This document shows, in pieces, positions 1-64,000 of a stretch of DNA of 64,000 nt. The position numbers and the translations under genes were made by a program. The stretch's first letter is position 1, and the number at the start of each line of letters is the position of its first letter. Location: the NCBI GenBank assembly GCA_021299375.1, contig JAJTGR010000069.1, positions 1-64,000 on the forward strand. Reading direction: 5' to 3'. The notes below the pieces were generated by a model. It was not told the origin of the DNA. It ran no database searches and was given only the letters and a program-made list of their open reading frames with translations. The DNA comes from Gemmatimonadota bacterium (GTDB taxonomy: Bacteria > Gemmatimonadota > Gemmatimonadetes > Gemmatimonadales > Gemmatimonadaceae).

Positions 1-866
1 ACGAGATCGCCCGGGCCGTTGCACGCCACCCACACCGTGCGGTCATCGGGGCTCGGCTGCGCCCACGTGGGCGAGCACTGCGTGCTGCCCGCTGCCGGCT
101 GCGCCAGACCGTGGCCGCCCATCTCGTGGCCGGTATGCGCGGCATCGGCGGCGCCTCGAATCGGCGGCGCACCACTCATGCCCTGCTCCATGCCCTTCGT
201 GAGGAGGAAGTGCCGCGCCACCTGCAGGCCATCGAGATCGATCTCCACCAACTGCTCGTCCATCATGCAGACGCTGTAGTGCCTGGTGCCCGCCCGGTTC
301 ACGCGCGAACCGTGCGGCATGGCGCAGGTGGTGATGCGGGCGATCTCCTGCAGCGTGTCGGTGCGCACGACACTCACGTCGCTCGCCACCATGTCGCCGT
401 GCAGGTTGAAGTTCACCACCACCACCCGGCGGCCGTCGGGCGTGACCTGCGCAGTAGCGGGGAAGTTGCCCAGCATCACCTGGTCCACGTAGGCATTGGT
501 GCGGCTGTCGAACTTCCAGAGGACGCCATAGGGTGTGCCGTGCGCGGTGGTCACGTAGTAGTATCCACCGCCGGGCTCCACGGCGACCCCATGCGGCCCG
601 TCGGGATCGGCGAGCATCACGCCCACGTCGTGCTGCCGCACGACCCGTGCGCCCTGCGGCCCAAGCTCGACCACCGCCACCCGGTCCACCGACTCCGAGG
701 CCACGAGCGCGGTGTACGTCTTCGCCGGCCACTGTGGCGCCGCAGGCACCGCACGCGACAACGCGGGTGCCGCCTGGGCACCCGCGTCGAGGGAGGCCAC
801 CACCGAAGCGGTGACCAGGATGGCGAAGCGCTGGATGACGCGCTCGCTGATGCGGGACTTCTTCAT
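1..866 (-). CDS. Exported YVTN/YncE-like beta-propeller protein (3' end outside window)
   Basis: The minus-strand frame from ATG at 866 is open to the window edge (288 codons), so the C-terminus is missing. It begins MKKSRISERVIQRF and has a hydrophobic stretch ending near DAGAQA, read as a Sec signal peptide. The mature part has repeated propeller motifs such as DPDGPHGVAVEPGGGYYYVT and TPDGRRVVVVNF, typical of YVTN-type repeats, and a His/Met-rich loop (HTGHEMGGHG). It starts 16 nt after the LVIVD gene stops, so the two are probably co-transcribed. No catalytic motif is seen; a periplasmic binding or metal-related role is only a guess. Confidence 0.8.
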   Translation of the reverse strand, partial: MKKSRISERVIQRFAILVTASVVASLDAGAQAAPALSRAVPAAPQWPAKTYTALVASESVDRVAVVELGPQGARVVRQHDVGVMLADPDGPHGVAVEPGGGYYYVTTAHGTPYGVLWKFDSRTNAYVDQVMLGNFPATAQVTPDGRRVVVVNFNLHGDMVASDVSVVRTDTLQEIARITTCAMPHGSRVNRAGTRHYSVCMMDEQLVEIDLDGLQVARHFLLTKGMEQGMSGAPPIRGAADAAHTGHEMGGHGLAQPAAGSTQCSPTWAQPSPDDRTVWVACNGPGDL

Positions 867-882
867 CGGCACCTCACGGCCA

Positions 883-2886
883 TCAGGGAACGATCGCGGT
901 CTTCTTCGGCTCGGGCTTGGGTTCCATGCGCACGATCCACAGCCCGTTGTACATGTCATTCACGTACGCAAGACCGTTGCGGACCACCACCCCCCACGTC
1001 ATGGCCGCATTCTTCACGTACCCGTCGAGGTCGGCGGTGTTCACGTGCACCATCTCGCGCTGCTGGGCGCGCAGGTCGCCGCGCAGTTCACCGGAGATGT
1101 CGAAGGCCCGGAAGCCCGCGTTGTAGGCGCCCATGTACAGCGTGTCACCGGCCACCCACACGTTGTGCACGCCGCCGTACTCCGGCTCGTAAAAGGCCAC
1201 GCTCTTCGGCTTCGCGATGTCGCTCACGTCGACGACCTGCAGGCGGCCGTAGGCGCGCCCCGCCGCAGCGTCCTTGGCGCCCTTCACCGGCGCGGCCGGG
1301 AACACCTCGTCGGCAATGAAGACGTAGTTCTTGTGGCGCCACGCGGTGTGGGTACCGCGAATGAAGCCCGGGCCGCCCGACGCCTCCACCTGCCGGTACA
1401 GGTCGTTGAGGTCGTACTTGTACTGCGACACCACCTGCGGGTTGCTCGGCGAGCCACCCTTGATGCCATTGCCGATGTCGAGGATGACCAGCCCATCGTT
1501 CCAGTAGCTCAGGTAGGCAAGACCATCCTGCACGTCGATATCATGCAGCGAGCGGCCGGCATCGGGGCGCGGGGTCTTCCACACGGCCGCGGTCTTTGGC
1601 TGGCAGGGCGTGTTCCAGTCGATGATGTGAATGGCCCCGGTGCCGTCGTTCGTGAGATAGATGTGCGTGCCGTATTTCTCCTGGCGGTACACGAAGGTGC
1701 TGTGCACCCCGCCGGTGAGCCCCTCGGTGAAATCGGCACACTTCTTCGGGTGCAGCGGATCGTCGAGGGTGGCGATCACGATGCCGTTCTTGCGGTCGCT
1801 CGCGCCCTCGCGCGTGAACACCATGTGCGTGCCGTCGGGCGACGTCATGATGTCGTTCACGCGGCGCGTGTTTTCGACGATCGAGTCGGTCACCACCGGC
1901 TTCGACTTGTCGCTGATGTCGATGGTGTACATCCGATCGCCCCCCGAGCCGGTGCCGAGGTAGGCGATCTCGCGCGTGGGGTGCAGCCACACCTCCTCGG
2001 TGGTGAAGCCCGTGCGCGGCAGACGGCCGATGACGGTGGCTGGCCGACGCACGTCGCGCGGCGTGAGTCGCACCACGGCCTGCGCGCTCTGGGTGCCAAG
2101 CGTGGCGGTGACCACGTAGGTGCCGCCCTCGTAGCCGGTGAAGGCGCCGTCTGCATCGATGACGCCCTGCCCCGGGCTGAAGCTCCAGCTGGGCGCGACG
2201 CCGGTGATCGGCTTGCCGGCCGCGTCACGCGCCGCCACGCTGAAGCGGATCACGTCACCCGTGCGCGCGTCCTTGGCCGACGGCGTGAGCGCCAGCGACG
2301 CCACGCGCGAGGCCACCACCTGCACCGCCTGCGTCACGGTGGCCCGGTCGGCCCGCCCGGTGATGGTGGCGCGGCCGAGGGCCCTGGCTTCCACCAGACC
2401 GTCGGCACTCACACCGATCACGGCGGGGTTGCTGCTGCTCCACGCCACACGATCCGTGCGCGTGTCTCCCGCCGCACTCCGGACCGTGGGCACCAGCACC
2501 ACACGCTGGCCGGTGACCATACGGGATGGCGCGCCGTCGAGCGTGATGCTGGCGGCCGGCCCGGGCACCATGCGCACTTCGACGCGCCGGGTCATGGTCG
2601 GCTGGCCAGGGATCTGCGCGACGACGGTGACCGGCATGGTGCCGGTCGAGCCGGACCGCACGAGACCATCGGGGTCGATGCTCCCTTCGAAGCGCCCGCC
2701 GGCGGCAATGAAACGCACCTGGGCGCCACTCACCGGCTGCCCCGAGGCGTCGAGCACCCGCGCGCGCAGCCGGAGGGTGTCTTCGGCGATCACCACCGGG
2801 TCAGCGGGTGAAACTTCGAGTCGCGCCTGCGCGGAAGCCGCGGGCTGCGCCTGGCTCAGCGCCGCCAAAACGAACCACGAAACCAT
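883..2886 (-). CDS. Exported LVIVD-repeat propeller protein with Ig-like domains
   Basis: The 667-residue protein has a short signal peptide (residues 1 to about 20, ending ASAQA). Three Ig-like or BIG2-like domains follow at about 23-105, 113-192 and 193-277; the second carries the BIG2 signature AWSSSNPAVIGVSADG at 148-163. The rest is a beta-propeller of LVIVD type, with segments such as LQVVDVSDIAKPKSVAFY and FRAFDISGELRGDL. LVIVD proteins are surface or periplasmic proteins of unknown substrate. The start is supported by a GGGAGG purine run just upstream. It lies between the HD protein gene and a second propeller gene, all on one strand with gaps under 20 nt. Confidence 0.85.
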   Translation of the reverse strand: MVSWFVLAALSQAQPAASAQARLEVSPADPVVIAEDTLRLRARVLDASGQPVSGAQVRFIAAGGRFEGSIDPDGLVRSGSTGTMPVTVVAQIPGQPTMTRRVEVRMVPGPAASITLDGAPSRMVTGQRVVLVPTVRSAAGDTRTDRVAWSSSNPAVIGVSADGLVEARALGRATITGRADRATVTQAVQVVASRVASLALTPSAKDARTGDVIRFSVAARDAAGKPITGVAPSWSFSPGQGVIDADGAFTGYEGGTYVVTATLGTQSAQAVVRLTPRDVRRPATVIGRLPRTGFTTEEVWLHPTREIAYLGTGSGGDRMYTIDISDKSKPVVTDSIVENTRRVNDIMTSPDGTHMVFTREGASDRKNGIVIATLDDPLHPKKCADFTEGLTGGVHSTFVYRQEKYGTHIYLTNDGTGAIHIIDWNTPCQPKTAAVWKTPRPDAGRSLHDIDVQDGLAYLSYWNDGLVILDIGNGIKGGSPSNPQVVSQYKYDLNDLYRQVEASGGPGFIRGTHTAWRHKNYVFIADEVFPAAPVKGAKDAAAGRAYGRLQVVDVSDIAKPKSVAFYEPEYGGVHNVWVAGDTLYMGAYNAGFRAFDISGELRGDLRAQQREMVHVNTADLDGYVKNAAMTWGVVVRNGLAYVNDMYNGLWIVRMEPKPEPKKTAIVP

Positions 2887-2904
2887 GCCACTCCCTCCCT
2901 TGGG

Positions 2905-3513
2905 TCAGCCCTGCTCGAGGCCGAAGGCGGCCTGTTCGAGTTCATCCACGATCGGCGCCGTGAAGCCGATCTCGCGCAGCCGATCGACCACGCGGCGATA
3001 CCAGCGCACCGTGCCCTCGCGGCCGGCGGAGAAGCGCCCCCAGACCGTCTCGGGGAATGCCGTGCGCCGCAGATCGGAAAGGATCGAGTTGGCGTTGTGC
3101 ACCTTGTCCGCCGCGCACACCCATCGGGCCGGCTCACTCGCCAGCGAGAGCCGCGCGAGGTAGTCCTCCTTGCGGTCGTCCCACGACATCTCGATCCCGT
3201 CGTCATCGAGCTTGCGCTGCGTCACCGCCAGCACCGTCTCCAGGACGCCGTTTCCGAACTTCCGGCCGATGCGCTCCTCCAGCATCTCGCGCGTCATTCC
3301 CTCGCGGACGCAGTCCTCGACCACGTCATGCAGAATGCCGGCCACGACGACATCATCGGGGCAGCCGTAGCGGGTGAGGATGACGGCCACATTCGCCGGG
3401 TGCGTGAGATACGGCAGCCGGGTTCCCTTCCGCACCTGCTGGTCGTGGTGCTTGGCCGCGAAGGCGAAGGCGTGATTGATCCGATCGGAGTATCCGGTCA
3501 TGGATCCGGTCAT
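2905..3513 (-). CDS. HD-domain phosphohydrolase, SpoT/MESH1-like
   Basis: This 202-residue protein consists of one HD domain. The metal-binding pattern of RelA/SpoT hydrolase domains is visible: HH at 22-23, THP at 37-39, HDVVED at 62-67 and a later ADK segment in CAADKVHN. It has no synthetase, TGS or ACT domain, which fits small alarmone hydrolases (MESH1/SAH type) that remove pyrophosphate from (p)ppGpp. The substrate is inferred from family resemblance. It is cytosolic, with no signal peptide. The gene lies 51 nt downstream of the methionine sulfoxide reductase and 18 nt upstream of the LVIVD gene, suggesting one transcript. Confidence 0.82.
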   Translation of the reverse strand: MTGSMTGYSDRINHAFAFAAKHHDQQVRKGTRLPYLTHPANVAVILTRYGCPDDVVVAGILHDVVEDCVREGMTREMLEERIGRKFGNGVLETVLAVTQRKLDDDGIEMSWDDRKEDYLARLSLASEPARWVCAADKVHNANSILSDLRRTAFPETVWGRFSAGREGTVRWYRRVVDRLREIGFTAPIVDELEQAAFGLEQG

Positions 3514-3564
3514 GGGCGGGAGATCGGCATTGGAGCGGGCAGCGCGCCGACAGGCCGATCGGCC

Positions 3565-4074
3565 TCAGGCGGGAAGGGGAACATACGTCGTGCGGGCGAA
3601 CCAAGCCACCAACGACTCGAGGCCGGCGACGTCGGCCTCGCCGAACGCCGCCTTCTGCGGCGAATCGATATCGAGCACCGCCATGAGGGTGCCCTCACGA
3701 TCGAACACCGGCACGACGATCTCACTCTGCGACCGGGCATCGCAGGCGATGTGCCCCGGGAACGCATGCACGTCGGGGACCACCACCGTCCGCCGTTCGG
3801 CCGCCGCGGTACCGCACACCCCGCGCCCGAAGGCAATGTCCTGGCAGCCAAGCGATCCCTGGTACGGCCCCACGCGCAGCAGGCGCCCGGGTTCGACCAC
3901 CCGATAGAACCCCGTCCACAGATGACCGAAGGCGTGGTGCAGCAGGGCGCTCACGGTTGCCATGCCGGCAATGGCATCGGCATGGTCGTCGAGCAGCAGG
4001 CGCTGCATCGCCAGCAACTGCGCGTAGGCCTCGGCGCGGGGGACGGCGCGCAGATCGGGAATGACGGGTTCCAT
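3565..4074 (-). CDS. msrC: Free methionine-(R)-sulfoxide reductase (GAF fold)
   Basis: The 169-residue protein is a single GAF domain of the fRMsr type, which reduces free Met-R-sulfoxide using thioredoxin. The three family cysteines are present at 77, 87 and 111 in GCQDIAFGRGVCGTAA and GHIACDA; their spacing (10 and 24) equals that of the E. coli enzyme. The ATG at 4074 is chosen because it gives the normal family length; the frame is open to 4545, but that extension overlaps the upstream membrane protein gene and resembles nothing. It sits in a minus-strand cluster with an HD phosphohydrolase, plausibly a stress-related operon. Confidence 0.88.
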   Translation of the reverse strand: MEPVIPDLRAVPRAEAYAQLLAMQRLLLDDHADAIAGMATVSALLHHAFGHLWTGFYRVVEPGRLLRVGPYQGSLGCQDIAFGRGVCGTAAAERRTVVVPDVHAFPGHIACDARSQSEIVVPVFDREGTLMAVLDIDSPQKAAFGEADVAGLESLVAWFARTTYVPLPA

Positions 4075-4112
4075 ACGAGCATCCGAAGGTGAGTCGGCGG
4101 TTGGCGGGGCGC

Positions 4113-4547
4113 TTACTTCACGGGTCCGATGAGCGCGATGAGCCGGTAATCGAGCAGGGCCAGCACGAGTCCCTGCACCACCACGGCCAGCCCCGCGCCC
4201 ACGGCGCCGAGACGTAGCCCCCACCGCCAGCCCGCAATGGCCAGCGTGACGCCGACGGCGGCATACCCCACGTCGAGACCGGTGTTCAGCCACAGGATGT
4301 TGAGCAGGCGCTGGGTGCCGGCGAAGTCGCGCAGTGTGAGGCCGCGCCACGCCCAGTAGGCGATCATGCCGTTCACGACCCCCCAGGCGGCCATCTGGAT
4401 GCCGAAATGCCGCACCATGGGCGCCGTGGCATGGCGCACCGCCAGCCACGCCAGCAACGCCGTGCCGCTCAATGACGAAAGCATCGCCCAGGCCCCGAGA
4501 CGCAGGAGATGGCCCTGCTCGAGTGACAACAGCGTATCCGCCCACAT
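4113..4547 (-). CDS. Small integral membrane protein of unknown function
   Basis: The 144-residue protein starting MWADTLLSLEQGHLLRLG has four hydrophobic segments: AMLSSLSGTALLAWLAV, GVVNGMIAYWAW, LDVGYAAVGVTLAIAGW and LGAVGAGLAVVVQGLVLALL. It ends with a short charged tail. The frame is open upstream to 4613, but the residues before MWADT are arginine-rich and not membrane-like, so the internal start is preferred. No clear Shine-Dalgarno sequence is seen before either start. It is the first gene of the minus-strand run that continues into msrC 38 nt downstream. I do not recognise a function. Confidence 0.65.
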   Translation of the reverse strand: MWADTLLSLEQGHLLRLGAWAMLSSLSGTALLAWLAVRHATAPMVRHFGIQMAAWGVVNGMIAYWAWRGLTLRDFAGTQRLLNILWLNTGLDVGYAAVGVTLAIAGWRWGLRLGAVGAGLAVVVQGLVLALLDYRLIALIGPVK

Positions 4548-4755
4548 GGTGCGGAGACTAGCCGGACGACCGTCCGCCGGCCAGCGGGAGTACGTCTGGG
4601 CCCATCGGGACACGCCACCACCGCCTCACCGGCCTGCAGGACCGCGCTCCCCACGCCGGCCAGACGCTCTGCGCGTCTCGTCAACGCTTCCCGCGCGCCC
4701 GCATCCAGCAGCACACCCAGTCCCCGCTGCGTACACACCCGCCCCGAACGCAACA

Positions 4756-4785
4756 CGGGGGCTGGCGTCGAAACGCCAGCCCCCG
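4756..4785. terminator. Strong hairpin downstream of the cupredoxin gene
   Basis: A perfect 13-bp inverted repeat (4756-4768 and 4773-4785) encloses the 4-nt loop CGAA. It begins 25 nt beyond the stop codon of the minus-strand cupredoxin gene. No T-run follows on either strand, so intrinsic termination is not certain; it may stabilise the mRNA 3' end instead. Confidence 0.5.
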
Positions 4786-4809
4786 CCGTCCTGCCGAACG
4801 CGATCCGGC

Positions 4810-5310
4810 TTACTGGACCGTGATCTTGCCCTTCATGCCCATCGCGAGGTGCGGCGTGCAGTGGTAGTCGTACGTACCAGCCGGGACGCCGGCAAAGGAG
4901 ATCGTGTAGTCCTCGTTGGCGTTGAGCAGCATCTTGCCCGAGAGCTCACCCGCCTGCTCCGGCATGTTCGCCAGGAGGGCCGACTTGGCTCCGGCCGAAA
5001 GCGTGGCCGGGTCGAACGCCACGTTGTGCGGGCCGCCCGAGACCATCACAAACTTGATGCCGTCGCCGGCCTTGATCGTGATCTCGGCGGGCTCGAACCG
5101 ATAGCCCTGCCCGTCACCCACCATGTTCACCGTGTGCGTGGTGCCCGTGATCGGGGCCATCGCACCGGCGGCCGGAGCCGCCGCAGGAGCCGGCGCCGCT
5201 TCCGCGGCCGGCGCGGCCGCCGAATCCGTCGTCGCCGCCTTGTCACCACCACCGCACGCGCCGAGCAGGATCGCCGCGCCCGTCACCACCGCAAAGCCGA
5301 GAAACCGCAT
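4810..5310 (-). CDS. Lipoprotein cupredoxin (plastocyanin/azurin-like)
   Basis: The 166-residue precursor has a lipoprotein signal with lipobox LLGAC (Cys19) followed by an Ala/Pro-rich linker (about 28-55). The cupredoxin domain fills 58-166 and keeps the type 1 copper ligands: His95 in GGPHNVAF, Cys151 and His154 in DYHCTPHLAMGM, and Met157. It should be a membrane-anchored periplasmic electron carrier. A GGAGG ribosome site lies 9 nt before the ATG. The upstream region holds three adjacent palindromes, including a perfect CRP/FNR-type site, so respiratory or carbon-linked control is likely. The gene is divergent from the his operon and monocistronic. Confidence 0.9.
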   Translation of the reverse strand: MRFLGFAVVTGAAILLGACGGGDKAATTDSAAAPAAEAAPAPAAAPAAGAMAPITGTTHTVNMVGDGQGYRFEPAEITIKAGDGIKFVMVSGGPHNVAFDPATLSAGAKSALLANMPEQAGELSGKMLLNANEDYTISFAGVPAGTYDYHCTPHLAMGMKGKITVQ

Positions 5311-5349
5311 GTCGAGAGGCCTCCAGAGCCTATTCGAGTATTTCTATCG

Positions 5350-5364
5350 ACAGGACTGTCCTGT
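5350..5364. promoter_or_regulatory. 15-bp palindrome ACAGGACTGTCCTGT
   Basis: The sequence is a perfect inverted repeat (ACAGGAC, centre T, GTCCTGT) 40 nt upstream of the cupredoxin start. It directly abuts a second palindrome. It is a candidate repressor operator for the cupredoxin promoter or the loop region of a 5' UTR hairpin; the binding protein is unknown. Confidence 0.45.
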
Positions 5365-5385
5365 GCTCGCAGGGCCCTGCGAGCA
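5364..5385. promoter_or_regulatory. 22-bp perfect palindrome in the divergent intergenic region
   Basis: This is a perfect palindrome with 11-nt arms (TGCTCGCAGGG on the left arm), so it has no loop. It lies between the 15-bp palindrome and the CRP/FNR-type site. It could be an operator half of a composite switch or, read as RNA on the minus strand, a hairpin in the cupredoxin leader. Confidence 0.45.
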
Positions 5386-5403
5386 TTGTGAACTTATTCA
5401 CAA
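5386..5403. promoter_or_regulatory. CRP/FNR-family operator TTGTGAACTTATTCACAA
   Basis: The site has perfect 7-bp half-sites TTGTGAA and TTCACAA around a 4-bp centre and matches the CRP core TGTGA-N6-TCACA exactly. It lies 76 nt upstream of the cupredoxin ATG and about 40 nt upstream of the proposed his -35 box, so it could serve either divergent promoter. The regulator is a CRP/FNR superfamily member by motif; which one cannot be told. Confidence 0.6.
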
Positions 5404-5442
5404 GCGATCGGATCGCCAAGGCCCTCGTGGCAATTTTCTCTC

Positions 5443-5471
5443 TTGACGCCTACCGGAGCGGCGACTACCGT
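5443..5471 (+). promoter_or_regulatory. Predicted his operon promoter
   Basis: TTGACG at 5443-5448 and TACCGT at 5466-5471 are separated by exactly 17 nt. The -35 matches sigma70 consensus in 5 of 6 positions; the -10 is weak (TA and final T). Transcription would start around 5478-5480, i.e. at or next to the ATG of the leader peptide, which would make that mRNA leaderless. Confidence 0.5.
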
Positions 5472-5479
5472 TTTCCCCC

Positions 5480-5563
5480 ATGCCGACGTTCTGCTCCGCC
5501 CACCACCACACGCATTATGGCCACGGCCCGACGGGTCGGGGCGCGGTGTGCATGGCGGCGTAA
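5480..5563 (+). CDS. hisL: His operon leader peptide (attenuator control)
   Basis: A 27-codon frame, too short for ordinary gene calling, starts at ATG 5480 and stops at TAA 5561-5563. It contains the run HHHTHYGH, five histidine codons in eight (5501-5524). It is followed 37 nt later by an intrinsic terminator and then hisG. This is the arrangement of classical his attenuation: stalling at His codons when charged tRNA-His is scarce favours an antiterminator. No Shine-Dalgarno sequence is visible; the promoter position suggests a leaderless transcript. The assignment rests on codon content and position, and is not from homology. Confidence 0.85.
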   Translation: MPTFCSAHHHTHYGHGPTGRGAVCMAA

Positions 5564-5600
5564 GGCGCGAGCAGCGCTCCCGGCACTCCAGCGACCTGCG

Positions 5601-5626
5601 GCCCGTCCTTCGGACGGGCTTTTTTT
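5601..5626 (+). terminator. His attenuator (intrinsic terminator)
   Basis: An 8-bp stem GCCCGTCC/GGACGGGC with loop TTC is followed by seven T residues. It lies between the leader peptide stop (5563) and hisG (5664), so it should end transcription before the structural genes when histidine is plentiful. A competing pairing is possible between 5537-5544 (CGGGGCGC) and 5598-5605 (GCGGCCCG), 7 of 8 bases complementary, which would destroy the terminator stem. Confidence 0.85.
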
Positions 5627-5663
5627 GTTTCCCGGTGCTTCGTATCCCGTTTCCCGAGTTTCC

Positions 5664-6542
5664 ATGCTGCGCATTGCCCTGCCCAACAAAGGCCGTCTGA
5701 GCGACGAGACCCGCGAGCTGTTCAACGACGCCGGCCTCGAGGTCCGGTCGTCGGGGGACCGCGCCCTGACGGCGTCTCTCGGCGGTGAGTTCGAGGCCAT
5801 CTTCGTCCGCGCCCAGGACATCCCGGAGTTCGTGGCCGACGGTGCCGCCGACGCCGGCGTGACCGGCTGGGACCTGGTCAGCGAATCGGGCCGGTCGCTC
5901 GCCTCGCATCTCGACCTGGGGTTCGGCAAGTGCCGGCTGGTGGTCGCAGCCAAGGACGATTCGGGCATTCGGCAGATCGACGACATGGGACGCGATGGCC
6001 AGCCGGTTCGGGTGGCCACGGTGTTCCCGAACATCACCCGCGCGTTCTTCGCCGAGCGTGGCCGGCCGGTGGACGTGGTCCCGGTGTCGGGTGCCGCCGA
6101 GATCGCCCCGCACCTCGGCATCGCCGACGTGGTGGTCGACCTCACCTCCACCGGCAGCACGCTGCGCGTGAACGGCCTGCGTGAGCTTGAAACGGTGCTG
6201 CGCTCAAGCGCGCACCTGATTACCAGCACGGGTGGCCCACGCGGGGGTGACCCGGCGCGGGGCCGGGAGCTGGAGGACCTGGTGACCGCACTGGCGTCGG
6301 TGATCCGCGCCCGCGGCCAGCGGTACCTCATGGCCAATGTGCCGCGCACGGCGCTGGCACAGGTGCGCGAGGTGCTCCCGGGACTCAACGGCCCCACCGT
6401 CATCGAGATCGCCGAATCGAGTCAGTATGTGGCGGTACACGCGGTGGTGAGCGCCAGCGCCATCTACCGCACCATCTCGCAGCTGCGCGCCTTGGGCGGC
6501 GAAGGCATTCTGGTCACGCGCATCGAGAGGCTGGTGCCGTGA
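5664..6542 (+). CDS. hisG: ATP phosphoribosyltransferase, long form
   Basis: HisG catalyses the first step of histidine synthesis, joining ATP and PRPP to N1-(5-phosphoribosyl)-ATP. The 292-residue length and the C-terminal segment ending LRALGGEGILVTRIERLVP show the long form with its own regulatory domain, so no HisZ is needed. Family motifs include LRIALPNKGRL at the N-terminus and DLTSTGSTLRVNGL in the PRPP region. The ATG at 5664 follows the attenuator by 37 nt; the frame is open further upstream, but that stretch crosses the terminator. It overlaps hisD by 4 nt (GTGA). Confidence 0.96.
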   Translation: MLRIALPNKGRLSDETRELFNDAGLEVRSSGDRALTASLGGEFEAIFVRAQDIPEFVADGAADAGVTGWDLVSESGRSLASHLDLGFGKCRLVVAAKDDSGIRQIDDMGRDGQPVRVATVFPNITRAFFAERGRPVDVVPVSGAAEIAPHLGIADVVVDLTSTGSTLRVNGLRELETVLRSSAHLITSTGGPRGGDPARGRELEDLVTALASVIRARGQRYLMANVPRTALAQVREVLPGLNGPTVIEIAESSQYVAVHAVVSASAIYRTISQLRALGGEGILVTRIERLVP

Positions 6543-7882
6543 GTGCCTCCACGTCTGTGGCGTTGCGCGCGCGCGGGCCGCTGGCGGCGCTCGATGCCGA
6601 CACGCGCCGGGCGCTCGTCGACCGTGCCTCCACCACCGAGGCCACGGTGCGCACCCGCACGGCCGCCATCATCGAGCAGGTGCGCACGCGCGGTGACGCC
6701 GCGCTGAGGGATTTCGCGCGCGACTTCGACCACGTGACGCTCACGGCCCTCGAGGTTCCGCGTGCCGAGTGGGACGCGGCGCTGGCCACGCTCGACAGCG
6801 GGCTGCGGCAGTCGCTGGAGCGCGCGGCGCGCAACATCGCCACGGTGCACGCGGCCTTCCGCCCCACCGAGACGGTGTGCTCGCCCGAACCCGGCATCAC
6901 GGTCGGGCGCCGCCCCGACCCGCTGCAGCGTGTGGGCATCTACGCCCCCGGCGGCCGCGCCGCCTATCCCAGCTCGCTGCTCATGGGCGCCATCCCGGCC
7001 CGCGTGGCCGGTGTGCACGAGGTGATCGTCTGCTCGCCGCCGGGGCCAGGCGGGCGTCCGTCGGCGGTCGTGCTCGCCGCGGCCGCGCTGGCGGGTGTCG
7101 ATCGCGTGTTCGCCCTCGGTGGCGCCGGCGCGATTGCCGCCATGGCGCTGGGCACCGCGACCGTACCGCGCGTGGACCGCATCATGGGCCCGGGCAACGC
7201 GTATGTGGCCGAGGCGAAGCTGCAGCTGGTGTCGGCGGTGGCGATCGACGCGCCGGCCGGCCCCAGCGAGCTGCTGGTGCTGGCCGATGACAGCGCCGAC
7301 GCCGACGCGATCGCCCGTGAGATGATGGCGCAGGCCGAGCATGATCCCGATGCCGCGGTGGTGACCGTGCTGGCCGGCGACGACGTGGGTGTGGCCGCCC
7401 TGGCCGACGCCGTGGTGGCCGCGCTCGATGCGCAGCTGGCCACGGCGCCGCGCGCCGACGTGGTGCGCACCTCGCTGGCGGCGCGCGGGGGCATCGTCAC
7501 GGCGCCGACGCTCGCCGAGGGCATCGCCTTCGCGAGCGAGTGGGCCGCCGAACATCTGCTGCTGGTGGTGCGCGACGACGTCCGCGACGAAACGCTGGCG
7601 GCGCTGCGCAGCGCCGGCACCATTTTCGTGGGGGCATCGAGTTCGGTGGCGTACGGTGACTACATGACCGGCGCCAACCATGTGCTCCCCACCGCCGGCG
7701 CGGGGCGCAGCTACTCGGGGCTGTCCACGCTCGACTTCGTGCGCTGGACGACCTGGCAGGAGGTCACGCCCGACGCTGCCGCCCGACTCGCCGACGATGT
7801 GGGCCGCTTTGCCGACGCCGAAGGGCTTCCCGCGCACGCCGCCGCCGCGCGCGCGTGGCGTATCGCGGAGGGCACCCGATGA
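6539..7882 (+). CDS. hisD: Histidinol dehydrogenase
   Basis: HisD oxidises L-histidinol to histidine in two NAD-dependent steps. The 447-residue protein has the expected length and the motifs RVGIYAPGGRAAYPSSLLM, VDRIMGPGNAYVAEAKLQL, DAPAGPSELLV and AEHDPDAAVV with the conserved metal-site Gln/His. The GTG start at 6539 overlaps the hisG stop, indicating translational coupling. It ends in an ATGA overlap with hisC. Confidence 0.96.
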   Translation: MSASTSVALRARGPLAALDADTRRALVDRASTTEATVRTRTAAIIEQVRTRGDAALRDFARDFDHVTLTALEVPRAEWDAALATLDSGLRQSLERAARNIATVHAAFRPTETVCSPEPGITVGRRPDPLQRVGIYAPGGRAAYPSSLLMGAIPARVAGVHEVIVCSPPGPGGRPSAVVLAAAALAGVDRVFALGGAGAIAAMALGTATVPRVDRIMGPGNAYVAEAKLQLVSAVAIDAPAGPSELLVLADDSADADAIAREMMAQAEHDPDAAVVTVLAGDDVGVAALADAVVAALDAQLATAPRADVVRTSLAARGGIVTAPTLAEGIAFASEWAAEHLLLVVRDDVRDETLAALRSAGTIFVGASSSVAYGDYMTGANHVLPTAGAGRSYSGLSTLDFVRWTTWQEVTPDAAARLADDVGRFADAEGLPAHAAAARAWRIAEGTR

Positions 7883-8967
7883 CCGTTCCCATGGAAGCAC
7901 GGGACCGACTCGCTTTCGCCCGCGCGCTGTACGACGACGTACCCCTGTACGACCCCAAGCGGAGTCCGGTGGCGCTCGACCTCACCGACAACACGAATCT
8001 CTGGGGTATGCCGCCGGTGGCGGAGCGCACGCTGCGGGAGTTGCCGGTGGCCCGCATCACACGCTATCCGTCGCTCTATGCCGCAGAGCTCAAGGAGGCG
8101 TTGGCGGCATTCGTGGGCGCCACGCCCGACCGACTCGTGACAGGGTGCGGCTCGGATGACATTCTCGACAGCGCCATGCGCGCGTTCGGGGAGCCAGGCA
8201 GTGTGGTGGCGAGCAGCGAGCCGAGCTTCGCGATGATCCCCATCTTCGCCCGCATGAACGGACTGCAGTACGTGGGCATCACCGAGTTGCCCGACCACCA
8301 GCCCGACATCGATGCGCTGCTGGCGACGAAGCCGCGCATCCTGTACCTGTGTTCACCCAACAACCCTACCGGCGCGCTGCTCTCGCGCTCGGCGATCGAA
8401 CGGGTGGTGCGCGAAGCGCCGGGCGTGGTCTTCCTCGACGAGGCGTATGCCGAGTTCGCGGGCGTGTCGGCGGTGGACCTCGCCATGCAGGTGGACAACC
8501 TGCTGGTCATCCGCACCATGTCCAAGGCGTTCGGTCTGGCGGGGCTGCGCGTGGGGTACGCCATCGGCGCACCGTCGCTGGTGCGCGACGTGGAGAAGTC
8601 GCGCGGGCCGTACAAGCTGAACGCGATGGCCGAACAGGTGGCACTGGCGGCACTGCGGCACGACATGGCGTGGGTGAAGGCCCACGTGGCGTTGGCGGTG
8701 ACCAACCGTGACCGGCTCGCGGCGGCGCTGCGCGATCGTGGCTATGCCCCGCTACCTTCGCACGCGAACTACCTGTGCGTACCCCTTGCGCGTGCGGTCG
8801 AGGTGGGCCAGGCGCTGCGGGCGCACGGCGTGGCGGCCCGTCCGTTCCCGGGGCTGCCGCACGTGGGCGATGCGCTGCGCATCAGTGTGGGGCCGTGGGA
8901 GCTGCTGACGCAGTTCCTTGCGGCATTCGACGACGCCACCGCCGACGTGTACGGGTGGGCCTCATGA
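7879..8967 (+). CDS. hisC: Histidinol-phosphate aminotransferase
   Basis: HisC transfers an amino group from glutamate to imidazole-acetol phosphate using PLP. The 362-residue protein has fold type I aminotransferase signatures: LCSPNNPTGALLS, VVFLDEAYAEFAG and the PLP-lysine region RTMSKAFGLAGLRVGYAIG. The ATG at 7879 is used because it overlaps the hisD stop by 4 nt; the upstream in-frame ATG lies within hisD. It overlaps hisH by 4 nt. Confidence 0.95.
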   Translation: MTVPMEARDRLAFARALYDDVPLYDPKRSPVALDLTDNTNLWGMPPVAERTLRELPVARITRYPSLYAAELKEALAAFVGATPDRLVTGCGSDDILDSAMRAFGEPGSVVASSEPSFAMIPIFARMNGLQYVGITELPDHQPDIDALLATKPRILYLCSPNNPTGALLSRSAIERVVREAPGVVFLDEAYAEFAGVSAVDLAMQVDNLLVIRTMSKAFGLAGLRVGYAIGAPSLVRDVEKSRGPYKLNAMAEQVALAALRHDMAWVKAHVALAVTNRDRLAAALRDRGYAPLPSHANYLCVPLARAVEVGQALRAHGVAARPFPGLPHVGDALRISVGPWELLTQFLAAFDDATADVYGWAS

Positions 8968-9602
8968 GCGACCGGACTCGGGTTCGGGTGACGGTATTCG
9001 ACTACGGCGCCGGCAATCTGCACTCGCTCGTCAAGGCGCTGGAAGCTGGCGGCGCCGTGGTGCACGTGGAGACCGACGCCGCGAGGGCCGTGCGGGACAC
9101 CGACGCGTTGATTCTTCCCGGCGTGGGGGCCTTCGCTCCGGCCGCCGAGCGACTGGCCGGGGGACGCGATGCCATGCGCGACGCGCTGCTCGGCGGGCTG
9201 CCCGCGCTGGGCATCTGCCTCGGCATGCAGCTCCTCTTCGACGCCAGCGACGAAGGCCCGGGCGCTGGCCTCGGCATCGTGCCGGGCCGCGTGACGAAGC
9301 TGACCGCCGAACGGGTGCCGCAGATCGGATGGAACCGCCTCGAAGCCGTGCGTGAGCCACTGCTGCAGGCGGCGCAGCTCTCCACGGCGTACTATGCCAA
9401 TTCGTTCGTTTGCCGTCCCACGTTGGAAGGCGAGGGGTTCGTGTCTGCCTGGAGTGAACACGAGGGCGACCGCTTCCCGGCGAGTGTGCGGCGCGGCAAC
9501 GTGATCGGCACCCAGTTCCACCCCGAGAAGTCGAGCGCGCCCGGTGTGGCGTTCGTACGCGAGTTCCTCTCCTTCGCCTCATCACTCCGGAGCACGTCAT
9601 GA
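8964..9602 (+). CDS. hisH: Imidazole glycerol phosphate synthase, glutaminase subunit
   Basis: HisH hydrolyses glutamine and channels ammonia to HisF. The 212-residue protein is a class I glutamine amidotransferase with the nucleophile Cys85 in ALGICLGMQLLF and the His-Glu pair in GTQFHPEKSS. The N-terminal VFDYGAGNLHSLVKAL is typical of HisH. The ATG overlaps the hisC stop by 4 nt and the gene itself overlaps hisA by 4 nt. Its partner hisF is encoded two genes downstream. Confidence 0.95.
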   Translation: MSDRTRVRVTVFDYGAGNLHSLVKALEAGGAVVHVETDAARAVRDTDALILPGVGAFAPAAERLAGGRDAMRDALLGGLPALGICLGMQLLFDASDEGPGAGLGIVPGRVTKLTAERVPQIGWNRLEAVREPLLQAAQLSTAYYANSFVCRPTLEGEGFVSAWSEHEGDRFPASVRRGNVIGTQFHPEKSSAPGVAFVREFLSFASSLRSTS

Positions 9603-10312
9603 TCGCCATTCCCGCCGTCGACCTGCGTGGGGGCAAGTGCGTGCAGCTCGTGGGTGGCGACTACGACGCCCAGAAGGTGCAGCTCGACGATCCGCCCTCG
9701 GTGGCGCGCGACTGGATCCGCACCGGCTTCAACCGGCTGCACATCGTCGACCTCGACGCGGCCACCGGGCGCGGGCACAACACCGAGGTCATTCGCGACC
9801 TGCTCCGCGACGCGGGGGTGCCGGTGCAGGTGGGCGGTGGCGTGCGTCACGAGGCGCGCATTGAACAGCTGCTGGACGAAGGCGCCGACTGGGTGGTGGT
9901 GGGCACCCGCGCCGTGGAAGACGAAGACTGGCGCGGGGAGATGGCGCATCGCTATCCGGGGCGCCTCATCATCGCCGCCGACGTGCGCGAGCGCGCCGTG
10001 GTGACCAAGGGGTGGGCGGAGACGTCGCGCCTGAACGTCATCGACTTCGTGGAAGAGTTGAACGGCTTGCCGCTGGGCGGCGTACTGGTGACCGCCGTGC
10101 ACCTCGAGGGCAGAATGGAAGGCACCGACCTGCCGCTCATGGAAGACGTGGCTGAGGCGAGCGCGTGGCCGGTGTATGCGTCGGGCGGCGTGACGACGTT
10201 GGATGATATGCGAGCGCTCGAGCATCGCGGCCTGGCCGGCGCGGTGCTGGGCATGGCCCTGTACACCGGCACGCTCGATGCGCGCCGCCTGGCTGAGGAG
10301 TTCGGCGCATGA
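9599..10312 (+). CDS. hisA: ProFAR isomerase
   Basis: HisA isomerises ProFAR to PRFAR. The 237-residue TIM barrel has the typical beginning MIAIPAVDLRGGKCVQLVGGD, the phosphate-binding segments VGGGVR and YASGGVTTLDDM, and catalytic Asp residues in AVDLRGG and VTAVHLEGRMEGTD. It overlaps hisH and hisB by 4 nt each. The resemblance to HisF in this same operon is the usual paralogy of the two barrels. Confidence 0.95.
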   Translation: MIAIPAVDLRGGKCVQLVGGDYDAQKVQLDDPPSVARDWIRTGFNRLHIVDLDAATGRGHNTEVIRDLLRDAGVPVQVGGGVRHEARIEQLLDEGADWVVVGTRAVEDEDWRGEMAHRYPGRLIIAADVRERAVVTKGWAETSRLNVIDFVEELNGLPLGGVLVTAVHLEGRMEGTDLPLMEDVAEASAWPVYASGGVTTLDDMRALEHRGLAGAVLGMALYTGTLDARRLAEEFGA

Positions 10313-10857
10313 CCGTCGTGGTGAGAGAATCGAAGGAAACGCAGATCCGCATCGCACTGGGGGAGGTGGGGCAGAGCGACCACGGAACGTCGATCGAAAC
10401 GACGGAGCCCTTCCTCGACCACATGCTCGTGGCGCTGTCCAAGTACTCGGGGGTCACGCTCGACATCCAGGCCAGGGGCGACCTGCGCCACCACCTCATC
10501 GAGGATGTGGCCATCGCGCTCGGCCAGGCGTTCGCCGCGCACACGCCGGCCACCTGTGCACGCTACGGCGAGCGCACCGTGCCCATGGACGACGCGCTGG
10601 TGCAGGTGGTGCTCGACCTGGGGGGCCGCCCGTACTACCGCGGGCCGTTGCCGTCGCACCTGTACGACCACGTCTTCCGCTCCTTCGCCGACAACGCCAA
10701 GGCCACACTGCACGTGCGTGTGCTGCGCGGCACCGATCGGCACCACATCATCGAGGCGGCCTTCAAGGCGCTCGGCTTCGCGCTGCGCGAGGCGCTGGTG
10801 GAGTCGGGCACGGTGTTCAGTACCAAGGGCTCCGTGAAACTCGAGATCAATCCCTGA
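10309..10857 (+). CDS. hisB: Imidazoleglycerol-phosphate dehydratase (monofunctional)
   Basis: The 182-residue protein contains only the IGP dehydratase domain, not the HAD phosphatase domain found in enterobacterial HisB. Motifs include TEPFLDHMLVALSKYSG and GDLRHHLIEDVAIALGQAF, with a second metal-binding set in LRGTDRHHIIEAAFKALG. The missing histidinol-phosphatase activity is supplied by the hisN gene two positions downstream. The stop codon overlaps the hisF start (TGATG). Confidence 0.95.
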   Translation: MTVVVRESKETQIRIALGEVGQSDHGTSIETTEPFLDHMLVALSKYSGVTLDIQARGDLRHHLIEDVAIALGQAFAAHTPATCARYGERTVPMDDALVQVVLDLGGRPYYRGPLPSHLYDHVFRSFADNAKATLHVRVLRGTDRHHIIEAAFKALGFALREALVESGTVFSTKGSVKLEINP

Positions 10858-11630
10858 TGCTGACGCGACGCGTGATCGTCTGCCTCGATGTAAAGGGCGG
10901 ACGCGTAGTGAAGGGCGTGAACTTCGTCGGGCTGCGCGATGTCGGCGATCCGGTCTCGCTCTCCGAGCGCTACGAAGCCGAAGGCGCCGACGAGATCACC
11001 TTCCTCGACATCTCGGCCAGTTCCGAGGAGCGGGCCACGCTGCTGGAGGTGGCGCGGCGCACGGCCGAGCGGCTGTTCATTCCACTCACCATCGGCGGCG
11101 GCGTGCGTACGCCTGACGATGTCGCGCGGGCGCTGCGCGCTGGTGCCGACAAGGTGTCGCTCAACTCGGCGGCGGTGACCAGTCCCGAGGTGCTCACGGC
11201 GGCCGCCGATCGCTTCGGTGCCCAGTGCGTGGTGGCCAGCATCGACGCCAAGCAGAACGCCGAGGGCATCTACAAGGTGTGGGTCAAGGGCGGCCGTGAG
11301 GAAACGCCACTCGAAGCCGTGGCGTGGGCGCAGGAGTGCGTGGCGCGCGGTGCGGGGGAGATCCTGCTCACCAGCATCGACCGCGACGGCGTGCGCACCG
11401 GCTACGACCTGGCCATTACGCGGGCGGTGGCCGATGCGGTGAACGTGCCGGTGATTGCGTCGGGGGGCGCCGGCAACGCGCAGCATCTGGTGGACGCCGT
11501 GGTGCAGGGGCACGCCGACGCGGTGCTGGTGGCGGGCATGCTGCATGACGGGCTCACCACGGTGCACGACCTCAAGCAGGTGATGCGCGATGCCGGGCTG
11601 CCGGTGCGCGAGCTGGTGGGGGTCTCATGA
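10857..11630 (+). CDS. hisF: Imidazole glycerol phosphate synthase, cyclase subunit
   Basis: HisF condenses ammonia from HisH with PRFAR to give IGP and AICAR. The 257-residue TIM barrel begins [23 protein letters not shown] and has [36 protein letters not shown] and [13 protein letters not shown]. The ATG at 10857 shares one base with the hisB stop; a longer open frame upstream is only the shadow of hisAB. It overlaps hisN by 4 nt. Confidence 0.96.
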
Positions 11631-12418
11631 GCCGTGAGTCACTCAGCACGCTGCTGCAGGCGGCGGCCGATGTGGCCGAGTATGCGGCCAGCGTCGCCAT
11701 GCGCTGGTATCGCACGAACGTGCAGGTGGAGACCAAAGGCGACGGCTCGCCCGTGACCATCGCCGACCGGGAGGCCGAGCGGGCGGCGCGCACGTGGCTG
11801 GAGGAGCGGTTTCCCGACGACGGCTTGTTCGGCGAGGAATTCGACCACGTGCGCCCCAACGCGAAGCGCCGGTGGATTCTCGACCCCATTGATGGCACCA
11901 AGGCGTTCGTGCGCGGCGTACCGCTGTGGGGTACGCTGGTGGCCTGCTGCGAGGGCGACACGGTGCTCGCCGGTGCGGCGTGCTATCCGGTGGTGAAGGA
12001 GCTGGTGGCCGCTGCCCCGGGTGAAGGGTGCTGGTGGAATGGCTCGCGGGCCACGGTGTCCACCGTGAGCGCGCTGCGCGAGGCCACGGCCCTCATTACC
12101 GACGAGCGCTTTCTCGAGCGACCGCATCGTCGCGAACCGTGGTTCACCCTCGCTTCGCAGGTGGCGGTGGCCCGCACGTGGGGCGACTGCTATGGCTACC
12201 TGCTCGTGGCGACGGGCCGCGCCGAGATCATGGTGGATGACATCGTGAATCCGTGGGATGCTGCCGCCGTGTATCCCCTCATCACCGAAGCCGGGGGGCG
12301 CTTCAGCGATTGGCGCGGGCGTGACACGGCGTTCGGCGGCGACATCATCGCCACCAATGCGGCGCTGGCCAACGCAGCGCGGCGCCCCTTGCTGGAAGGC
12401 TCCGGAGTACAACCATGA
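11627..12418 (+). CDS. hisN: Histidinol-phosphate phosphatase, inositol monophosphatase family
   Basis: The 263-residue protein belongs to the Mg-dependent, lithium-sensitive phosphatase family: [34 protein letters not shown] and the late [18 protein letters not shown] motif. The segment [16 protein letters not shown] is typical of the HisN branch that dephosphorylates L-histidinol phosphate. Its place between hisF and hisIE, with 4-nt overlaps on both sides, and the single-domain hisB support this role over inositol phosphatase. Confidence 0.92.
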
Positions 12419-13035
12419 CCGCCCCGTTGCTCGACCTCGACACGCTCAACTTCACCAAGGGCAACGGGCTCGTCACCGTGGTCACGCAGGACGCCCACAC
12501 CGGTGCCGTGCTCATGGTGGCCCACGCCGACCGCGAGGCGCTGGAGTACACGCTGCGCACCGGCGAGATGCACTACCACTCGCGCAGCCGCGGGCGGTGG
12601 CACAAAGGTGGCACCAGCGGCAACGTGCAGCGGGTGGTATCGCTCACCACCGACTGCGACCGCGACGCGGTGCTGGCGCGTGTGCTGCCGGCCGGTCCGG
12701 CGTGTCACGAAGGGACCACCTCGTGCTTCCGCGACGAGGCGCTGCGCGCCGATGTCCTGAGCGCGCTCGACGCGACCATCGCGTCGCGGTCGGTGCTCGC
12801 GGTGGCCGAGGGCGAGAAGCCCAGCTACACCCAGACGCTGCTCGGCGACCGGAACCTGCGCCTCAAGAAGCTCGGCGAGGAGGCGGTGGAGCTGGCCACG
12901 GCGTGTGTGGACGGTGACCGCGAGCGGGCCACCGAGGAGACGGCGGACCTGATCTATCACGCGCTGGTGGCGCTGCGCGCGGTGGGCGGGTCGTTGGATG
13001 ATGTGCGGGCGGTGCTGGCGGGGCGGGCGCGGTAG
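12415..13035 (+). CDS. hisIE: Bifunctional phosphoribosyl-AMP cyclohydrolase / phosphoribosyl-ATP pyrophosphatase
   Basis: The 206-residue protein fuses HisI (about 1-115) and HisE (about 120-206), catalysing the second and third steps of the pathway. HisI shows [19 protein letters not shown] and the metal-binding TTDCDRDAV and CHEGTTSCF. HisE shows [21 protein letters not shown] and a downstream ETADLIYH, the MazG-type Glu/Asp motif. It is the last gene of the his operon and ends 37 nt before a convergent gene; no clear terminator is seen in that gap. Confidence 0.95.
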
Positions 13036-13072
13036 GCGCAACGCGCGCACGCCGCGTGGTGATGGCGGCGCG

Positions 13073-13915
13073 TTACCGCGCCGTCATCCGCTGCGTCCCC
13101 ACCCATTGCTGGCCTGGTTCGAGCGCGACGGGAGTGCGCACCACCGCCGCCTCCACGCAGAGCATGTGCTGCTCGTCGCCGGGCGTAAAGTCGCTCCGCG
13201 AGGCGGTGCCGGCCGGCCCGGGATTCCACACCACGGCGTCGGGAAAGCCCGCCTTCTCGATGCGCAGCATCCGATGCGGCTCACGCAGTTCGAGCACGTC
13301 GGGCGCGTTGTAGTAGCAGCGGTCGAGCGGGCCGGCGATGGTGAGCGCCGGCTCGGTTTCGGCCAACTCGGCGCCACCGGCCAGCGCGTCACGATAGGTG
13401 AGCCCCGTGAGGCCGGTGACGGCACAGGCGAACGCATCGCGCACGGCGAAGTACGGATGCAGCGCCACCGTGAACGCGAACGGCGCGTCACCGGTGTTGG
13501 TCACCACCAGGGTCACGGCCAGCGTATCGCCACCCACCGCCACATGCAGGTCGGCGGCAAAGGGATGCGGCCATGCATGGCGTGCCAACTCGGCGGTCGC
13601 CGGCGTGAGATCCCGCTCGGTGAGGCTCAGCATCACGAGCCCTTCGTCCAGCCGCAGGTCGTCAGTGACGCGCCAGCGGGCGGTGCGCGCGAAGCCATGC
13701 TGCGGCAGCGCGCCGAATGGCCCGAACTGCGGAAAGCAGAGCGGAATGCCACCGCGAATGGAAACGCCGGGTCCGTAGTGTGCCGAGGCGCTCACGAACA
13801 GGCGGTCGTCCGCCGACTCGGCGGGAACCCACTGCGCGACCTGCGCACCGTCCACGTACACGCGGGCGAACGCGCCGTCGGGGGCGCGCAGGTCGAGATG
13901 CGGAGCGTCAACCAT
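13073..13915 (-). CDS. D-hexose-6-phosphate mutarotase-like protein (aldose 1-epimerase fold)
   Basis: The 280-residue protein matches the YeaD-type galactose mutarotase fold: IRGGIPLCFPQFGPFGALPQHGFAR (with the His-Gly-Phe-Ala-Arg motif), FTVALHPYFAVRD, and near the end DAVVWNPG and ML(C)VE. It should interconvert anomers of a hexose 6-phosphate in the cytosol. The ATG at 13915 gives the family length; the frame is open much further upstream only because it shadows the next gene. It lies 8 nt downstream of the Gfo/Idh gene, implying co-transcription. Confidence 0.88.
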   Translation of the reverse strand: MVDAPHLDLRAPDGAFARVYVDGAQVAQWVPAESADDRLFVSASAHYGPGVSIRGGIPLCFPQFGPFGALPQHGFARTARWRVTDDLRLDEGLVMLSLTERDLTPATAELARHAWPHPFAADLHVAVGGDTLAVTLVVTNTGDAPFAFTVALHPYFAVRDAFACAVTGLTGLTYRDALAGGAELAETEPALTIAGPLDRCYYNAPDVLELREPHRMLRIEKAGFPDAVVWNPGPAGTASRSDFTPGDEQHMLCVEAAVVRTPVALEPGQQWVGTQRMTAR

Positions 13916-13923
13916 ACCGCGCG

Positions 13924-15435
13924 TTACAGCTCCCAGCCTTTGCGGTAGGCACGCGTGAGGTACTGGTTGGCATCGGGGGCGTTGGTGAACTGCATCGCCG
14001 AGCCATCGTACAGCACCTTGCGCCCCTGCCCGGCGCGCAGCGCGGCGATGCCGAGCAACATGGTCTCCGTGAGCGGCGCCGCCTGCGAGAACGGCGAGCT
14101 GGCCGTGGTCTCGCCCTTGGAGGCCTGGATCCAGTTCTGCTCGTGCGACACGGTGATGCGCGGGATGCTCTTGGCCACGGCTTCCGCCTTCTTGGCCGTG
14201 CCGTCCGGGTAGATGCGCGGCCGATTGCCGTACGTCTCGTGAATGAGCATGCCCTTCTCGCCGATGATCATCGCGCCGCCGCCGTCGCTGCCCGGCATGG
14301 CGAAGGGCGCGTCGTCGGGCATCATCGCCGGACGGGGCGGCAGCAGCCCGCCGTCGTACCAGTACAGCTTCACGGGGCCACGCTTGCCCACCGCGGGATA
14401 CTCGAACTGCGCGGTCATGGCCAGCGGATACGTGGCCGGGTTCTGCGCGCCACCGCCCCACGGGCTGGAGCTCGCCGTGATGCTCGTGGGATACGTGAGC
14501 TCCAGCGCGGTGAACGCCTGGTCGATGAGGTGCGCGCCCATGTCGCCGATGGAGCCCACCCCGAAGTCCAACCAGCCACGCCACGCAAACGGATGATACG
14601 CCGGATGATAGGGAATCTCCGGCGCGGGGCCGAGGTAGAGATCCCAGTTGAAGCCTTCGGGTGGCGTATGGTCGTTGATCGCCATGAAGTTGCGCACCGC
14701 ATTGTCCACCGTCCCCATGTTCCACTGCGGACGCGGATTGCTGTTGATCACGGCAGCGCCGGCCGGGCGCGGCCGCGGGATGCCCTGCGCCCAGTAACGC
14801 ACCGGGCGATCGGTCCACACGTGCACGTCGGTGACCTTGCCGAGCACCCCCGAGCGCACGATCTCGATGACGCGGTGCGAGCCGTCCATGGAGTGCCCCT
14901 GGTTGCCCATCTGCGTCACGACCTTGGGGTTGGCTGCGGCCGCCTTGGCCAGCAGGCGCGATTCATGCACCGAGTAGGCGAGCGGCTTCTGCACGTACAC
15001 GTGCTTGCCGAGCTGCATCGCGGCGAGGGCGATGGTGGCGTGCAAGTGGTCGGGGGTGGCAATCATCACCGCATCGATGTCCTTCTGCTTCTCGAGCATC
15101 ACGCGGAAGTCGGCATACTTGGCGGCCTTGGTGTAGACCTCACCAAGCTGCACGTTCTGCGGCGTGGGCTGCCCTTCGCGTGGCTTGAGCCGGCCCTGCA
15201 GCGATCGCTCCACGTACGGGAAGTCGACGTCGCACACGGCCACGATGTTCTCGGTGAGCATCTGCGACATGTTGCTCATCCCCATGCCGCCGATGCCGAC
15301 ACAGGCGATGTTGAGCTTGTCGCTGGGCGCGCGGTAGCCGGGTCCACCGAGCACGACACGCGGCACGACCATGATGCCGGCGGCGAGGGTGGCAGTGCTG
15401 GAGACGAAGTCGCGGCGGGACACGGAATCGGACAT
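13924..15435 (-). CDS. Tat-exported Gfo/Idh/MocA-family oxidoreductase
   Basis: The 503-residue protein starts MSDSVSRRDFVSSTATLAAGIMVV, a twin-arginine signal. A Rossmann domain follows (KLNIACVGIGGMGM, near residues 42-56), then HVYVQKPLAYSVHESRLL with the conserved EKP-like segment (here QKP), and a C-terminal substrate domain with IGDMGAHLIDQAF. Such proteins use NAD(P) to oxidise sugars or related polyols; the substrate is unknown. The glutamate of the usual EKP motif is Gln here. The start at 15435 is preferred over 15510 because it places the RR motif at residue 7-8. Confidence 0.87.
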   Translation of the reverse strand: MSDSVSRRDFVSSTATLAAGIMVVPRVVLGGPGYRAPSDKLNIACVGIGGMGMSNMSQMLTENIVAVCDVDFPYVERSLQGRLKPREGQPTPQNVQLGEVYTKAAKYADFRVMLEKQKDIDAVMIATPDHLHATIALAAMQLGKHVYVQKPLAYSVHESRLLAKAAAANPKVVTQMGNQGHSMDGSHRVIEIVRSGVLGKVTDVHVWTDRPVRYWAQGIPRPRPAGAAVINSNPRPQWNMGTVDNAVRNFMAINDHTPPEGFNWDLYLGPAPEIPYHPAYHPFAWRGWLDFGVGSIGDMGAHLIDQAFTALELTYPTSITASSSPWGGGAQNPATYPLAMTAQFEYPAVGKRGPVKLYWYDGGLLPPRPAMMPDDAPFAMPGSDGGGAMIIGEKGMLIHETYGNRPRIYPDGTAKKAEAVAKSIPRITVSHEQNWIQASKGETTASSPFSQAAPLTETMLLGIAALRAGQGRKVLYDGSAMQFTNAPDANQYLTRAYRKGWEL

Positions 15436-15458
15436 GGCGGCGGGAGGCGGGAAGCGGT

Positions 15459-16184
15459 TCAGCGAGGAGTCGCGGGGCGTGCTGCAGGAATCATGATATA
15501 GCCCTCGCACCAGCGGTCGTCGAGGCGGAACGGCGGCGCGCCGGCCAGTTGCACACGGTCATGGGCGCCGCACGCCCAGTCGAGCGGGGCAAGCCCGCCC
15601 ACCACGGCCTGCAGCTGGTCGTGCGTCGGCAGTCCGTCGAGCACGATCGCCGTGGCGTGTTCCAGCCGACGGACTGCCTCGGCCACATCGGCCGGCGTCG
15701 CCCGGCTCTTCCCTGGCAGTGGGGCCAGCCCGAGGGCGCGCCACGCCGCCGTGGGAAACGTCTCGGTGACGAATCGAGCACCACGAGTGCCCGGGTGTCC
15801 GGGCAGCCCGAACGCGTGCACCTCAATGAGCCGCTCGAACAGGGCGATGGAGAACTGCGTGAACGGCAGATAGCCACGCGGCTTGACCCCGTCGGGGGGC
15901 AGGCCGGTCTTGCCCGGGGCCCGCACCGCCTTCTCGCTCAAGCGGCAGTGCGCCGCCTCGGTATCGGGACCCTTCCAACCGAGTGGTCCATCGATGCACA
16001 GCCCCGCCACGAGGTGCCGGTCGGCCTGGTCGGCGAGCCAGTCGGCCAGCCCCTCCGGATCGGGCGCACCGGTGAGGGAGAGCTCGAGCAGCCGCGCATG
16101 CGGGGCGCCCTCACGCTGCGACAGCAGGGCGACGCCGCAGTCGCGGTAATGCTTGTAGGCGAGGTCGACGGACAGGACGCGCAT
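15459..16184 (-). CDS. DUF429 protein (predicted RNase H-like nuclease fold)
   Basis: The 241-residue protein begins MRVLSVDLAYKHYRDCGVAL, with the acidic residue of an RNase H-like first strand, and has a second conserved acidic strand in LVAGLCIDGPLGW. DAVR-like helix segments and HDQLQAVVGGL follow, as in DUF429 proteins, whose activity is not established. The ATG at 16184 is chosen because the preceding 40 codons look random. It ends 23 nt before the Gfo/Idh start. Confidence 0.78.
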   Translation of the reverse strand: MRVLSVDLAYKHYRDCGVALLSQREGAPHARLLELSLTGAPDPEGLADWLADQADRHLVAGLCIDGPLGWKGPDTEAAHCRLSEKAVRAPGKTGLPPDGVKPRGYLPFTQFSIALFERLIEVHAFGLPGHPGTRGARFVTETFPTAAWRALGLAPLPGKSRATPADVAEAVRRLEHATAIVLDGLPTHDQLQAVVGGLAPLDWACGAHDRVQLAGAPPFRLDDRWCEGYIMIPAARPATPR

Positions 16185-16306
16185 GCAGAGATGAGAAGGT
16201 CGGATGGCTGACGGCAGCGCGGAGACCGACGTGAGACGCCACACGCGTGTCGAGGTGGGAGCACGGAGGGTGCCGTCGACGAGGCCACCCTTCGGTGCGC
16301 CCAATG

Positions 16307-17773
16307 TCAGAAGCGCAGCAGCCGCGCTGGCGTGACCTTGGCCGGATCACCAACGTACGCCCACCGCACCTGCTTCAGGTACGTGCGCGCCGCACGCTGG
16401 ATATCCTGGGGCGTCACCGCGCGCAGTTCCTGCACGAAGCGCGACGCACGCCGGAAGTCGCCCTGATAGAGCTCGGCGCGCGCGAGCATATTGGCCTGAT
16501 CGGCGTTCGTTTCGTTGTCGAGGAAGTACGTGACGATGAACTGCTGGCGCAGGAGGTCGAGCCCTTCGTCGGTGATGATGCCCTCCTGCAGCGCCCGTAC
16601 CTGCTGCTGCATGATGGCCAGCACGTCGTCGGGCTGGGTGGTGGTCACGTACAGCCCACCGAGCGAGAAGGCGCGCTCCACGAACGGGGCGTTCACCGAG
16701 TAGCTGAGATTGCGCCGCTGCCGCACTTCGCCGAACAGGCGCCCCGACAGCACCGCGCACGCCAACCGCAGCGCCGTGTAGTCGGCGCTCGTGGCCTTGG
16801 GGCCATGGAAGTAGCCCTGCAGGTAGTTGGTGGGCAGCTGCCGCTTCTCCACCACGTATGCCCCGGGCAGGTCGGCCGGCGGCTCGGGGAGTGACCACGC
16901 ATAGCTGCCGCGTGGCAGCCGCCCGATGCTCTCGCGTACCAGACGCTCCACCTTGCTGCGCGACACGTTGCCCACCACGACCAGCAGCATGCGCGACGTC
17001 ACCATCTGTGCGGTGTGGTACGCCTTGAGATCGGCCACGGTGAGCGCCGACAGTGTGGCCTCGGTACCGGTGGGCTCGAGGGCATACGGATGTCCCGAAA
17101 AGGCGATGCTGTCAGCGAGGAAATCGAGCAACGCGTCAGGGCTGTCCTTGCGCTGCCGCACCCCGGTCACGAATTGCTCACGGACCAGTTCCACCTCGGC
17201 TGGGTCGAGGCGCGGCGCCATGAGGCGGTCGGCGAGAATGGCCCAGGTGCTGTCGAACCCGGTGGTGGTGGCGCGCAACCCCACCGACGTCCAGTCCACG
17301 CCGGCACCCACGCCGATGGCGCTACCCAGCGCTGCCATGCGGGTGCGCAGCAGGTCGCGCGGATACTTGCGGGTGCCACGCTCACTGGCCTCGAGCAGCA
17401 TGAGCTCGATGCCCTGCGTCTGCGGCGTGAGCTGCCGCACGCCGCCGAGCAGGTAGAGGTTCGCGGCGACGACGTTATTGGCCGTGACGCGACGCAGAAT
17501 GACCGGAATGCCGCTCACCTCGAACTTCATGGTCAGCGAGTCGTCGCCCATGATGGCCGGACTGGCCGGTGGCGCGGCGGCAGGGCGTGCCGCGGGCCCC
17601 GAGGGAGCCGGACGCCGCGGCGGCGCCGTGCGGGTCGTCTGGGCATCGGCCGTGGCACCCATGGTGAGTGTCGTGAGGCCCAACAGTCCACACCCCATCG
17701 CCAATGCCCGCCGCCGCGAGCGCGCGCCGCCCCCCCGCCGCCGTGAATCCACAGCCCACCACCGCCCCATCAT
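16307..17773 (-). CDS. Exported M16-family peptidase-like protein, inactive partner
   Basis: The 488-residue protein has an arginine-rich N-terminus and hydrophobic segment (about 24-45), a likely signal peptide, then an Ala/Pro linker. It follows the M16 fold: ELMLLEASERGTRKYPRD in place of the zinc motif, then the conserved RRNLSYSVNA in the second half. HxxEH is absent, as in the inactive subunit of processing-peptidase-like pairs. Its ATG overlaps the stop of the upstream M16 gene by 4 nt, so the two products probably form a heterodimer in the periplasm. Confidence 0.88.
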   Translation of the reverse strand: MMGRWWAVDSRRRGGGARSRRRALAMGCGLLGLTTLTMGATADAQTTRTAPPRRPAPSGPAARPAAAPPASPAIMGDDSLTMKFEVSGIPVILRRVTANNVVAANLYLLGGVRQLTPQTQGIELMLLEASERGTRKYPRDLLRTRMAALGSAIGVGAGVDWTSVGLRATTTGFDSTWAILADRLMAPRLDPAEVELVREQFVTGVRQRKDSPDALLDFLADSIAFSGHPYALEPTGTEATLSALTVADLKAYHTAQMVTSRMLLVVVGNVSRSKVERLVRESIGRLPRGSYAWSLPEPPADLPGAYVVEKRQLPTNYLQGYFHGPKATSADYTALRLACAVLSGRLFGEVRQRRNLSYSVNAPFVERAFSLGGLYVTTTQPDDVLAIMQQQVRALQEGIITDEGLDLLRQQFIVTYFLDNETNADQANMLARAELYQGDFRRASRFVQELRAVTPQDIQRAARTYLKQVRWAYVGDPAKVTPARLLRF

Positions 17774-19197
17774 GGCCGCACCACCGGCCGGGTGACCGGC
17801 GTCAGGAGTTCCTTCTCGGTGAGACCGATTTCGCGCCGCGACTCGCTCGAGAGCAGCACGTTCGTGACCCGCGGCTTGCCCGCGATGTACGTACGCGTGT
17901 AGCGCAGCAGATCGGTGATGCGCTGCTGCGCCATGGCGTCGGTGTAGCGCATGAAGTAATCAAGATTGGACACGCTCCACCAGAAGCCGATGGTGTGCGC
18001 GATCTCCGAGGCCTTCTCGATGCCGAAGGCGCTGGAGACGGCACGCTGCGCCTTCACCGCTTCGAGTTCGCGGGGCGTGATGTAGGTGGGGTCGGTGAAG
18101 CGGGCAATCTCGCGTTCGAGCGCGGCCATCGCGGCGCGGTACTTGTCGGGGGTGGTCTGCCCGCTGATGGAGATGGGCCCGACCTGATTGAGCGTGTAGT
18201 AGTTCACCCCCACGCCCTGCCACAGCCCGGTGTCGACGAGATTCTTCTGGAAGGTGGACCCGGGCGTGTTGAGCACGTCGCTGAATACGTCGGCCGCGAA
18301 CGTTGCCTCGGGGTCCTTGCCCACGCTCGGGCCCTGCCACTGCATGAGCACGGCGACGGCGTTGATGGGCTCCTCGCTGATGTGCCCCTTGTTGCCGTCG
18401 AGCGGCGGAATCGGTGGAATGGGATCGGCCTTGAACGGGTCCTCCCCGCGCGGCCAGCTGCCAAACACCTGCTCGGCGAGTGCGAAGATCTGCTCGGCGT
18501 TCACGTCGCCGGTGACGATGAGTGCGCAGTTGTTGGGCACGTAGTACTTGCGCTGAATCTCACGCATCTGAGCCGGCGTGACGTTGGCCAGCACCGTGCG
18601 GTCGCCGATGGTGTTCTTGCGGCTGAACTGTCCAGGGTACAACAACTCGGTGGCCTTCTGCTGCCAGTTGAACCCCGGCTGCGCCTCGTTGCGGTCGTAC
18701 TCGCCGAGCACCACCTCCTTCTCGCGCTTGAGCTCCTCCTCGAGGAAGAGCGGGTTGATGAGCGCACTGGCCAGGAAGCGCAGCCCGCCCGCCACCGAAT
18801 CGGCCGGGAGCGTGAGGTAGTAGTTGACGCGCTCTTCCTGCGTGGTGCCGTTGAACACCGCTCCCAGTTCGCCGGCGCGATCGGTGAACGCCTCGGCCGA
18901 CGGCAAGTCCTTGTTGGCCTTGAAGAACATGTGCTCGTACATGTGCGCGAGCCCGGCGTACTCCGGCGTCTGCGTGAAGGCACCGTTGCGCACATTGATT
19001 TCGAGCGTGGCGATGGGCACGCCGTGGTTCTCGACGACGATCACTTCCATGCCGTTGGCCAGCACCTTGCGGCGCAGGACCTTTTCGAGTTCAGCGCGGG
19101 ATTGGGCGGGCAGTGGCGCGGGCAGGATGGCCGGAAGCGCCAAGGCGAGGGAGGCGGCGAGTCCGAGTCGCCGGAGAAGTGACAACCGTAACGGCAT
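17770..19197 (-). CDS. Exported zinc metallopeptidase, M16 family (active subunit)
   Basis: The 475-residue precursor starts MPLRLSLLRRLGLAASLALALPAI, a Sec signal peptide. The M16 zinc motif is present as HMYEH in AGLAHMYEHMFFKANK, with the downstream Glu in the following helix. The second half contains VVLGEYDRNEAQPGF and a degenerate R/Y region. It should cleave peptides in the periplasm together with the inactive M16 protein encoded immediately downstream. The start at 19197 is chosen for the signal peptide. The right end faces the repeat that borders the restriction island. Confidence 0.9.
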   Translation of the reverse strand: MPLRLSLLRRLGLAASLALALPAILPAPLPAQSRAELEKVLRRKVLANGMEVIVVENHGVPIATLEINVRNGAFTQTPEYAGLAHMYEHMFFKANKDLPSAEAFTDRAGELGAVFNGTTQEERVNYYLTLPADSVAGGLRFLASALINPLFLEEELKREKEVVLGEYDRNEAQPGFNWQQKATELLYPGQFSRKNTIGDRTVLANVTPAQMREIQRKYYVPNNCALIVTGDVNAEQIFALAEQVFGSWPRGEDPFKADPIPPIPPLDGNKGHISEEPINAVAVLMQWQGPSVGKDPEATFAADVFSDVLNTPGSTFQKNLVDTGLWQGVGVNYYTLNQVGPISISGQTTPDKYRAAMAALEREIARFTDPTYITPRELEAVKAQRAVSSAFGIEKASEIAHTIGFWWSVSNLDYFMRYTDAMAQQRITDLLRYTRTYIAGKPRVTNVLLSSESRREIGLTEKELLTPVTRPVVRP

Positions 19198-19295
19198 GAA
19201 CGGGCGGGAAGAGTGCGATGGCGACAGTCGGGACTGCCTACCCCGGGATGAATCAATGGGGTCCCCGGCGGGAAGGAAAGGCACCCGTCTTGTTG

Positions 19296-19387
19296 TCTGC
19301 GGTTGGTCATGGCAGACTCGGTGCGGGGGGCGGGCAACCGCCTACCCGATCACGCAGAGACAAGGAGGCAGGGAGGCAACGACGTCG
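19296..19387 (+). repeat. Left imperfect inverted repeat bordering the restriction island
   Basis: This stretch contains GATCACGCAG, then GGCAGGGAGGCAACGAC and G-TCG (19348-19387), preceded by a CTGCGGTTGGTCATG-like segment. The same order of blocks occurs on the minus strand at 25508-25600. The two copies differ by small indels but share a 17-nt and a 10-nt identical block. Everything of restriction or toxin character lies between them. Confidence 0.55.
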
Positions 19388-19416
19388 CGGGTTTGGACGC
19401 GAGCGTCTGGACGCCT

Positions 19417-19580
19417 TCAGGGGGCTGACGCGGTCATGTCGGCCAGAAACTCCGACCCGGGACGTACTGCGGTGATGAGCAGATGGTCCCGCGCTCGCGT
19501 GCAGGCCACGTACAGCAGATGCCGCTCGGTATCGTACACCTCGCGCAGGTCCGACTTATCGGCGGCAATCACCCCAGCAC
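19417..19580 (-). pseudogene. C-terminal fragment of a UvrD/Rep-type helicase
   Basis: The minus-strand frame ending at the TGA at 19417-19419 reads VIAADKSDLREVYDTERHLL, then YVACTRARDHLLIT, RPGSEFLADM. LLYVACTRARDHL is helicase motif VI of the UvrD/Rep superfamily. Only about 53 codons remain; the rest of the gene is missing, and the fragment runs directly into the mod remnant in another frame. It is a decayed remnant, perhaps of a helicase that accompanied the restriction genes. Confidence 0.75.
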
Positions 19581-19799
19581 GCGGTGCGGGGAGAGCGACT
19601 CTACGGTGAAGGGACCGGCCACGCGCACCTTCTTCTTGCCCTCGTAGGGCTTTGGGAAGAGGTACTCGGTGTCGGCCTTGGCGGCGATGCTGGTGTCGAT
19701 CTCACGCTGCCGAGCGATGCGCGCCTCCTACCACTTGGCGTGAGCGTCGTTTACGATTTCGGGCTACGTCGAGCTGCGGCGAGCTTCTTGTCAAAGCTT
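19569..19799 (-). pseudogene. C-terminal remnant of type III-like DNA methyltransferase (mod)
   Basis: The minus strand reads NDAHAKW, an in-frame TAG, then EARIARQREIDTSIAAKADT and KKKVRVAGPFTVESLSPHR before TGA at 19569-19571. RVAGPFTVESLSPHR is characteristic of the large type III-like adenine methyltransferases whose N-terminus survives at 21063-21521. A frameshift separates this part from KKLAAAR just upstream. The central catalytic part of the gene is gone and is replaced by the HNH and MazG-like genes, so this is non-functional. Confidence 0.75.
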
Positions 19800-20153
19800 A
19801 TCGTACTTGGTTGCCGTCCCGCGAGCCTTTTCGATGGGATAGCGCTGAGCGTTCAGCGAAAGCTTGCGTTTGACTACTTCGTCGATGTTGACATTGAGGT
19901 CATTCGCGAGATACGCAAGAAGGATTGCGATGTCAGCGACCTCGTGCTCGATCGATATCCCCTTCACGTCGGATGGCCTTGCATCAGATGTAAGCATCCA
20001 TTGAAACTGCTCCAGCAGTTCTGCCGCTTCGACTGAGATTGCAATCGCCAAGTTTTTTGGGGGGGTGTGGAACTGCTCCCACTCTTGCGCTCGGCGAAAG
20101 TCGAGCGCCATCTGCAGCGTCGAAGCGCTAAGCACTACGAGTTTCTCGCTCAA
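19791..20153 (-). CDS. MazG-like nucleotide pyrophosphohydrolase
   Basis: The 120-residue protein is of the single-domain all-alpha NTP pyrophosphohydrolase family (dCTPase/RS21-C6-like). Its start region FRRAQEWEQFHTPPKNLAIA is family-typical, and the Mg-binding EXXE...EXXD motif is present at 42-45 (EAAE) and 71-74 (EVAD). It should hydrolyse a (d)NTP to (d)NMP and pyrophosphate. The gene overlaps the HNH endonuclease by 26 nt, so the two are translated from one message. The DNA is clearly less GC-rich than its surroundings and contains a T6G7 tract near 20053-20065, kept in frame. Confidence 0.87.
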   Translation of the reverse strand: MSEKLVVLSASTLQMALDFRRAQEWEQFHTPPKNLAIAISVEAAELLEQFQWMLTSDARPSDVKGISIEHEVADIAILLAYLANDLNVNIDEVVKRKLSLNAQRYPIEKARGTATKYDKL

Positions 20154-21066
20154 AGATGTTGTCGTTGTGCCAGCGCAGAAAATCAGCGCGTGGATGATCG
20201 TCCGCTGCTTGCGGCAGAGATGCCAGCCGTTCGCCGTGAAGCCGATTGTACGCCTTTCCGTTGAACCACTGTTCCTTGATCTTGCTACTGACGAGCACTC
20301 GATGTTCGGGCGTCACCGTGACGAGGCCGATGTCAAAGAGCTTGTGAAAGTCTGATCGGAGTAGAAGGCCATTGTACGTGTTGTGCAGCCCTTCTGCGGA
20401 GACCGGCTTGATGTGCGCCGCCTCGAGCACGGGAAGTGTGCTCTCGCCGGTGATAGCACAGCGTCGCCCGTAAGCGTTCGTCACCAATGCGCGGAACGTT
20501 GCCTGTCCTCGACGGGGTCGCAAGAGAATTGGAGCTCCAAACTCAACCGGTCGTTCGGCCGCGCGCGTCTCGAAGTACAGCTGCGCACTCAGTCGGCTCT
20601 GAACCGCATCCCAGATTCCGCGACCATGCGGTTCCGAAGTATCGAAGTACTTCCCCGTGACGGGCCCACTCCGGGGAAATTCATCTTCGACAGGAATCCA
20701 GCTCTCACGTGGGAAGAAGAATGGTGCGGAAATCAGGCTGCACCCAATGTCTCTATCCTTGGTTTCGTGCCTCGCTCTCGCCGCCATGATCAATGCCTCG
20801 AACTCGCGAAATGTCGCCGCGCCATTCTTCTGACCAAAAACGTCCCACGCGAGACGGAGCGGCAATGAGGTGAATTTGATGAAAAAGCCGCCACCCGCGA
20901 TGTGGTGGTGAGGACTCTTCAGCTTGAAGAGTACTGGTGCGCCTTCCGGTAACTTCGCAAATGGGGATTTCCCACTCGGATGCCAGAAGTTCACTTCGTC
21001 AATGCTGCCCTGCTGCGCGAGGAATGAGTACCACGAGTTGTCAGTTACGCCGGCATACATCTTCAT
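20128..21066 (-). CDS. HNH restriction endonuclease
   Basis: The 312-residue protein has a C-terminal HNH nuclease domain (about 198-260): RRCAITGESTLPVLEAAHIK, NGLLLRSDFHKLFDIG, with His218, Asn232 and His241 as the HNH residues. The N-terminal half (YAGVTDNSWYSFL, NFWHPSG, APVLFKLKSPHHHIAGGGFF) looks like a PUA/SRA-type small beta domain, which in relatives can read modified bases; this is inference. The ATG at 21066 overlaps the stop of the mod N-terminal stump by 4 nt (ATGA). Counting 20101-20160 gives 53 percent GC, far below the window norm, suggesting recent acquisition. Confidence 0.85.
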   Translation of the reverse strand: MKMYAGVTDNSWYSFLAQQGSIDEVNFWHPSGKSPFAKLPEGAPVLFKLKSPHHHIAGGGFFIKFTSLPLRLAWDVFGQKNGAATFREFEALIMAARARHETKDRDIGCSLISAPFFFPRESWIPVEDEFPRSGPVTGKYFDTSEPHGRGIWDAVQSRLSAQLYFETRAAERPVEFGAPILLRPRRGQATFRALVTNAYGRRCAITGESTLPVLEAAHIKPVSAEGLHNTYNGLLLRSDFHKLFDIGLVTVTPEHRVLVSSKIKEQWFNGKAYNRLHGERLASLPQAADDHPRADFLRWHNDNIFERETRSA

Positions 21067-21521
21067 CGTGCCATCACCTGCAGCGAGTCCCCCAGAATCA
21101 TCCGGTTGGTCCAGTTCTGGTCGTGCTGGTAGAACTCCGTCTTGTCGGCGTCCTTCGAAATACCGTTGAAGTCCGAGAACAGGTCGGGCGCAATCTCCCC
21201 CTTGTCGTGCTTCGCCTCGCGCGTCTGCCGGAGCAGGTCGTCCACCAGCGCCTTGGGGTGCACCTTCTCCTGGATGTAGAGCGGCGGCGCGTTCACCACG
21301 AGGTCGCCCGCGTCCTGCTCGTCCTTGCCGCGCCACACCAACTGCGGGTCGAGGTCGCGGTTGCGGCGCTCGTAGGCCACACGGATCTGCTCGTCGGCCT
21401 TGGCCAGCATGGCCTGATACTCGGCGGTGGGGATGTTCTTCCGCCGGGACTCGGGGTACGTCAATGCCTCAACCGCCTTGTTGGCCGGCGGGGACTTGGG
21501 GGCTTTGGGATTCTTAGCCAC
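21063..21521 (-). pseudogene. N-terminal stump of type III-like DNA methyltransferase (mod)
   Basis: From GTG at 21521 the frame encodes 152 residues that match the N-terminus of large type III-like adenine methyltransferases: LTYPESRRKNIPTAEYQ, DPQLVWRGKDEQD, PPLYIQEKVHPKALVDDLLR and NWTNRMILGDSLQVMA. In intact proteins this last segment leads into the catalytic methyltransferase domain; here it ends after one more residue at TGA. The lost domain has been replaced by the HNH gene, whose ATG overlaps this stop. A stable peptide may still be made, but no methylation activity is possible. Confidence 0.8.
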
Positions 21522-21664
21522 AGCGAGCTCGGGGCATCGGGAGAGCGAAAATCGGGGTGACCAGGACGACGGGCCGCCATGGCACGAATGACCACCGCGC
21601 CGAACGCCGGCGTGGCAGAATGCCGGAGGCGTGCTTACTTTGTGAGTACACCACAGGAGGCACC

Positions 21665-21904
21665 ATGAAGGCACGACTGGTTCGCATCGGCAACTCACGC
21701 GGCGTCAGGTTGGCCAAGCCGCTCATCGAGCAGGCGGGGCTCACCGACGACGTCGAGATCACCGTCCGCGAGGGCGCGCTGGTCATCACCTCGGCGTCCT
21801 CCCCCCGCGCCGGCTGGGCCGAGGCCGCCGCGCGTGTGCAACCGCCGGGCCTGCTCGACGCGCCGTCCAGCACCCGCTTCGATGAAGAGGAGTGGACGTG
21901 GTAG
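21665..21904 (+). CDS. mazE: MazE-like antitoxin (AbrB/SpoVT fold)
   Basis: The 79-residue protein begins MKARLVRIGNSRGVRLAKPL, the swapped-hairpin AbrB/MazE DNA-binding motif, followed by DVEITVREGALVI and an acidic C-terminal tail (DEEEWTW) that would occupy the toxin. AGGAGG lies 5 nt before the ATG, a strong ribosome site. It overlaps the downstream mazF start by 13 nt. By family it represses its own promoter and neutralises MazF. Confidence 0.9.
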   Translation: MKARLVRIGNSRGVRLAKPLIEQAGLTDDVEITVREGALVITSASSPRAGWAEAAARVQPPGLLDAPSSTRFDEEEWTW

Positions 21905-22245
21905 CCACGTCGGCCTCCACCCCGCCCGTTCGACGGGGCGAGGTCTACCTTGTGGCGCTCAATCCCACGCGCGGACGCGAGATCCGAAAGACGCGTCCCT
22001 GCGTAGTCGTCTCGCCCGACGAGCTGAACGCGCACATGGGTACCTTCATCGTCGCGCCGCTGACCACCGGCAGTCATCCGTACCCGTTTCGGGTGGCGTG
22101 TCGGTTTGCCGGCAAGGATGGGCATGTTGTGCTCGATCAATTGCGCACCGTCGACGGAGAGCATCTCGAGAAACGACTGGGTGCCCTCACCGCGACGACC
22201 GAGGCGAAGGTTCTGGGAGTATTGCAGGCCATGTTCGCACCGTAG
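21892..22245 (+). CDS. mazF: MazF-like toxin (PemK/MazF endoribonuclease)
   Basis: The 117-residue protein has MazF family features: VRRGEVYLVALNPTRGREI, KTRPCVVVSPDELN, then DQLRTVDGEHLEKRLG. These proteins cleave mRNA or other RNA at short sequences when free of MazE. The GTG at 21892 is used; a second GTG at 21898 is equally possible. It is encoded opposite to the flanking res and mod genes, ending 10 nt from the res stop, so it interrupts the restriction operon. The pair may act as an addiction module for the island. Confidence 0.9.
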   Translation: MDVVATSASTPPVRRGEVYLVALNPTRGREIRKTRPCVVVSPDELNAHMGTFIVAPLTTGSHPYPFRVACRFAGKDGHVVLDQLRTVDGEHLEKRLGALTATTEAKVLGVLQAMFAP

Positions 22246-22255
22246 GCCGAGTCCA

Positions 22256-25200
22256 TCATGCAAGCGCTGGCTCCGTGGCCGAGGCCAGTGCCAGCAGATC
22301 GTCTACCGCCGCCTCCAGCGTGGCCATGAAATCCGCCTCCATGGCGTACACGTCGGTGAACTCGGCCACCGCCCAGCGACCGAAGCCACCGTCGTTGTTG
22401 ACCGCCGGCACCCAGTACTGCCGGATAGTGTTGGCCTTCTCCTTGGCATTCTCGCCCCGGCGCCCCTTGATCTCCACCACCAGGCGCAGCAGGTCGTCGT
22501 CACCGCGGCCATCGTCCACCAGCACGATGAAGTCCGGGCGGTACCGACGCGATTCGGCACCGCTGCGATAGGGCACCTCGAAGCCGAGGTTGTGGTTCTT
22601 CAGGTAGGCGCGTACGCGTGGGTGTTTCTCCACCACCCGGCAGAACTCCGCTTCCCAGTTGCTGTCGCAGATCACCCAGTTGAGGTGACAGCGGTCGGCC
22701 CGCGTCTGCCAGCGCAGCGTCTTGCTGGTGGTGAAGTTCACATGGCGCGTGGAACCCACCGGGTTGTACGGGTCGAACATGGGCATCACCGTGCGCGCGT
22801 CCCCCATCTTCGCCACGATCCCGTCCGTGATGCGCTCGCAGGCGTCGTCGGCCAGCTGGAGGTACATGAGCTGCGCCGGGTAGGTGCCGCCCGAGCACAC
22901 CAGGTGATGATCCAGCCAGTGCCTCACGATGGCCTTGAGCTGCCCGAACAGGTGCAGCTTGGGCTGACCATTGGGGTCGCGCCAGTGCGTGTGCAGCAGG
23001 CGGTTGGTCAGATGGAAGATGAGACTCGACTGACGGAACTCGCGCGAGTGGACGAGCGAGAGGTCCACTCCTTCGCCGATGATCCCCTCGTTGCGGGTCT
23101 CGGTAGGCCCGACCGAGGCCGGCGTGAGGTGCATGGTGTGATCATCGGTGAACTCCGCCACCAGCCGCTCCTCCGGCAGCCTGACGATGTAGCCGTCGAG
23201 CCGCGGGAAGCGGATCTCGAGACCATCGCGCTCCGGTGACACGGCGCGCACCTGCACCGTGGGCTTCACGGGCTGCGGCTTGGATGGTACCGGCTTGGCC
23301 GTGAAATCGAACGGGATGCCGAGCACGTCGGCGTACTCCACATCGAACAGCCCCTTGTCGTTCAATTCGTACGACTGCCGACGCAACGCCCGCCCAATCA
23401 CCTGCTCGCACAACAATTGCGTACCGAAGGCGCGCACGCCGAGCACGTGGGTGACCGTATTGGCATCCCACCCTTCGGTAAGCATGGCCACGGACACGAC
23501 ACAGCGAATGGACTCGCCGAGCCGGTCCTTCTTGCCCACGGTGTTCATCACTTCCCGCAGGATGTCCTGATCGGGGATGTCGTCGGTGCTTTCCTGGACT
23601 CCCGAGCGTTCCCGGCGCTCGCGCTTGAACTGCTCGAGTTCGGCCGCCGCGATCTTGCGGAAGTTGTCGTCGAGTGCCTCCCCCGACTCGAGCTGGGCAC
23701 TGTCGATGAGCAGCGTGCGGGGCCGCGCATGCGGATTCCCGTGCTCATCGAAGTTGTCGAAGAGGGGAAGGCGCCCGTTGTGGGTGCGGGTCGAGCCATC
23801 TTCCTGCGCGCGCGTGAAGCCCGAGATGTACTCGTAGACAAGCTTCGAGGTGGCCGTGTTGTTGCACACCACGATGAAGCAGGGTGGCACATCGACACCG
23901 GGTGTGGCCTCCCACTGCGCAAACGTCCTGGCGTAGTGGCCGTAGAGCGCCTCGAGCGCCGTCTGCAGCTCGGCCGGAATGAGGTGCGGATCGAGGACGC
24001 CGCTCTTGCCGGCGCCCTTCTTCGGCATCCTGGACGCGATATGCGACCACAGCTCCCGGAAAACCGGGACCTCGGCTTCGGGGATGTTGTCGGCCACCGG
24101 CACCCGTGGAAGCTTCACGATGCCGCACTCAATGGCATCCATGAGCGAAAAATCGCTCATCGTCCACGGGAACAGCGTGCCCTCGGCATAGCCCGACCCA
24201 CTCAGGAAGAACGGCGTTGCCGAGAGATCGAGCACGCGCGCCAGCCCCAGCTTGCGGCTGACCGCTTCGAGGCCGGAAATCCAGAGTCGCGCAGCCTCCC
24301 TGTTGGCTTCGGCTTCCTTGCGCTCGTCGCCTTTGAGCGTGGCATCGTCGTCGGTGCCCGGCTTCTCGCGATAGCAGTGGTGGGCTTCGTCGTTGAGGGC
24401 GAGGATGTTCTTCATCCCCATCAGCTCCGGCATCACCCGCTGGAGCATCTGCCCTTCGGTCTCCAGCGTTTCCAATACCGGGCCGTGACCCTGCAGCAGC
24501 GCCCGCCCCCCCCTTGGAGATCTCCAGCCGTTCCCGCCGCTTGAAGGCGTGGTAGTTGGAAATGACGATCCTGGCCTTGTTGAGCTCCGCCACCATGTCA
24601 CCGGGCACGAGTTCGCGCGCGGCGTAGTACGCATTGGGGTCGTTGGGCTGCAGGACCTGCAGTCGGTCGCGAATGGTGATGCCCGGCGTCACCACCAGGA
24701 AGCCGCGGGTGAACCGCCTGGACGACGGGTGGCGCACGGCGTTGATCGTCTGCCAGGCGATGATCATGGCCATCACGGTGGTCTTGCCGGCACCGGTGGC
24801 CAGCTTGAGCGCGAGGCGCAGCAGCTCGGGGTTGGCCTCGGCGTTGACGGCCGTGAGGTGATCGAGGAATCGCCGTCCCTCCTTGCCGATCTCGGGCGCC
24901 ACCTCGGTCAGCCAGATCACCGTCTCCACCGCTTCCACCTGGCAGAAGAACGGACGCACCCCGCTGAATGCGTGCGTTCGCCAATGCTGCAGCAGACGCC
25001 GGGTCTCGGGCGTGACCCGCCAGTCGTTCGGGTTCTTGAGGCTGCGCCAGCGGTCAACCTGTTCACGCAGCTCGTTGATGAGCGACCGGATGTCGTACTG
25101 CTGGTCCGCCGTCGACAAGCCCAGCCCCTCATCGAGCACCAGGGCCGTTTGCGCCTTGGTCTGCTTCCTGGACTTGGGGATCGGGGTCACGAACGACGCC

Positions 25201-25319
25201 TTCCGCCGACCGGCCACCTTGCGCTGCGTCGGCTGGCCCGATTCGTCCAACTCCCAATGCCGCGTCGGCGCCGCGTACGGGGAGTTCAGAATTGGTGAAG
25301 CGAAGAATTCGTCGGTCAT
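22256..25319 (-). pseudogene. Type III-like restriction endonuclease subunit (res), frameshifted in a G8 tract
   Basis: Two overlapping minus-strand frames (25319 down to about 24513, and 24513 down to 22256) together give a protein of about 1020 residues. The first part has Walker A ATGAGKT (174-180). The second has the DEAH-type box NDEAHHCY, motif III DLSATPFFLSG, motif VI EQVIGRALRRQSY and a C-terminal PD-(D/E)XK-like nuclease (RYRPDFIVLV...LRLVVEIKGRRG). The frames are joined at eight consecutive G (24506-24513 as C on plus); seven would restore K-G-G-R. It is either a pseudogene, a phase-variable gene or a sequencing error. It encodes the helicase-nuclease that would work with mod. Confidence 0.85.
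24506..24513 (-). repeat. G8 homopolymer at the res frameshift
   Basis: The tract is eight C on the plus strand, eight G in the coding direction. Loss of one G joins the reading frames EISK-GG and RALLQGHG without any other change. Poly-G tracts of this length slip during replication and are the usual switch in phase-variable restriction genes. Confidence 0.7.
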
Positions 25320-25507
25320 TCGTGACGTCGATCGGTCGGCGGAAAGGCGAGCGCGCAGCGCTGTATCAGAAGCTACCGCGCGGGTCTGACATCGTCACCC
25401 CTCGCCATTTCCGGGCGGCTCGACTCGTCCCTCCGTCTGACCCACGAGGGTATACTCGCGCCAAGGGCGCTGTGCGCCTCCACCATATCGAACCCCGTCC
25501 TACCCAT

Positions 25508-25600
25508 CGATGTCGTTGCCTCCCTGCCCCTGCGTGATCAGGCAGGCTGTTGTCGCCATGCACAGGCCGTGCGTGACCACCGCAGCCCAGGCCCGACCGG
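25508..25600 (-). repeat. Right imperfect inverted repeat bordering the restriction island
   Basis: Read on the minus strand this has CTGCGG-TGGTCACG, TGATCACGCAG, then GGCAGGGAGGCAACGAC and A-TCG, in the same order as the left copy at 19296-19387. It sits between the res start (25319) and murB (25618). A possible -10 box TATACT occurs nearby at 25451-25456, but no good -35 box was found for it. Confidence 0.55.
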
Positions 25601-25617
25601 CGGCGATAGATTGCCGC

Positions 25618-26562
25618 ATGGCCTCACCCCCCATCGTTCCCCCGGCGCTCTCCGCCGCCCTCGATCCGACGCGCCTCGTCACCGACGTACCGCTGGCGCC
25701 CTTCACCACGTTCCGCATCGGCGGCCCGGCCGAGTTCTTCTACGAAGCCACGAGCGCCGACGACCTGGCCGCCGCCATCACCGCCGCCCGCGCGGCCAAC
25801 ATTCCGTGGTTCGTGCTGGGGTTGGGCGCCAACATCCTGGTGGGCGACCACGGGGTACGCGGTCTGGTGATCCGGAACCGGGCCACAGCCCACACAGTCA
25901 GCGATGCCGGCGTGCTCTGGTCCGAAAGCGGCGCCATCGTACAGGACCTCGTGCTCGAGACGGTACGCGCCGGCTGGTCGGGGCTCGAGCACTACATCGG
26001 CATCCCCAGCACGGTGGGCGGGGCGCTCTGGCAGAACCTGCACTTCCTCTCGCCGGCCCCCGAGCGCGAGCGCACGATGTTCATCAGCGAGGTGTTCACC
26101 TCGTGCGACATCTTGAGCGCCGAGGGCGAACGCAAGACGGTGGACGCCGACTACATCCGGTTCGGCTATGACGATACCGTGTTCCACCATCGTCGGGATG
26201 TCGTGCTCAGCGCACGCTTCCAGCTCACCAGAGACGACCCGGCCCGCCTGCACCGCATCCTGCAGGAGAACCTGTCGTGGCGTGGCTCGCGGCACCCGTG
26301 GCTGCAGGTGCACCCGAGCGCGGGGTCGATCTTCAAGAAGATCGAGGGGATCGGCGCCGGCCGGCTCATCGATCAGTGCGGCCTCAAGGGGTTCCGCGTG
26401 GGCGACGCCCAGATCTCCCATATCCACGCCAACATTCTGGTGAACCTTGGCCGCGCCACCGCCGCCGATGTGCGGGCCCTCATCGCCCATGCTCAGGCCG
26501 CCGTGAAGGAACAGTTCGGCCACGACCTCGAGCCCGAGATCGGCTTCATCGGCGAATTCTGA
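25618..26562 (+). CDS. murB: UDP-N-acetylenolpyruvoylglucosamine reductase
   Basis: MurB reduces UDP-GlcNAc-enolpyruvate to UDP-MurNAc with FAD and NADPH. The 314-residue protein has TTFRIGGPAEFF, LGLGANILVGDHGVRGLVIRN (FAD site), GIPSTVGGALWQN, VHPSAGSIFKK with the catalytic Ser, ANILVNLGRATAADV and the terminal EPEIGFIGEF with the catalytic Glu. The ATG at 25618 is preferred because the earlier part of the frame lies in the island border repeat and is not family-like. It marks the resumption of core chromosome to the right of the island. Confidence 0.93.
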   Translation: MASPPIVPPALSAALDPTRLVTDVPLAPFTTFRIGGPAEFFYEATSADDLAAAITAARAANIPWFVLGLGANILVGDHGVRGLVIRNRATAHTVSDAGVLWSESGAIVQDLVLETVRAGWSGLEHYIGIPSTVGGALWQNLHFLSPAPERERTMFISEVFTSCDILSAEGERKTVDADYIRFGYDDTVFHHRRDVVLSARFQLTRDDPARLHRILQENLSWRGSRHPWLQVHPSAGSIFKKIEGIGAGRLIDQCGLKGFRVGDAQISHIHANILVNLGRATAADVRALIAHAQAAVKEQFGHDLEPEIGFIGEF

Positions 26563-26727
26563 CCGGAGCGGTGCTCGGCGCGGCGAGGCCGCCGGGGCGT
26601 CGGGGTACACGCCCATCGCACCAGCTCGCGAGGCAACGCTCTGGCCAGGACCCGGTGTCGAAACGTCTGAGGTGGGTGTCGCGTAGCCTACACGAACCAC
26701 CGCCCACTCCCCTTCGCCTGATCCGAC

Positions 26728-29700
26728 GTGTCCCGTCGCCTTTGCCCTTTCGTCTTGCTCATCGCCGCCCTGTGCGCGGCGCAGTTCGTGTTTCTCGCCC
26801 CGCCGGCGCTCGCCCAGACCGTCGATGTCATCCGCGGGCGCATCACCGGCACCGACAACGAGCCCCTCGAGGGCGTGGCCATCATGGTCACGTCCATTTC
26901 GGGCAATGTGAACCGCACCGCGCGCACCGACCGGGCCGGCCGGTTCACCGTCACCTTCCCCAATGGCGACGGTGACTACATGGTCACCGTGACCGCCGTG
27001 GGGTACGCGCTCAGGCGCTTCGAGGTCAAGCGCGTGGCCGACGAAGACGTGCTGCTGGCCGACGCGAAGCTGAGCAAGGTGGGCACCGTGCTCGACGCCA
27101 TGCGCGTCACCGCCGACCGCCAGCGTGTTTCCCGCAACGAAACGCAGCAGGATGTGGGTGGCACCGAGCGCACCATCAGCAACATGGCGGCGCTCCCGCC
27201 TGACCAGATGGGCGACCTCGCAGCCCTCGCCGCCACGCTGCCCGGGGTGCAGCTCGTGCCCGGACAGGACGGCGGGGCCAACGGCTTCTCGGTGCTCGGC
27301 CTTGGCGCCGACCAGAACAACACCACCCTCAACGGCATGCTGTTCGGCGGCGCCGGACTACCGCGCGACGCCGGGGTCATCAGCTCGCTCATCACGTCGC
27401 CGTACGATGTGTCACGGGGCGGCTTCAGCGGCGGGCAGTTCACCCTGCGCACCCGATCCGGCAGCAACTTCCGCAGCCGGGGCCTCAGCTTCGTGGGTGA
27501 CGCGCCGCCGCTGCAGTGGATGGACGCCGCCGCCCGCGCCACCGGCCAGGCCTACACCAATGGCTCCCTCGGCGGCACCGTCTCCGGGCCCGTCGTGTAC
27601 GACAAGGCGTTCTACAACATCTCCTATCAGCTGGGGCGCCGCAGCAGCGACCTGCAGACGCTGCTCAACACCTCCGCCACCGGCCTGCAGGCCTCGGGGG
27701 TCGCCGTCGATTCCGTGCAGCGCCTGGTGGGCATCCTGGGCAGCAACCGCGTGCCCATCACCGGCAGCGGCATTCCCGGCAGCCGCCTCGCCGACCAGGG
27801 CTCGGTGGTGGGTGCGTTCGACTTCGCGCCCCCATCCAGCACCAGCGGGGCGGCGTACAACCTCACGTTCAACGGAGCGTGGAACACGCAGAATCCAGCC
27901 ACGCCGCTGACCACGTCCCTTCCCAACGCCGGCGGTGACCGCACGGGGTGGAATGCCGGCGTGCAGGGGCGGCACAGCGGCTACGTCATGCTCGGCGGCA
28001 TCGGCGTGCTCACCGAGACGTCGGTGGGCTTCAGCGCATCGAACAACGAGGGATCCCCCTTCCTCGACCTGCCGGGTGGCCGGGTGCGCGTGAACAGCAC
28101 CTTTGCCGACGGCAGCAACGGCGTGCAGAACCTGGCCTTCGGCGGCAACCAGTTTCTGGGCACGTCGCAGGGCGCGACCAGCCTGATGGCCATGAACACC
28201 CTCTCGTGGTTCAGCGCCAACAACAAGCACCGTCTCAAGCTGGCCACCGAGTTCCGCCGCGACGGCTCCGCGCAGGACCAGACGCTCAACCGCCTCGGCA
28301 CCTACAGCTACAACTCGCTGGGCGACCTGCAGGCCGGCCGAGCGGTGTCGTTCACGCGCACGCTGTCGCCGCGCGAGCGCGAGGCGGACATGATGATCGG
28401 CGCCATCTCGCTCGGGGATTCGTACCGGCACTCGCCCACGCTGCAGATCCAGTATGGCCTGCGCCTCGATGCCAACCGCTTCCTCGATACGCCGACGCGC
28501 AACGCCGATCTCGAGCAGCGGCTCGGTGTGCGCAATGACCGTGTACCCAACGGCCTGTTCCTGAGCCCGCGCGTGGGCTTCTCGTGGCAGTATGGCACCG
28601 GCCCCCAGATCGGCGCGTTCGAGGGCGCGTTCCGCGGCCCGCGCGCCGTGGTGCGTGGCGGTATCGGCATGTTCCAGAACATGCCGCAGGCCCTGCTCAT
28701 TGGCGGCGCCATCGACAACACGGGGCTCGCGAGCGCTATCCAGCAGCTGGTCTGCGTGGGCGCCGCGGTACCCACGCCCGACTGGAGTGCGTTCGGCACG
28801 CCGGGCGGCATCCCCTCACGCTGCGCCGACGGCACCACCGGCACGCTGTTCGCCAACGCCGTGCCGAACGTGTCGCTGTTTGCCAATGGCTTTGCCCCAT
28901 CCCGCAGCCTGCGCTCGAACCTGAGCTGGAGCGGACCCGTACTGTGGAACCGGCTCAACGCCTCGTTCGACGGGACATTCTCGCTGAACCTCAACCAGGC
29001 CAGCTTCGTCGATCGCAACTTCGCCGGCGTCACGCGCTTCACCCTGGCCAACGAAGGCGGGCGCCCGGTGTACGTGCTCCCCACCAGCATCGTGCCGGTC
29101 ACCGGCGGCATCGCGGCCGGCGACGGCCGAGTGGCCACCCAGTACCAGCGTGTCACGGAGCAGCTCAGCGACCTGCGCTCACGGAGCGCCCAGTTCAGTG
29201 TGCGGGTCTCGCCGGTGCAGTTCAACTCCAACATCAGCTGGAACGCGAGCTACACGTACGGCACCATCCGCGAACAGTTCCGCGGCTTCCAGAGCACGGT
29301 GGGCGACCCGTTCGCCGTGGACTGGTCGCGCGCCTCGTTCGACTCGCGCCACCAGTTCACGTACAGCCTGAACTGGAACGCCTTCGACCTCATTCGCATC
29401 GGCTGGTTCGGGCAGCTGCGCTCGGGCACGCCGTTCACACCCGGAACAGGCGGTGACGTGAACGGCGACGGCTTCGGCAACGACCGGGCGTTCGTGTTCA
29501 ATCCGGCGAGCACCACCGACGCCACGCTCGCCGCCGACATGCGGACGCTGCTGGACAATGGCTCAGCTGTCGCCCGCCGTTGCCTCCAGCGGCAGCTCGG
29601 GGCACTTGCCGGCCGCAACAGCTGCCAGGGCCCGTGGGTGAGCTCGGCAAACCTCAGCATCTCCTTCAACCCGCTCAAGCTGCGGCTTCCACAGCGCGCC

Positions 29701-30489
29701 AACCTGTCGTTCAACGTGGCCAACCCGCTCGGCGCGGCCGACCTGCTGCTGCACGGCGAGAACAACCTGCGCGGCTGGGGGCAGCAGATCTTCCCCGACG
29801 CCTCGCTGCTGTACGTGCGCGGCTTCGACCCGGTCACGCGCCAGTACAAGTACGAGGTGAATCAGCGCTTCGGGGCCACCAACCCGCAGTTCCAGCAGTT
29901 CCGGGCCCCGGTCACCGTCAGCGCGATGCTGCGCTACGACATCGGCCCCACGCGCGAGCGGCAGGTACTTACGCAGGCGCTCGATCGCGGCCGGCGTACC
30001 GAGGGCACCAAAGCCACCGCCGCGCTCATCAAGGCGCAGTTTGGCAACGGCGGTGTGCCCAATCCGCTGGCCACCATCCTGCGCGATCAGGACACGCTCA
30101 AGCTCAACGCCGATCAGGCCGACGCGATCGCCACCATGAACCGGCGTTTCCTGGTGCGGCTCGATTCCATCTGGTCGCCGATCGCCACACAGTTTGCCGG
30201 GCTCCCCGATGGTTACGACCGCGACCGCATCTACTGGCAGTACGTGAAGGCCCGCGAGGCCAGCATCGACATCCTGCGGGGCTACGCCCCGCAGGTGAAG
30301 CAGCTGCTCACCGCCGAACAGCGCCGGAAGCTGCCGCCGTTCATCGCCACCGCGCTCGACGACCGGTACCTCAAGACGATTCGTTCCGGCACCGCCGGCG
30401 GCGGTGGCAACATGATGTTCCCCGGTGCCATGATGGGCGCTGGCGGCATGGGCGCCGGCGGCGGCCAAACGATCATCATGCGACAGTAG
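26728..30489 (+). CDS. TonB-dependent receptor with regulatory-like N-domain and C-terminal extension
   Basis: The 1253-residue outer-membrane protein starts at GTG 26728 with a signal peptide ending PALAQT (about 31). A carboxypeptidase regulatory-like (CarboxypepD_reg) beta domain spans about 33-110, the plug about 140-260 (LPGVQLVPGQDGGANGFSVLG), and the barrel continues to a last strand VTVSAMLRYDIG near 1060. Beyond it lie about 170 residues with helical, LTxxQ-like segments (LKLNADQADAIATMNRRF, LLTAEQRRKLPPF) and a Gly/Met-rich tail. The ligand is unknown. A secreted propeller gene follows 151 nt downstream. Confidence 0.87.
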   Translation: MSRRLCPFVLLIAALCAAQFVFLAPPALAQTVDVIRGRITGTDNEPLEGVAIMVTSISGNVNRTARTDRAGRFTVTFPNGDGDYMVTVTAVGYALRRFEVKRVADEDVLLADAKLSKVGTVLDAMRVTADRQRVSRNETQQDVGGTERTISNMAALPPDQMGDLAALAATLPGVQLVPGQDGGANGFSVLGLGADQNNTTLNGMLFGGAGLPRDAGVISSLITSPYDVSRGGFSGGQFTLRTRSGSNFRSRGLSFVGDAPPLQWMDAAARATGQAYTNGSLGGTVSGPVVYDKAFYNISYQLGRRSSDLQTLLNTSATGLQASGVAVDSVQRLVGILGSNRVPITGSGIPGSRLADQGSVVGAFDFAPPSSTSGAAYNLTFNGAWNTQNPATPLTTSLPNAGGDRTGWNAGVQGRHSGYVMLGGIGVLTETSVGFSASNNEGSPFLDLPGGRVRVNSTFADGSNGVQNLAFGGNQFLGTSQGATSLMAMNTLSWFSANNKHRLKLATEFRRDGSAQDQTLNRLGTYSYNSLGDLQAGRAVSFTRTLSPREREADMMIGAISLGDSYRHSPTLQIQYGLRLDANRFLDTPTRNADLEQRLGVRNDRVPNGLFLSPRVGFSWQYGTGPQIGAFEGAFRGPRAVVRGGIGMFQNMPQALLIGGAIDNTGLASAIQQLVCVGAAVPTPDWSAFGTPGGIPSRCADGTTGTLFANAVPNVSLFANGFAPSRSLRSNLSWSGPVLWNRLNASFDGTFSLNLNQASFVDRNFAGVTRFTLANEGGRPVYVLPTSIVPVTGGIAAGDGRVATQYQRVTEQLSDLRSRSAQFSVRVSPVQFNSNISWNASYTYGTIREQFRGFQSTVGDPFAVDWSRASFDSRHQFTYSLNWNAFDLIRIGWFGQLRSGTPFTPGTGGDVNGDGFGNDRAFVFNPASTTDATLAADMRTLLDNGSAVARRCLQRQLGALAGRNSCQGPWVSSANLSISFNPLKLRLPQRANLSFNVANPLGAADLLLHGENNLRGWGQQIFPDASLLYVRGFDPVTRQYKYEVNQRFGATNPQFQQFRAPVTVSAMLRYDIGPTRERQVLTQALDRGRRTEGTKATAALIKAQFGNGGVPNPLATILRDQDTLKLNADQADAIATMNRRFLVRLDSIWSPIATQFAGLPDGYDRDRIYWQYVKAREASIDILRGYAPQVKQLLTAEQRRKLPPFIATALDDRYLKTIRSGTAGGGGNMMFPGAMMGAGGMGAGGGQTIIMRQ

Positions 30490-30640
30490 GCGAATAGCTC
30501 TCGGATTTCCGACCTCGGCACTCGATCCGGATTCCGACTTCGGGTGCCGACCACGGGTGTCATCGGAACCGGAAGCGGGACCACAGCCCGGATTCCGAGG
30601 TCCGATGTCAGACTCTTCTCACCATCACCCCATCCCCACC

Positions 30641-31993
30641 ATGATGCACTCACTCCGCACCGCTGGCTTCACCGGCGCCTTTCTGGCGACGGGGGCCATC
30701 GCCCACGCCCAGGCCCCCGCGCCATCTGCGAGCCGCCCGCCCATCCGTGCCCTCGGCGCGGTGGCCGCCACCAACAAGGACCCGCTCGGTCAGGTCGCCA
30801 ACATCCGTGCCCTGCCCGGCGGCAAGCTGCTGGTCAACGACGTCTCGGCGCGGCGCGTGCTGCTGCTGGATTCCACGCTGACCGTGCTCAAGGTCGTGGC
30901 CGATACCACGCCGGGTAATCCGAATGCGTATGGCCAGGGCTTCGCCAGCCTCATTGCCTTCCGCGGCGACTCCACGCTGTTCGTGGATGCCCAGTCACTC
31001 TCCATGCTCGTCATCGATGCCAACGGCGAGGTGGGGCGTGTGATGTCCGTGCCGCGCGCCCAGGACGCCATGATGCTGGCCGCCGGTGGCGTGGGTGCGG
31101 GGGCATTCTACAGCAACGGCCATCTGGTGTACCGCGGCATGCCCGGCATGCGCATGCAGACGCTGAACGGCGCGCCGCAGATGCCCAGCCTGCCCGACAC
31201 CATGGCCATCACGCGGGTGAATTTGCAGACCCGCGTGGTCGACACACTGGGCTTCGTGAAGATCCCCAAGACCAACACCAACATTCAGCAAACCGACGAT
31301 GGCAAGATGACCATCTCCATCGAGGTGAACCCGCTGCCCATGGTGGACGAGTGGGCCGTACTCCCCAACGGCGACGTGGCCTTCGTGCGCGGCCGCGACT
31401 ACCACGTGGACTGGGTGAGTCCCGACGGTTCGCGCCGGTCGACGCCGAAGATGGCATTCGACTGGAAACGACTCACCGACGAGGACAAGACCAAGCTCGT
31501 CGACTCCGTGAAGACCATTCTCGACAACCAGGCCGCGGCCAATCCGAACAACGGGCAGGCCATGGCGGCCGCGTTTGGAGCCGCCATGGGCGGCGGTGGT
31601 GGTGGCGCGGGGCGCCCGCAGGTGATCATGCGCTTCGAGGCGGGCGGCGGGGCGGGCGGCGCCCCACCGACGCGCGCCCCGCAGATCCAGCCGCCCAAGA
31701 TCGGCGTGGTGGCGGCGAGTGAACTGCCCGACTATCAGCCCCCATTCTTCGCCACCAGCACCCGGGCCGACGCCGACGGCAACTTGTGGGTGCTCACCAT
31801 TCCCACCAAGCCGCAGCCAGCGGGCTCGGTGTACGACGTGATCAACGCCAAGGGTGAGGTCACCGAGCGGGTGCTCGTGCCCGAGGGCCGCACCGTGCTC
31901 GGATTCGGGCCGGGCGGCGTGGTGTATCTCGCGCGGCGCGAAGGAACTGCGCCCAACGTCGTCACCCACATCGAACGGGCCAGTGTGCGCTGA
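30641..31993 (+). CDS. Exported beta-propeller-like protein of unknown function
   Basis: The 450-residue precursor starts MMHSLRTAGFTGAFLATGAIAHAQA, a Sec signal. The body has repeated propeller-like segments (LGQVANIRALPGGKLLVNDV, WAVLPNGDVAFVRGRDYHVDWV, GNLWVLTIPTKPQPAG, YDVINAKGEVTERVLVPEG) with a low-complexity Gly/Ala/Pro insert at about 300-345. ATGs upstream at 30557 and 30605 are possible but give no better signal peptide. It follows the TonB receptor on the same strand; a joint role in uptake or surface sensing is inferred only from position. Confidence 0.75.
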   Translation: MMHSLRTAGFTGAFLATGAIAHAQAPAPSASRPPIRALGAVAATNKDPLGQVANIRALPGGKLLVNDVSARRVLLLDSTLTVLKVVADTTPGNPNAYGQGFASLIAFRGDSTLFVDAQSLSMLVIDANGEVGRVMSVPRAQDAMMLAAGGVGAGAFYSNGHLVYRGMPGMRMQTLNGAPQMPSLPDTMAITRVNLQTRVVDTLGFVKIPKTNTNIQQTDDGKMTISIEVNPLPMVDEWAVLPNGDVAFVRGRDYHVDWVSPDGSRRSTPKMAFDWKRLTDEDKTKLVDSVKTILDNQAAANPNNGQAMAAAFGAAMGGGGGGAGRPQVIMRFEAGGGAGGAPPTRAPQIQPPKIGVVAASELPDYQPPFFATSTRADADGNLWVLTIPTKPQPAGSVYDVINAKGEVTERVLVPEGRTVLGFGPGGVVYLARREGTAPNVVTHIERASVR

Positions 31994-32054
31994 CGCCGTC
32001 GCTGGCGAAGCGGACGTCGCACAGCACGCGTGAGACGGCGCGTCCGGGGGCGCG

Positions 32055-32522
32055 TCAGGGAACGCGCACCGTCCGCTTCGCAATGCGACACAGCTTCTCC
32101 CCGGCACGGCAGTAGCTGGTGGTCAGCGTCCCCTCGACGGGGCGCGCGCTGTCAGGCAGCGTCGCCGTCACGTCACCCACGAAATAGGCGCTGTCTCCGG
32201 TCACGGCCGACGCACCGAACAGGATGCGCCGGCCGTTCGTCATGTGCAGCGCAGGTGGCTGCAGCGCGTTGATCTGGTCGCCGGGGTTGGGCACCATCAC
32301 GAGGCGCACGGCGTTCGCGCGCGCCTCCACCCGCACGGCCGGCCCGCTGTCGATCTCGACCGGCCCGACGCTGGGCAGGCGCGGCAGCGCGGAGCGCACA
32401 TCCAGCCCGAGGGTATCGACCGGCACGGCCACACGTTCTCCAGGCGGCGCGTCGACCGCGCAGGCAAGCAGCACCGCGCCGGCGGTCGCACATAGCAGCA
32501 GGGTTGAAGTCGGGCGCATCAT
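32055..32522 (-). CDS. Lipoprotein of unknown function
   Basis: The 155-residue protein has a lipoprotein signal with lipobox LLAC (Cys21) and a mature part of predicted beta strands: GPVEIDSGPAVRVEARANAV, ALHMTNGRRILFGA, GDSAYFVGDVTATLPDSA. Two cysteines near the C-terminus (SYCRAGEKLCRIAKR) could form a disulfide. No family is recognised. It starts 35 nt after the stop of the DUF5916 gene and may be co-transcribed with it. Confidence 0.7.
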   Translation of the reverse strand: MMRPTSTLLLCATAGAVLLACAVDAPPGERVAVPVDTLGLDVRSALPRLPSVGPVEIDSGPAVRVEARANAVRLVMVPNPGDQINALQPPALHMTNGRRILFGASAVTGDSAYFVGDVTATLPDSARPVEGTLTTSYCRAGEKLCRIAKRTVRVP

Positions 32523-32557
32523 CGAAAGCTAGTGGTGCAAGTCAAGCACGCCGCCGC

Positions 32558-35245
32558 TCACCGCCCGATCCAGCGCGCGAACTTCACCAGGAACACATGG
32601 CGCCCCGGATCGGCGAACGCTCGACCCACCTGACGGGCCACGCCGAAGTCGGCGTCGTCGGTCGCGAACTCCCGCTGCTGGGACCACACCAGGAACAGCG
32701 ACGACCCTGGTCGGTACTCCCAACGCAGCACGGCGTTACCGCGCAGTGCGCGCACGGTGAAGTCCTGCGTGGGAATCAGGAACGCCGGCGCCCCCCCCGC
32801 GCCATCGGGATCGACGCGCAGCCCCGACGCTGCGGCGTCCACCGTGCCACGGTCCACGCCGTACTCGGCGAAATCGAAACGACGCGGCGTCGTGAACTCC
32901 TTGAAGCGTGAGAAGCGCCCCGTCGACGTGAACGGCTGCAGGAACACCTGCAGCGACAGCCATGGGGAAAACGTCCAGTCGAGGCGCGTATCGAGGCGGG
33001 CCTCACGCTGCGCCACATTGGCGAACACATAGCGCTGGCCGAATGTCGCCGGCACGAGCGGATCGGCGACGGCCTGCACGTACTGATCCACCGCCGTGGC
33101 GGCGTCGTATGCCGGACCGACTCGCAGGCGGGCCTGCGGCAACGGGCGCCAGTCGATCTCGAGCGAGACTGACTGGCGGCGACCACCGGCCACATCCGTC
33201 GTCCGCGCCAGGTCGAGACTGGCGATCAGCAGCCGCCGGCTGTCGGTACTCAACTCGAACCCCTGGTTCATGCTGCGCGGGCGCTGCGCCAGCGGGCCAC
33301 CGCGCAGCAGGCGGTCATTCATCGTCTGCGGCGACACGCTCGTGAACGTCGACAGCTCCCAGAAGTTGAGCAGCGTCGTTTCGGCGAACAGGGCGAATCG
33401 CTGCTCCACCCGGTCGCCGGCGTAATTGTCGCTGTGCGTGCTGAACAGCGACACCGACCACTCCCGCGACCACGCCGACAGGAACGGATTGCGATACTGC
33501 AGCGCCGTGGAAACCGATCGGAAATCGGAGCGGACCTGGAAGCCGAGATCGTTGACCTCGAATCCGGGACTCGTCTCTTCGTAGGTCACGCTGCCCAGCA
33601 GACGCTCGCCGGCCGTCTTGGCCAACGACACCGCGCCGTAGTGCCCGGTGAGGCGACGGCGCGCCGGATCGAATGCCAGATGCGGCGCATCGGGACGCTG
33701 GTAGCTTCGGTAGTTGGCGCGCTGCAGCCGCTGCAGCACCGCCGTGCTCCCGCGCACGTCGCTGGCCGACAGCACACCGCTCACGGCGTACGTGCGATCG
33801 CGCCAGGCATGCTCCCAGTCCAGCCCCGCCACCGACGCCGAGCGGGCCACACGGTCGGCCAGTAGCGGATCGTCCACGGCCCGGCGCGTGTCGGCGAGGA
33901 ACACGCCCACGCCCGTCTGACCGCCGCGCAGCAACCGCCGCACACGGGAGACATGGTAGTTGGAGCGCGGCTCCACGCTCTCCCGGGAGGTCACGCCGGT
34001 GGTGCGCAGCACCTCGGCATCTTCGTGCGGCGTGGTGGCGTTCACGACGCCCACCTGCCAGCCAGAGGGGGTGGTACCCGACAGCTTGAGCGCGGCCGCG
34101 ATCGGTGTCTGCGTATTGATGCCGATCGCCACGATGTCGTCGCCGCTCGGCCGGCGCTGGGGCGCGCGCCCGATGCGGCGGCTGTAGAAGAAGCGCGGCG
34201 GGTCACTGGAGTTGAGCGTGCGCGTGTCCCCAAACGCGAACGCGTCGGCATTCTCGAGGAAGAACGGGCGGCGCTCGGGAAAGAACACCTCGAACGCGGA
34301 GAGATTGACGACCGCCGGGTCTGCCTCCACCTGCCCGAAATCAGGGTTGATGCTGGCCGTGAGCGTCAGCGACTGGGGCAGCTTGAGGCGCACGTCGCCG
34401 CCCACGGCCCCGGCCAGCTCACTGGGCGGCGTGAAGCGGTTGCGCGCGGCCGGTGGCTGTGTCTCCAGCTGCGTCCGCACGTACGGCACGAACTCGGCAC
34501 GGGACGCCGGTCGCAGCGAATCCAGGCCACTGAGCGTCCCGAAACGCGACACGAACCCCGGGGCATCGGCCGGCGTGGGGGACCAGAGCGACTCCTCGCC
34601 GTGACGAGCGATGATGCGGGAGAAGTTGAGCCCCCACGGACGCACGGCCCCCACCGCCCCGTTCACATCGTAGCGCAGCTGCGACAGCGGAATCCGGAAC
34701 TCGGCGGTCCACCCGGCGCTGTCGACCCTCGCGGCCACGTTCCAGACGGCGTCCCACGAGTCGTCCTCGTCGGTGTCGTTGAACAGGTAGCTGTCGCGCA
34801 GCACCCCTCTCGGATTGACGCCGAACACGAACGCCGTACGCCGATCACCGTAGCTGTCGAACCCCACGAAGAACCAGTCGGAGTAGATGTCGTCGGCATC
34901 GCGGCGCCCGAGCTGCTGGGCGATGGAGTCGGGGGCGGTGTCGACGTTGCGCACCCCCACGTATAGCGCATGGGCATCGTACGCCACGCGCACCTCGCTG
35001 GGCTGCGACGCCGGGGCCCCGTTGCGCGGTTGGCGCTGCACGAAGCCGCTGGCCACCGGCGCGGTGCGCCACACCGCTTCGTCGAGCCGGCCGTCGAGGG
35101 TGACCGGCTGCGTCAGCCACACGGCCGAAAGACCGGGGCGCGTCGCCGACGGCTGACCGGCGGCCTGGGCCGAGGGCTGGGCCGCCGCGGGGACCCCGAC
35201 CATTACCACCAGCGCGGCGGCTGGAAACAGAAAGCGCGTCACCAT
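32558..35245 (-). CDS. Exported CBM9-like/DUF5916 outer-membrane protein
   Basis: The 895-residue precursor has a signal peptide (1 to about 22, ending PAAAQP). A carbohydrate-binding CBM9-like domain spans about 45-205, with TLDGRLDEAVWRTAP, VRVAYDAHALYVGVR and WTAEFRIPLSQLRY. The remainder (DUF5916) has alternating hydrophobic segments typical of an outer-membrane beta barrel, ending KFARWIGR. Its substrate is unknown; CBM9 relatives bind glycans. It lies between the creatininase-family gene and a small lipoprotein gene, all on the minus strand. Confidence 0.85.
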   Translation of the reverse strand: MVTRFLFPAAALVVMVGVPAAAQPSAQAAGQPSATRPGLSAVWLTQPVTLDGRLDEAVWRTAPVASGFVQRQPRNGAPASQPSEVRVAYDAHALYVGVRNVDTAPDSIAQQLGRRDADDIYSDWFFVGFDSYGDRRTAFVFGVNPRGVLRDSYLFNDTDEDDSWDAVWNVAARVDSAGWTAEFRIPLSQLRYDVNGAVGAVRPWGLNFSRIIARHGEESLWSPTPADAPGFVSRFGTLSGLDSLRPASRAEFVPYVRTQLETQPPAARNRFTPPSELAGAVGGDVRLKLPQSLTLTASINPDFGQVEADPAVVNLSAFEVFFPERRPFFLENADAFAFGDTRTLNSSDPPRFFYSRRIGRAPQRRPSGDDIVAIGINTQTPIAAALKLSGTTPSGWQVGVVNATTPHEDAEVLRTTGVTSRESVEPRSNYHVSRVRRLLRGGQTGVGVFLADTRRAVDDPLLADRVARSASVAGLDWEHAWRDRTYAVSGVLSASDVRGSTAVLQRLQRANYRSYQRPDAPHLAFDPARRRLTGHYGAVSLAKTAGERLLGSVTYEETSPGFEVNDLGFQVRSDFRSVSTALQYRNPFLSAWSREWSVSLFSTHSDNYAGDRVEQRFALFAETTLLNFWELSTFTSVSPQTMNDRLLRGGPLAQRPRSMNQGFELSTDSRRLLIASLDLARTTDVAGGRRQSVSLEIDWRPLPQARLRVGPAYDAATAVDQYVQAVADPLVPATFGQRYVFANVAQREARLDTRLDWTFSPWLSLQVFLQPFTSTGRFSRFKEFTTPRRFDFAEYGVDRGTVDAAASGLRVDPDGAGGAPAFLIPTQDFTVRALRGNAVLRWEYRPGSSLFLVWSQQREFATDDADFGVARQVGRAFADPGRHVFLVKFARWIGR

Positions 35246-35287
35246 CCCGGAAGGATAGCGACGCGCTCGAGCCGGCCGGAACCGCGA

Positions 35288-36232
35288 TCAGCCGCCCGTA
35301 CGACGCGGCGGCGCCGGCAGCGTACCCTTGTTGGCAATCGCCTTGTTGATCGCCTCCACGGTCACGGTGGCGCGAAACGCCACCACCTGCTTCGCCCACT
35401 CGGTGGCCTGCTTGCGATTGGCCAGCGAGACGCCGTTGATGCTGGCCTTGCCGGCCTTCACCCGCTCGTCGTACCGAATGCTCTTCGGGTCGTCGATCAT
35501 CATGTTGAGCGAGATCACGGGGTCGTCATGCAGGTTGTCCGACGCCCCTTCCACGAGGCCGTGCTGCTTCATGTACTCGGCCACCCGCGCGTAGTCGTAG
35601 TACTCCTGCACATGCGCCACGATGGGCGCGCCCTTCCAGAGCGCGGTGAGTGAATCGGCCACGGCACGCTGGCCGTTCTGGTTGCCGCCGCTGTCGCCGA
35701 TGAGGATGATCTTCTCGAAGCCGTGCGCCTTGAGGCTGGTCACGATGTCGGTGAGCAGGGCGCGGAACGTGCCCTCGCGCATGCTGATGGTGCCGGGCGA
35801 GGTCATGTGTCCGCTGGGTGGCTCGACGTTGCCTTCGGGCACGAACTTCACGATCGGGGCGCACAGGGCGTTGCCCAGCTTGCGGGCAATGGCATCGCAG
35901 TTGGTGTGCAGCACGTAGTTGTGCTTGCCCGTCACGAGCCACGGGCCGTTGGGCTCCATGCCGCCGGTGGTGATGATGACGGTGGTCTTGCCCGCCTTGA
36001 TGGCGTCGCGCACGTCCATCCACGTCATCTCTTCCATCCACACCGTGTTCGGTGCCGGCAGGGGATTCGGCGTGTCGTTGCAGTTGTACGGGTTGGCGCT
36101 GCAGTTGCCGCCGCCCATGCTGCGGGGGTCGCGCGCGGCACCGCCCTGTGCCTCGACCAGGCCGGCGGTGGTAATGGAGAGCGTGAGAGCGACGAGTGAG
36201 CGGCGAACCAGGGGGGCAAACGTCGGGGACAT
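35288..36232 (-). CDS. Exported creatininase-family protein
   Basis: The 314-residue precursor starts MSPTFAPLVRRSLVALTLSITT, a signal peptide. The creatininase fold is shown by WMEEMTWMDVRDAIKAGKTT, GGMEPNGPWLVTGKHNYV (metal-binding Glu/His region), GDSGGNQNGQRAVA and HDDPVIS. Family members are metal-dependent amidohydrolases acting on creatinine or on formamide-type precursors; the substrate here is unknown. An extracytoplasmic location is unusual for the enzyme class. Start at 36232 is chosen for the signal peptide; the frame continues upstream without family resemblance. It lies 42 nt before the DUF5916 gene. Confidence 0.82.
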   Translation of the reverse strand: MSPTFAPLVRRSLVALTLSITTAGLVEAQGGAARDPRSMGGGNCSANPYNCNDTPNPLPAPNTVWMEEMTWMDVRDAIKAGKTTVIITTGGMEPNGPWLVTGKHNYVLHTNCDAIARKLGNALCAPIVKFVPEGNVEPPSGHMTSPGTISMREGTFRALLTDIVTSLKAHGFEKIILIGDSGGNQNGQRAVADSLTALWKGAPIVAHVQEYYDYARVAEYMKQHGLVEGASDNLHDDPVISLNMMIDDPKSIRYDERVKAGKASINGVSLANRKQATEWAKQVVAFRATVTVEAINKAIANKGTLPAPPRRTGG

Positions 36233-36363
36233 GCAGTGCGCTCCCGGAAGGTGGGGGATGATCGTGGGGTCGCCTACGATGTTGTCCGTGTCGCCACCGC
36301 GCCAGAGTCGGAAGGGATGGATTCCCCATTTGCGTCGGCGGCCGTTTTGCACGACTCTTCTGT

Positions 36364-37425
36364 ATGCTCCGATTCCCGCCTTTCGCCCGGCGATGGCCGC
36401 CCCGCCTGCCGCAGGCTGTTGCAGCCCTCGCGCTCTGCGCCCTCCCCGCTGGAACGTCCGCGCAGTCCACCGGCGGTACCACGTCCGGTGCCACCAGCGC
36501 GTCGCAGCCCGCGGCGAAGCTGACCGCTGCGGAGATCCGGACACTGGCCGAGACCCATGTGGCCGTCAGCGTGGTGAATGATTCCGCCGATGCGCGGGCC
36601 GCCCAGTCGAAGAACAAGACCAGGGACGCCCAGCTCGAATTGGCGCACCAGAAGCGCACGCTGGTCGCGAATGCCATCAAGGCCAAGGGGCTGACCGAGG
36701 CCGAGTACCAGCGTCAACGCTTTCTGGTCAGCACCGACGCCGACCTGCGGGCGCAATTCGATAGTGTGGTGGCCAAGATCACGGGGGCCCCATTGCCGGG
36801 TCGCGTAGTGGCGGCCGCCGCCCCGGGGTTCACGCCGGCCAGTGCGCTGCCGCCCGGCCTCGTGGGCACCCACATCGGCCATGTGACCACCAGTTACGTG
36901 GACACCCCCGACAAGTCCGGGTTGTTGCCGATGGCCTTCGCCGAGGCGCAGATCGCCATGCAGCACGCCAACCTGGCGCTGCGCACCCCCATGGATCTCG
37001 CGGCCATGCAGCTGCACGCGGGGCACGTGCTGCACGCGCTCGATCCCGCCCTCGTGCCCATGGGCCCCGGCAAGGGGTACGGTTTCCGCAAGGCCGCCGG
37101 CGGTGTGGCGCAGCACATCGAACTGGCCGCCAAGGAGCCGTCGGCCTCGGGGAACGTCAAGATTCACACCACGCACATCGCCGGCGCCGCGCGCAGCGCC
37201 TTGGCGCGCATGGAGCTCGCCATCGATCTGGCCAGGAAGATCCGCGAGGCCAAGGACGCCGCAGCCGCGGCCAGCCTGCTCGGGCAGCTGGTGTCGATGT
37301 GCGGCCAGCTCATCTCGGGCGCCGACGTGAACGCCGACGGCCGCATTGCGTGGGGCGATGGCGAGGGTGGCCTTCAGCAGGCGCAGGAGCACCTGCAGTT
37401 GCTGCTCGCCGGTGAGAAGAAGTAG
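36364..37425 (+). CDS. Exported protein of unknown function (helical, DUF4168-like N-part)
   Basis: The 353-residue precursor has a signal peptide ending GTSAQS (about 34). The part from 50 to 145 is helical (LTAAEIRTLAETHVAVSVVN, GLTEAEYQRQRFLVSTDADL) and resembles DUF4168-type proteins. The second half (180-345) is another alpha-rich region with many His and Ala (QLHAGHVLHALDPALV) and includes DVNADGRIAWGDG, a possible dockerin/EF-hand-like calcium loop. It is divergent from the creatininase gene, transcribed toward the bidirectional terminator at 37484. No enzymatic function can be given. Confidence 0.72.
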   Translation: MLRFPPFARRWPPRLPQAVAALALCALPAGTSAQSTGGTTSGATSASQPAAKLTAAEIRTLAETHVAVSVVNDSADARAAQSKNKTRDAQLELAHQKRTLVANAIKAKGLTEAEYQRQRFLVSTDADLRAQFDSVVAKITGAPLPGRVVAAAAPGFTPASALPPGLVGTHIGHVTTSYVDTPDKSGLLPMAFAEAQIAMQHANLALRTPMDLAAMQLHAGHVLHALDPALVPMGPGKGYGFRKAAGGVAQHIELAAKEPSASGNVKIHTTHIAGAARSALARMELAIDLARKIREAKDAAAAASLLGQLVSMCGQLISGADVNADGRIAWGDGEGGLQQAQEHLQLLLAGEKK

Positions 37426-37483
37426 GGCGGCGTCCGGGCGCCCTCACCGAGCGCCTCACACCCACGGAGCGACACAACGCAAG

Positions 37484-37514
37484 AAGCCCGCGCCGGACGT
37501 CCGGCGCGGGCTTT
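37484..37514. terminator. Bidirectional intrinsic terminator
   Basis: A perfect palindrome with 15-bp arms (37484-37498 and 37499-37513), core GCCCGCGCCGGAC, has A-rich and T-rich ends (AAG on the left, CTTTC on the right). It lies between the convergent genes ending at 37425 (plus) and 37542 (minus), so it can serve both transcripts. Confidence 0.8.
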
Positions 37515-37541
37515 CTGCGTTCAGGGCACGTCAGCGCTGCG

Positions 37542-39542
37542 TCAGCAGCTCACGCACCGGTGGTTGTTGCGCGCCCCGAGCTTCTCGAGCAGTTGGATCG
37601 TCTCCGGGAACGGCCGCAGTCGCTGTACGGGCCCGTTGGCGAGGTCCACCGTCGTGCGATAGTCGCGGCCGACCGCCTTGGGGTCTGCCCCCTTGCTCAC
37701 CAGATAGAGGATCATCTCGTTGTCGCCGCGGGCGGCCGCGTGGTGCAGCGGCGTGTAGCCATTGAGGTCGCGCTTGTTCACGTCGTGACCCAGCTCTTCA
37801 ACCAGGTACTTCATGACCGGCAACCAGCCATCCGGTGCATGCCGATGTGCGTTGCCGGCGAAGCCGTTGCCGTAGCCCACGCCGGCGGCGGAGTGAATGG
37901 GGTAGGTCCCGATCCCGGCCGGCACGGCCTTGGCGGCTGAGTCGAGCCACTTGTCGACGCCCGGCGGTGTCATGCCCTCGGCAAACCCGGTGGGCGCGCG
38001 GCGACGGCCGAGCTGCGGTGGGCGGTACGACGGCATGGTGTCGATCGCCCCGGCGGCCTTGAGCATCTTCATGGCTTCGAGGTCCACCGCGTACGTCGCC
38101 CGCCAGAAGGGGGTGGTGCCGTCGAGCAACTCGAGCCCGCAATTGGCGTTGCCGCAGTTGCTGTAGCCGAAGAACCAGATGTTTTTCGTGAGCCGCGCAT
38201 TCACGTCGGCGCCCGCCGTGATGAGCGCCTGCATGAGTTCATAATGCGTGGTCTTCTGCAGCTGCACGGACTGCGGCTGCGGATAGCGTGACCGCGGGTA
38301 CCAGTACGTGTTGATCGCCGCGTACAGCGGCGTGAGGCCATGGATGCTCGCGAGCTTCACATTGGCGCCGCGCTGCACCAGCGCCATGGCGAGGTCGAAG
38401 TGCCCGTTGATGGTGGCGTGCAGCACCGGCGAGGTGCTGTCGCTGACGGAGACCTCGTTGATGTTCGCGCCACCGTCGAGCAGGGCCATGGTGGCGGCCA
38501 CATGGCCCTGGCGAACAGCATGGTGCAGCGCAGTCAAGCCGCCGACGTTGCCGACCGTCGCCTCGTAATTGGCCTGGAACCCATTGGTGGTGTCGCGGGG
38601 GATCACCGTCTCGGTGGTCTTGCCGACATCCTTGCTGGCATACATCGCGCGGCCGGCGAGAATGGCCTCCTCGATCTGCTTCGGCGTGAGCGACTGCACC
38701 GGCGGCGCGGCGAGCCCGACACGGGGGCCGCGGGCGCTGTCGGCGCGGGGCGCTGTGGCCGGCGCGGCCGAAGGCTTGGTCGAGTCAGGGCGCGGCGGTG
38801 GTGCCGCTGGGCCATCGCCGCCCCCGCCGAACAGACGGCGCTGCGCCGCCTGCTCCGCCTCGGTCTTGGCCTGCGCCTTCATGACCGAGTCGCGCACCGT
38901 TGCCGGCAGGTACGAGAACAGCACCTCGTTGCGCTTGCGGGCCGCGGCCTGCTGGCGCGCCAGCTCCTCGGTGAGGTTCTGCGTGTTGGTCTTGAGCGAA
39001 GGATTGGCGCCCGCCTTGAGGAGCGCGGCGATGACCGCCGGCCGGTCTGCGGATGCCGCGAACATCAGCGGCGTCTGTCCCCACTCTGTCTCACGCGCAT
39101 TGGGGTCGGCCTTCTTCGCCAGCAGCGCCTTCACCGCCACCACGTCGCCGGCTTGCGCGGCAAGGTGCAGCGCGGTGGCGCCGGTGGCGGTCATGATCGT
39201 GGGGTCGGCGCCAGCCGCGAGCAGCGCCTGCACCACCGCCCCGCTTCCCGCGCGCGCCGCGACGTGCAGCGGCGTGTAGGCGCCGTTGCGGGTGACCGGC
39301 GTGACCTTGGCGCCGGCCTTGAGCAGCAGGTGCGCCATGGCGGCATCGCCGCGCTCGGCCGCCCAGTGAAGCGCCGTCATGCCATCGCCCAGGGCCGCAT
39401 TGACGTCGGCCCTGGCGGCAATCAACGCCCGCACCGTGGTCAGGTCCCCGCGACTCGCCGCCTCCGGCAGCGACGCCGTGGCCACTGTCACCATCACCCC
39501 GGCCAACGCGACCGCGGCGGTCCCTCGCCAGCTCCCAATCAT
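37542..39542 (-). CDS. Exported ankyrin-repeat protein
   Basis: The 666-residue protein starts MIGSWRGTAAVALAGVMVTVATAS, a signal peptide or anchor. Ankyrin repeats fill about 25-185 (DGMTALHWAAERGDAAMAHL, TPLHVAARAGSGAVVQALL, TALHLAAQAGDVVAVKALL) and about 290-655 (GYTPLHHAAARGDNEMILYL), separated by a Pro/Ala-rich linker. It ends with NHRCVSC, a C-terminal CxxC. GAGG lies upstream of the ATG at 39542. It is the last gene of an operon with DUF1552 and DUF1592 proteins, a grouping that suggests a periplasmic complex with the c-type-heme-like partner. Confidence 0.86.
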   Translation of the reverse strand: MIGSWRGTAAVALAGVMVTVATASLPEAASRGDLTTVRALIAARADVNAALGDGMTALHWAAERGDAAMAHLLLKAGAKVTPVTRNGAYTPLHVAARAGSGAVVQALLAAGADPTIMTATGATALHLAAQAGDVVAVKALLAKKADPNARETEWGQTPLMFAASADRPAVIAALLKAGANPSLKTNTQNLTEELARQQAAARKRNEVLFSYLPATVRDSVMKAQAKTEAEQAAQRRLFGGGGDGPAAPPPRPDSTKPSAAPATAPRADSARGPRVGLAAPPVQSLTPKQIEEAILAGRAMYASKDVGKTTETVIPRDTTNGFQANYEATVGNVGGLTALHHAVRQGHVAATMALLDGGANINEVSVSDSTSPVLHATINGHFDLAMALVQRGANVKLASIHGLTPLYAAINTYWYPRSRYPQPQSVQLQKTTHYELMQALITAGADVNARLTKNIWFFGYSNCGNANCGLELLDGTTPFWRATYAVDLEAMKMLKAAGAIDTMPSYRPPQLGRRRAPTGFAEGMTPPGVDKWLDSAAKAVPAGIGTYPIHSAAGVGYGNGFAGNAHRHAPDGWLPVMKYLVEELGHDVNKRDLNGYTPLHHAAARGDNEMILYLVSKGADPKAVGRDYRTTVDLANGPVQRLRPFPETIQLLEKLGARNNHRCVSC

Positions 39543-39574
39543 GATCGTGCCCTCGGTGAGTTCGTGACGGAGGT

Positions 39575-40975
39575 TCAGGCGTTCGTGTACAGCGCGAACG
39601 GTGCCACGCTGTCGCCGAAGCTCGGGGCATCCACGCCGAATTGGTGCAGCAGCGACAGGAAGACGTCGGCCATGGGCGTGCCGTCGGGCGCCTTGAGGTG
39701 CGTGCCGCCGGGGATCATGCCGTTCGCGCCGCCGAGCAGAATGAGCGGGCACCGGCGATGGTTGTGCACGTTGCCGTCGGCCATCGGCGAGCCGTACATG
39801 ATCAGCGTATTGTCGAGCAGGCTGCCCTCGCCATCCTTCGTTGCCTTGAGGCGCTCGAGGAAGTACGGCAGCATCGACACGTGGTACTTGTTGATCAGGT
39901 TGAACTCGAGGATCGCCGCCTCGCGGCCGCCATGGTGCGATGCGGGGTGGAATCCCTTGTTCGTGCCGCTTTCGGGGAAGGTGCGGCTCGAGGCGTCACG
40001 TCCGGTCTTGAACGAGAACACGCGGGTCATGTCCGACTGGAACGCCAGCACCTGGATGTCGAACATGAGCTTCATGTGCTCCTCGAACGAGTCCGGCACG
40101 CCCACCGGCGCCTCGGGGAGGAGTCGTTCGTCGCCGCTCTGGTTCTTGGCCTCGACCTTCTGGATGCGGCGCTCGAGCTCGCGCACGTTCTCGAGGTACT
40201 GGTCGACACGCCGGCGGTCGGTGGGGCCGAGCTGCCGCTTGAGGGTCGACATCTCCCCGACCACCCAGTCGAGAATGCTGCCGTTGTCCTTGCGGCGCGC
40301 CGAGCGGTCGGCATTGTTGGCGCCCGCACCGAAGAGCAGGTCGAAGGCTGCCCGGGGATTGCGGATCATCGGCAGGGGCTCGTTCGGCGAGGCCCAGCTG
40401 ATGGTGTCCGTGTAGGCGCACGAGTAGTTGTACGTGCAGCCGCCGGCCTGGTCGAGGTTCTCGATGCACAGCTGCATCGAGGGGATCGGCGTGTCCTGCC
40501 CGATCTTGCGCGCCACGATCTGGTCGAACGACGTGCCGACAAACAGGTCGGAACCCTGCGTCTGTTTCGGGTGCGACTGGGTGAGGAACACCGCGCTCGA
40601 CCGGAAGTGATCGCCGCCGATCTCCGGGGCGTCGAAGGCCTCGGCCATGCGCACGTCGGTGTTGCTCACGATCGTGAGGTGGTTGCGCCAGTTCGCGAGC
40701 GGCGAGAGCGCACTGTCGGCGTTGAAGGCAAACTGCCGGCCGACCCCTTCGGGCGCCCACAGGTGCCGCGACGCCCCCCAGGTGTTGCTGCCGGCCGCGC
40801 CATGCACCGACTCGATGCACACCAGCCGAGTATGGCCGGCGGCCGACGGCCGCCCAGCCCCGGCGAGGAAGCGCCCCGCGGGGTCCATCGCGTCGAGATA
40901 CGGCAGCGCGATCGTCGCGCTGAGCCCCTTCAGGAACGTACGGCGCTCGAGCGTCTTCTGGGTCAGAAACTGCAT
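39575..40975 (-). CDS. DUF1552 protein, Tat-exported
   Basis: The 466-residue protein begins MQFLTQKTLERRTFLKGLSA, a twin-arginine signal (RRTFLKG). The body matches DUF1552, a family common in Planctomycetes, Acidobacteria and Gemmatimonadota and distantly related to sulfatase-like DUF1501 proteins: VCIESVHGAAGSNTW, RNPRAAFDLLFGAG, RVDQYLENVRELERRI, GMIPGGTHLKAPDGTPMADV. Function is unknown. It lies 22 nt downstream of the DUF1592 gene, the standard pairing, and 32 nt upstream of the ankyrin gene. Confidence 0.88.
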   Translation of the reverse strand: MQFLTQKTLERRTFLKGLSATIALPYLDAMDPAGRFLAGAGRPSAAGHTRLVCIESVHGAAGSNTWGASRHLWAPEGVGRQFAFNADSALSPLANWRNHLTIVSNTDVRMAEAFDAPEIGGDHFRSSAVFLTQSHPKQTQGSDLFVGTSFDQIVARKIGQDTPIPSMQLCIENLDQAGGCTYNYSCAYTDTISWASPNEPLPMIRNPRAAFDLLFGAGANNADRSARRKDNGSILDWVVGEMSTLKRQLGPTDRRRVDQYLENVRELERRIQKVEAKNQSGDERLLPEAPVGVPDSFEEHMKLMFDIQVLAFQSDMTRVFSFKTGRDASSRTFPESGTNKGFHPASHHGGREAAILEFNLINKYHVSMLPYFLERLKATKDGEGSLLDNTLIMYGSPMADGNVHNHRRCPLILLGGANGMIPGGTHLKAPDGTPMADVFLSLLHQFGVDAPSFGDSVAPFALYTNA

Positions 40976-40997
40976 CGGAGGTGCTCCTGTCTGGGTA

Positions 40998-43514
40998 TCA
41001 GTTGTGCGACGCGTCGGCCGACACCGGCTCGGCGCGCTTGCTCTGGAAGGCCTTGCTGTTCACCACGCCCATCACGAACGCCGACATCCGGTAGTTCTGC
41101 TTCTCGGCATCCCGCACGATCCGGCGGATCGTGGGCATGTCGTAATCCTCCATCCGGCGCCCGAGGGCGTAGGCCATCAGGTTCTCGGTGAAGTTCCGCA
41201 TCAGCGGCACCGGCCGCTTGAGCAGCGCCCTGGTCAGGTCCGCCGAGGTGTTGAGGGGCGTCCCGTCGTACAGGTTGCCACGGGTGTCGAGCTTCGCCCC
41301 GTTCTCACGATAGCGCAGCTTTCCCGTCACATCGAAGTTGTCGAGCGCGAGTCCGATCGGATCGATGAAGTTGTGGCACGACTTGCAGGTGGGGTTGGCC
41401 CGGTGCATCTCCATGCGCTCGCGCGTGGTGAGCTGGCGCCCCTCGACCGCACCGGCGGTCTGCTCGAGGTCGGGCACGTTGGGCGGCGGCGGTGGCGGCG
41501 GCGCGCCCAACAGCACTTCCATGACCCACTTGCCGCGCAGCACCGGCGACGTGCGGTTGCCCAGCGACGTCTGCACCAGGACACTGCCATGGCCAAGAAC
41601 GCCGCGACGCTGGTCGTCGGCGTACGCCACCTTCCGGAAGTACGGGCCGGTCACGTTCGGAATGCCGTAGTGCCGCGCCAGCTGCTCGTTCACGAACGTG
41701 GAGTCGGCAGAGAAGATCGACAGCACACTGCGATCCTTGCGCACCACGTCCTCGAAGAACAGTTCCGTCTCCTTCTGCATGGCGTTGGCGAGCTGCAGGT
41801 CGAAGTCGGGGAAGAGGAACGCATCCGGCTTGACCTTGTCGAGGTCCTGCAGCCGCAGCCACTGCGCCGCGAAGCGCGTGGAGAGCGCTTCGGCGCGCGG
41901 GTCGGCGAGCATGCGCTTCACCTCCGCCGTGAACACGACCGGCTGGGACAGCCGCCGTGTCCGGGCCAGCGTCAGCAGGCGCTCGTCGGGAATGGTGCTC
42001 CACAAGAAGAACGACAGGCGCGTGGCCAGCTCGAGGTCGTCGATGCGGAAGTCGGTGCCTTCGGCCACACCGGTGGGCGTCCGCTCGAAGCGGAAGATGA
42101 AGAACGGGCTCGCCAGCAGGGCCTGGATACCGAGGCGCACACCGTCCTCGAAGCCGTTCTCGGCGCCCGGCGCCGAGGCGCCCTGATCGTAGAACTTCAT
42201 CAGGGCGGCCCGGTCGGTGTCGGTGAGCGGCCGACGATACGCGCGGGTGGCGAGCCGCTCCAGGATCGTCTGCGCGCAGGCCCGCTGGGCCGCCTTGGCG
42301 GTGGGCGCACAGGTGAAGATCGCACGGCGGCTCGGCGAGTCGGAGAGGCCGGTGATCTTGTACGGCCCGGAGACGAGCACATCCATGAGGTACGCCGGCT
42401 CGGTGGTGCCGGCCGACCCGTTCCCCTGCGATGCCCGTGACCACTCATGCGGCTTGATGAGGTCTTCGTACGGCCCCTCGGCGCGCTTGACGAACGCCAC
42501 CGACAAGGTACGCTGGCCCCCCTTGATCCGGAGCGGCTCGGTCAGGAGGTAGTCGGCGCCGAGCGGCAGGTCGGCGGACTCGTTGTTGCGATGCACGCCC
42601 CGGTCATAGCGCAGCAGGGCCACGCGCTCGCCGTCGATGGAGACGTCCACGTCTTCGACCGGGCGGCCCACGCCGCCACCGACATTCACGCGGATCTGGT
42701 ACTCGCCATCGGCCGGGAAGGTGTGCTTGACCACCATGCCACCGCGGGTGCCGTACGGCGTCCCTTCGACCCGGTCCCAGGGGTGCTGCGAGGCGAACGG
42801 TGACGTCTTGTAGAGCACCTGCGCGAGGCCGGCCTTGCGATCACCGACTGCCATGCGACTGACCGCCGAGGCGGCATTGAGGTACCCCTCGAGCAGCATC
42901 GGCGAAAGCGCCTGTGCGTCGGAGATGTTGTCGAAGTTGGCGCTCTTGGTGTCGAGCGGGAGCCAGTCACCGGCGTTGACCGCGAGGGCGAACAGGTCGC
43001 GCACGACGCGCTCATACTCCGGGCGGTTGAGGCGCTGGAAGCTGCGCGTCCCCGGGTTGACCGGGGCGGCGTCCATGGTCTGCTCGAGCGTCTCGGCCAG
43101 CGCCAGCAGCGTGTCCCCGCCGGGGCGCTTCGAGCCCGGCGGCGGCATCATTTCGGCCCGCAGCTTGCGAATGATCTTCTCGGTCACGTCGGCGGCGTCC
43201 GGGGCCTTGGTGACGCTGTAGCCGCGCAAGTTGAGATTGCCGCGGCGCATGGTGGGATTGTGGCACGAGCCACAATACCGCTGCACCGTACTGTCCAGCG
43301 CTGCCACGGCCATGCCGCGGGCGCCGAACTTCATCGGGGCCCGCGGTACGCGCAACGGCTTGGCGAGCACGGCGTGAACGCCGGACACCGGCGCTCTCGG
43401 CGGATCGGCGGACCGGGTGTGCGCAACGGGCGCCGACGACGAGGCGACCGTCATCAGCGACGTCGCCACAGTGATCGAAGCGGGAATAGCGGACCACGCG
43501 AACAAGACCTTCAT
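40998..43514 (-). CDS. DUF1587/1592/1588/1585 planctomycete-type cytochrome-like protein
   Basis: The 838-residue precursor starts MKVLFAWSAIPASITVATSLM (signal). A CxxCH site, YCGSCHNP, near residue 77 suggests covalent heme in the N-terminal PSCyt domain; a second, CKSCHNFIDPIG, lies near the C-terminus in the DUF1588 region. Between them come DUF1587 (FQRLNRPEYERVVRDLF), a beta domain (DUF1595-like), DUF1592 (ELATRLSFFLWSTIPDE) and finally DUF1585 (YALGRRMEDYDMPTIRRIV). GGAG precedes the ATG at 43514. It leads the operon with the DUF1552 and ankyrin genes; the oxidised substrate is unknown. Confidence 0.87.
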   Translation of the reverse strand: MKVLFAWSAIPASITVATSLMTVASSSAPVAHTRSADPPRAPVSGVHAVLAKPLRVPRAPMKFGARGMAVAALDSTVQRYCGSCHNPTMRRGNLNLRGYSVTKAPDAADVTEKIIRKLRAEMMPPPGSKRPGGDTLLALAETLEQTMDAAPVNPGTRSFQRLNRPEYERVVRDLFALAVNAGDWLPLDTKSANFDNISDAQALSPMLLEGYLNAASAVSRMAVGDRKAGLAQVLYKTSPFASQHPWDRVEGTPYGTRGGMVVKHTFPADGEYQIRVNVGGGVGRPVEDVDVSIDGERVALLRYDRGVHRNNESADLPLGADYLLTEPLRIKGGQRTLSVAFVKRAEGPYEDLIKPHEWSRASQGNGSAGTTEPAYLMDVLVSGPYKITGLSDSPSRRAIFTCAPTAKAAQRACAQTILERLATRAYRRPLTDTDRAALMKFYDQGASAPGAENGFEDGVRLGIQALLASPFFIFRFERTPTGVAEGTDFRIDDLELATRLSFFLWSTIPDERLLTLARTRRLSQPVVFTAEVKRMLADPRAEALSTRFAAQWLRLQDLDKVKPDAFLFPDFDLQLANAMQKETELFFEDVVRKDRSVLSIFSADSTFVNEQLARHYGIPNVTGPYFRKVAYADDQRRGVLGHGSVLVQTSLGNRTSPVLRGKWVMEVLLGAPPPPPPPNVPDLEQTAGAVEGRQLTTRERMEMHRANPTCKSCHNFIDPIGLALDNFDVTGKLRYRENGAKLDTRGNLYDGTPLNTSADLTRALLKRPVPLMRNFTENLMAYALGRRMEDYDMPTIRRIVRDAEKQNYRMSAFVMGVVNSKAFQSKRAEPVSADASHN

Positions 43515-43724
43515 ACGGCCACTCCACGAGTGTGACTGCCCGCACCCGGGCGGGTGCATGCACGACGTCGTGCTGCTCGAAGCGGGTGTTGCGTTCACCC
43601 GGCCGGTAGGGAGGAGGCCGGCGGGCTGCCTGCGTGATGCCTGATGCGTGATGCGCGTGGCACCGGCACGGTGCAGAGACCACGTACACCGGCACGGCTC
43701 CGGTACCATATAACATACGCACCA

Positions 43725-43752
43725 GGCGCCCAGGATGCTGCGGCTGGGCGCC
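43725..43752. terminator. Hairpin between panE-like gene and the DUF1592 operon
   Basis: A 9-bp stem GGCGCCCAG/CTGGGCGCC with a 10-nt loop begins 8 nt beyond the stop of the minus-strand reductase gene. It has no T-run, so it is only a candidate transcript end. An AT-rich TATAAC/GTTATA stretch just beyond it (about 43709-43716) may belong to the promoter of the DUF1592 operon. Confidence 0.4.
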
Positions 43753-43759
43753 GCGCCGC

Positions 43760-44749
43760 TCACGTCGCGGGCAGCGCGCTTGGCAGCAACACGGCGTACA
43801 GCAGATCGTGGGCCGGCGTGGCTACCGCGTGGGTCCGCGCCAGGCGAACCACGGCTGCCGTTTGGGCGTCGAACTCGCTTGGGCGTCGGGCCATGAGGTC
43901 ACGCGCCAGCGACGTGAAGCCGTCCGCCGGCAAACCATCGTAGCGCCTCCAGACGTGCGCCTTGGCGCCGTGGGGCCACGCCACACCGCACGCGCTCCCC
44001 ACCGCCATGACCTCGTCGAGGGCCACGTCGATAAGGTGGCGCGTCTCCGGGATCGTCCGTACGACACCGAACGGTGCCTGGGCTGCCGCGCCCACCGCGC
44101 CGATGGGCTCGATGAACAGGAACTTCTCCCAGAGCGCGACGGCCATGTCGGTGGGGGTCACGACGTGCATGCCGGCACCCTCGATGGCCCGCGCGACCCG
44201 GTGCGCGGTGTCCTGCACCGCCTCCGCCAGCGGCGAACCTCCACGGGGCCCGAACTCGAGCAGCGGCGTGACCGCCGAGTGCCGCAGATGTCCCGGCGCC
44301 ACCTGTTCGACGATGACCCGGCACAGCCCTTCGAGCACGTGATCGGGCCCCAGTTCGGCCGCCAACTGACTGCTGGCCTCGACGCCGTTCTGGAGCGGAA
44401 TGACCACCGTGTGCGGCGCCAACAGGGCCCGTAGCGCGGGGGCCAGCGCCGCCACCTGCGTCGCCTTGACGGCCACGAGCACGAGATCGACCGGGCCGAT
44501 GGTTCGGGGGTCGTCGGTCGCCGCGACGGGCGGGAGTCGGAGGTCACCGTCCACGCTGTCGAGCCGCAGGCCGTGGGCGATGAGGGCGGCCAGGGTGGCG
44601 CCGCGGGCGACAAAGTGCACCGCATGGCCGGCTTGGGCCAAGCGGGCGCCGAACACGCCACCGACCGCTCCCGCGCCGACGACGGCGACGCGAAGGCGGT
44701 CGGCGGTGGACGGCCGGGCCGACGCCGCGGCGCCGCTCATGGACGCCAT
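43760..44749 (-). CDS. 2-dehydropantoate 2-reductase family protein
   Basis: The 329-residue protein has an N-terminal Rossmann motif VVGAGAVGGVFGARLAQAGH (about 24-43), the family segments VKATQ, PLQNGVEASSQLA and WEKFLFIEPIGAVGA with the conserved Lys/Asn-type region, and a helical C-domain. Members reduce ketopantoate to pantoate with NADPH in pantothenate synthesis, but paralogs act on other 2-keto acids, so PanE identity is likely but not certain. The ATG at 44740 is an alternative start. It follows a secreted protein gene by 27 nt. Confidence 0.82.
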   Translation of the reverse strand: MASMSGAAASARPSTADRLRVAVVGAGAVGGVFGARLAQAGHAVHFVARGATLAALIAHGLRLDSVDGDLRLPPVAATDDPRTIGPVDLVLVAVKATQVAALAPALRALLAPHTVVIPLQNGVEASSQLAAELGPDHVLEGLCRVIVEQVAPGHLRHSAVTPLLEFGPRGGSPLAEAVQDTAHRVARAIEGAGMHVVTPTDMAVALWEKFLFIEPIGAVGAAAQAPFGVVRTIPETRHLIDVALDEVMAVGSACGVAWPHGAKAHVWRRYDGLPADGFTSLARDLMARRPSEFDAQTAAVVRLARTHAVATPAHDLLYAVLLPSALPAT

Positions 44750-44776
44750 GCGGTTCGGTACCGAATCAGCAACCCC

Positions 44777-45478
44777 TCAGGGCTTGCCAAGCGAGAACCC
44801 GGCGATGTGGGCGTCGGTATTGTGGCCCATGCGGACGCCGACCACCCCATCGGTACTCTTGAGCTTCCCGGCGCCGATCACCTCGCTCTTGCTGTAGCTG
44901 GCGACCTCCTTGCCGTTGATGCTGCAGGACACCTTGTCCCCCTTCACGGCCATGGCGATCTCCTGCGTCACCGGCTTGCCCTTCGCTTCAGCCTTGCTGA
45001 CCGCCGGGTCGGCCCCCCCCCGCGGGCCATTCATCTGGAAGGGCGCTGGGCCGAAGCCGCGGACGATGAAGTTGCCGTTGCCGTAGGCCGCGCAGTACAG
45101 ATAGCTGGCGGTCGGGGTGCCCATGTCGTTGCCCGCCATGACGAGACCGTACGGATGGGGGTGGTTGTTGAGCCCCATGTACTCACGCTCGGTGAAGGTG
45201 GCCTTCACCACGTAGTCGCCCTTCCCCTGCATGGACGGGTTCCAGTACGTGATGGCCGGTCCGGTGGTGGCATGCAGATCCTTGCCCATGGCGAAGAACT
45301 TGGCATCGTTCTCGGTCAGCCCGGCCTTGGCCTCCTTGTCGTCCACCTTGCCCATCCACCCCTTCACCTCCACGCCACCCTTCACGGCGATCGACTTCTC
45401 GGTATCCTGGGCCGACGCCAGCTGAGGGATGAGGGCGATCGCGAGCATCGTCGCGGCGCCGTGTACTAGTCGCTTCAT
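44777..45478 (-). CDS. Exported protein of unknown function (concanavalin-like beta sandwich suspected)
   Basis: The 233-residue precursor starts MKRLVHGAATMLAIALIPQLASAQD, a clear signal peptide, which is why 45478 is chosen. The mature part has strand-rich segments GDYVVKATFTEREYMGLNNH, PYGLVMAGNDM, SYLYCAAYGNGNFIVRGF, KVSCSINGKEVASY and GVVGVRMGHNTDAHIAGFSL. The last two resemble DUF1080/LamG-like glycan-binding sandwiches. No catalytic site is seen. Confidence 0.7.
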   Translation of the reverse strand: MKRLVHGAATMLAIALIPQLASAQDTEKSIAVKGGVEVKGWMGKVDDKEAKAGLTENDAKFFAMGKDLHATTGPAITYWNPSMQGKGDYVVKATFTEREYMGLNNHPHPYGLVMAGNDMGTPTASYLYCAAYGNGNFIVRGFGPAPFQMNGPRGGADPAVSKAEAKGKPVTQEIAMAVKGDKVSCSINGKEVASYSKSEVIGAGKLKSTDGVVGVRMGHNTDAHIAGFSLGKP

Positions 45479-45682
45479 GGTCTGAGTCCTCGGTACGGTG
45501 AGTGGATCACGCACTACGGCCAGGCGGTCCGATCCGAAGCCGGCGGCGCATCGGGGCGGTGGGATTCCCGTGCCCCGCTGAATGTGCGCGACGGGCCCCG
45601 TCGGGCGATAGAGCCGGCCGCGGATTGCGGAGCCGGCTCACGGGGAAGCGGGCCGCTGCCCATACACGGATGCCCGTCCGGA

Positions 45683-47888
<2,206 letters not shown>

Positions 47889-48471
47889 CCGATCGAGCCG
47901 TACGGGGTCGATGACGGGGTACCAGGCGCCGGCTCCGTCACGAGCCGGCGTGACTTCACCCGCCTGGCACAGCCGACGCTGACCGTTCCTGATTCCGCTC
48001 GGGACGTGAAATCGGCGCGGCCGTGGCGATGGCGGTCGAAGTGCGCGCGATACCGAGCAAGACCCCGACCTCATCAGGAGCCTTGCGTCCTGCGCAGCAT
48101 CGTGGTGGGTCTGGTGTTCCCCGACCTGGTGCTGCCCGGAGGCACGATCGGCCCCGACGTCGCGGGCACACCATGCGCATCAGGCCGTTCGTGCGGCGGG
48201 AGCTTGTCGATGGCCTTTCCCGCACCCCGACCCCGGAACCCGAGGAGCGGGTATGCGGGTGAGCAGGTCGGTTGGGACGGGGACTGAAGAAGTGGGGAGG
48301 ACGGGACGAAACTGATGATCTGGAAGAGGAGCGGCACCGGCGCCGCTCCGTCGCCCACGACTCCCGGCCCCTCTCGATGATGCGTGCGTTCATTCACAGG
48401 CGCTTTCCCATGGCGTGCCGCCGTGCCTGCCCGCCCGTCGTGGCGGGCGTGAGCATCGGGGCATCCTGACC
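47889..48471. other. 583-bp gap without a recognised gene
   Basis: Several short frames exist on both strands but none has a recognisable family motif. A small 7-bp hairpin (GCCCGCC/GGCGGGC, 48429-48448) lies just before the HDOD gene. The region follows a pseudogene and may itself be decayed coding sequence. Confidence 0.4.
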
Positions 48472-50427
48472 ATGACGAGAGCGACGTTGGATCAGGACCC
48501 GATGCCGAACGTCTCGCCCGAGGCGCAGGCGTTCGTACGCGCCATTGGGGCCGGCGGTGACCTGCCAGCGTTCGTGAAGCATGTCCGCACGATCATTCAG
48601 GTCGCATCAGACCTGAAGGTGCGCGTCCAGATGCTCGAGGACGCCATTGTGAAGGATGTGGCGCTGACCGCCAAGGTGCTGCGGATTGCCAATGCCACAC
48701 TGTGGAACGCCGGGGTCCGGGTGAATTCGGTGAAGCAGTCGATCATGCTGCTGGGGTTCGACCGGGTGCAGCACCTGTCGAGCGCCGCGAGTGTCTTCGA
48801 CCATCTGCAGAAGAAGGCGCCGGCGGTCGAGGAGTTGCTCGCGCTGTCGGTGCTGACGGCCAACCAGAGCATCGAACTGGCGGCAGCGGTGGGGTTCGGC
48901 AAGGGAGAAGTCGCGTATCTGTGCGGGCTGTTCCGCAACCTCGGCGAGGTGACGGTGGCGGTGCACCGCGTATCGCAGTACGGCCAGTGGCTGCGTCGGT
49001 GCGAGCAGGCGCCGCCCCCCCCTCCCGGTACGGAGCAGGCCATCCTGGGCTTCACGTTCGAGGATGTTGGTGTGGCCCTGGCGCACCAGTGGAAGCTGCC
49101 CCGCGAGGTGGTGAACAGTCTGCGCCGCCTCGACCCGAGCTTGGTGGACGCGTCCACGCCGCTGCATACCATCACGCAGCTGAGCGCCGACATGACCAAT
49201 GCCGTCTATCGTGACGCCGCGCCAGGATCCACACACTTCGAGCAGTCCCTCAAGGCCTTCGCCCACCCACTCAACCTGTCGACCGAGACGGTCATGGAAG
49301 TGGCACAGGCCGCGTGGTTGACCAGCAAGGGCACAATCCGCACGATGGAGCTCGGCGGCAAGTCGGCGAAGATGGAAGGACGCCTGCGGGGGGCAGCCGC
49401 ACGGATGGCACCGGTCAAGGAGAAGCAGGAGCCTGTGGACCGGGCTCGCAAGGATGGCGCGAGCTCGGACGGCGCGAGCGGGGATGGCGCGAGCTCGGAC
49501 GGCGCGAGCGTGGGGGGCGCGAGCGGGGACGGCGCGAGCGTGGGGGGCGCGAGCGGGGACGGCGCGAGCGTGGACGGCGCGAGCGGGGACGGCGCGAGCG
49601 TGGGGGGCGCGAGCGTGGACGGCGCGAGCGTGGACGGCGCGAGCTCGGACGGCGCGAGCGTGGACGGCGCGAGCCTCGACGGCGCGGAGGCGTTGGACGC
49701 CGAGGGGTTCGAGGTCAGGCACGATCACGCCGAACGTGAGGAGGGAGCGGAGCGCCGCCGTCGGGTCGGCGGCGAACGGCGTGAGGAGACGACCCGGGCG
49801 CGGAGCGCGCTCACCCGTGAGCGCGAGGACGAACCGGACGAGCCCGCGTGGCGGCCGAACCACGAGCGGTACGCCGAGCGGGCGGGAGACTCGAAAGAGG
49901 AAGCCGATGCCCGCACGGTCCTGCGGGAGATCGTCGATCAGCGACTGAGCGGCACGGGCTTCGATCTCGGCACGGTCACGCGGTCGGCCATGGCGGCGAT
50001 TGCGGCGGCCGGCTACGAACGCGTCCTGCTGGCACTCAGCAGCGAGGACTTCCTGACGGTGCGCGGCCGAGTTGGCATCGGCGCCGGACACGAACACCTG
50101 CTGCGGCACTTCCTCGTACGCCCCATCGCCTCAGCGGGACCGCTCGGTGCCGTGCTGCATGGGCGCACCGACACCTTCGCGAGCTGTGAAGGCACCGCCG
50201 GCAAGACGTGGCGCCGCGACCGCACCCTGTACGAGCTGGCACCGCGCAACTTCGGCGTACTGCCACTGGTGCTGGAAGAGAAGTTGCTGGGGTGCGTCTA
50301 CTTCGACACGCGCAGCAAGTCGCTGGAGATGTCGGATGCCCTGCGCGAGATGCTGCTGGAGATTCGCGACCATCTGGTGGCGGCCTTCGCCAACCATCGG
50401 CGGGGCGCCGCTCGGGACGCGGCCTGA
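48472..50427 (+). CDS. HDOD-GAF signalling protein with pentapeptide repeat linker
   Basis: The 651-residue protein has an HDOD domain (about 25-240; VKDVALTAKVLRIANATLW, VNSVKQSIMLLGFDRVQHL, YLCGLFRNLGEVTVA), found in regulators of c-di-GMP and motility circuits. A low-complexity linker (about 327-407) is made of 15 units of (D/G)GAS(S/G/V/L) plus a partial one, followed by a very charged Arg/Glu stretch to about 480. The C-terminus (about 485-640) is GAF-like (VLLALSSEDFLTVRGRVGIG, FGVLPLVLEEKLLGCVYFDTR). The ATG at 48472 gives a reasonable N-terminus. Its ligand and partner are unknown. Confidence 0.82.
   Translation: MTRATLDQDPMPNVSPEAQAFVRAIGAGGDLPAFVKHVRTIIQVASDLKVRVQMLEDAIVKDVALTAKVLRIANATLWNAGVRVNSVKQSIMLLGFDRVQHLSSAASVFDHLQKKAPAVEELLALSVLTANQSIELAAAVGFGKGEVAYLCGLFRNLGEVTVAVHRVSQYGQWLRRCEQAPPPPPGTEQAILGFTFEDVGVALAHQWKLPREVVNSLRRLDPSLVDASTPLHTITQLSADMTNAVYRDAAPGSTHFEQSLKAFAHPLNLSTETVMEVAQAAWLTSKGTIRTMELGGKSAKMEGRLRGAAARMAPVKEKQEPVDRARKDGASSDGASGDGASSDGASVGGASGDGASVGGASGDGASVDGASGDGASVGGASVDGASVDGASSDGASVDGASLDGAEALDAEGFEVRHDHAEREEGAERRRRVGGERREETTRARSALTREREDEPDEPAWRPNHERYAERAGDSKEEADARTVLREIVDQRLSGTGFDLGTVTRSAMAAIAAAGYERVLLALSSEDFLTVRGRVGIGAGHEHLLRHFLVRPIASAGPLGAVLHGRTDTFASCEGTAGKTWRRDRTLYELAPRNFGVLPLVLEEKLLGCVYFDTRSKSLEMSDALREMLLEIRDHLVAAFANHRRGAARDAA
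49453..49692 (+). repeat. 15-bp in-frame tandem repeat, 15 copies plus a partial one
   Basis: The unit is G(A/G)(C/T/G)GGCGCGAGC followed by a variable codon (TCG, GGG, GTG or CTC). It starts at 49453 and keeps the frame of the HDOD-GAF gene throughout, encoding (D/G)GASX. Higher-order repetition is visible, as units alternate in pairs (DGASV-GGASG). Copy number differences would change linker length without breaking the gene. Confidence 0.9.
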
Positions 50428-50444
50428 GTGCTATCTTTTTCGGC

Positions 50445-52022
50445 ATGGCCCCATCCCGCCGTGATGCTCTGGCCCAACTCGGTGCCCTGCTGGCGCTGCC
50501 ACTCGTGCGGTGGCCAAGGCTCGCGACCGACCCGCTGACCGATACCATTGCCGGCTTTCAGGCCGGCCGCCTCCGCGGTGAGTACACCGCTGAGGAAGTC
50601 ACACGGCGGGCGCTCGAGCGATGCCGAGAGCGCGGCACGGCGCTGCGGGCGGTGGACCTGCTGGCCGACTCCGCCTTGACGGAGGCCACCCGGTCGGATG
50701 GGCGTCTCCGGCGCGGGGGCCTGCGGGGCCCGCTCGACGGCGTGCCGCTGTTCGCCAAGAGCATCTACGACATGGCGGGGCTACCGACCACGGCCTCGAG
50801 CGCCGAGTGGGCGCGGCTGTTTCCAGGACCGGTGCGACGGGATGCCCTGGAAGTGCAGCGCCTGCGCGAGGCCGGCGCCGTGCTGCTGGGCAAGACAGCG
50901 GCCGATGACTTCGCGTACCGCGGCAACGGTACCAGCTCGCTCACGGGCCAGGTGCTGAACCCCTACGATCCCTCCGGGGTGCGCACCCCCGGCGGCTCAA
51001 GCGCCGGCGCGGCCGTCGTGGTGGCCACCGGCATGGCGTTCGCCGCCCTGGGCACCGACGATGGCGGATCGAATCGCATTCCCGCGCAGTTCACGGGCGT
51101 GGTGGGGATGAAGCCGACGTTCGGGCTGGTGCCACGCACCGGCGTGATTCCCACGTGGCCCTATCTCGATACGCACGGGCCGTTGGCGCGCACCGTGGCC
51201 GATGCGGCGCTGATGCTCGACGCGATAGCCGGGCCGCACGCCTCCGACGGGCTGGCGATGCGTGCGCCATGGCCCCGCGGCGTCCTGGCCCGCCTGCGCG
51301 ATGATGCGCTCGCCGGGGCACGACTCGGTCTGGTGGCCCTCCACGTCCCGCGGACGCAGATGTCGGCGGAATCGCTGACCGTGTTCGACCGCGCGATTGC
51401 CGACTGCGTGGCAGCGGGGGCCGTGGTGGAGTCGTTCGACGCGCCGGTTACGCGGGCGACGGTGCGCGCGCAGTTCGCCGAGGCGGCGGCGGCGCGTGGC
51501 GACGTCGCGCCAGACCCCAACTCGCCCGCCGCCACGGCCAACGCCCTGCAGCGCTACTTTGCCGGCCAGGGCGGGGATGCCGTCGCGCACGTGCAGCGCG
51601 GCATCGCCGCGTATCGCGCCTTCTACGACGTGCTGCCGAGCGACTGGGAGGCCGTGGCGGCGCTCCTCAGGCGGCCGTACGAACAGGATGCGGCGGGCGT
51701 CTCGTTCGCGCGTTCGCGCGCCGAGACCGTGGCCCAACTGACGAACGCGTTTCGCGCCCAGCGGCTGGATGCGATGGTCTATCCCACCATGCCGTTCCCC
51801 GCACCGGCGGCCACGTCATCCTGGCCCGATGTACGCACGACGCTGGGCTACGGCAACTGGCTGGGCCTCCCGGAGGTCTCCGTGCCGGCGGGCCACGGCA
51901 CCGATGGCATGCCGGCGGGGAACCTGAGCTTCGTGGGGCTGCCAGGCAGTGACGGGCAGCTGCTGGCGCTGGCGCACGCCTACGAGCGTCAATCGCAGCG
52001 CTTCGTCCTGCCGCCAGGCTGA
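50445..52022 (+). CDS. Amidase signature family protein
   Basis: The 525-residue protein has the Ser-Ser-Lys amidase triad: Lys in LFAKSIYDMAGLPT, the cis-Ser in TDDGGSNRIPAQFTGVVGMKP and the nucleophile region VRTPGGSSAGAAVVVATGM. The N-terminus MAPSRRDALAQLGALLALPLV carries an RR followed by a hydrophobic stretch, a possible Tat signal, so it may be exported. Members hydrolyse amides of diverse structure; the substrate is unknown. The ATG at 50445 follows the HDOD gene by 17 nt. It is unlikely to be GatA, since no gatB/C neighbours exist. Confidence 0.87.
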   Translation: MAPSRRDALAQLGALLALPLVRWPRLATDPLTDTIAGFQAGRLRGEYTAEEVTRRALERCRERGTALRAVDLLADSALTEATRSDGRLRRGGLRGPLDGVPLFAKSIYDMAGLPTTASSAEWARLFPGPVRRDALEVQRLREAGAVLLGKTAADDFAYRGNGTSSLTGQVLNPYDPSGVRTPGGSSAGAAVVVATGMAFAALGTDDGGSNRIPAQFTGVVGMKPTFGLVPRTGVIPTWPYLDTHGPLARTVADAALMLDAIAGPHASDGLAMRAPWPRGVLARLRDDALAGARLGLVALHVPRTQMSAESLTVFDRAIADCVAAGAVVESFDAPVTRATVRAQFAEAAAARGDVAPDPNSPAATANALQRYFAGQGGDAVAHVQRGIAAYRAFYDVLPSDWEAVAALLRRPYEQDAAGVSFARSRAETVAQLTNAFRAQRLDAMVYPTMPFPAPAATSSWPDVRTTLGYGNWLGLPEVSVPAGHGTDGMPAGNLSFVGLPGSDGQLLALAHAYERQSQRFVLPPG

Positions 52023-52162
52023 CGTTCGGCCGCGGTGTCCGAACGGCGCCAACGCGCACGCTTGACACGGTCGCGCTTCCCATCGCAACCTCGGCCACCG
52101 GCGGCGCCACGTGGGCGCCGCGAACCACGCGCCAGCCCCCGAGCCGCCGCGAGGCCCCTGCA

Positions 52163-53644
52163 ATGCAGCGCCCATACTACCCCATCATCTACGTGCGCGG
52201 TTACGCCATGACGAGCGGCGAGGTGGAGAACACCGTCGCCGATCCGTACATGGGATTCAACCTCGGCTCCACCAAGCTGCGGCAGCAGTATCCCAAGTCC
52301 GTCGTGCGGCACGTCTTCGAGTCGCCGCTGGTCCGCCTCATGAAGGACGAAGGCTACACCGACACTTACATCGACGGTGCCGAGGTTCCGGTCGGCCGCC
52401 CCCTCTCACCCAAGTCGGTGTGGATCTACCGCTACTACGAGGAGGCCTCGAAGGCGCTGGGCACCGGCCAAGCCTCCGAGATCGAGGTGTACGCGAAGGG
52501 ACTGCTCGATCTCATCAACCAGCTGCACGACCGGTATGTGCCGGGAGATCGCGCCCGATTCGGTACGAACTCCGAGCAGTTCCGCGTCTATCTCGTCGCG
52601 CACTCCATGGGAGGGCTCATCTGCCGCTGCCTGCTGCAGAACTTTTCCCGCAACGATCAACGGGTGGACAAGGTATTCACCTACGCCACGCCCCACGGGG
52701 GCATCGACCTGCGCGGCGTCGGGAACGTGCCGGGATTCCTCGGCGTCGCGAACGTGGACACGTTCAACGAGGGACGCATGCGCGAGTACCTCATGCTCGA
52801 TCGCACCAGGCCGGTGAACTCGCTGGATGGGGCTTTCCCCGAGGAGCGATTCTTCAGTCTCGTCGGGACCAACCATGACGACTACGGCATGGCCCGGTTT
52901 GCCGTCGGCCCGATGAGCGACGGGCTCGTGCGCATCGCGAACGCGTACGCCGCGGACACGCCGCGAGCCTTCGTGCACCGGTCGCACTCCGGCCATTACG
53001 GTATCGTCAACTCCGAGGACGGCTACCAGAACCTGCGCCGGTTCCTCTTCGGCAATGTGCGCGTCGATGCGTTCCTCGACATCGAGGAGATCATGCTGCC
53101 ACCGGCCGTCGACCACGCCAAGGCCGAAGGCCACGCGATCCGCGCCGACTATCTGGTGGACCTCATCGTTCGCGTACGTGGCGGGCGTTGGGACCTGCAC
53201 CGACGGACCAGTAGCGAGGGCTCGGCGATCCTGGTGGACTACGCGAAGCACGTCGAGGCGAAGCGCCCGGTGCATCTGGCCAGCGTCTTCCTGTCGAACA
53301 CGGCGCGCGTCGACGCAACACGTCCCACCCTGGGCTTCAGCCTCGACCTGGGCGTGCAGGTGCCCGAGTACCAGCTCGACGGACAGCCGTTCTGGCGAAA
53401 GGACCACTACGATGGTGGCTTTCTCTTCCGCGACAAGCTCAATCTCGAAGCCACCACCGACGATGGTGGCCGATGGCAGGTGCGCTACGGCTGGGATACG
53501 GCGTCGCCCAATGCCGTCGGGCACGAGGCGCGTGGTGAGACCCTCATTCCGGGTAGCTGGGTGTTCGAGGTTCCGGTGCTGCAGAACACGAAGCCCGGGC
53601 TCAAGGCGACGCTGCGGCTGGAGACACGGCCGTGGAATGAGTGA
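52163..53644 (+). CDS. Alpha/beta hydrolase (lipase/PGAP1-like)
   Basis: The 493-residue protein starts MQRPYYPIIYVRGYAMTSGEV, where YVRGY is the oxyanion-hole strand of lipase-like hydrolases. The nucleophile elbow VAHSMGGL lies near 150-157, and TYATPHGGIDLRG follows as in PGAP1/lipase class enzymes. A late HRSHSGHYGIV may hold the catalytic His. The C-terminal 200 residues form a separate beta-rich domain of unknown role. No signal peptide is seen. Substrate (acyl ester or lipid) is inferred from fold only. Confidence 0.8.
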   Translation: MQRPYYPIIYVRGYAMTSGEVENTVADPYMGFNLGSTKLRQQYPKSVVRHVFESPLVRLMKDEGYTDTYIDGAEVPVGRPLSPKSVWIYRYYEEASKALGTGQASEIEVYAKGLLDLINQLHDRYVPGDRARFGTNSEQFRVYLVAHSMGGLICRCLLQNFSRNDQRVDKVFTYATPHGGIDLRGVGNVPGFLGVANVDTFNEGRMREYLMLDRTRPVNSLDGAFPEERFFSLVGTNHDDYGMARFAVGPMSDGLVRIANAYAADTPRAFVHRSHSGHYGIVNSEDGYQNLRRFLFGNVRVDAFLDIEEIMLPPAVDHAKAEGHAIRADYLVDLIVRVRGGRWDLHRRTSSEGSAILVDYAKHVEAKRPVHLASVFLSNTARVDATRPTLGFSLDLGVQVPEYQLDGQPFWRKDHYDGGFLFRDKLNLEATTDDGGRWQVRYGWDTASPNAVGHEARGETLIPGSWVFEVPVLQNTKPGLKATLRLETRPWNE

Positions 53645-53755
53645 ACGCGGAGACGTGACGGCCTGGCGCGACGAACACGGCAGGCCTCCGCGTTGGCAGC
53701 GGCAGGAGTCGTGAGCGGGAGCTGGCACCGACTGCGCCCGACGCCACCACCCGAA

Positions 53756-54742
53756 TCAGAACACCGCGTGCTCTCCGCGATCGTCAGCCGTCTCGCCGCG
53801 CAGCATGCGCGCGTAGTGCTCGGCGAGTGTATCCCGACCGAAGGACGGCGTGGCGTCGGCATCGTAGCGGTTCGCCGCGTCGTCCCACACCAGCATCGAC
53901 TCCGTGGCGTAGTACCGGCCGATTCGCGCGAATTCGGCCTTGCTGGCAAGCGGGGGGATGACCTTGCCAAGCGTACCGAGCACCGCGACGAGCATGTCCA
54001 AGAGTGCGACCGGGACGTGCGTGAACGTCGGGGGCTTGCCGGCCAGCGAGAACAGCAATTCACCCTGCTGGCGCAAGGTCATGGCCTTGCCCGGACCACC
54101 GATCGGCAGCACACGGTTCTGCCGCGCCGGATCGTCGAGGCAGCCGGCGAGGTACTCGGCTACGTCGTCGTCACTGATGGGTTTGCACGCGGTGAGCGTC
54201 CCGTCGCCGAAGAGCAGGAACGACTTGCCTTGCTGCACGCGCGCCACCTGTCCCGAGATCGACTTGAAGAACGCCGTGGGCCGCACGATGGACCAGACGA
54301 GGCCGGATGCCTGCAGCGCCTGCTCGAAGGCCAGCTTGGCATGCTGGAAGGCCAGCCGTGGCTTCTGGACACAGATGGCCGAGAGCAGCACGAAGTGCGA
54401 GACCCCGGCGGCCCTGGCGGCGGCCAGCAGGTTGAGATGGGCATCGTGATCGATGGCCCAGGCATCGCGCGGTGCCCCGGTGCGCGACGCCATGCAGGAA
54501 ACGACCGCGTCGAAGTGTTCACCGCGGAAACCGTCGCCGGCGAGTGACGCCAGGTCGGTGACCTGGCCCTCTCGCACGATGACACCGGCCGGTAGCGCCA
54601 GCGTGTCGTGCGATGGCCGCGTGCGGACGAAGCACACCACCTCATGGCCTTGGCGCACCAGCGCGCGCACCGTGGCGCGCCCAATGGTGCCGGTGGCGCC
54701 GACCATGAAGATGCGACGCCGGGTGTCTGCGGGGGGCATCAT
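53756..54742 (-). CDS. NAD(P)-binding reductase, BciA-like (divinyl chlorophyllide 8-vinyl-reductase family)
   Basis: The 328-residue protein is an atypical short-chain reductase with MVGATGTIGRATVRALVRQGH as the NADP site. The segments SIVRPTAFFKSISGQVARV, GDGTLTACKPISDDDVAEYL, NRVLPIGGPGKAMT and YYATESMLVWD...YDADATPSFG match 8-vinyl-reductases (BciA) of bacteriochlorophyll synthesis closely. No other pigment gene is present in the window. It could be a true bciA left apart from a photosynthesis cluster or a paralog with another role; the gene symbol is withheld for that reason. Confidence 0.78.
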   Translation of the reverse strand: MMPPADTRRRIFMVGATGTIGRATVRALVRQGHEVVCFVRTRPSHDTLALPAGVIVREGQVTDLASLAGDGFRGEHFDAVVSCMASRTGAPRDAWAIDHDAHLNLLAAARAAGVSHFVLLSAICVQKPRLAFQHAKLAFEQALQASGLVWSIVRPTAFFKSISGQVARVQQGKSFLLFGDGTLTACKPISDDDVAEYLAGCLDDPARQNRVLPIGGPGKAMTLRQQGELLFSLAGKPPTFTHVPVALLDMLVAVLGTLGKVIPPLASKAEFARIGRYYATESMLVWDDAANRYDADATPSFGRDTLAEHYARMLRGETADDRGEHAVF

Positions 54743-55130
54743 AGGCGGCCAAAATTACCCGGGGCATCGGCCGACGCCCACCCCACTCGCCAACGACGCC
54801 ATCCGGACGCGGGGGATGTTCCTGTCGGCACTCCACCCTCGTCGCCTCGGCACTGCGGCGTGCCCCGATGACGGCCCGCCGCAGTGCTGGGCCATGCTGG
54901 CGTGGCTCGGCATCGGGTTTCGCCGGAGCCGGGGGCTCCACCACGCACTGGCCGGCACGCCTTGGCCGGCACGCCTTGGCCGGCACGCCTTGGCCGGCAC
55001 GAGGGAGTGCCGGCCACCGACGTGGGTGCCTGAGGAGCGACGTTGCTGAGTCGCGGCCATTCCGCGCGCAGCGCAACCGGCGCATGTTGGGCGGGCTGTT
55101 CAATCGATCCCTCGCTCCCGTGAGACCCCG
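54743..55130. other. 388-bp gap upstream of divergent genes
   Basis: The gap separates the bciA-like gene and the aldolase gene, which are transcribed away from each other, so it should contain both promoters. Its most obvious content is the 14-bp tandem repeat and hairpin at 54950-55015. No convincing coding frame was seen. Confidence 0.5.
54950..55015. repeat. 14-bp tandem repeat (3.7 copies) ending in a hairpin
   Basis: Three perfect copies of GGCCGGCACGCCTT run from 54950 to 54991, with a partial fourth (GGCCGGCAC) at 54992-55000. The partial copy pairs with GTGCCGGCC at 55007-55015 across the loop GAGGGA, giving a 9-bp stem. No T-run follows, so a terminator is not supported. Confidence 0.85.
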
Positions 55131-55976
55131 ATGCGTCGTTTCCGCTGGCTGGCGGTGCTGCCGCTCCTCACCACGTTCACCGCGCCGACCGCGACGGCGC
55201 AGGGCACCGCACTCTCCCTCTGGAAGTCCGGCGCGCCCGCGTTCGGCATGTTCGTGCCCAGTGAACGCGCACCGGGCGCCACCGACGCCACCGGCCGGCG
55301 GTTGCCGCCGTTGTACACCGCCGATGGCGCGAAGGCGCTCGCTGCCAACCCGCTGCTCGACTACCTGTTCCTCAACCTCGAAGGGGCCTATGATGCCGAC
55401 GCCGTGCGGGCCATGGTCGCCGGCCTCAGGGCCAGCAGCGCGCCGACGCGCCCCACGCTGCTCGTGCGTATCCCCACCATCGAGGCGGCGGGCGCCGATT
55501 CCACGCGCGCACGGGTGAAGCAGGCGCTTGCCCTCGGCGCCGATGGCGTGGTCATCCCGCACGTGCGCAGCGCCGACGAAGCGCGGCTGGCGGCCCGCTT
55601 CTTCCGGGAGGCAGGGGCCAACGTGTGGACGCCGGCAAACGCCACGGGCACCGTGATTGCCATGCTCATGATCGAGGACAAGGGCGCCGTCGCCGCGATG
55701 CAGGACATCGCCGCCGTTCCGGGCTACAGCCTGCTCTCGTGCGGCATCGGGAGCCTCACGCGCGACATGGGCGGCGACGGGCCCGGCGCCGAGGCGGCGT
55801 GCAAGCAGGTGCGCGACATCGGCGCCACGGTCGGCATGCCGAGCATGATGACGGCAACCGCCACCACCATCCGCGACCGCCTCGACAAGGGCTATCGCGG
55901 GTTGCTCATGTCTGGCTCGGCGGAGCAGGCGTCCGCCGTCATTCGCGCCGGCCACGAGATCATCGGACGTCGCTGA
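55131..55976 (+). CDS. HpcH/HpaI aldolase family protein with signal peptide
   Basis: The 281-residue protein starts MRRFRWLAVLPLLTTFTAPTATAQG, a Sec signal peptide. The rest follows the HpcH/HpaI aldolase TIM barrel: LLDYLFLNLEGAYDADAVRAM (here NLEG in place of the usual DxEH), LVRIPTIEAAGADSTRARV, ALGADGVVIPHVRSADEA, and IAMLMIEDKGAV with the metal-binding Glu. Relatives cleave or form 2-keto-3-deoxy acids in the cytosol, so export is unusual. It overlaps the convergent cyclophilin gene by 17 nt. Confidence 0.83.
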   Translation: MRRFRWLAVLPLLTTFTAPTATAQGTALSLWKSGAPAFGMFVPSERAPGATDATGRRLPPLYTADGAKALAANPLLDYLFLNLEGAYDADAVRAMVAGLRASSAPTRPTLLVRIPTIEAAGADSTRARVKQALALGADGVVIPHVRSADEARLAARFFREAGANVWTPANATGTVIAMLMIEDKGAVAAMQDIAAVPGYSLLSCGIGSLTRDMGGDGPGAEAACKQVRDIGATVGMPSMMTATATTIRDRLDKGYRGLLMSGSAEQASAVIRAGHEIIGRR

Positions 55977-56676
55977 CCACCGTCGCTGACACGATCGAGT
56001 CGAGCGCCGGGAACCAACGCTGCAGATAGCGGTTCCCCTGCCGCACGATGCGCGAGAAGTTGGGCTCCTCGCCGTACTCGGCGTTCAGCTGGTCGACGAC
56101 GTCCAGCCCTTCCACCACGGTGGCGAAGGGCATGAACAACCGCTGGCCATCCAGCTTGCGCACGTTGTCGCCGGTGCTCACGAAGAGCTGCGTGGCGCGC
56201 GTGTTCGGCCCCGACGCGGCGAAGGCCATCGTCCCGCGCGTGTTCCGGCCCTTGATGGGATCATCGGGGATGGTGGCGTTGTTCCACAGGTCGTTCACCG
56301 TCGGATCCCCGTGAATGCCGAACTGCACGATGAACCCCGGCACCATGCGGAAGAAGCGTACACCGCTGAAGTACCCCATGGTCACCAGCTCGTAGAAGCG
56401 ATCCGATCCGCGCGGCGCCAGAGCACGCTGCACATCGACCACGAAGGGGCCCTTGCTGGTCTCGAAGCGTACTCGATAGCGGTCGGGGCTGCGCAGCGGC
56501 GCGGCGGCCGGTGCCGGGATCGTGGCCGCGGGCGCAATCGTGCTGTCATCGGCGGGCGATGGGCGCGGTTCGCCGGCGCAGGCGGCCAGCAGGAGCAGGG
56601 TGCTGGCCAGGGGTCCCGCTGAACGAAACAGCGGGAGCCGGGAGGAGGGTGTCAGGAAGGAGGACACAGCGCGCAT
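55960..56676 (-). CDS. Peptidyl-prolyl cis-trans isomerase, cyclophilin type, lipoprotein
   Basis: The 238-residue precursor has a lipoprotein signal with lipobox LLAAC (Cys33) and an Ala/Pro linker. The cyclophilin domain (about 65-215) shows GVRFFRMVPGFIVQFG (catalytic Arg and Phe), NTRGTMAFAASGPNTRATQLFVST and RLFMPFATVVEGLDVVDQL. It should assist folding of exported proteins in the periplasm. Its 3' end overlaps the convergent aldolase gene by 17 nt. Confidence 0.9.
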   Translation of the reverse strand: MRAVSSFLTPSSRLPLFRSAGPLASTLLLLAACAGEPRPSPADDSTIAPAATIPAPAAAPLRSPDRYRVRFETSKGPFVVDVQRALAPRGSDRFYELVTMGYFSGVRFFRMVPGFIVQFGIHGDPTVNDLWNNATIPDDPIKGRNTRGTMAFAASGPNTRATQLFVSTGDNVRKLDGQRLFMPFATVVEGLDVVDQLNAEYGEEPNFSRIVRQGNRYLQRWFPALDSIVSATVVSDVR

Positions 56677-56777
56677 GATGCAAGCTACCGCACGCCGGGA
56701 TTGGACGTTCCGCCGCTGGCGATGGAGATTGCGATAGCGCCCCTATGGTACGCCATCGCCCACCCTCCGAGCTCCCC

Positions 56778-58145
<1,368 letters not shown>

Positions 58146-58174
58146 CGGGATTGGTGGGGTGGCTATCATTCAGC

Positions 58175-58450
58175 ATGGACACCCTGGCGCGGCGTTACAC
58201 CCTCATCGGCCCCGACGGCACACGCTACAGCAGCCCCACCAAGGGCACACTGGGCGGCTACCGCAAGGAACGGCGCTACGGGCGCCTCGACTGCAAGGCC
58301 GCCCGGCGCGCGCTGGCCACCGGGCGGGGCTACGAACAGCAGCGGGTCTTCTTTGCCGATGAAGCCACGGCGATCGCGGCCGGGTACCGCCCCTGCTCGG
58401 TATGCATGCCGGCCGAGTACGCGGCCTGGAAGGCACGGGGCGGGAAGTAG
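58175..58450 (+). CDS. Small Ada-like zinc-binding domain protein
   Basis: The 91-residue protein reads RYTLIGPDGTRYSSPTKGTL, GRLDCKAARRALATG, VFFADEATAIAAGYRPCSVCMP. The Cys in LDC and the CSVC pair, in the context of GYRPC, form the metal-binding pattern of the N-terminal domain of Ada, the alkylation-response protein. No methyltransferase or AraC domain follows. It could sense or repair methylphosphotriesters or simply bind DNA; function is not known for stand-alone versions. The stop lies 2 nt from the stop of the convergent DUF4399 gene. Confidence 0.82.
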   Translation: MDTLARRYTLIGPDGTRYSSPTKGTLGGYRKERRYGRLDCKAARRALATGRGYEQQRVFFADEATAIAAGYRPCSVCMPAEYAAWKARGGK

Positions 58451-58452
58451 CC

Positions 58453-58914
58453 CTACTTCACGATCACGGTGATCGTGTCGCGCTTCACCGTCGTCAATGG
58501 CACGTGGTCGCCGGTGGCAAAGATCGCGATGATGCGATGCGGGCCCACCGAGAGCGAATCGATCACCCGCTCACTGGCGCCGTTGCCCATGTGAATGACC
58601 ACGGGCGGGGCCGGCAGCGGCAGGGAATCGGCCGGCGCGTCACCGTCGATCACGAGATGGTGATGCCCCTTGCCCGGCTCGGCGGTGCCGGTGGCGGCGA
58701 TCACCTCCACGCCGGTGGCCTCGAGTCGCACGGTGAACGGCAGGGTCACGGTATCACCATCGGCCGGCGAGACGATGCGCACCGCGGCCTCGGTGGCCGG
58801 CGCCGCCTGCGCGGTTGCCGTGGCACTGTCGGCGGCGGGCGCCTTGTCGGAGGCGGTGCAGGCGGTCACGGTCAGGGCGACCGTGGCGGCGGCGACGAAC
58901 GGGGGCAGACGCAC
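58453..58914 (-). CDS. DUF4399 lipoprotein
   Basis: From GTG 58914 the 153-residue precursor has a lipoprotein signal (VRLPPFVAAATVALTVTAC). The mature part is a DUF4399 domain: VRIVSPADGDTVTLPFTVRLEA, then GKGHHHLVIDGD, VIHMGNGASERVIDSLSVGPH and ALF-like IAIFATGDH. The GHHHLVID motif defines the family, whose function is unknown. A further GTG at 58962 is possible, but the extra residues are not signal-like. Confidence 0.82.
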   Translation of the reverse strand: MRLPPFVAAATVALTVTACTASDKAPAADSATATAQAAPATEAAVRIVSPADGDTVTLPFTVRLEATGVEVIAATGTAEPGKGHHHLVIDGDAPADSLPLPAPPVVIHMGNGASERVIDSLSVGPHRIIAIFATGDHVPLTTVKRDTITVIVK

Positions 58915-59076
58915 GGGCAGGTTCTCACTGCTGAGGGTGACGCGACCACGAGCCGACCTCACGCAGACGCCGGCGGAGCGAAGGGAAATCTAGAAGCCGG
59001 CGCGCCGGCGCGAAGTGTCCTGCTGGCGCATTCGCCCGCCGCACGGGACATTGGGACGACCCTCGTCACCGATCCC

Positions 59077-59940
59077 ATGTCCCTCGCGCTTCCCACTCCC
59101 CTCGTCGCCACCGACTGGCTGGCCGCGCACCTCGGCCACCCGCTGCTTCGGCTGATCGACGCCAGTTCGTACCTTGCCACCGCCGGCCGGAACGGACGTG
59201 CCGAATACGAAGCGGCGCACATCCCGGGGGCGGTCTTCGCCGATGTCGACAGCCTGAGCGACGAGCAGGCGCCGTTTCCCCACACGCTGCCGGCCCCTGC
59301 CGTGCTCGCGGCACGCCTGGGGGCACTGGGCGTGGGCAGCGAACAGGCGGTGGTGGTGTACGACGGTTCGGGGCAGAACTTCAGCGCGCCGCGCGTCTGG
59401 TGGATGCTGCGCACGCTGGGGCACGCGCGGGTGGCGGTGCTCGACGGCGGCTTCCCGAAGTGGCAGCGCGAAGGGCGGCCGGTGACCACCGAGGTGCCGG
59501 TGCCGGTACCGGCCACCTTCACGCCGCAGCTCGATGCGTCACGCTGGCGGGACCTGGCGGCCGTGCGGGCCAATCTCGAGGCGCGCCGCGAGCAGGTGGT
59601 GGATGCACGGTCGCCTGGGCGATTCGCGGCGCAGGAACCCGAGCCGCGGGCGGGCCTGCGCGGCGGGCACATTCCGGGCGCGCGCAACGTGCACTACGCC
59701 TCGCTGGTGGGTCCGGACGGGACGGTGCTGCCGCCCGATGCCCTGCGCCGGCGCTTCGAGGAGGCCGGCGTGGATCTCGCCGCGCCGCTCGTGGGCAGCT
59801 GCGGCAGCGGGCTCACGGCGTGTGCCGTGCTGCTGGCGGCGGAGGTGGCCGGGGCAACGCGGACCGCGCTGTACGATGGGAGCTGGACCGAGTGGGGAAG
59901 CCAGCCGGATACGCCGGTGGAGACAGGACCGGCAACGTAA
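59077..59940 (+). CDS. sseA: 3-mercaptopyruvate/thiosulfate sulfurtransferase
   Basis: The 287-residue protein has two rhodanese domains (about 8-130 and 155-280). The first has RLIDASSYL and HIPGAVFADVDSLSD; the second has the active Cys loop GSCGSGLTACAVLLA, whose CGSG(L/V)T form is typical of 3-mercaptopyruvate sulfurtransferases (SseA). It transfers sulfur from mercaptopyruvate to thiophilic acceptors in the cytosol. The ATG at 59077 is chosen by family N-terminus (LVATDWLAAHL). The P450 gene begins 88 nt downstream. Confidence 0.88.
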   Translation: MSLALPTPLVATDWLAAHLGHPLLRLIDASSYLATAGRNGRAEYEAAHIPGAVFADVDSLSDEQAPFPHTLPAPAVLAARLGALGVGSEQAVVVYDGSGQNFSAPRVWWMLRTLGHARVAVLDGGFPKWQREGRPVTTEVPVPVPATFTPQLDASRWRDLAAVRANLEARREQVVDARSPGRFAAQEPEPRAGLRGGHIPGARNVHYASLVGPDGTVLPPDALRRRFEEAGVDLAAPLVGSCGSGLTACAVLLAAEVAGATRTALYDGSWTEWGSQPDTPVETGPAT

Positions 59941-60028
59941 CCTGCGTGGCCGGCCATTGGTCGCGTTCGCGTTCGCGTCACGGATGCCGGGGGCGCGGGC
60001 CGGACCGCCGCATCGGTCGACGTTGTGC

Positions 60029-61090
60029 ATGACGACATCGCGCATGCCGACGTCGCGCAGCTGGGTGCTGCGCCGGTTTGCCGACGTGCAGGCGGCGCTT
60101 GCGGCTCCGGAGCTCGTGCCGCCCGGCACACGCGCGCTGGCCGATCCGGCGCACCGCGACGTACAGCGGAGCGTGGTCAACCTGCTGCCCGTGTCGGTGG
60201 TGCGCGCGGCCATGCCGGCATTACGCGAGGAGGCGCAGCGACTGCTCGTGGCCTTGCCGGCGACGTCGGTTCGGGACTTCGTGGGCGACGTCGCCGTGCC
60301 GTGGAGCGAGGCCGTCACGTCACGCCTCCTGGGACTCGACCGGGCGACCCTCGCGAGCGCCCTGCCGCTGGCGCAGGGGGTCTTCGATGCCGCGTCGATG
60401 TCGGATGACGGCGAGACGACCGAGGACGCCCGCCACGCGGCGGCGATGCTCGCGGCCCTGTTGGGTGGGCGCACATCGCCAGCCGTGGTGCAGACATTCG
60501 TGGCGCTGTCGCAGTCGCTGCCGGGTGTAGTGAGCGGCATGATGCTGGCGCTCCTTGAGCATCCGGCGCAGCTGGGGTGGTTGCGGGCGGCGTGTCGACG
60601 GGACGCCGCCGACGCGCTGACGACCGACGCGCTGACCGCCGACGCGCTGACCGCCGACGCGCTGACCGCCGACGCGCTGACCGCGACGGCGCTGACCGTC
60701 GCCGCACACGAGCTGCTTCGCTACGCCACGCCCACCACCGCGGTGTATCGGCGAGCGCTGGCGCCGGTGCGCCTCGGCGGCTGCGACATCGCGGCGGGAG
60801 ACCTCGTGGTGGTGCGCCTCGCCGAGGCCAACCGCGACGGCACCGCGTTTCCGGATCCGGACCGTCTCGACCTGTCGCGCGGCGCACCGGGGCACGTGGC
60901 CTTCGGTGCCGGCGTGCACCGGTGTAGCGGCGCGGTGATCGTACGGCTGCTGGTGGAGTGTATGCTGGAGGTGCTGGTGACCTGCGACGTGACGCTGGCC
61001 CCGCCGCCCGATGTCGGCGTGACGTGGAACGAGGGGCTGTCGCTGCGGACGCCGAAGGCGCTGCCGGTGTGCGCGAGCGACGCGCGCTGA
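60029..61090 (+). CDS. Cytochrome P450 (short, with repeat insertion)
   Basis: The 353-residue protein has the P450 core: ExxR in AHELLRYATPTTAVYRRAL, the heme ligand loop HVAFGAGVHRCSGA with its Cys, and PERF-like FPDPDRLDLSRG. It is shorter than the usual 390-420 residues, and the I-helix lacks a clear AGxxT (the region reads SQSLPGVVSGMMLALLEHPAQL). An insertion of tandem DALTA pentapeptides (residues about 195-224) sits directly before helix K. Substrate and activity are unknown; loss of the I-helix Thr would affect oxygen activation. The ATG at 60029 is the best visible start. Confidence 0.82.
   Translation: MTTSRMPTSRSWVLRRFADVQAALAAPELVPPGTRALADPAHRDVQRSVVNLLPVSVVRAAMPALREEAQRLLVALPATSVRDFVGDVAVPWSEAVTSRLLGLDRATLASALPLAQGVFDAASMSDDGETTEDARHAAAMLAALLGGRTSPAVVQTFVALSQSLPGVVSGMMLALLEHPAQLGWLRAACRRDAADALTTDALTADALTADALTADALTATALTVAAHELLRYATPTTAVYRRALAPVRLGGCDIAAGDLVVVRLAEANRDGTAFPDPDRLDLSRGAPGHVAFGAGVHRCSGAVIVRLLVECMLEVLVTCDVTLAPPPDVGVTWNEGLSLRTPKALPVCASDAR
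60611..60700 (+). repeat. 15-bp in-frame tandem repeat, five copies plus a degenerate sixth
   Basis: Units GACGCGCTGACCGCC run in frame with the P450 gene, encoding DALT(T/A) five times, then a degenerate TALTV. Units two to four are identical. They lie between the J-like region and helix K. Confidence 0.9.
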
Positions 61091-61091
61091 A

Positions 61092-62741
61092 TCACTCGCG
61101 CCGCGCTTCGAGGCGCACGACGCGCTCGGCCAGCGCCGAGACCTCGGCGGCGAGCGTGGTCAGCGTAGGGGCTTCGCTGGTTGGGACGGCGGGTGCGACG
61201 GTGGGCGGTACCGCGCCACCATACGGCGGCGATGCCGGTGGTCCCGCCCGCGTCGGCGGCGCGGGCTCCCCCCGCCGTCTGCTCGCCAGCGAGAGCAACG
61301 CCCGCCCCGCGCGCCCCAGCCACACGGTGCTGAAGCACTGCTCCACGAACGGCCTGCGGAAGGGACTGCTCACCAGCACCGTGACCACAAGGGCGACAAC
61401 CAGCAGGGCGGCGAAGAAGAGCAGCACCGTCGCGCGGTCTTCGATGTTCGCGTCGCCGTCCTTGATACGCCCTTGCAGCAGTTGCACGATCGTGACGACC
61501 TGCCACACCAGCAGGCCACTGGCCAGCGCGACCCGCAGGCGGCGACGCTTGACCAGCACCGGATCGAGTCGTCGCATGGCACGCACGCCATCCCGCTCGG
61601 CCTGCACCAGCAACAGGAGCCGCTGCAGCTCAGGCACGGTGAACCCGGCGCGACACAGGCGGCGAACCTCCTGCGCCGTGCTCAGGAGTCGCACCCACAT
61701 CATGGCCAGCGCGATGAGCCCGAAGGAAAAGACGCTGGCGTTGCCGTATCCCACGAGGCGGTCATTGCCGTAGGCCAGCAAGCCGAGCGCGACCATCGCG
61801 CGCGTCAGCACCGCGGTCAGGTCGGGCACGAGCAGTCGCACCGCGACCGGAACCTCGGGGGTCGCGAGTTGCGTGGCGTCGAGGGCCTCGACCAGCGCTT
61901 CCGCCGTGCGGAACCGGTCGGTGGGTTCCTTGGCGCAACCGCGGTCGATGACCGCCCCGAGCGCCGGCGGCAGATCGGGACGCACCGACGCCACCGACGG
62001 GACCGGCTCGGTGAGCTACCGTACGAGGATGCGCTGCGTCGAGTCCCCGTCCATCGCGATCCGTCCGGTCAGGGCGAACCACGCGACCAGCCCGAGCGAG
62101 TAGAGGTCGGCGCGTCCATCGAGCGGTTCGCCCGTGGCCTGCTCGGGGCTCATGTACTCGGGCGTCCCGACGACTTCCCCCACCCGGGTGAGCCCGCGGG
62201 CCTCACTGACCGGCGTGATCGCGCGGGCAATGCCGAAGTCCATCACCAGCGCGCGGCCCGTTGCCCGCTCGATCATGATGTTGTCCGGCTTGATGTCGCG
62301 GTGCACCACACCGCGACCGTGCGCATAGGCAAGCGCGTAGGCGACGTCCTGCAGCAACCGCACCAGCTCCCGCTGCGGCAGCGGCCCTTCGCGCGCCACG
62401 CGCGCCGCGAGCGATTCGCCCTCCACGAAGCCCATCGCGAACGCGAGCACGTCCTCGCCCTCTTCGACGGCGAACACGGGAACGATATTCGGGTGTGAGA
62501 AGCCGGCGGCGAGGCGGGTCTCGCGCAGGAACCGCTCGCGCAGATCGGGCACCGCCGCGAACTCCGGCGGCAGGACCTTGAGCGCGACCGGGCGGTCCAG
62601 CCGCATGTCATGAGCGAGATACACCGTGCCCATGCCCCCACGTCCGAGGACGCGGTCGAGGCGATAGCGGTGCGCCAACGTTCGGGTGAGGGCGGCGACG
62701 TCGCTCAGGGAGGACCGTCCGGGGAGAGGGTGGGGAAGCAA
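61092..62741 (-). pseudogene. Ser/Thr protein kinase, membrane-anchored, split by an in-frame TAG
   Basis: From 62741 the frame encodes a Hanks-type kinase: GRGGMGTV (33-40), the ATP lysine K55 in ALKVL, HRDIKPDN (147-154), DFG (168-170) and GTPEYMSPEQ. A TAG at 62016-62014 stops it after ILVR. The same frame then continues as LTEPVPSVASVRPDLPPAL, the end of the kinase domain, followed by three membrane segments (near residues 305, 380 and 420 of the joined protein) and a C-terminal coiled coil to 61092. CAG to TAG (Gln) would explain the break. A GTG at 61994 could restart the second part. Confidence 0.82.
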
Positions 62742-62839
62742 AGGGAACGCGTGGCCCCGCCATCCGCCACCCTCGTGTCATCGGGCGCCGGGGTTTGGTG
62801 CAGCGACCGACCCCCTCATGGGCAGGGCGCGGACGCCGT

Positions 62840-63122
62840 CGGGGCACGGGAACATCGCCGTGCAGGACGTCCTCGCACGTCCCCAGCGAGGCGTACAACG
62901 CAAGGGCCGGATCGTCACCGTGATCCGCCCGCACGACGATCACCCAGGCACCACGCGTGGATGAGCGCGGTGGCGATCCCCTGACGTCAGTGCGCGACAT
63001 CGCCCGCGAGGTCGTACATGGAGAAGTCGCTGCGCGCCTGTTCGAGCTTGCGCGGCGCATGGGCCGCGAGGGCGCCGACCGCGGCGCCGTCGACGAGGGT
63101 GACCAGCGCGACGGTGGATGAC
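62840..63122 (-). pseudogene. AAC(3)-I-like GNAT acetyltransferase remnant
   Basis: The minus strand reads [20 protein letters not shown], then [20 protein letters not shown], a [13 protein letters not shown], and in another frame [20 protein letters not shown] and [15 protein letters not shown]. This is the order of the aminoglycoside 3-N-acetyltransferase I family (GNAT): [18 protein letters not shown] and [23 protein letters not shown]. The Arg before RQGIA is now a stop codon, several residues are deleted before GAWVI, and the N-terminus is absent. It is clearly non-functional. Confidence 0.75.
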
Positions 63123-63210
63123 CATGAATGGCCTATGGATCGCCAAGGATGGCCTGGGAATTCCCGAGGACGGGTATTGACACGGCCCCGGCGTAAGTGA
63201 ACTCGCAGGC

Positions 63211-64000
63211 ATGCCCAACACCGTCTCGGCCTCCGGAGAGGCCCTACCCCTCGCCGCGCTGCGCTTCCTGCAGGCGGTGCGCGACGATGACACCACGGCC
63301 GCGCTGGCACTGCTGACGGCGCACACGGACATCACGGGCCTGAGCATTCGCACCGCGGCGGCCGCGGGCGACCTGGCGGCAGTGCACCGGCACCTGGCGG
63401 CCAACCCCGACTGCGCCGGGCAGACCATACCGCCCGATCATGCGCCACCGCTGGTGTATGCCGTGCTGACCGACATCAAGCAGGCCCGCGGGGTGAGCAG
63501 CGACGAGCACGTGGCGCTGGTGCGTGCGCTGCTCGACGCCGGCGCCGATGCCAACACCAGCGTCGCACTCCCCGATACCGCCGGACGCATTCCGGTACTG
63601 TACTTCCCGAGTGTGGCGGGGAACGTGCCGGTGGCGCGGCTGCTGCTCGAACGCGGCGCAGCGCCGACCGATGGAGAGAGCGTGTACCACGCCGCGCAGC
63701 ACGACCGTCGGGACGTGCTGGCCCTGCTGCAGGCGTTCGGTGCCGACCTGAGTCGCGGCCCGGCGGGCACCGGGAGTTCGCCACTGTACTTTCTGGCGTC
63801 GCAGCGGGTGTCGAACCCGGTGAGCGCGTCGGCCGTGCGCGGGATGGAATGGCTGCTGGAGCACGGCGCCGACCCCACCGTGCCGCTCACCACCATCGGC
63901 GACGGGCAGCTTCCCTCGCAGCTCGGCGAGACGCCGCTGCACCGGGCCGTGGTGTCGGGGCATGGGGCCGCGGTGCTCAGCATGCTCGTGCAACACGGCG
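63211..64000 (+). CDS. Ankyrin-repeat protein (3' end outside window)
   Basis: From ATG 63211 the frame is open to the window edge (263 codons). No signal peptide is seen. Ankyrin-type helices are recognisable: TAAAAGDLAAVHRHLAANP, LVRALLDAGADANTS, AGNVPVARLLLERGAAPTDG, SVYHAAQHDRRDVLALLQAFG, and GETPLHRAVVSGHGAAVLSML. It is probably a cytosolic protein-protein interaction protein. The gene follows the acetyltransferase remnant, in the opposite direction. Confidence 0.85.
   Translation, partial: MPNTVSASGEALPLAALRFLQAVRDDDTTAALALLTAHTDITGLSIRTAAAAGDLAAVHRHLAANPDCAGQTIPPDHAPPLVYAVLTDIKQARGVSSDEHVALVRALLDAGADANTSVALPDTAGRIPVLYFPSVAGNVPVARLLLERGAAPTDGESVYHAAQHDRRDVLALLQAFGADLSRGPAGTGSSPLYFLASQRVSNPVSASAVRGMEWLLEHGADPTVPLTTIGDGQLPSQLGETPLHRAVVSGHGAAVLSMLVQHG

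Follow-up and report, generated by a model that had tools for sequence, protein, structure and literature searches.

In the window, i.e. the whole 64,000-nucleotide stretch of DNA analysed here, transcription of the his operon is in our judgement controlled by a ribosome-mediated attenuator in which the leader peptide is made on a leaderless transcript, a reading to which we assign a probability of roughly 0.87. The histidine codons, the position of the promoter, the terminator and the antiterminator complementarity were established by sequence comparison, which supports the classical his attenuator on a leaderless transcript proposed in the first-pass annotation. Direct reading confirmed the 27-codon frame with its HHHTHYGH run described there, and the 8-bp terminator stem, the run of seven T residues and the subsequent hisG gene were found as well. 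Judged from profile matches and, for hisH, from the reading of the ORF, the nine genes from hisG to hisIE are a complete pathway operon, those behind hisG covering 6539..13035. The features are compiled in Table 1.

Table 1. Positions of the attenuator elements and his genes in the window, and of the DAHP synthase leader region elsewhere in the same genome
Feature	Coordinates	Strand	Basis
-35 box TTGACG	5443..5448	+	sequence
-10 box TACCGT	5466..5471	+	sequence; 17-nt spacer from -35 box, ends 8 nt before leader ATG
Leader peptide ORF, MPTFCSAHHHTHYGHGPTGRGAVCMAA, 27 codons plus TAA (5561-5563)	5480..5563	+	sequence; conserved in 88 loci
Regulatory codons HHHTHYGH, five His, codons 8-15	5501..5524	+	CAC/CAT third-base variation
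Leader hairpin CCCGAC/GTCGGG after last His codon, candidate anti-antiterminator	5527..5540	+	fold; 71% standard pairs
Antiterminator strand GACGGGTC, within leader ORF (codons PTGRG region)	5530..5537	+	pairs with 5600-5607
Intrinsic terminator hairpin, 8-bp stem 5601-5608/5612-5619, loop 5609-5611	5600..5619	+	96% standard pairs, 88 loci
Terminator T7 tract	5620..5626	+	sequence
hisG, first structural gene	5664..6542	+	TIGR00070 (E 8e-63) and TIGR03455, over cut-off
hisD	6539-7882	+	NCBIfam profile
hisC	7855-8967	+	NCBIfam profile, best-ranked but below curated cut-off
hisH	about 8964-9602	+	reading of ORF only, no profile
hisA	9599-10312	+	NCBIfam profile
hisB	10309-10857	+	NCBIfam profile, best-ranked but below curated cut-off
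hisF	10869-11630	+	NCBIfam profile
hisN	11627-12418	+	NCBIfam profile
hisIE	12415-13035	+	NCBIfam profile
DAHP synthase leader region (L132)	G000:C36:4850-5900	minus	NF006421/PRK08673 over cut-off for DAHP synthase

The hisG gene was sought in 61 related genomes and in contigs of named genomes, and the upstream regions were extracted. In all 28 congeneric loci for which upstream DNA was present (window included), hisG was preceded by a histidine-rich ORF with a promoter directly adjoining its start, and by a terminator. Thus the His run, whose conservation in close relatives had been set beforehand as a test capable of refuting the reading, was kept in 28 of 28 cases. Similar leaders also occurred in the other members of the family, in a second family (several genera) and in additional MAGs of Gemmatimonadota, some of them labelled Longimicrobiales; the comparison of hisG upstream regions suggested in the first-pass annotation revealed that His run, terminator and start-abutting promoter are retained throughout the family and the order and also outside them. 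Altogether, 88 distinct His-rich leaders 5' of hisG were collected, mostly from Gemmatimonadota and six from Myxococcota. The leader was absent from loci L037-L042, in which hisG is not the first gene of the operon, as expected because the switch is promoter-proximal.

Several histidine codons stood in the leader before the his operon throughout, five within eight codons in the window and between 4 and 9 in the 88 loci. When the 28 sequences of the genus were aligned over the HHHxHxxH run and compared at the codon level, the minority base occurred 1, 7, 6, 7 and 2 times at the third position of the run's His codons 1, 2, 3, 5 and 8, respectively, whereas first and second positions of these codons showed minority counts of 0-1 and were thus nearly fixed. 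In the spacer codons of the run, it was the first or second base that varied. Counted in the complete set of leaders, both histidine codons were used about equally (CAC 269, CAT 263). Since the exchange of CAC and CAT is synonymous and the first two bases hardly change, these data support selection for histidine in the peptide rather than for the RNA sequence alone.

The predicted promoter, read in the first-pass annotation as TTGACG, 17 nt and TACCGT, stood as described, and the transcription start placed there exactly at the ATG was widened to a short interval. The 8 nt between the -10 box and the leader ATG (5480), TTTCCCCC, consist of pyrimidines only, so that no purine follows the -10 box until the A of the ATG. 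RNA polymerase favours a purine as the starting base. Given this spacing, transcription could begin 0-3 nt before the ATG, which would make the 5' UTR too short for a Shine-Dalgarno sequence; from the earliest conceivable start, right behind the -10 box, the 5' UTR would measure at most 10 nt. The promoter thus lies too near the start codon to leave room for such a site, as the first-pass annotation had claimed in describing the leader as lacking one. In the 20 nt preceding the start, SD-like 4-mers were found in 4 of the 88 loci, all four within the -10 box, and no Shine-Dalgarno sequence was detected outside the -10 box in any of the 88. Due to this promoter geometry and the missing Shine-Dalgarno sequence, the leader ORF is apparently leaderless.

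A strictly defined promoter (TTGACA matched at 4 or more of its 6 positions, a spacer of 16-18 and TANNNT) ended 5-10 nt 5' of the leader start in 67 of the 88 loci, compared with 45 of 13,715 background positions (0.33%). The strict criterion was missed in the remaining 21 loci, which would suit a classical his attenuator that is transcribed from an unrecognised promoter farther upstream and carries an ordinary 5' UTR on a longer leader RNA. However, by inspection most of these 21 loci possess near-consensus boxes at the same position, and the enrichment over background together with the lack of Shine-Dalgarno sequences makes an ordinary 5' UTR unlikely. Leaderless initiation of the his leader may also not stand alone in this genome. 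The pattern TTGAC..TANNNT followed 5-10 nt on by an ATG, the only promoter pattern used in the hunt for further leaderless leaders, occurred at 20 sites genome-wide compared with 2 for a reversed-pattern control. Judged by eye, these sites mostly open long ORFs resembling TetR/MarR regulators or antitoxins, and because most of them thus open real-looking genes, leaderless starts seem to be a general habit of this Gemmatimonadota genome.

Between the leader ORF and hisG lies the intrinsic terminator. The gene upstream of the leader (4810-5310) is encoded on the minus strand, and the plus-strand terminator is therefore part of the his transcript. A mutually exclusive antiterminator was found as well, although not where it had been proposed: the pairing 5537-5544/5598-5605 is mismatched and only 63% paired in the relatives, and it was replaced by 5530-5537/5600-5607 with 86% standard pairs over the 88 loci, a value that fell to 27-47% when the register was slid by 1-2 nt. 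In some relatives both partners are altered, for example in L087 to GACAGGTC and GGCCTGTC. Taken alone, shuffle tests of the antiterminator at the individual loci gave weak evidence (median z -1.3). Because the 5530-5537/5600-5607 pairing is conserved, the conserved TGRG motif of the leader peptide probably reflects an RNA constraint. The leader hairpin 5527-5540, 71% paired in this register, is conserved less than the terminator and antiterminator helices.

In constrained folding of the window with a ribosome footprint, the switch was clear for His 8-12: with the ribosome placed there, the antiterminator value was 0.26-0.72, compared with 0.01 without a ribosome and 0.03 with a ribosome at the stop codon. 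When the ribosome was placed at His 15, the last codon of this kind, the terminator was favoured. At equilibrium the terminator won in most relatives even in the presence of a stalled ribosome, and no switch was visible in these. During the phase before the 3' arm emerges, the 5' arm was paired upstream to a larger extent with a stalled ribosome in 74 of the 88 loci (mean 0.78 with stalling versus 0.59); as the loci are related and hence non-independent, the p-value of this comparison is too optimistic. As the effect of stalling in the relatives appears mainly before emergence of the 3' arm, we favour a putative co-transcriptional, kinetic switch.

From these elements we infer the 5' end, ribosome stalling, the way in which ample histidine shifts the balance to the terminator, and how the operon responds to histidine, as follows. 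Transcription would begin at the leader ATG or within about 3 bases of it, and a ribosome would load straight onto the 5'-terminal start codon and translate behind the polymerase. When His-tRNA is scarce, the ribosome would stall in HHHTHYGH and disrupt upstream pairing in the leader, so that 5530-5537 is free to pair with the 5' arm of the terminator at 5600-5607; with the antiterminator formed, the terminator would be blocked and hisG to hisIE transcribed. When His-tRNA is plentiful, the ribosome would proceed, pairing would be restored in the leader hairpin 5527-5540 or in a longer ORF fold, and the terminator 5601-5619 with its T7 tract would end transcription.

The His-rich ORF might be real and the main regulation nevertheless different, either by constitutive partial termination, with which the dominance of the terminator at equilibrium in most relatives would agree, or by a leader peptide or short RNA acting in trans, as do the leader peptide and its short RNA of Sinorhizobium meliloti trpL (PMC7298713). 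The histidine codons, however, fit the his pathway encoded downstream, the complementarity of the antiterminator is conserved, and leaders are missing where hisG is internal to its operon, which renders regulation of this other kind very improbable. A T-box, by which some Firmicutes and Actinobacteria regulate their his genes (PMC9413887, PMC3896937), or another riboswitch, or a chance His-rich ORF beside an unrelated terminator is hardly credible, for no T-box or riboswitch covariance model matched the window region up to E 5, a density of at least five His in eight stop-free codons was reached in just 3 of 20,000 dinucleotide-preserving shuffles of the 221-nt region (three plus-strand frames), the ORF is conserved, with synonymous codon exchange, in 88 loci, and the terminator does not belong to the upstream minus-strand gene.

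The ribosome-mediated attenuator on a leaderless transcript was then set beside known systems. As in the enterobacterial his attenuator (RF00514 His_leader), a run of His codons in a short ORF is combined with a terminator ahead of the first his gene and competing pairings. Unlike that attenuator, the leader described here is apparently leaderless, and what is conserved in it is one antiterminator helix located within the ORF. Up to E 5, RF00514 gave no match in the region of the window examined, nor did it match in any genome of the same genus. One RF00514 match below cut-off in a genome of another family (G037:C48), in a stretch without an obvious his leader, was taken as spurious. His attenuators have been documented in Proteobacteria, and for some Firmicutes they have been predicted (PMC9413887). 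The predicted Firmicutes attenuators are likewise Rfam-negative and contain three to five His codons, a terminator and an antiterminator, whereas they belong to other phyla and are not described as leaderless in the relevant passages.

Leaderless leader peptides have been described for leuL, trpL and ilvL of Streptomyces (PMC8079986) and for ilvB of Corynebacterium (PMC5784534). These resemble the his leader in that the ORF lies at the 5' end of the transcript and carries codons for the amino acid concerned, in several cases followed by a terminator; they differ in amino acid and phylum, and their 5' ends were mapped by RNA-seq, whereas ours are predicted from sequence. In S. meliloti, the leader ORF's ATG is likewise the beginning of the attenuator RNA rnTrpL (PMC7298713), but that leader concerns Trp instead of His, and trans-acting roles have been demonstrated for it. 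Mycobacterial leaderless poly-Cys short ORFs are reported to act as attenuators for their own amino acid (Canestrari 2020, as cited in PMC13236596), but for cysteine and in Actinobacteria. Our literature searches on attenuators and leader peptides in Gemmatimonadetes and on leaderless transcripts in Gemmatimonas, in which subscription journals were thinly covered, returned nothing relevant, and neither did a search on his leaders of Myxococcus. The novelty is therefore the combination of leaderless transcript and his attenuator, and the phylum, not a new principle. Ribosome-mediated his attenuation, apparently leaderless, would be extended to a phylum for which no attenuator was found in the literature, and the his leaders would represent an RNA family absent from Rfam. 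The large natural alignment of 88 leaders can also serve to ask by what means ribosome loading on leaderless RNA is quick enough for control of a terminator lying about 140 nt farther on.

The six leaders from outside the Gemmatimonadota (L059, L061, L062, L063, L069 and L070) came from the Myxococcota genera Corallococcus, Pyxidicoccus, Archangium and Myxococcus, with HisG proteins 67-71% identical. In a quick tree of moderate branch support these HisG proteins were nested among those of Gemmatimonadota, and a similar His leader and terminator precede the genes. Nesting of HisG together with the same kind of leader suggests a possible joint transfer of his operon and attenuator involving Myxococcota. 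In addition, the HisG proteins of L107-L111, labelled BD2-11 or Gammaproteobacteria, fell inside the Gemmatimonadota cluster; no His leader was detected within 450 nt 5' of hisG in these loci.

Among the 20 promoter-ATG sites is one that opens MTQHAAAPLACRFYYVPTRMGPGTIGMRS, a frame of 29 codons with Phe-Tyr-Tyr, followed by a terminator and a gene for DAHP synthase. An aromatic codon run (FYY, YYY, WYF or WWW) was kept at the DAHP leader of the relatives L150-L167, L169, L170 and L177. Because GCATGGGCC of this leader can, by eye, pair with the terminator arm GGCCCGTGC, the region looks like a second leaderless attenuator, with Phe/Tyr codons, in the same genome. No Trp-rich leader was seen upstream of trpE in this genome. 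In the 96% complete assembly leuA (TIGR00973) had no match and ilvB (TIGR00118) was found as fragments only, hinting that branched-chain amino acid synthesis is missing or that the assembly has gaps. As a tentative wider reading, for which we see somewhat less than even odds, leaderless attenuators with the antiterminator inside the ORF may be ancestral in Gemmatimonadota for his and DAHP synthase, and the his operon may have passed with its switch to Myxococcota. If so, leaderless initiation would not be incidental but would have been selected as part of the mechanism, providing immediate ribosome loading behind the polymerase.

The reading frame of hisG is open upstream, through the attenuator, to a GTG at 5388, which would yield a protein of 384 instead of 292 aa. 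Automatic annotation could misplace the HisG start there, and the attenuator warns against such an extension.
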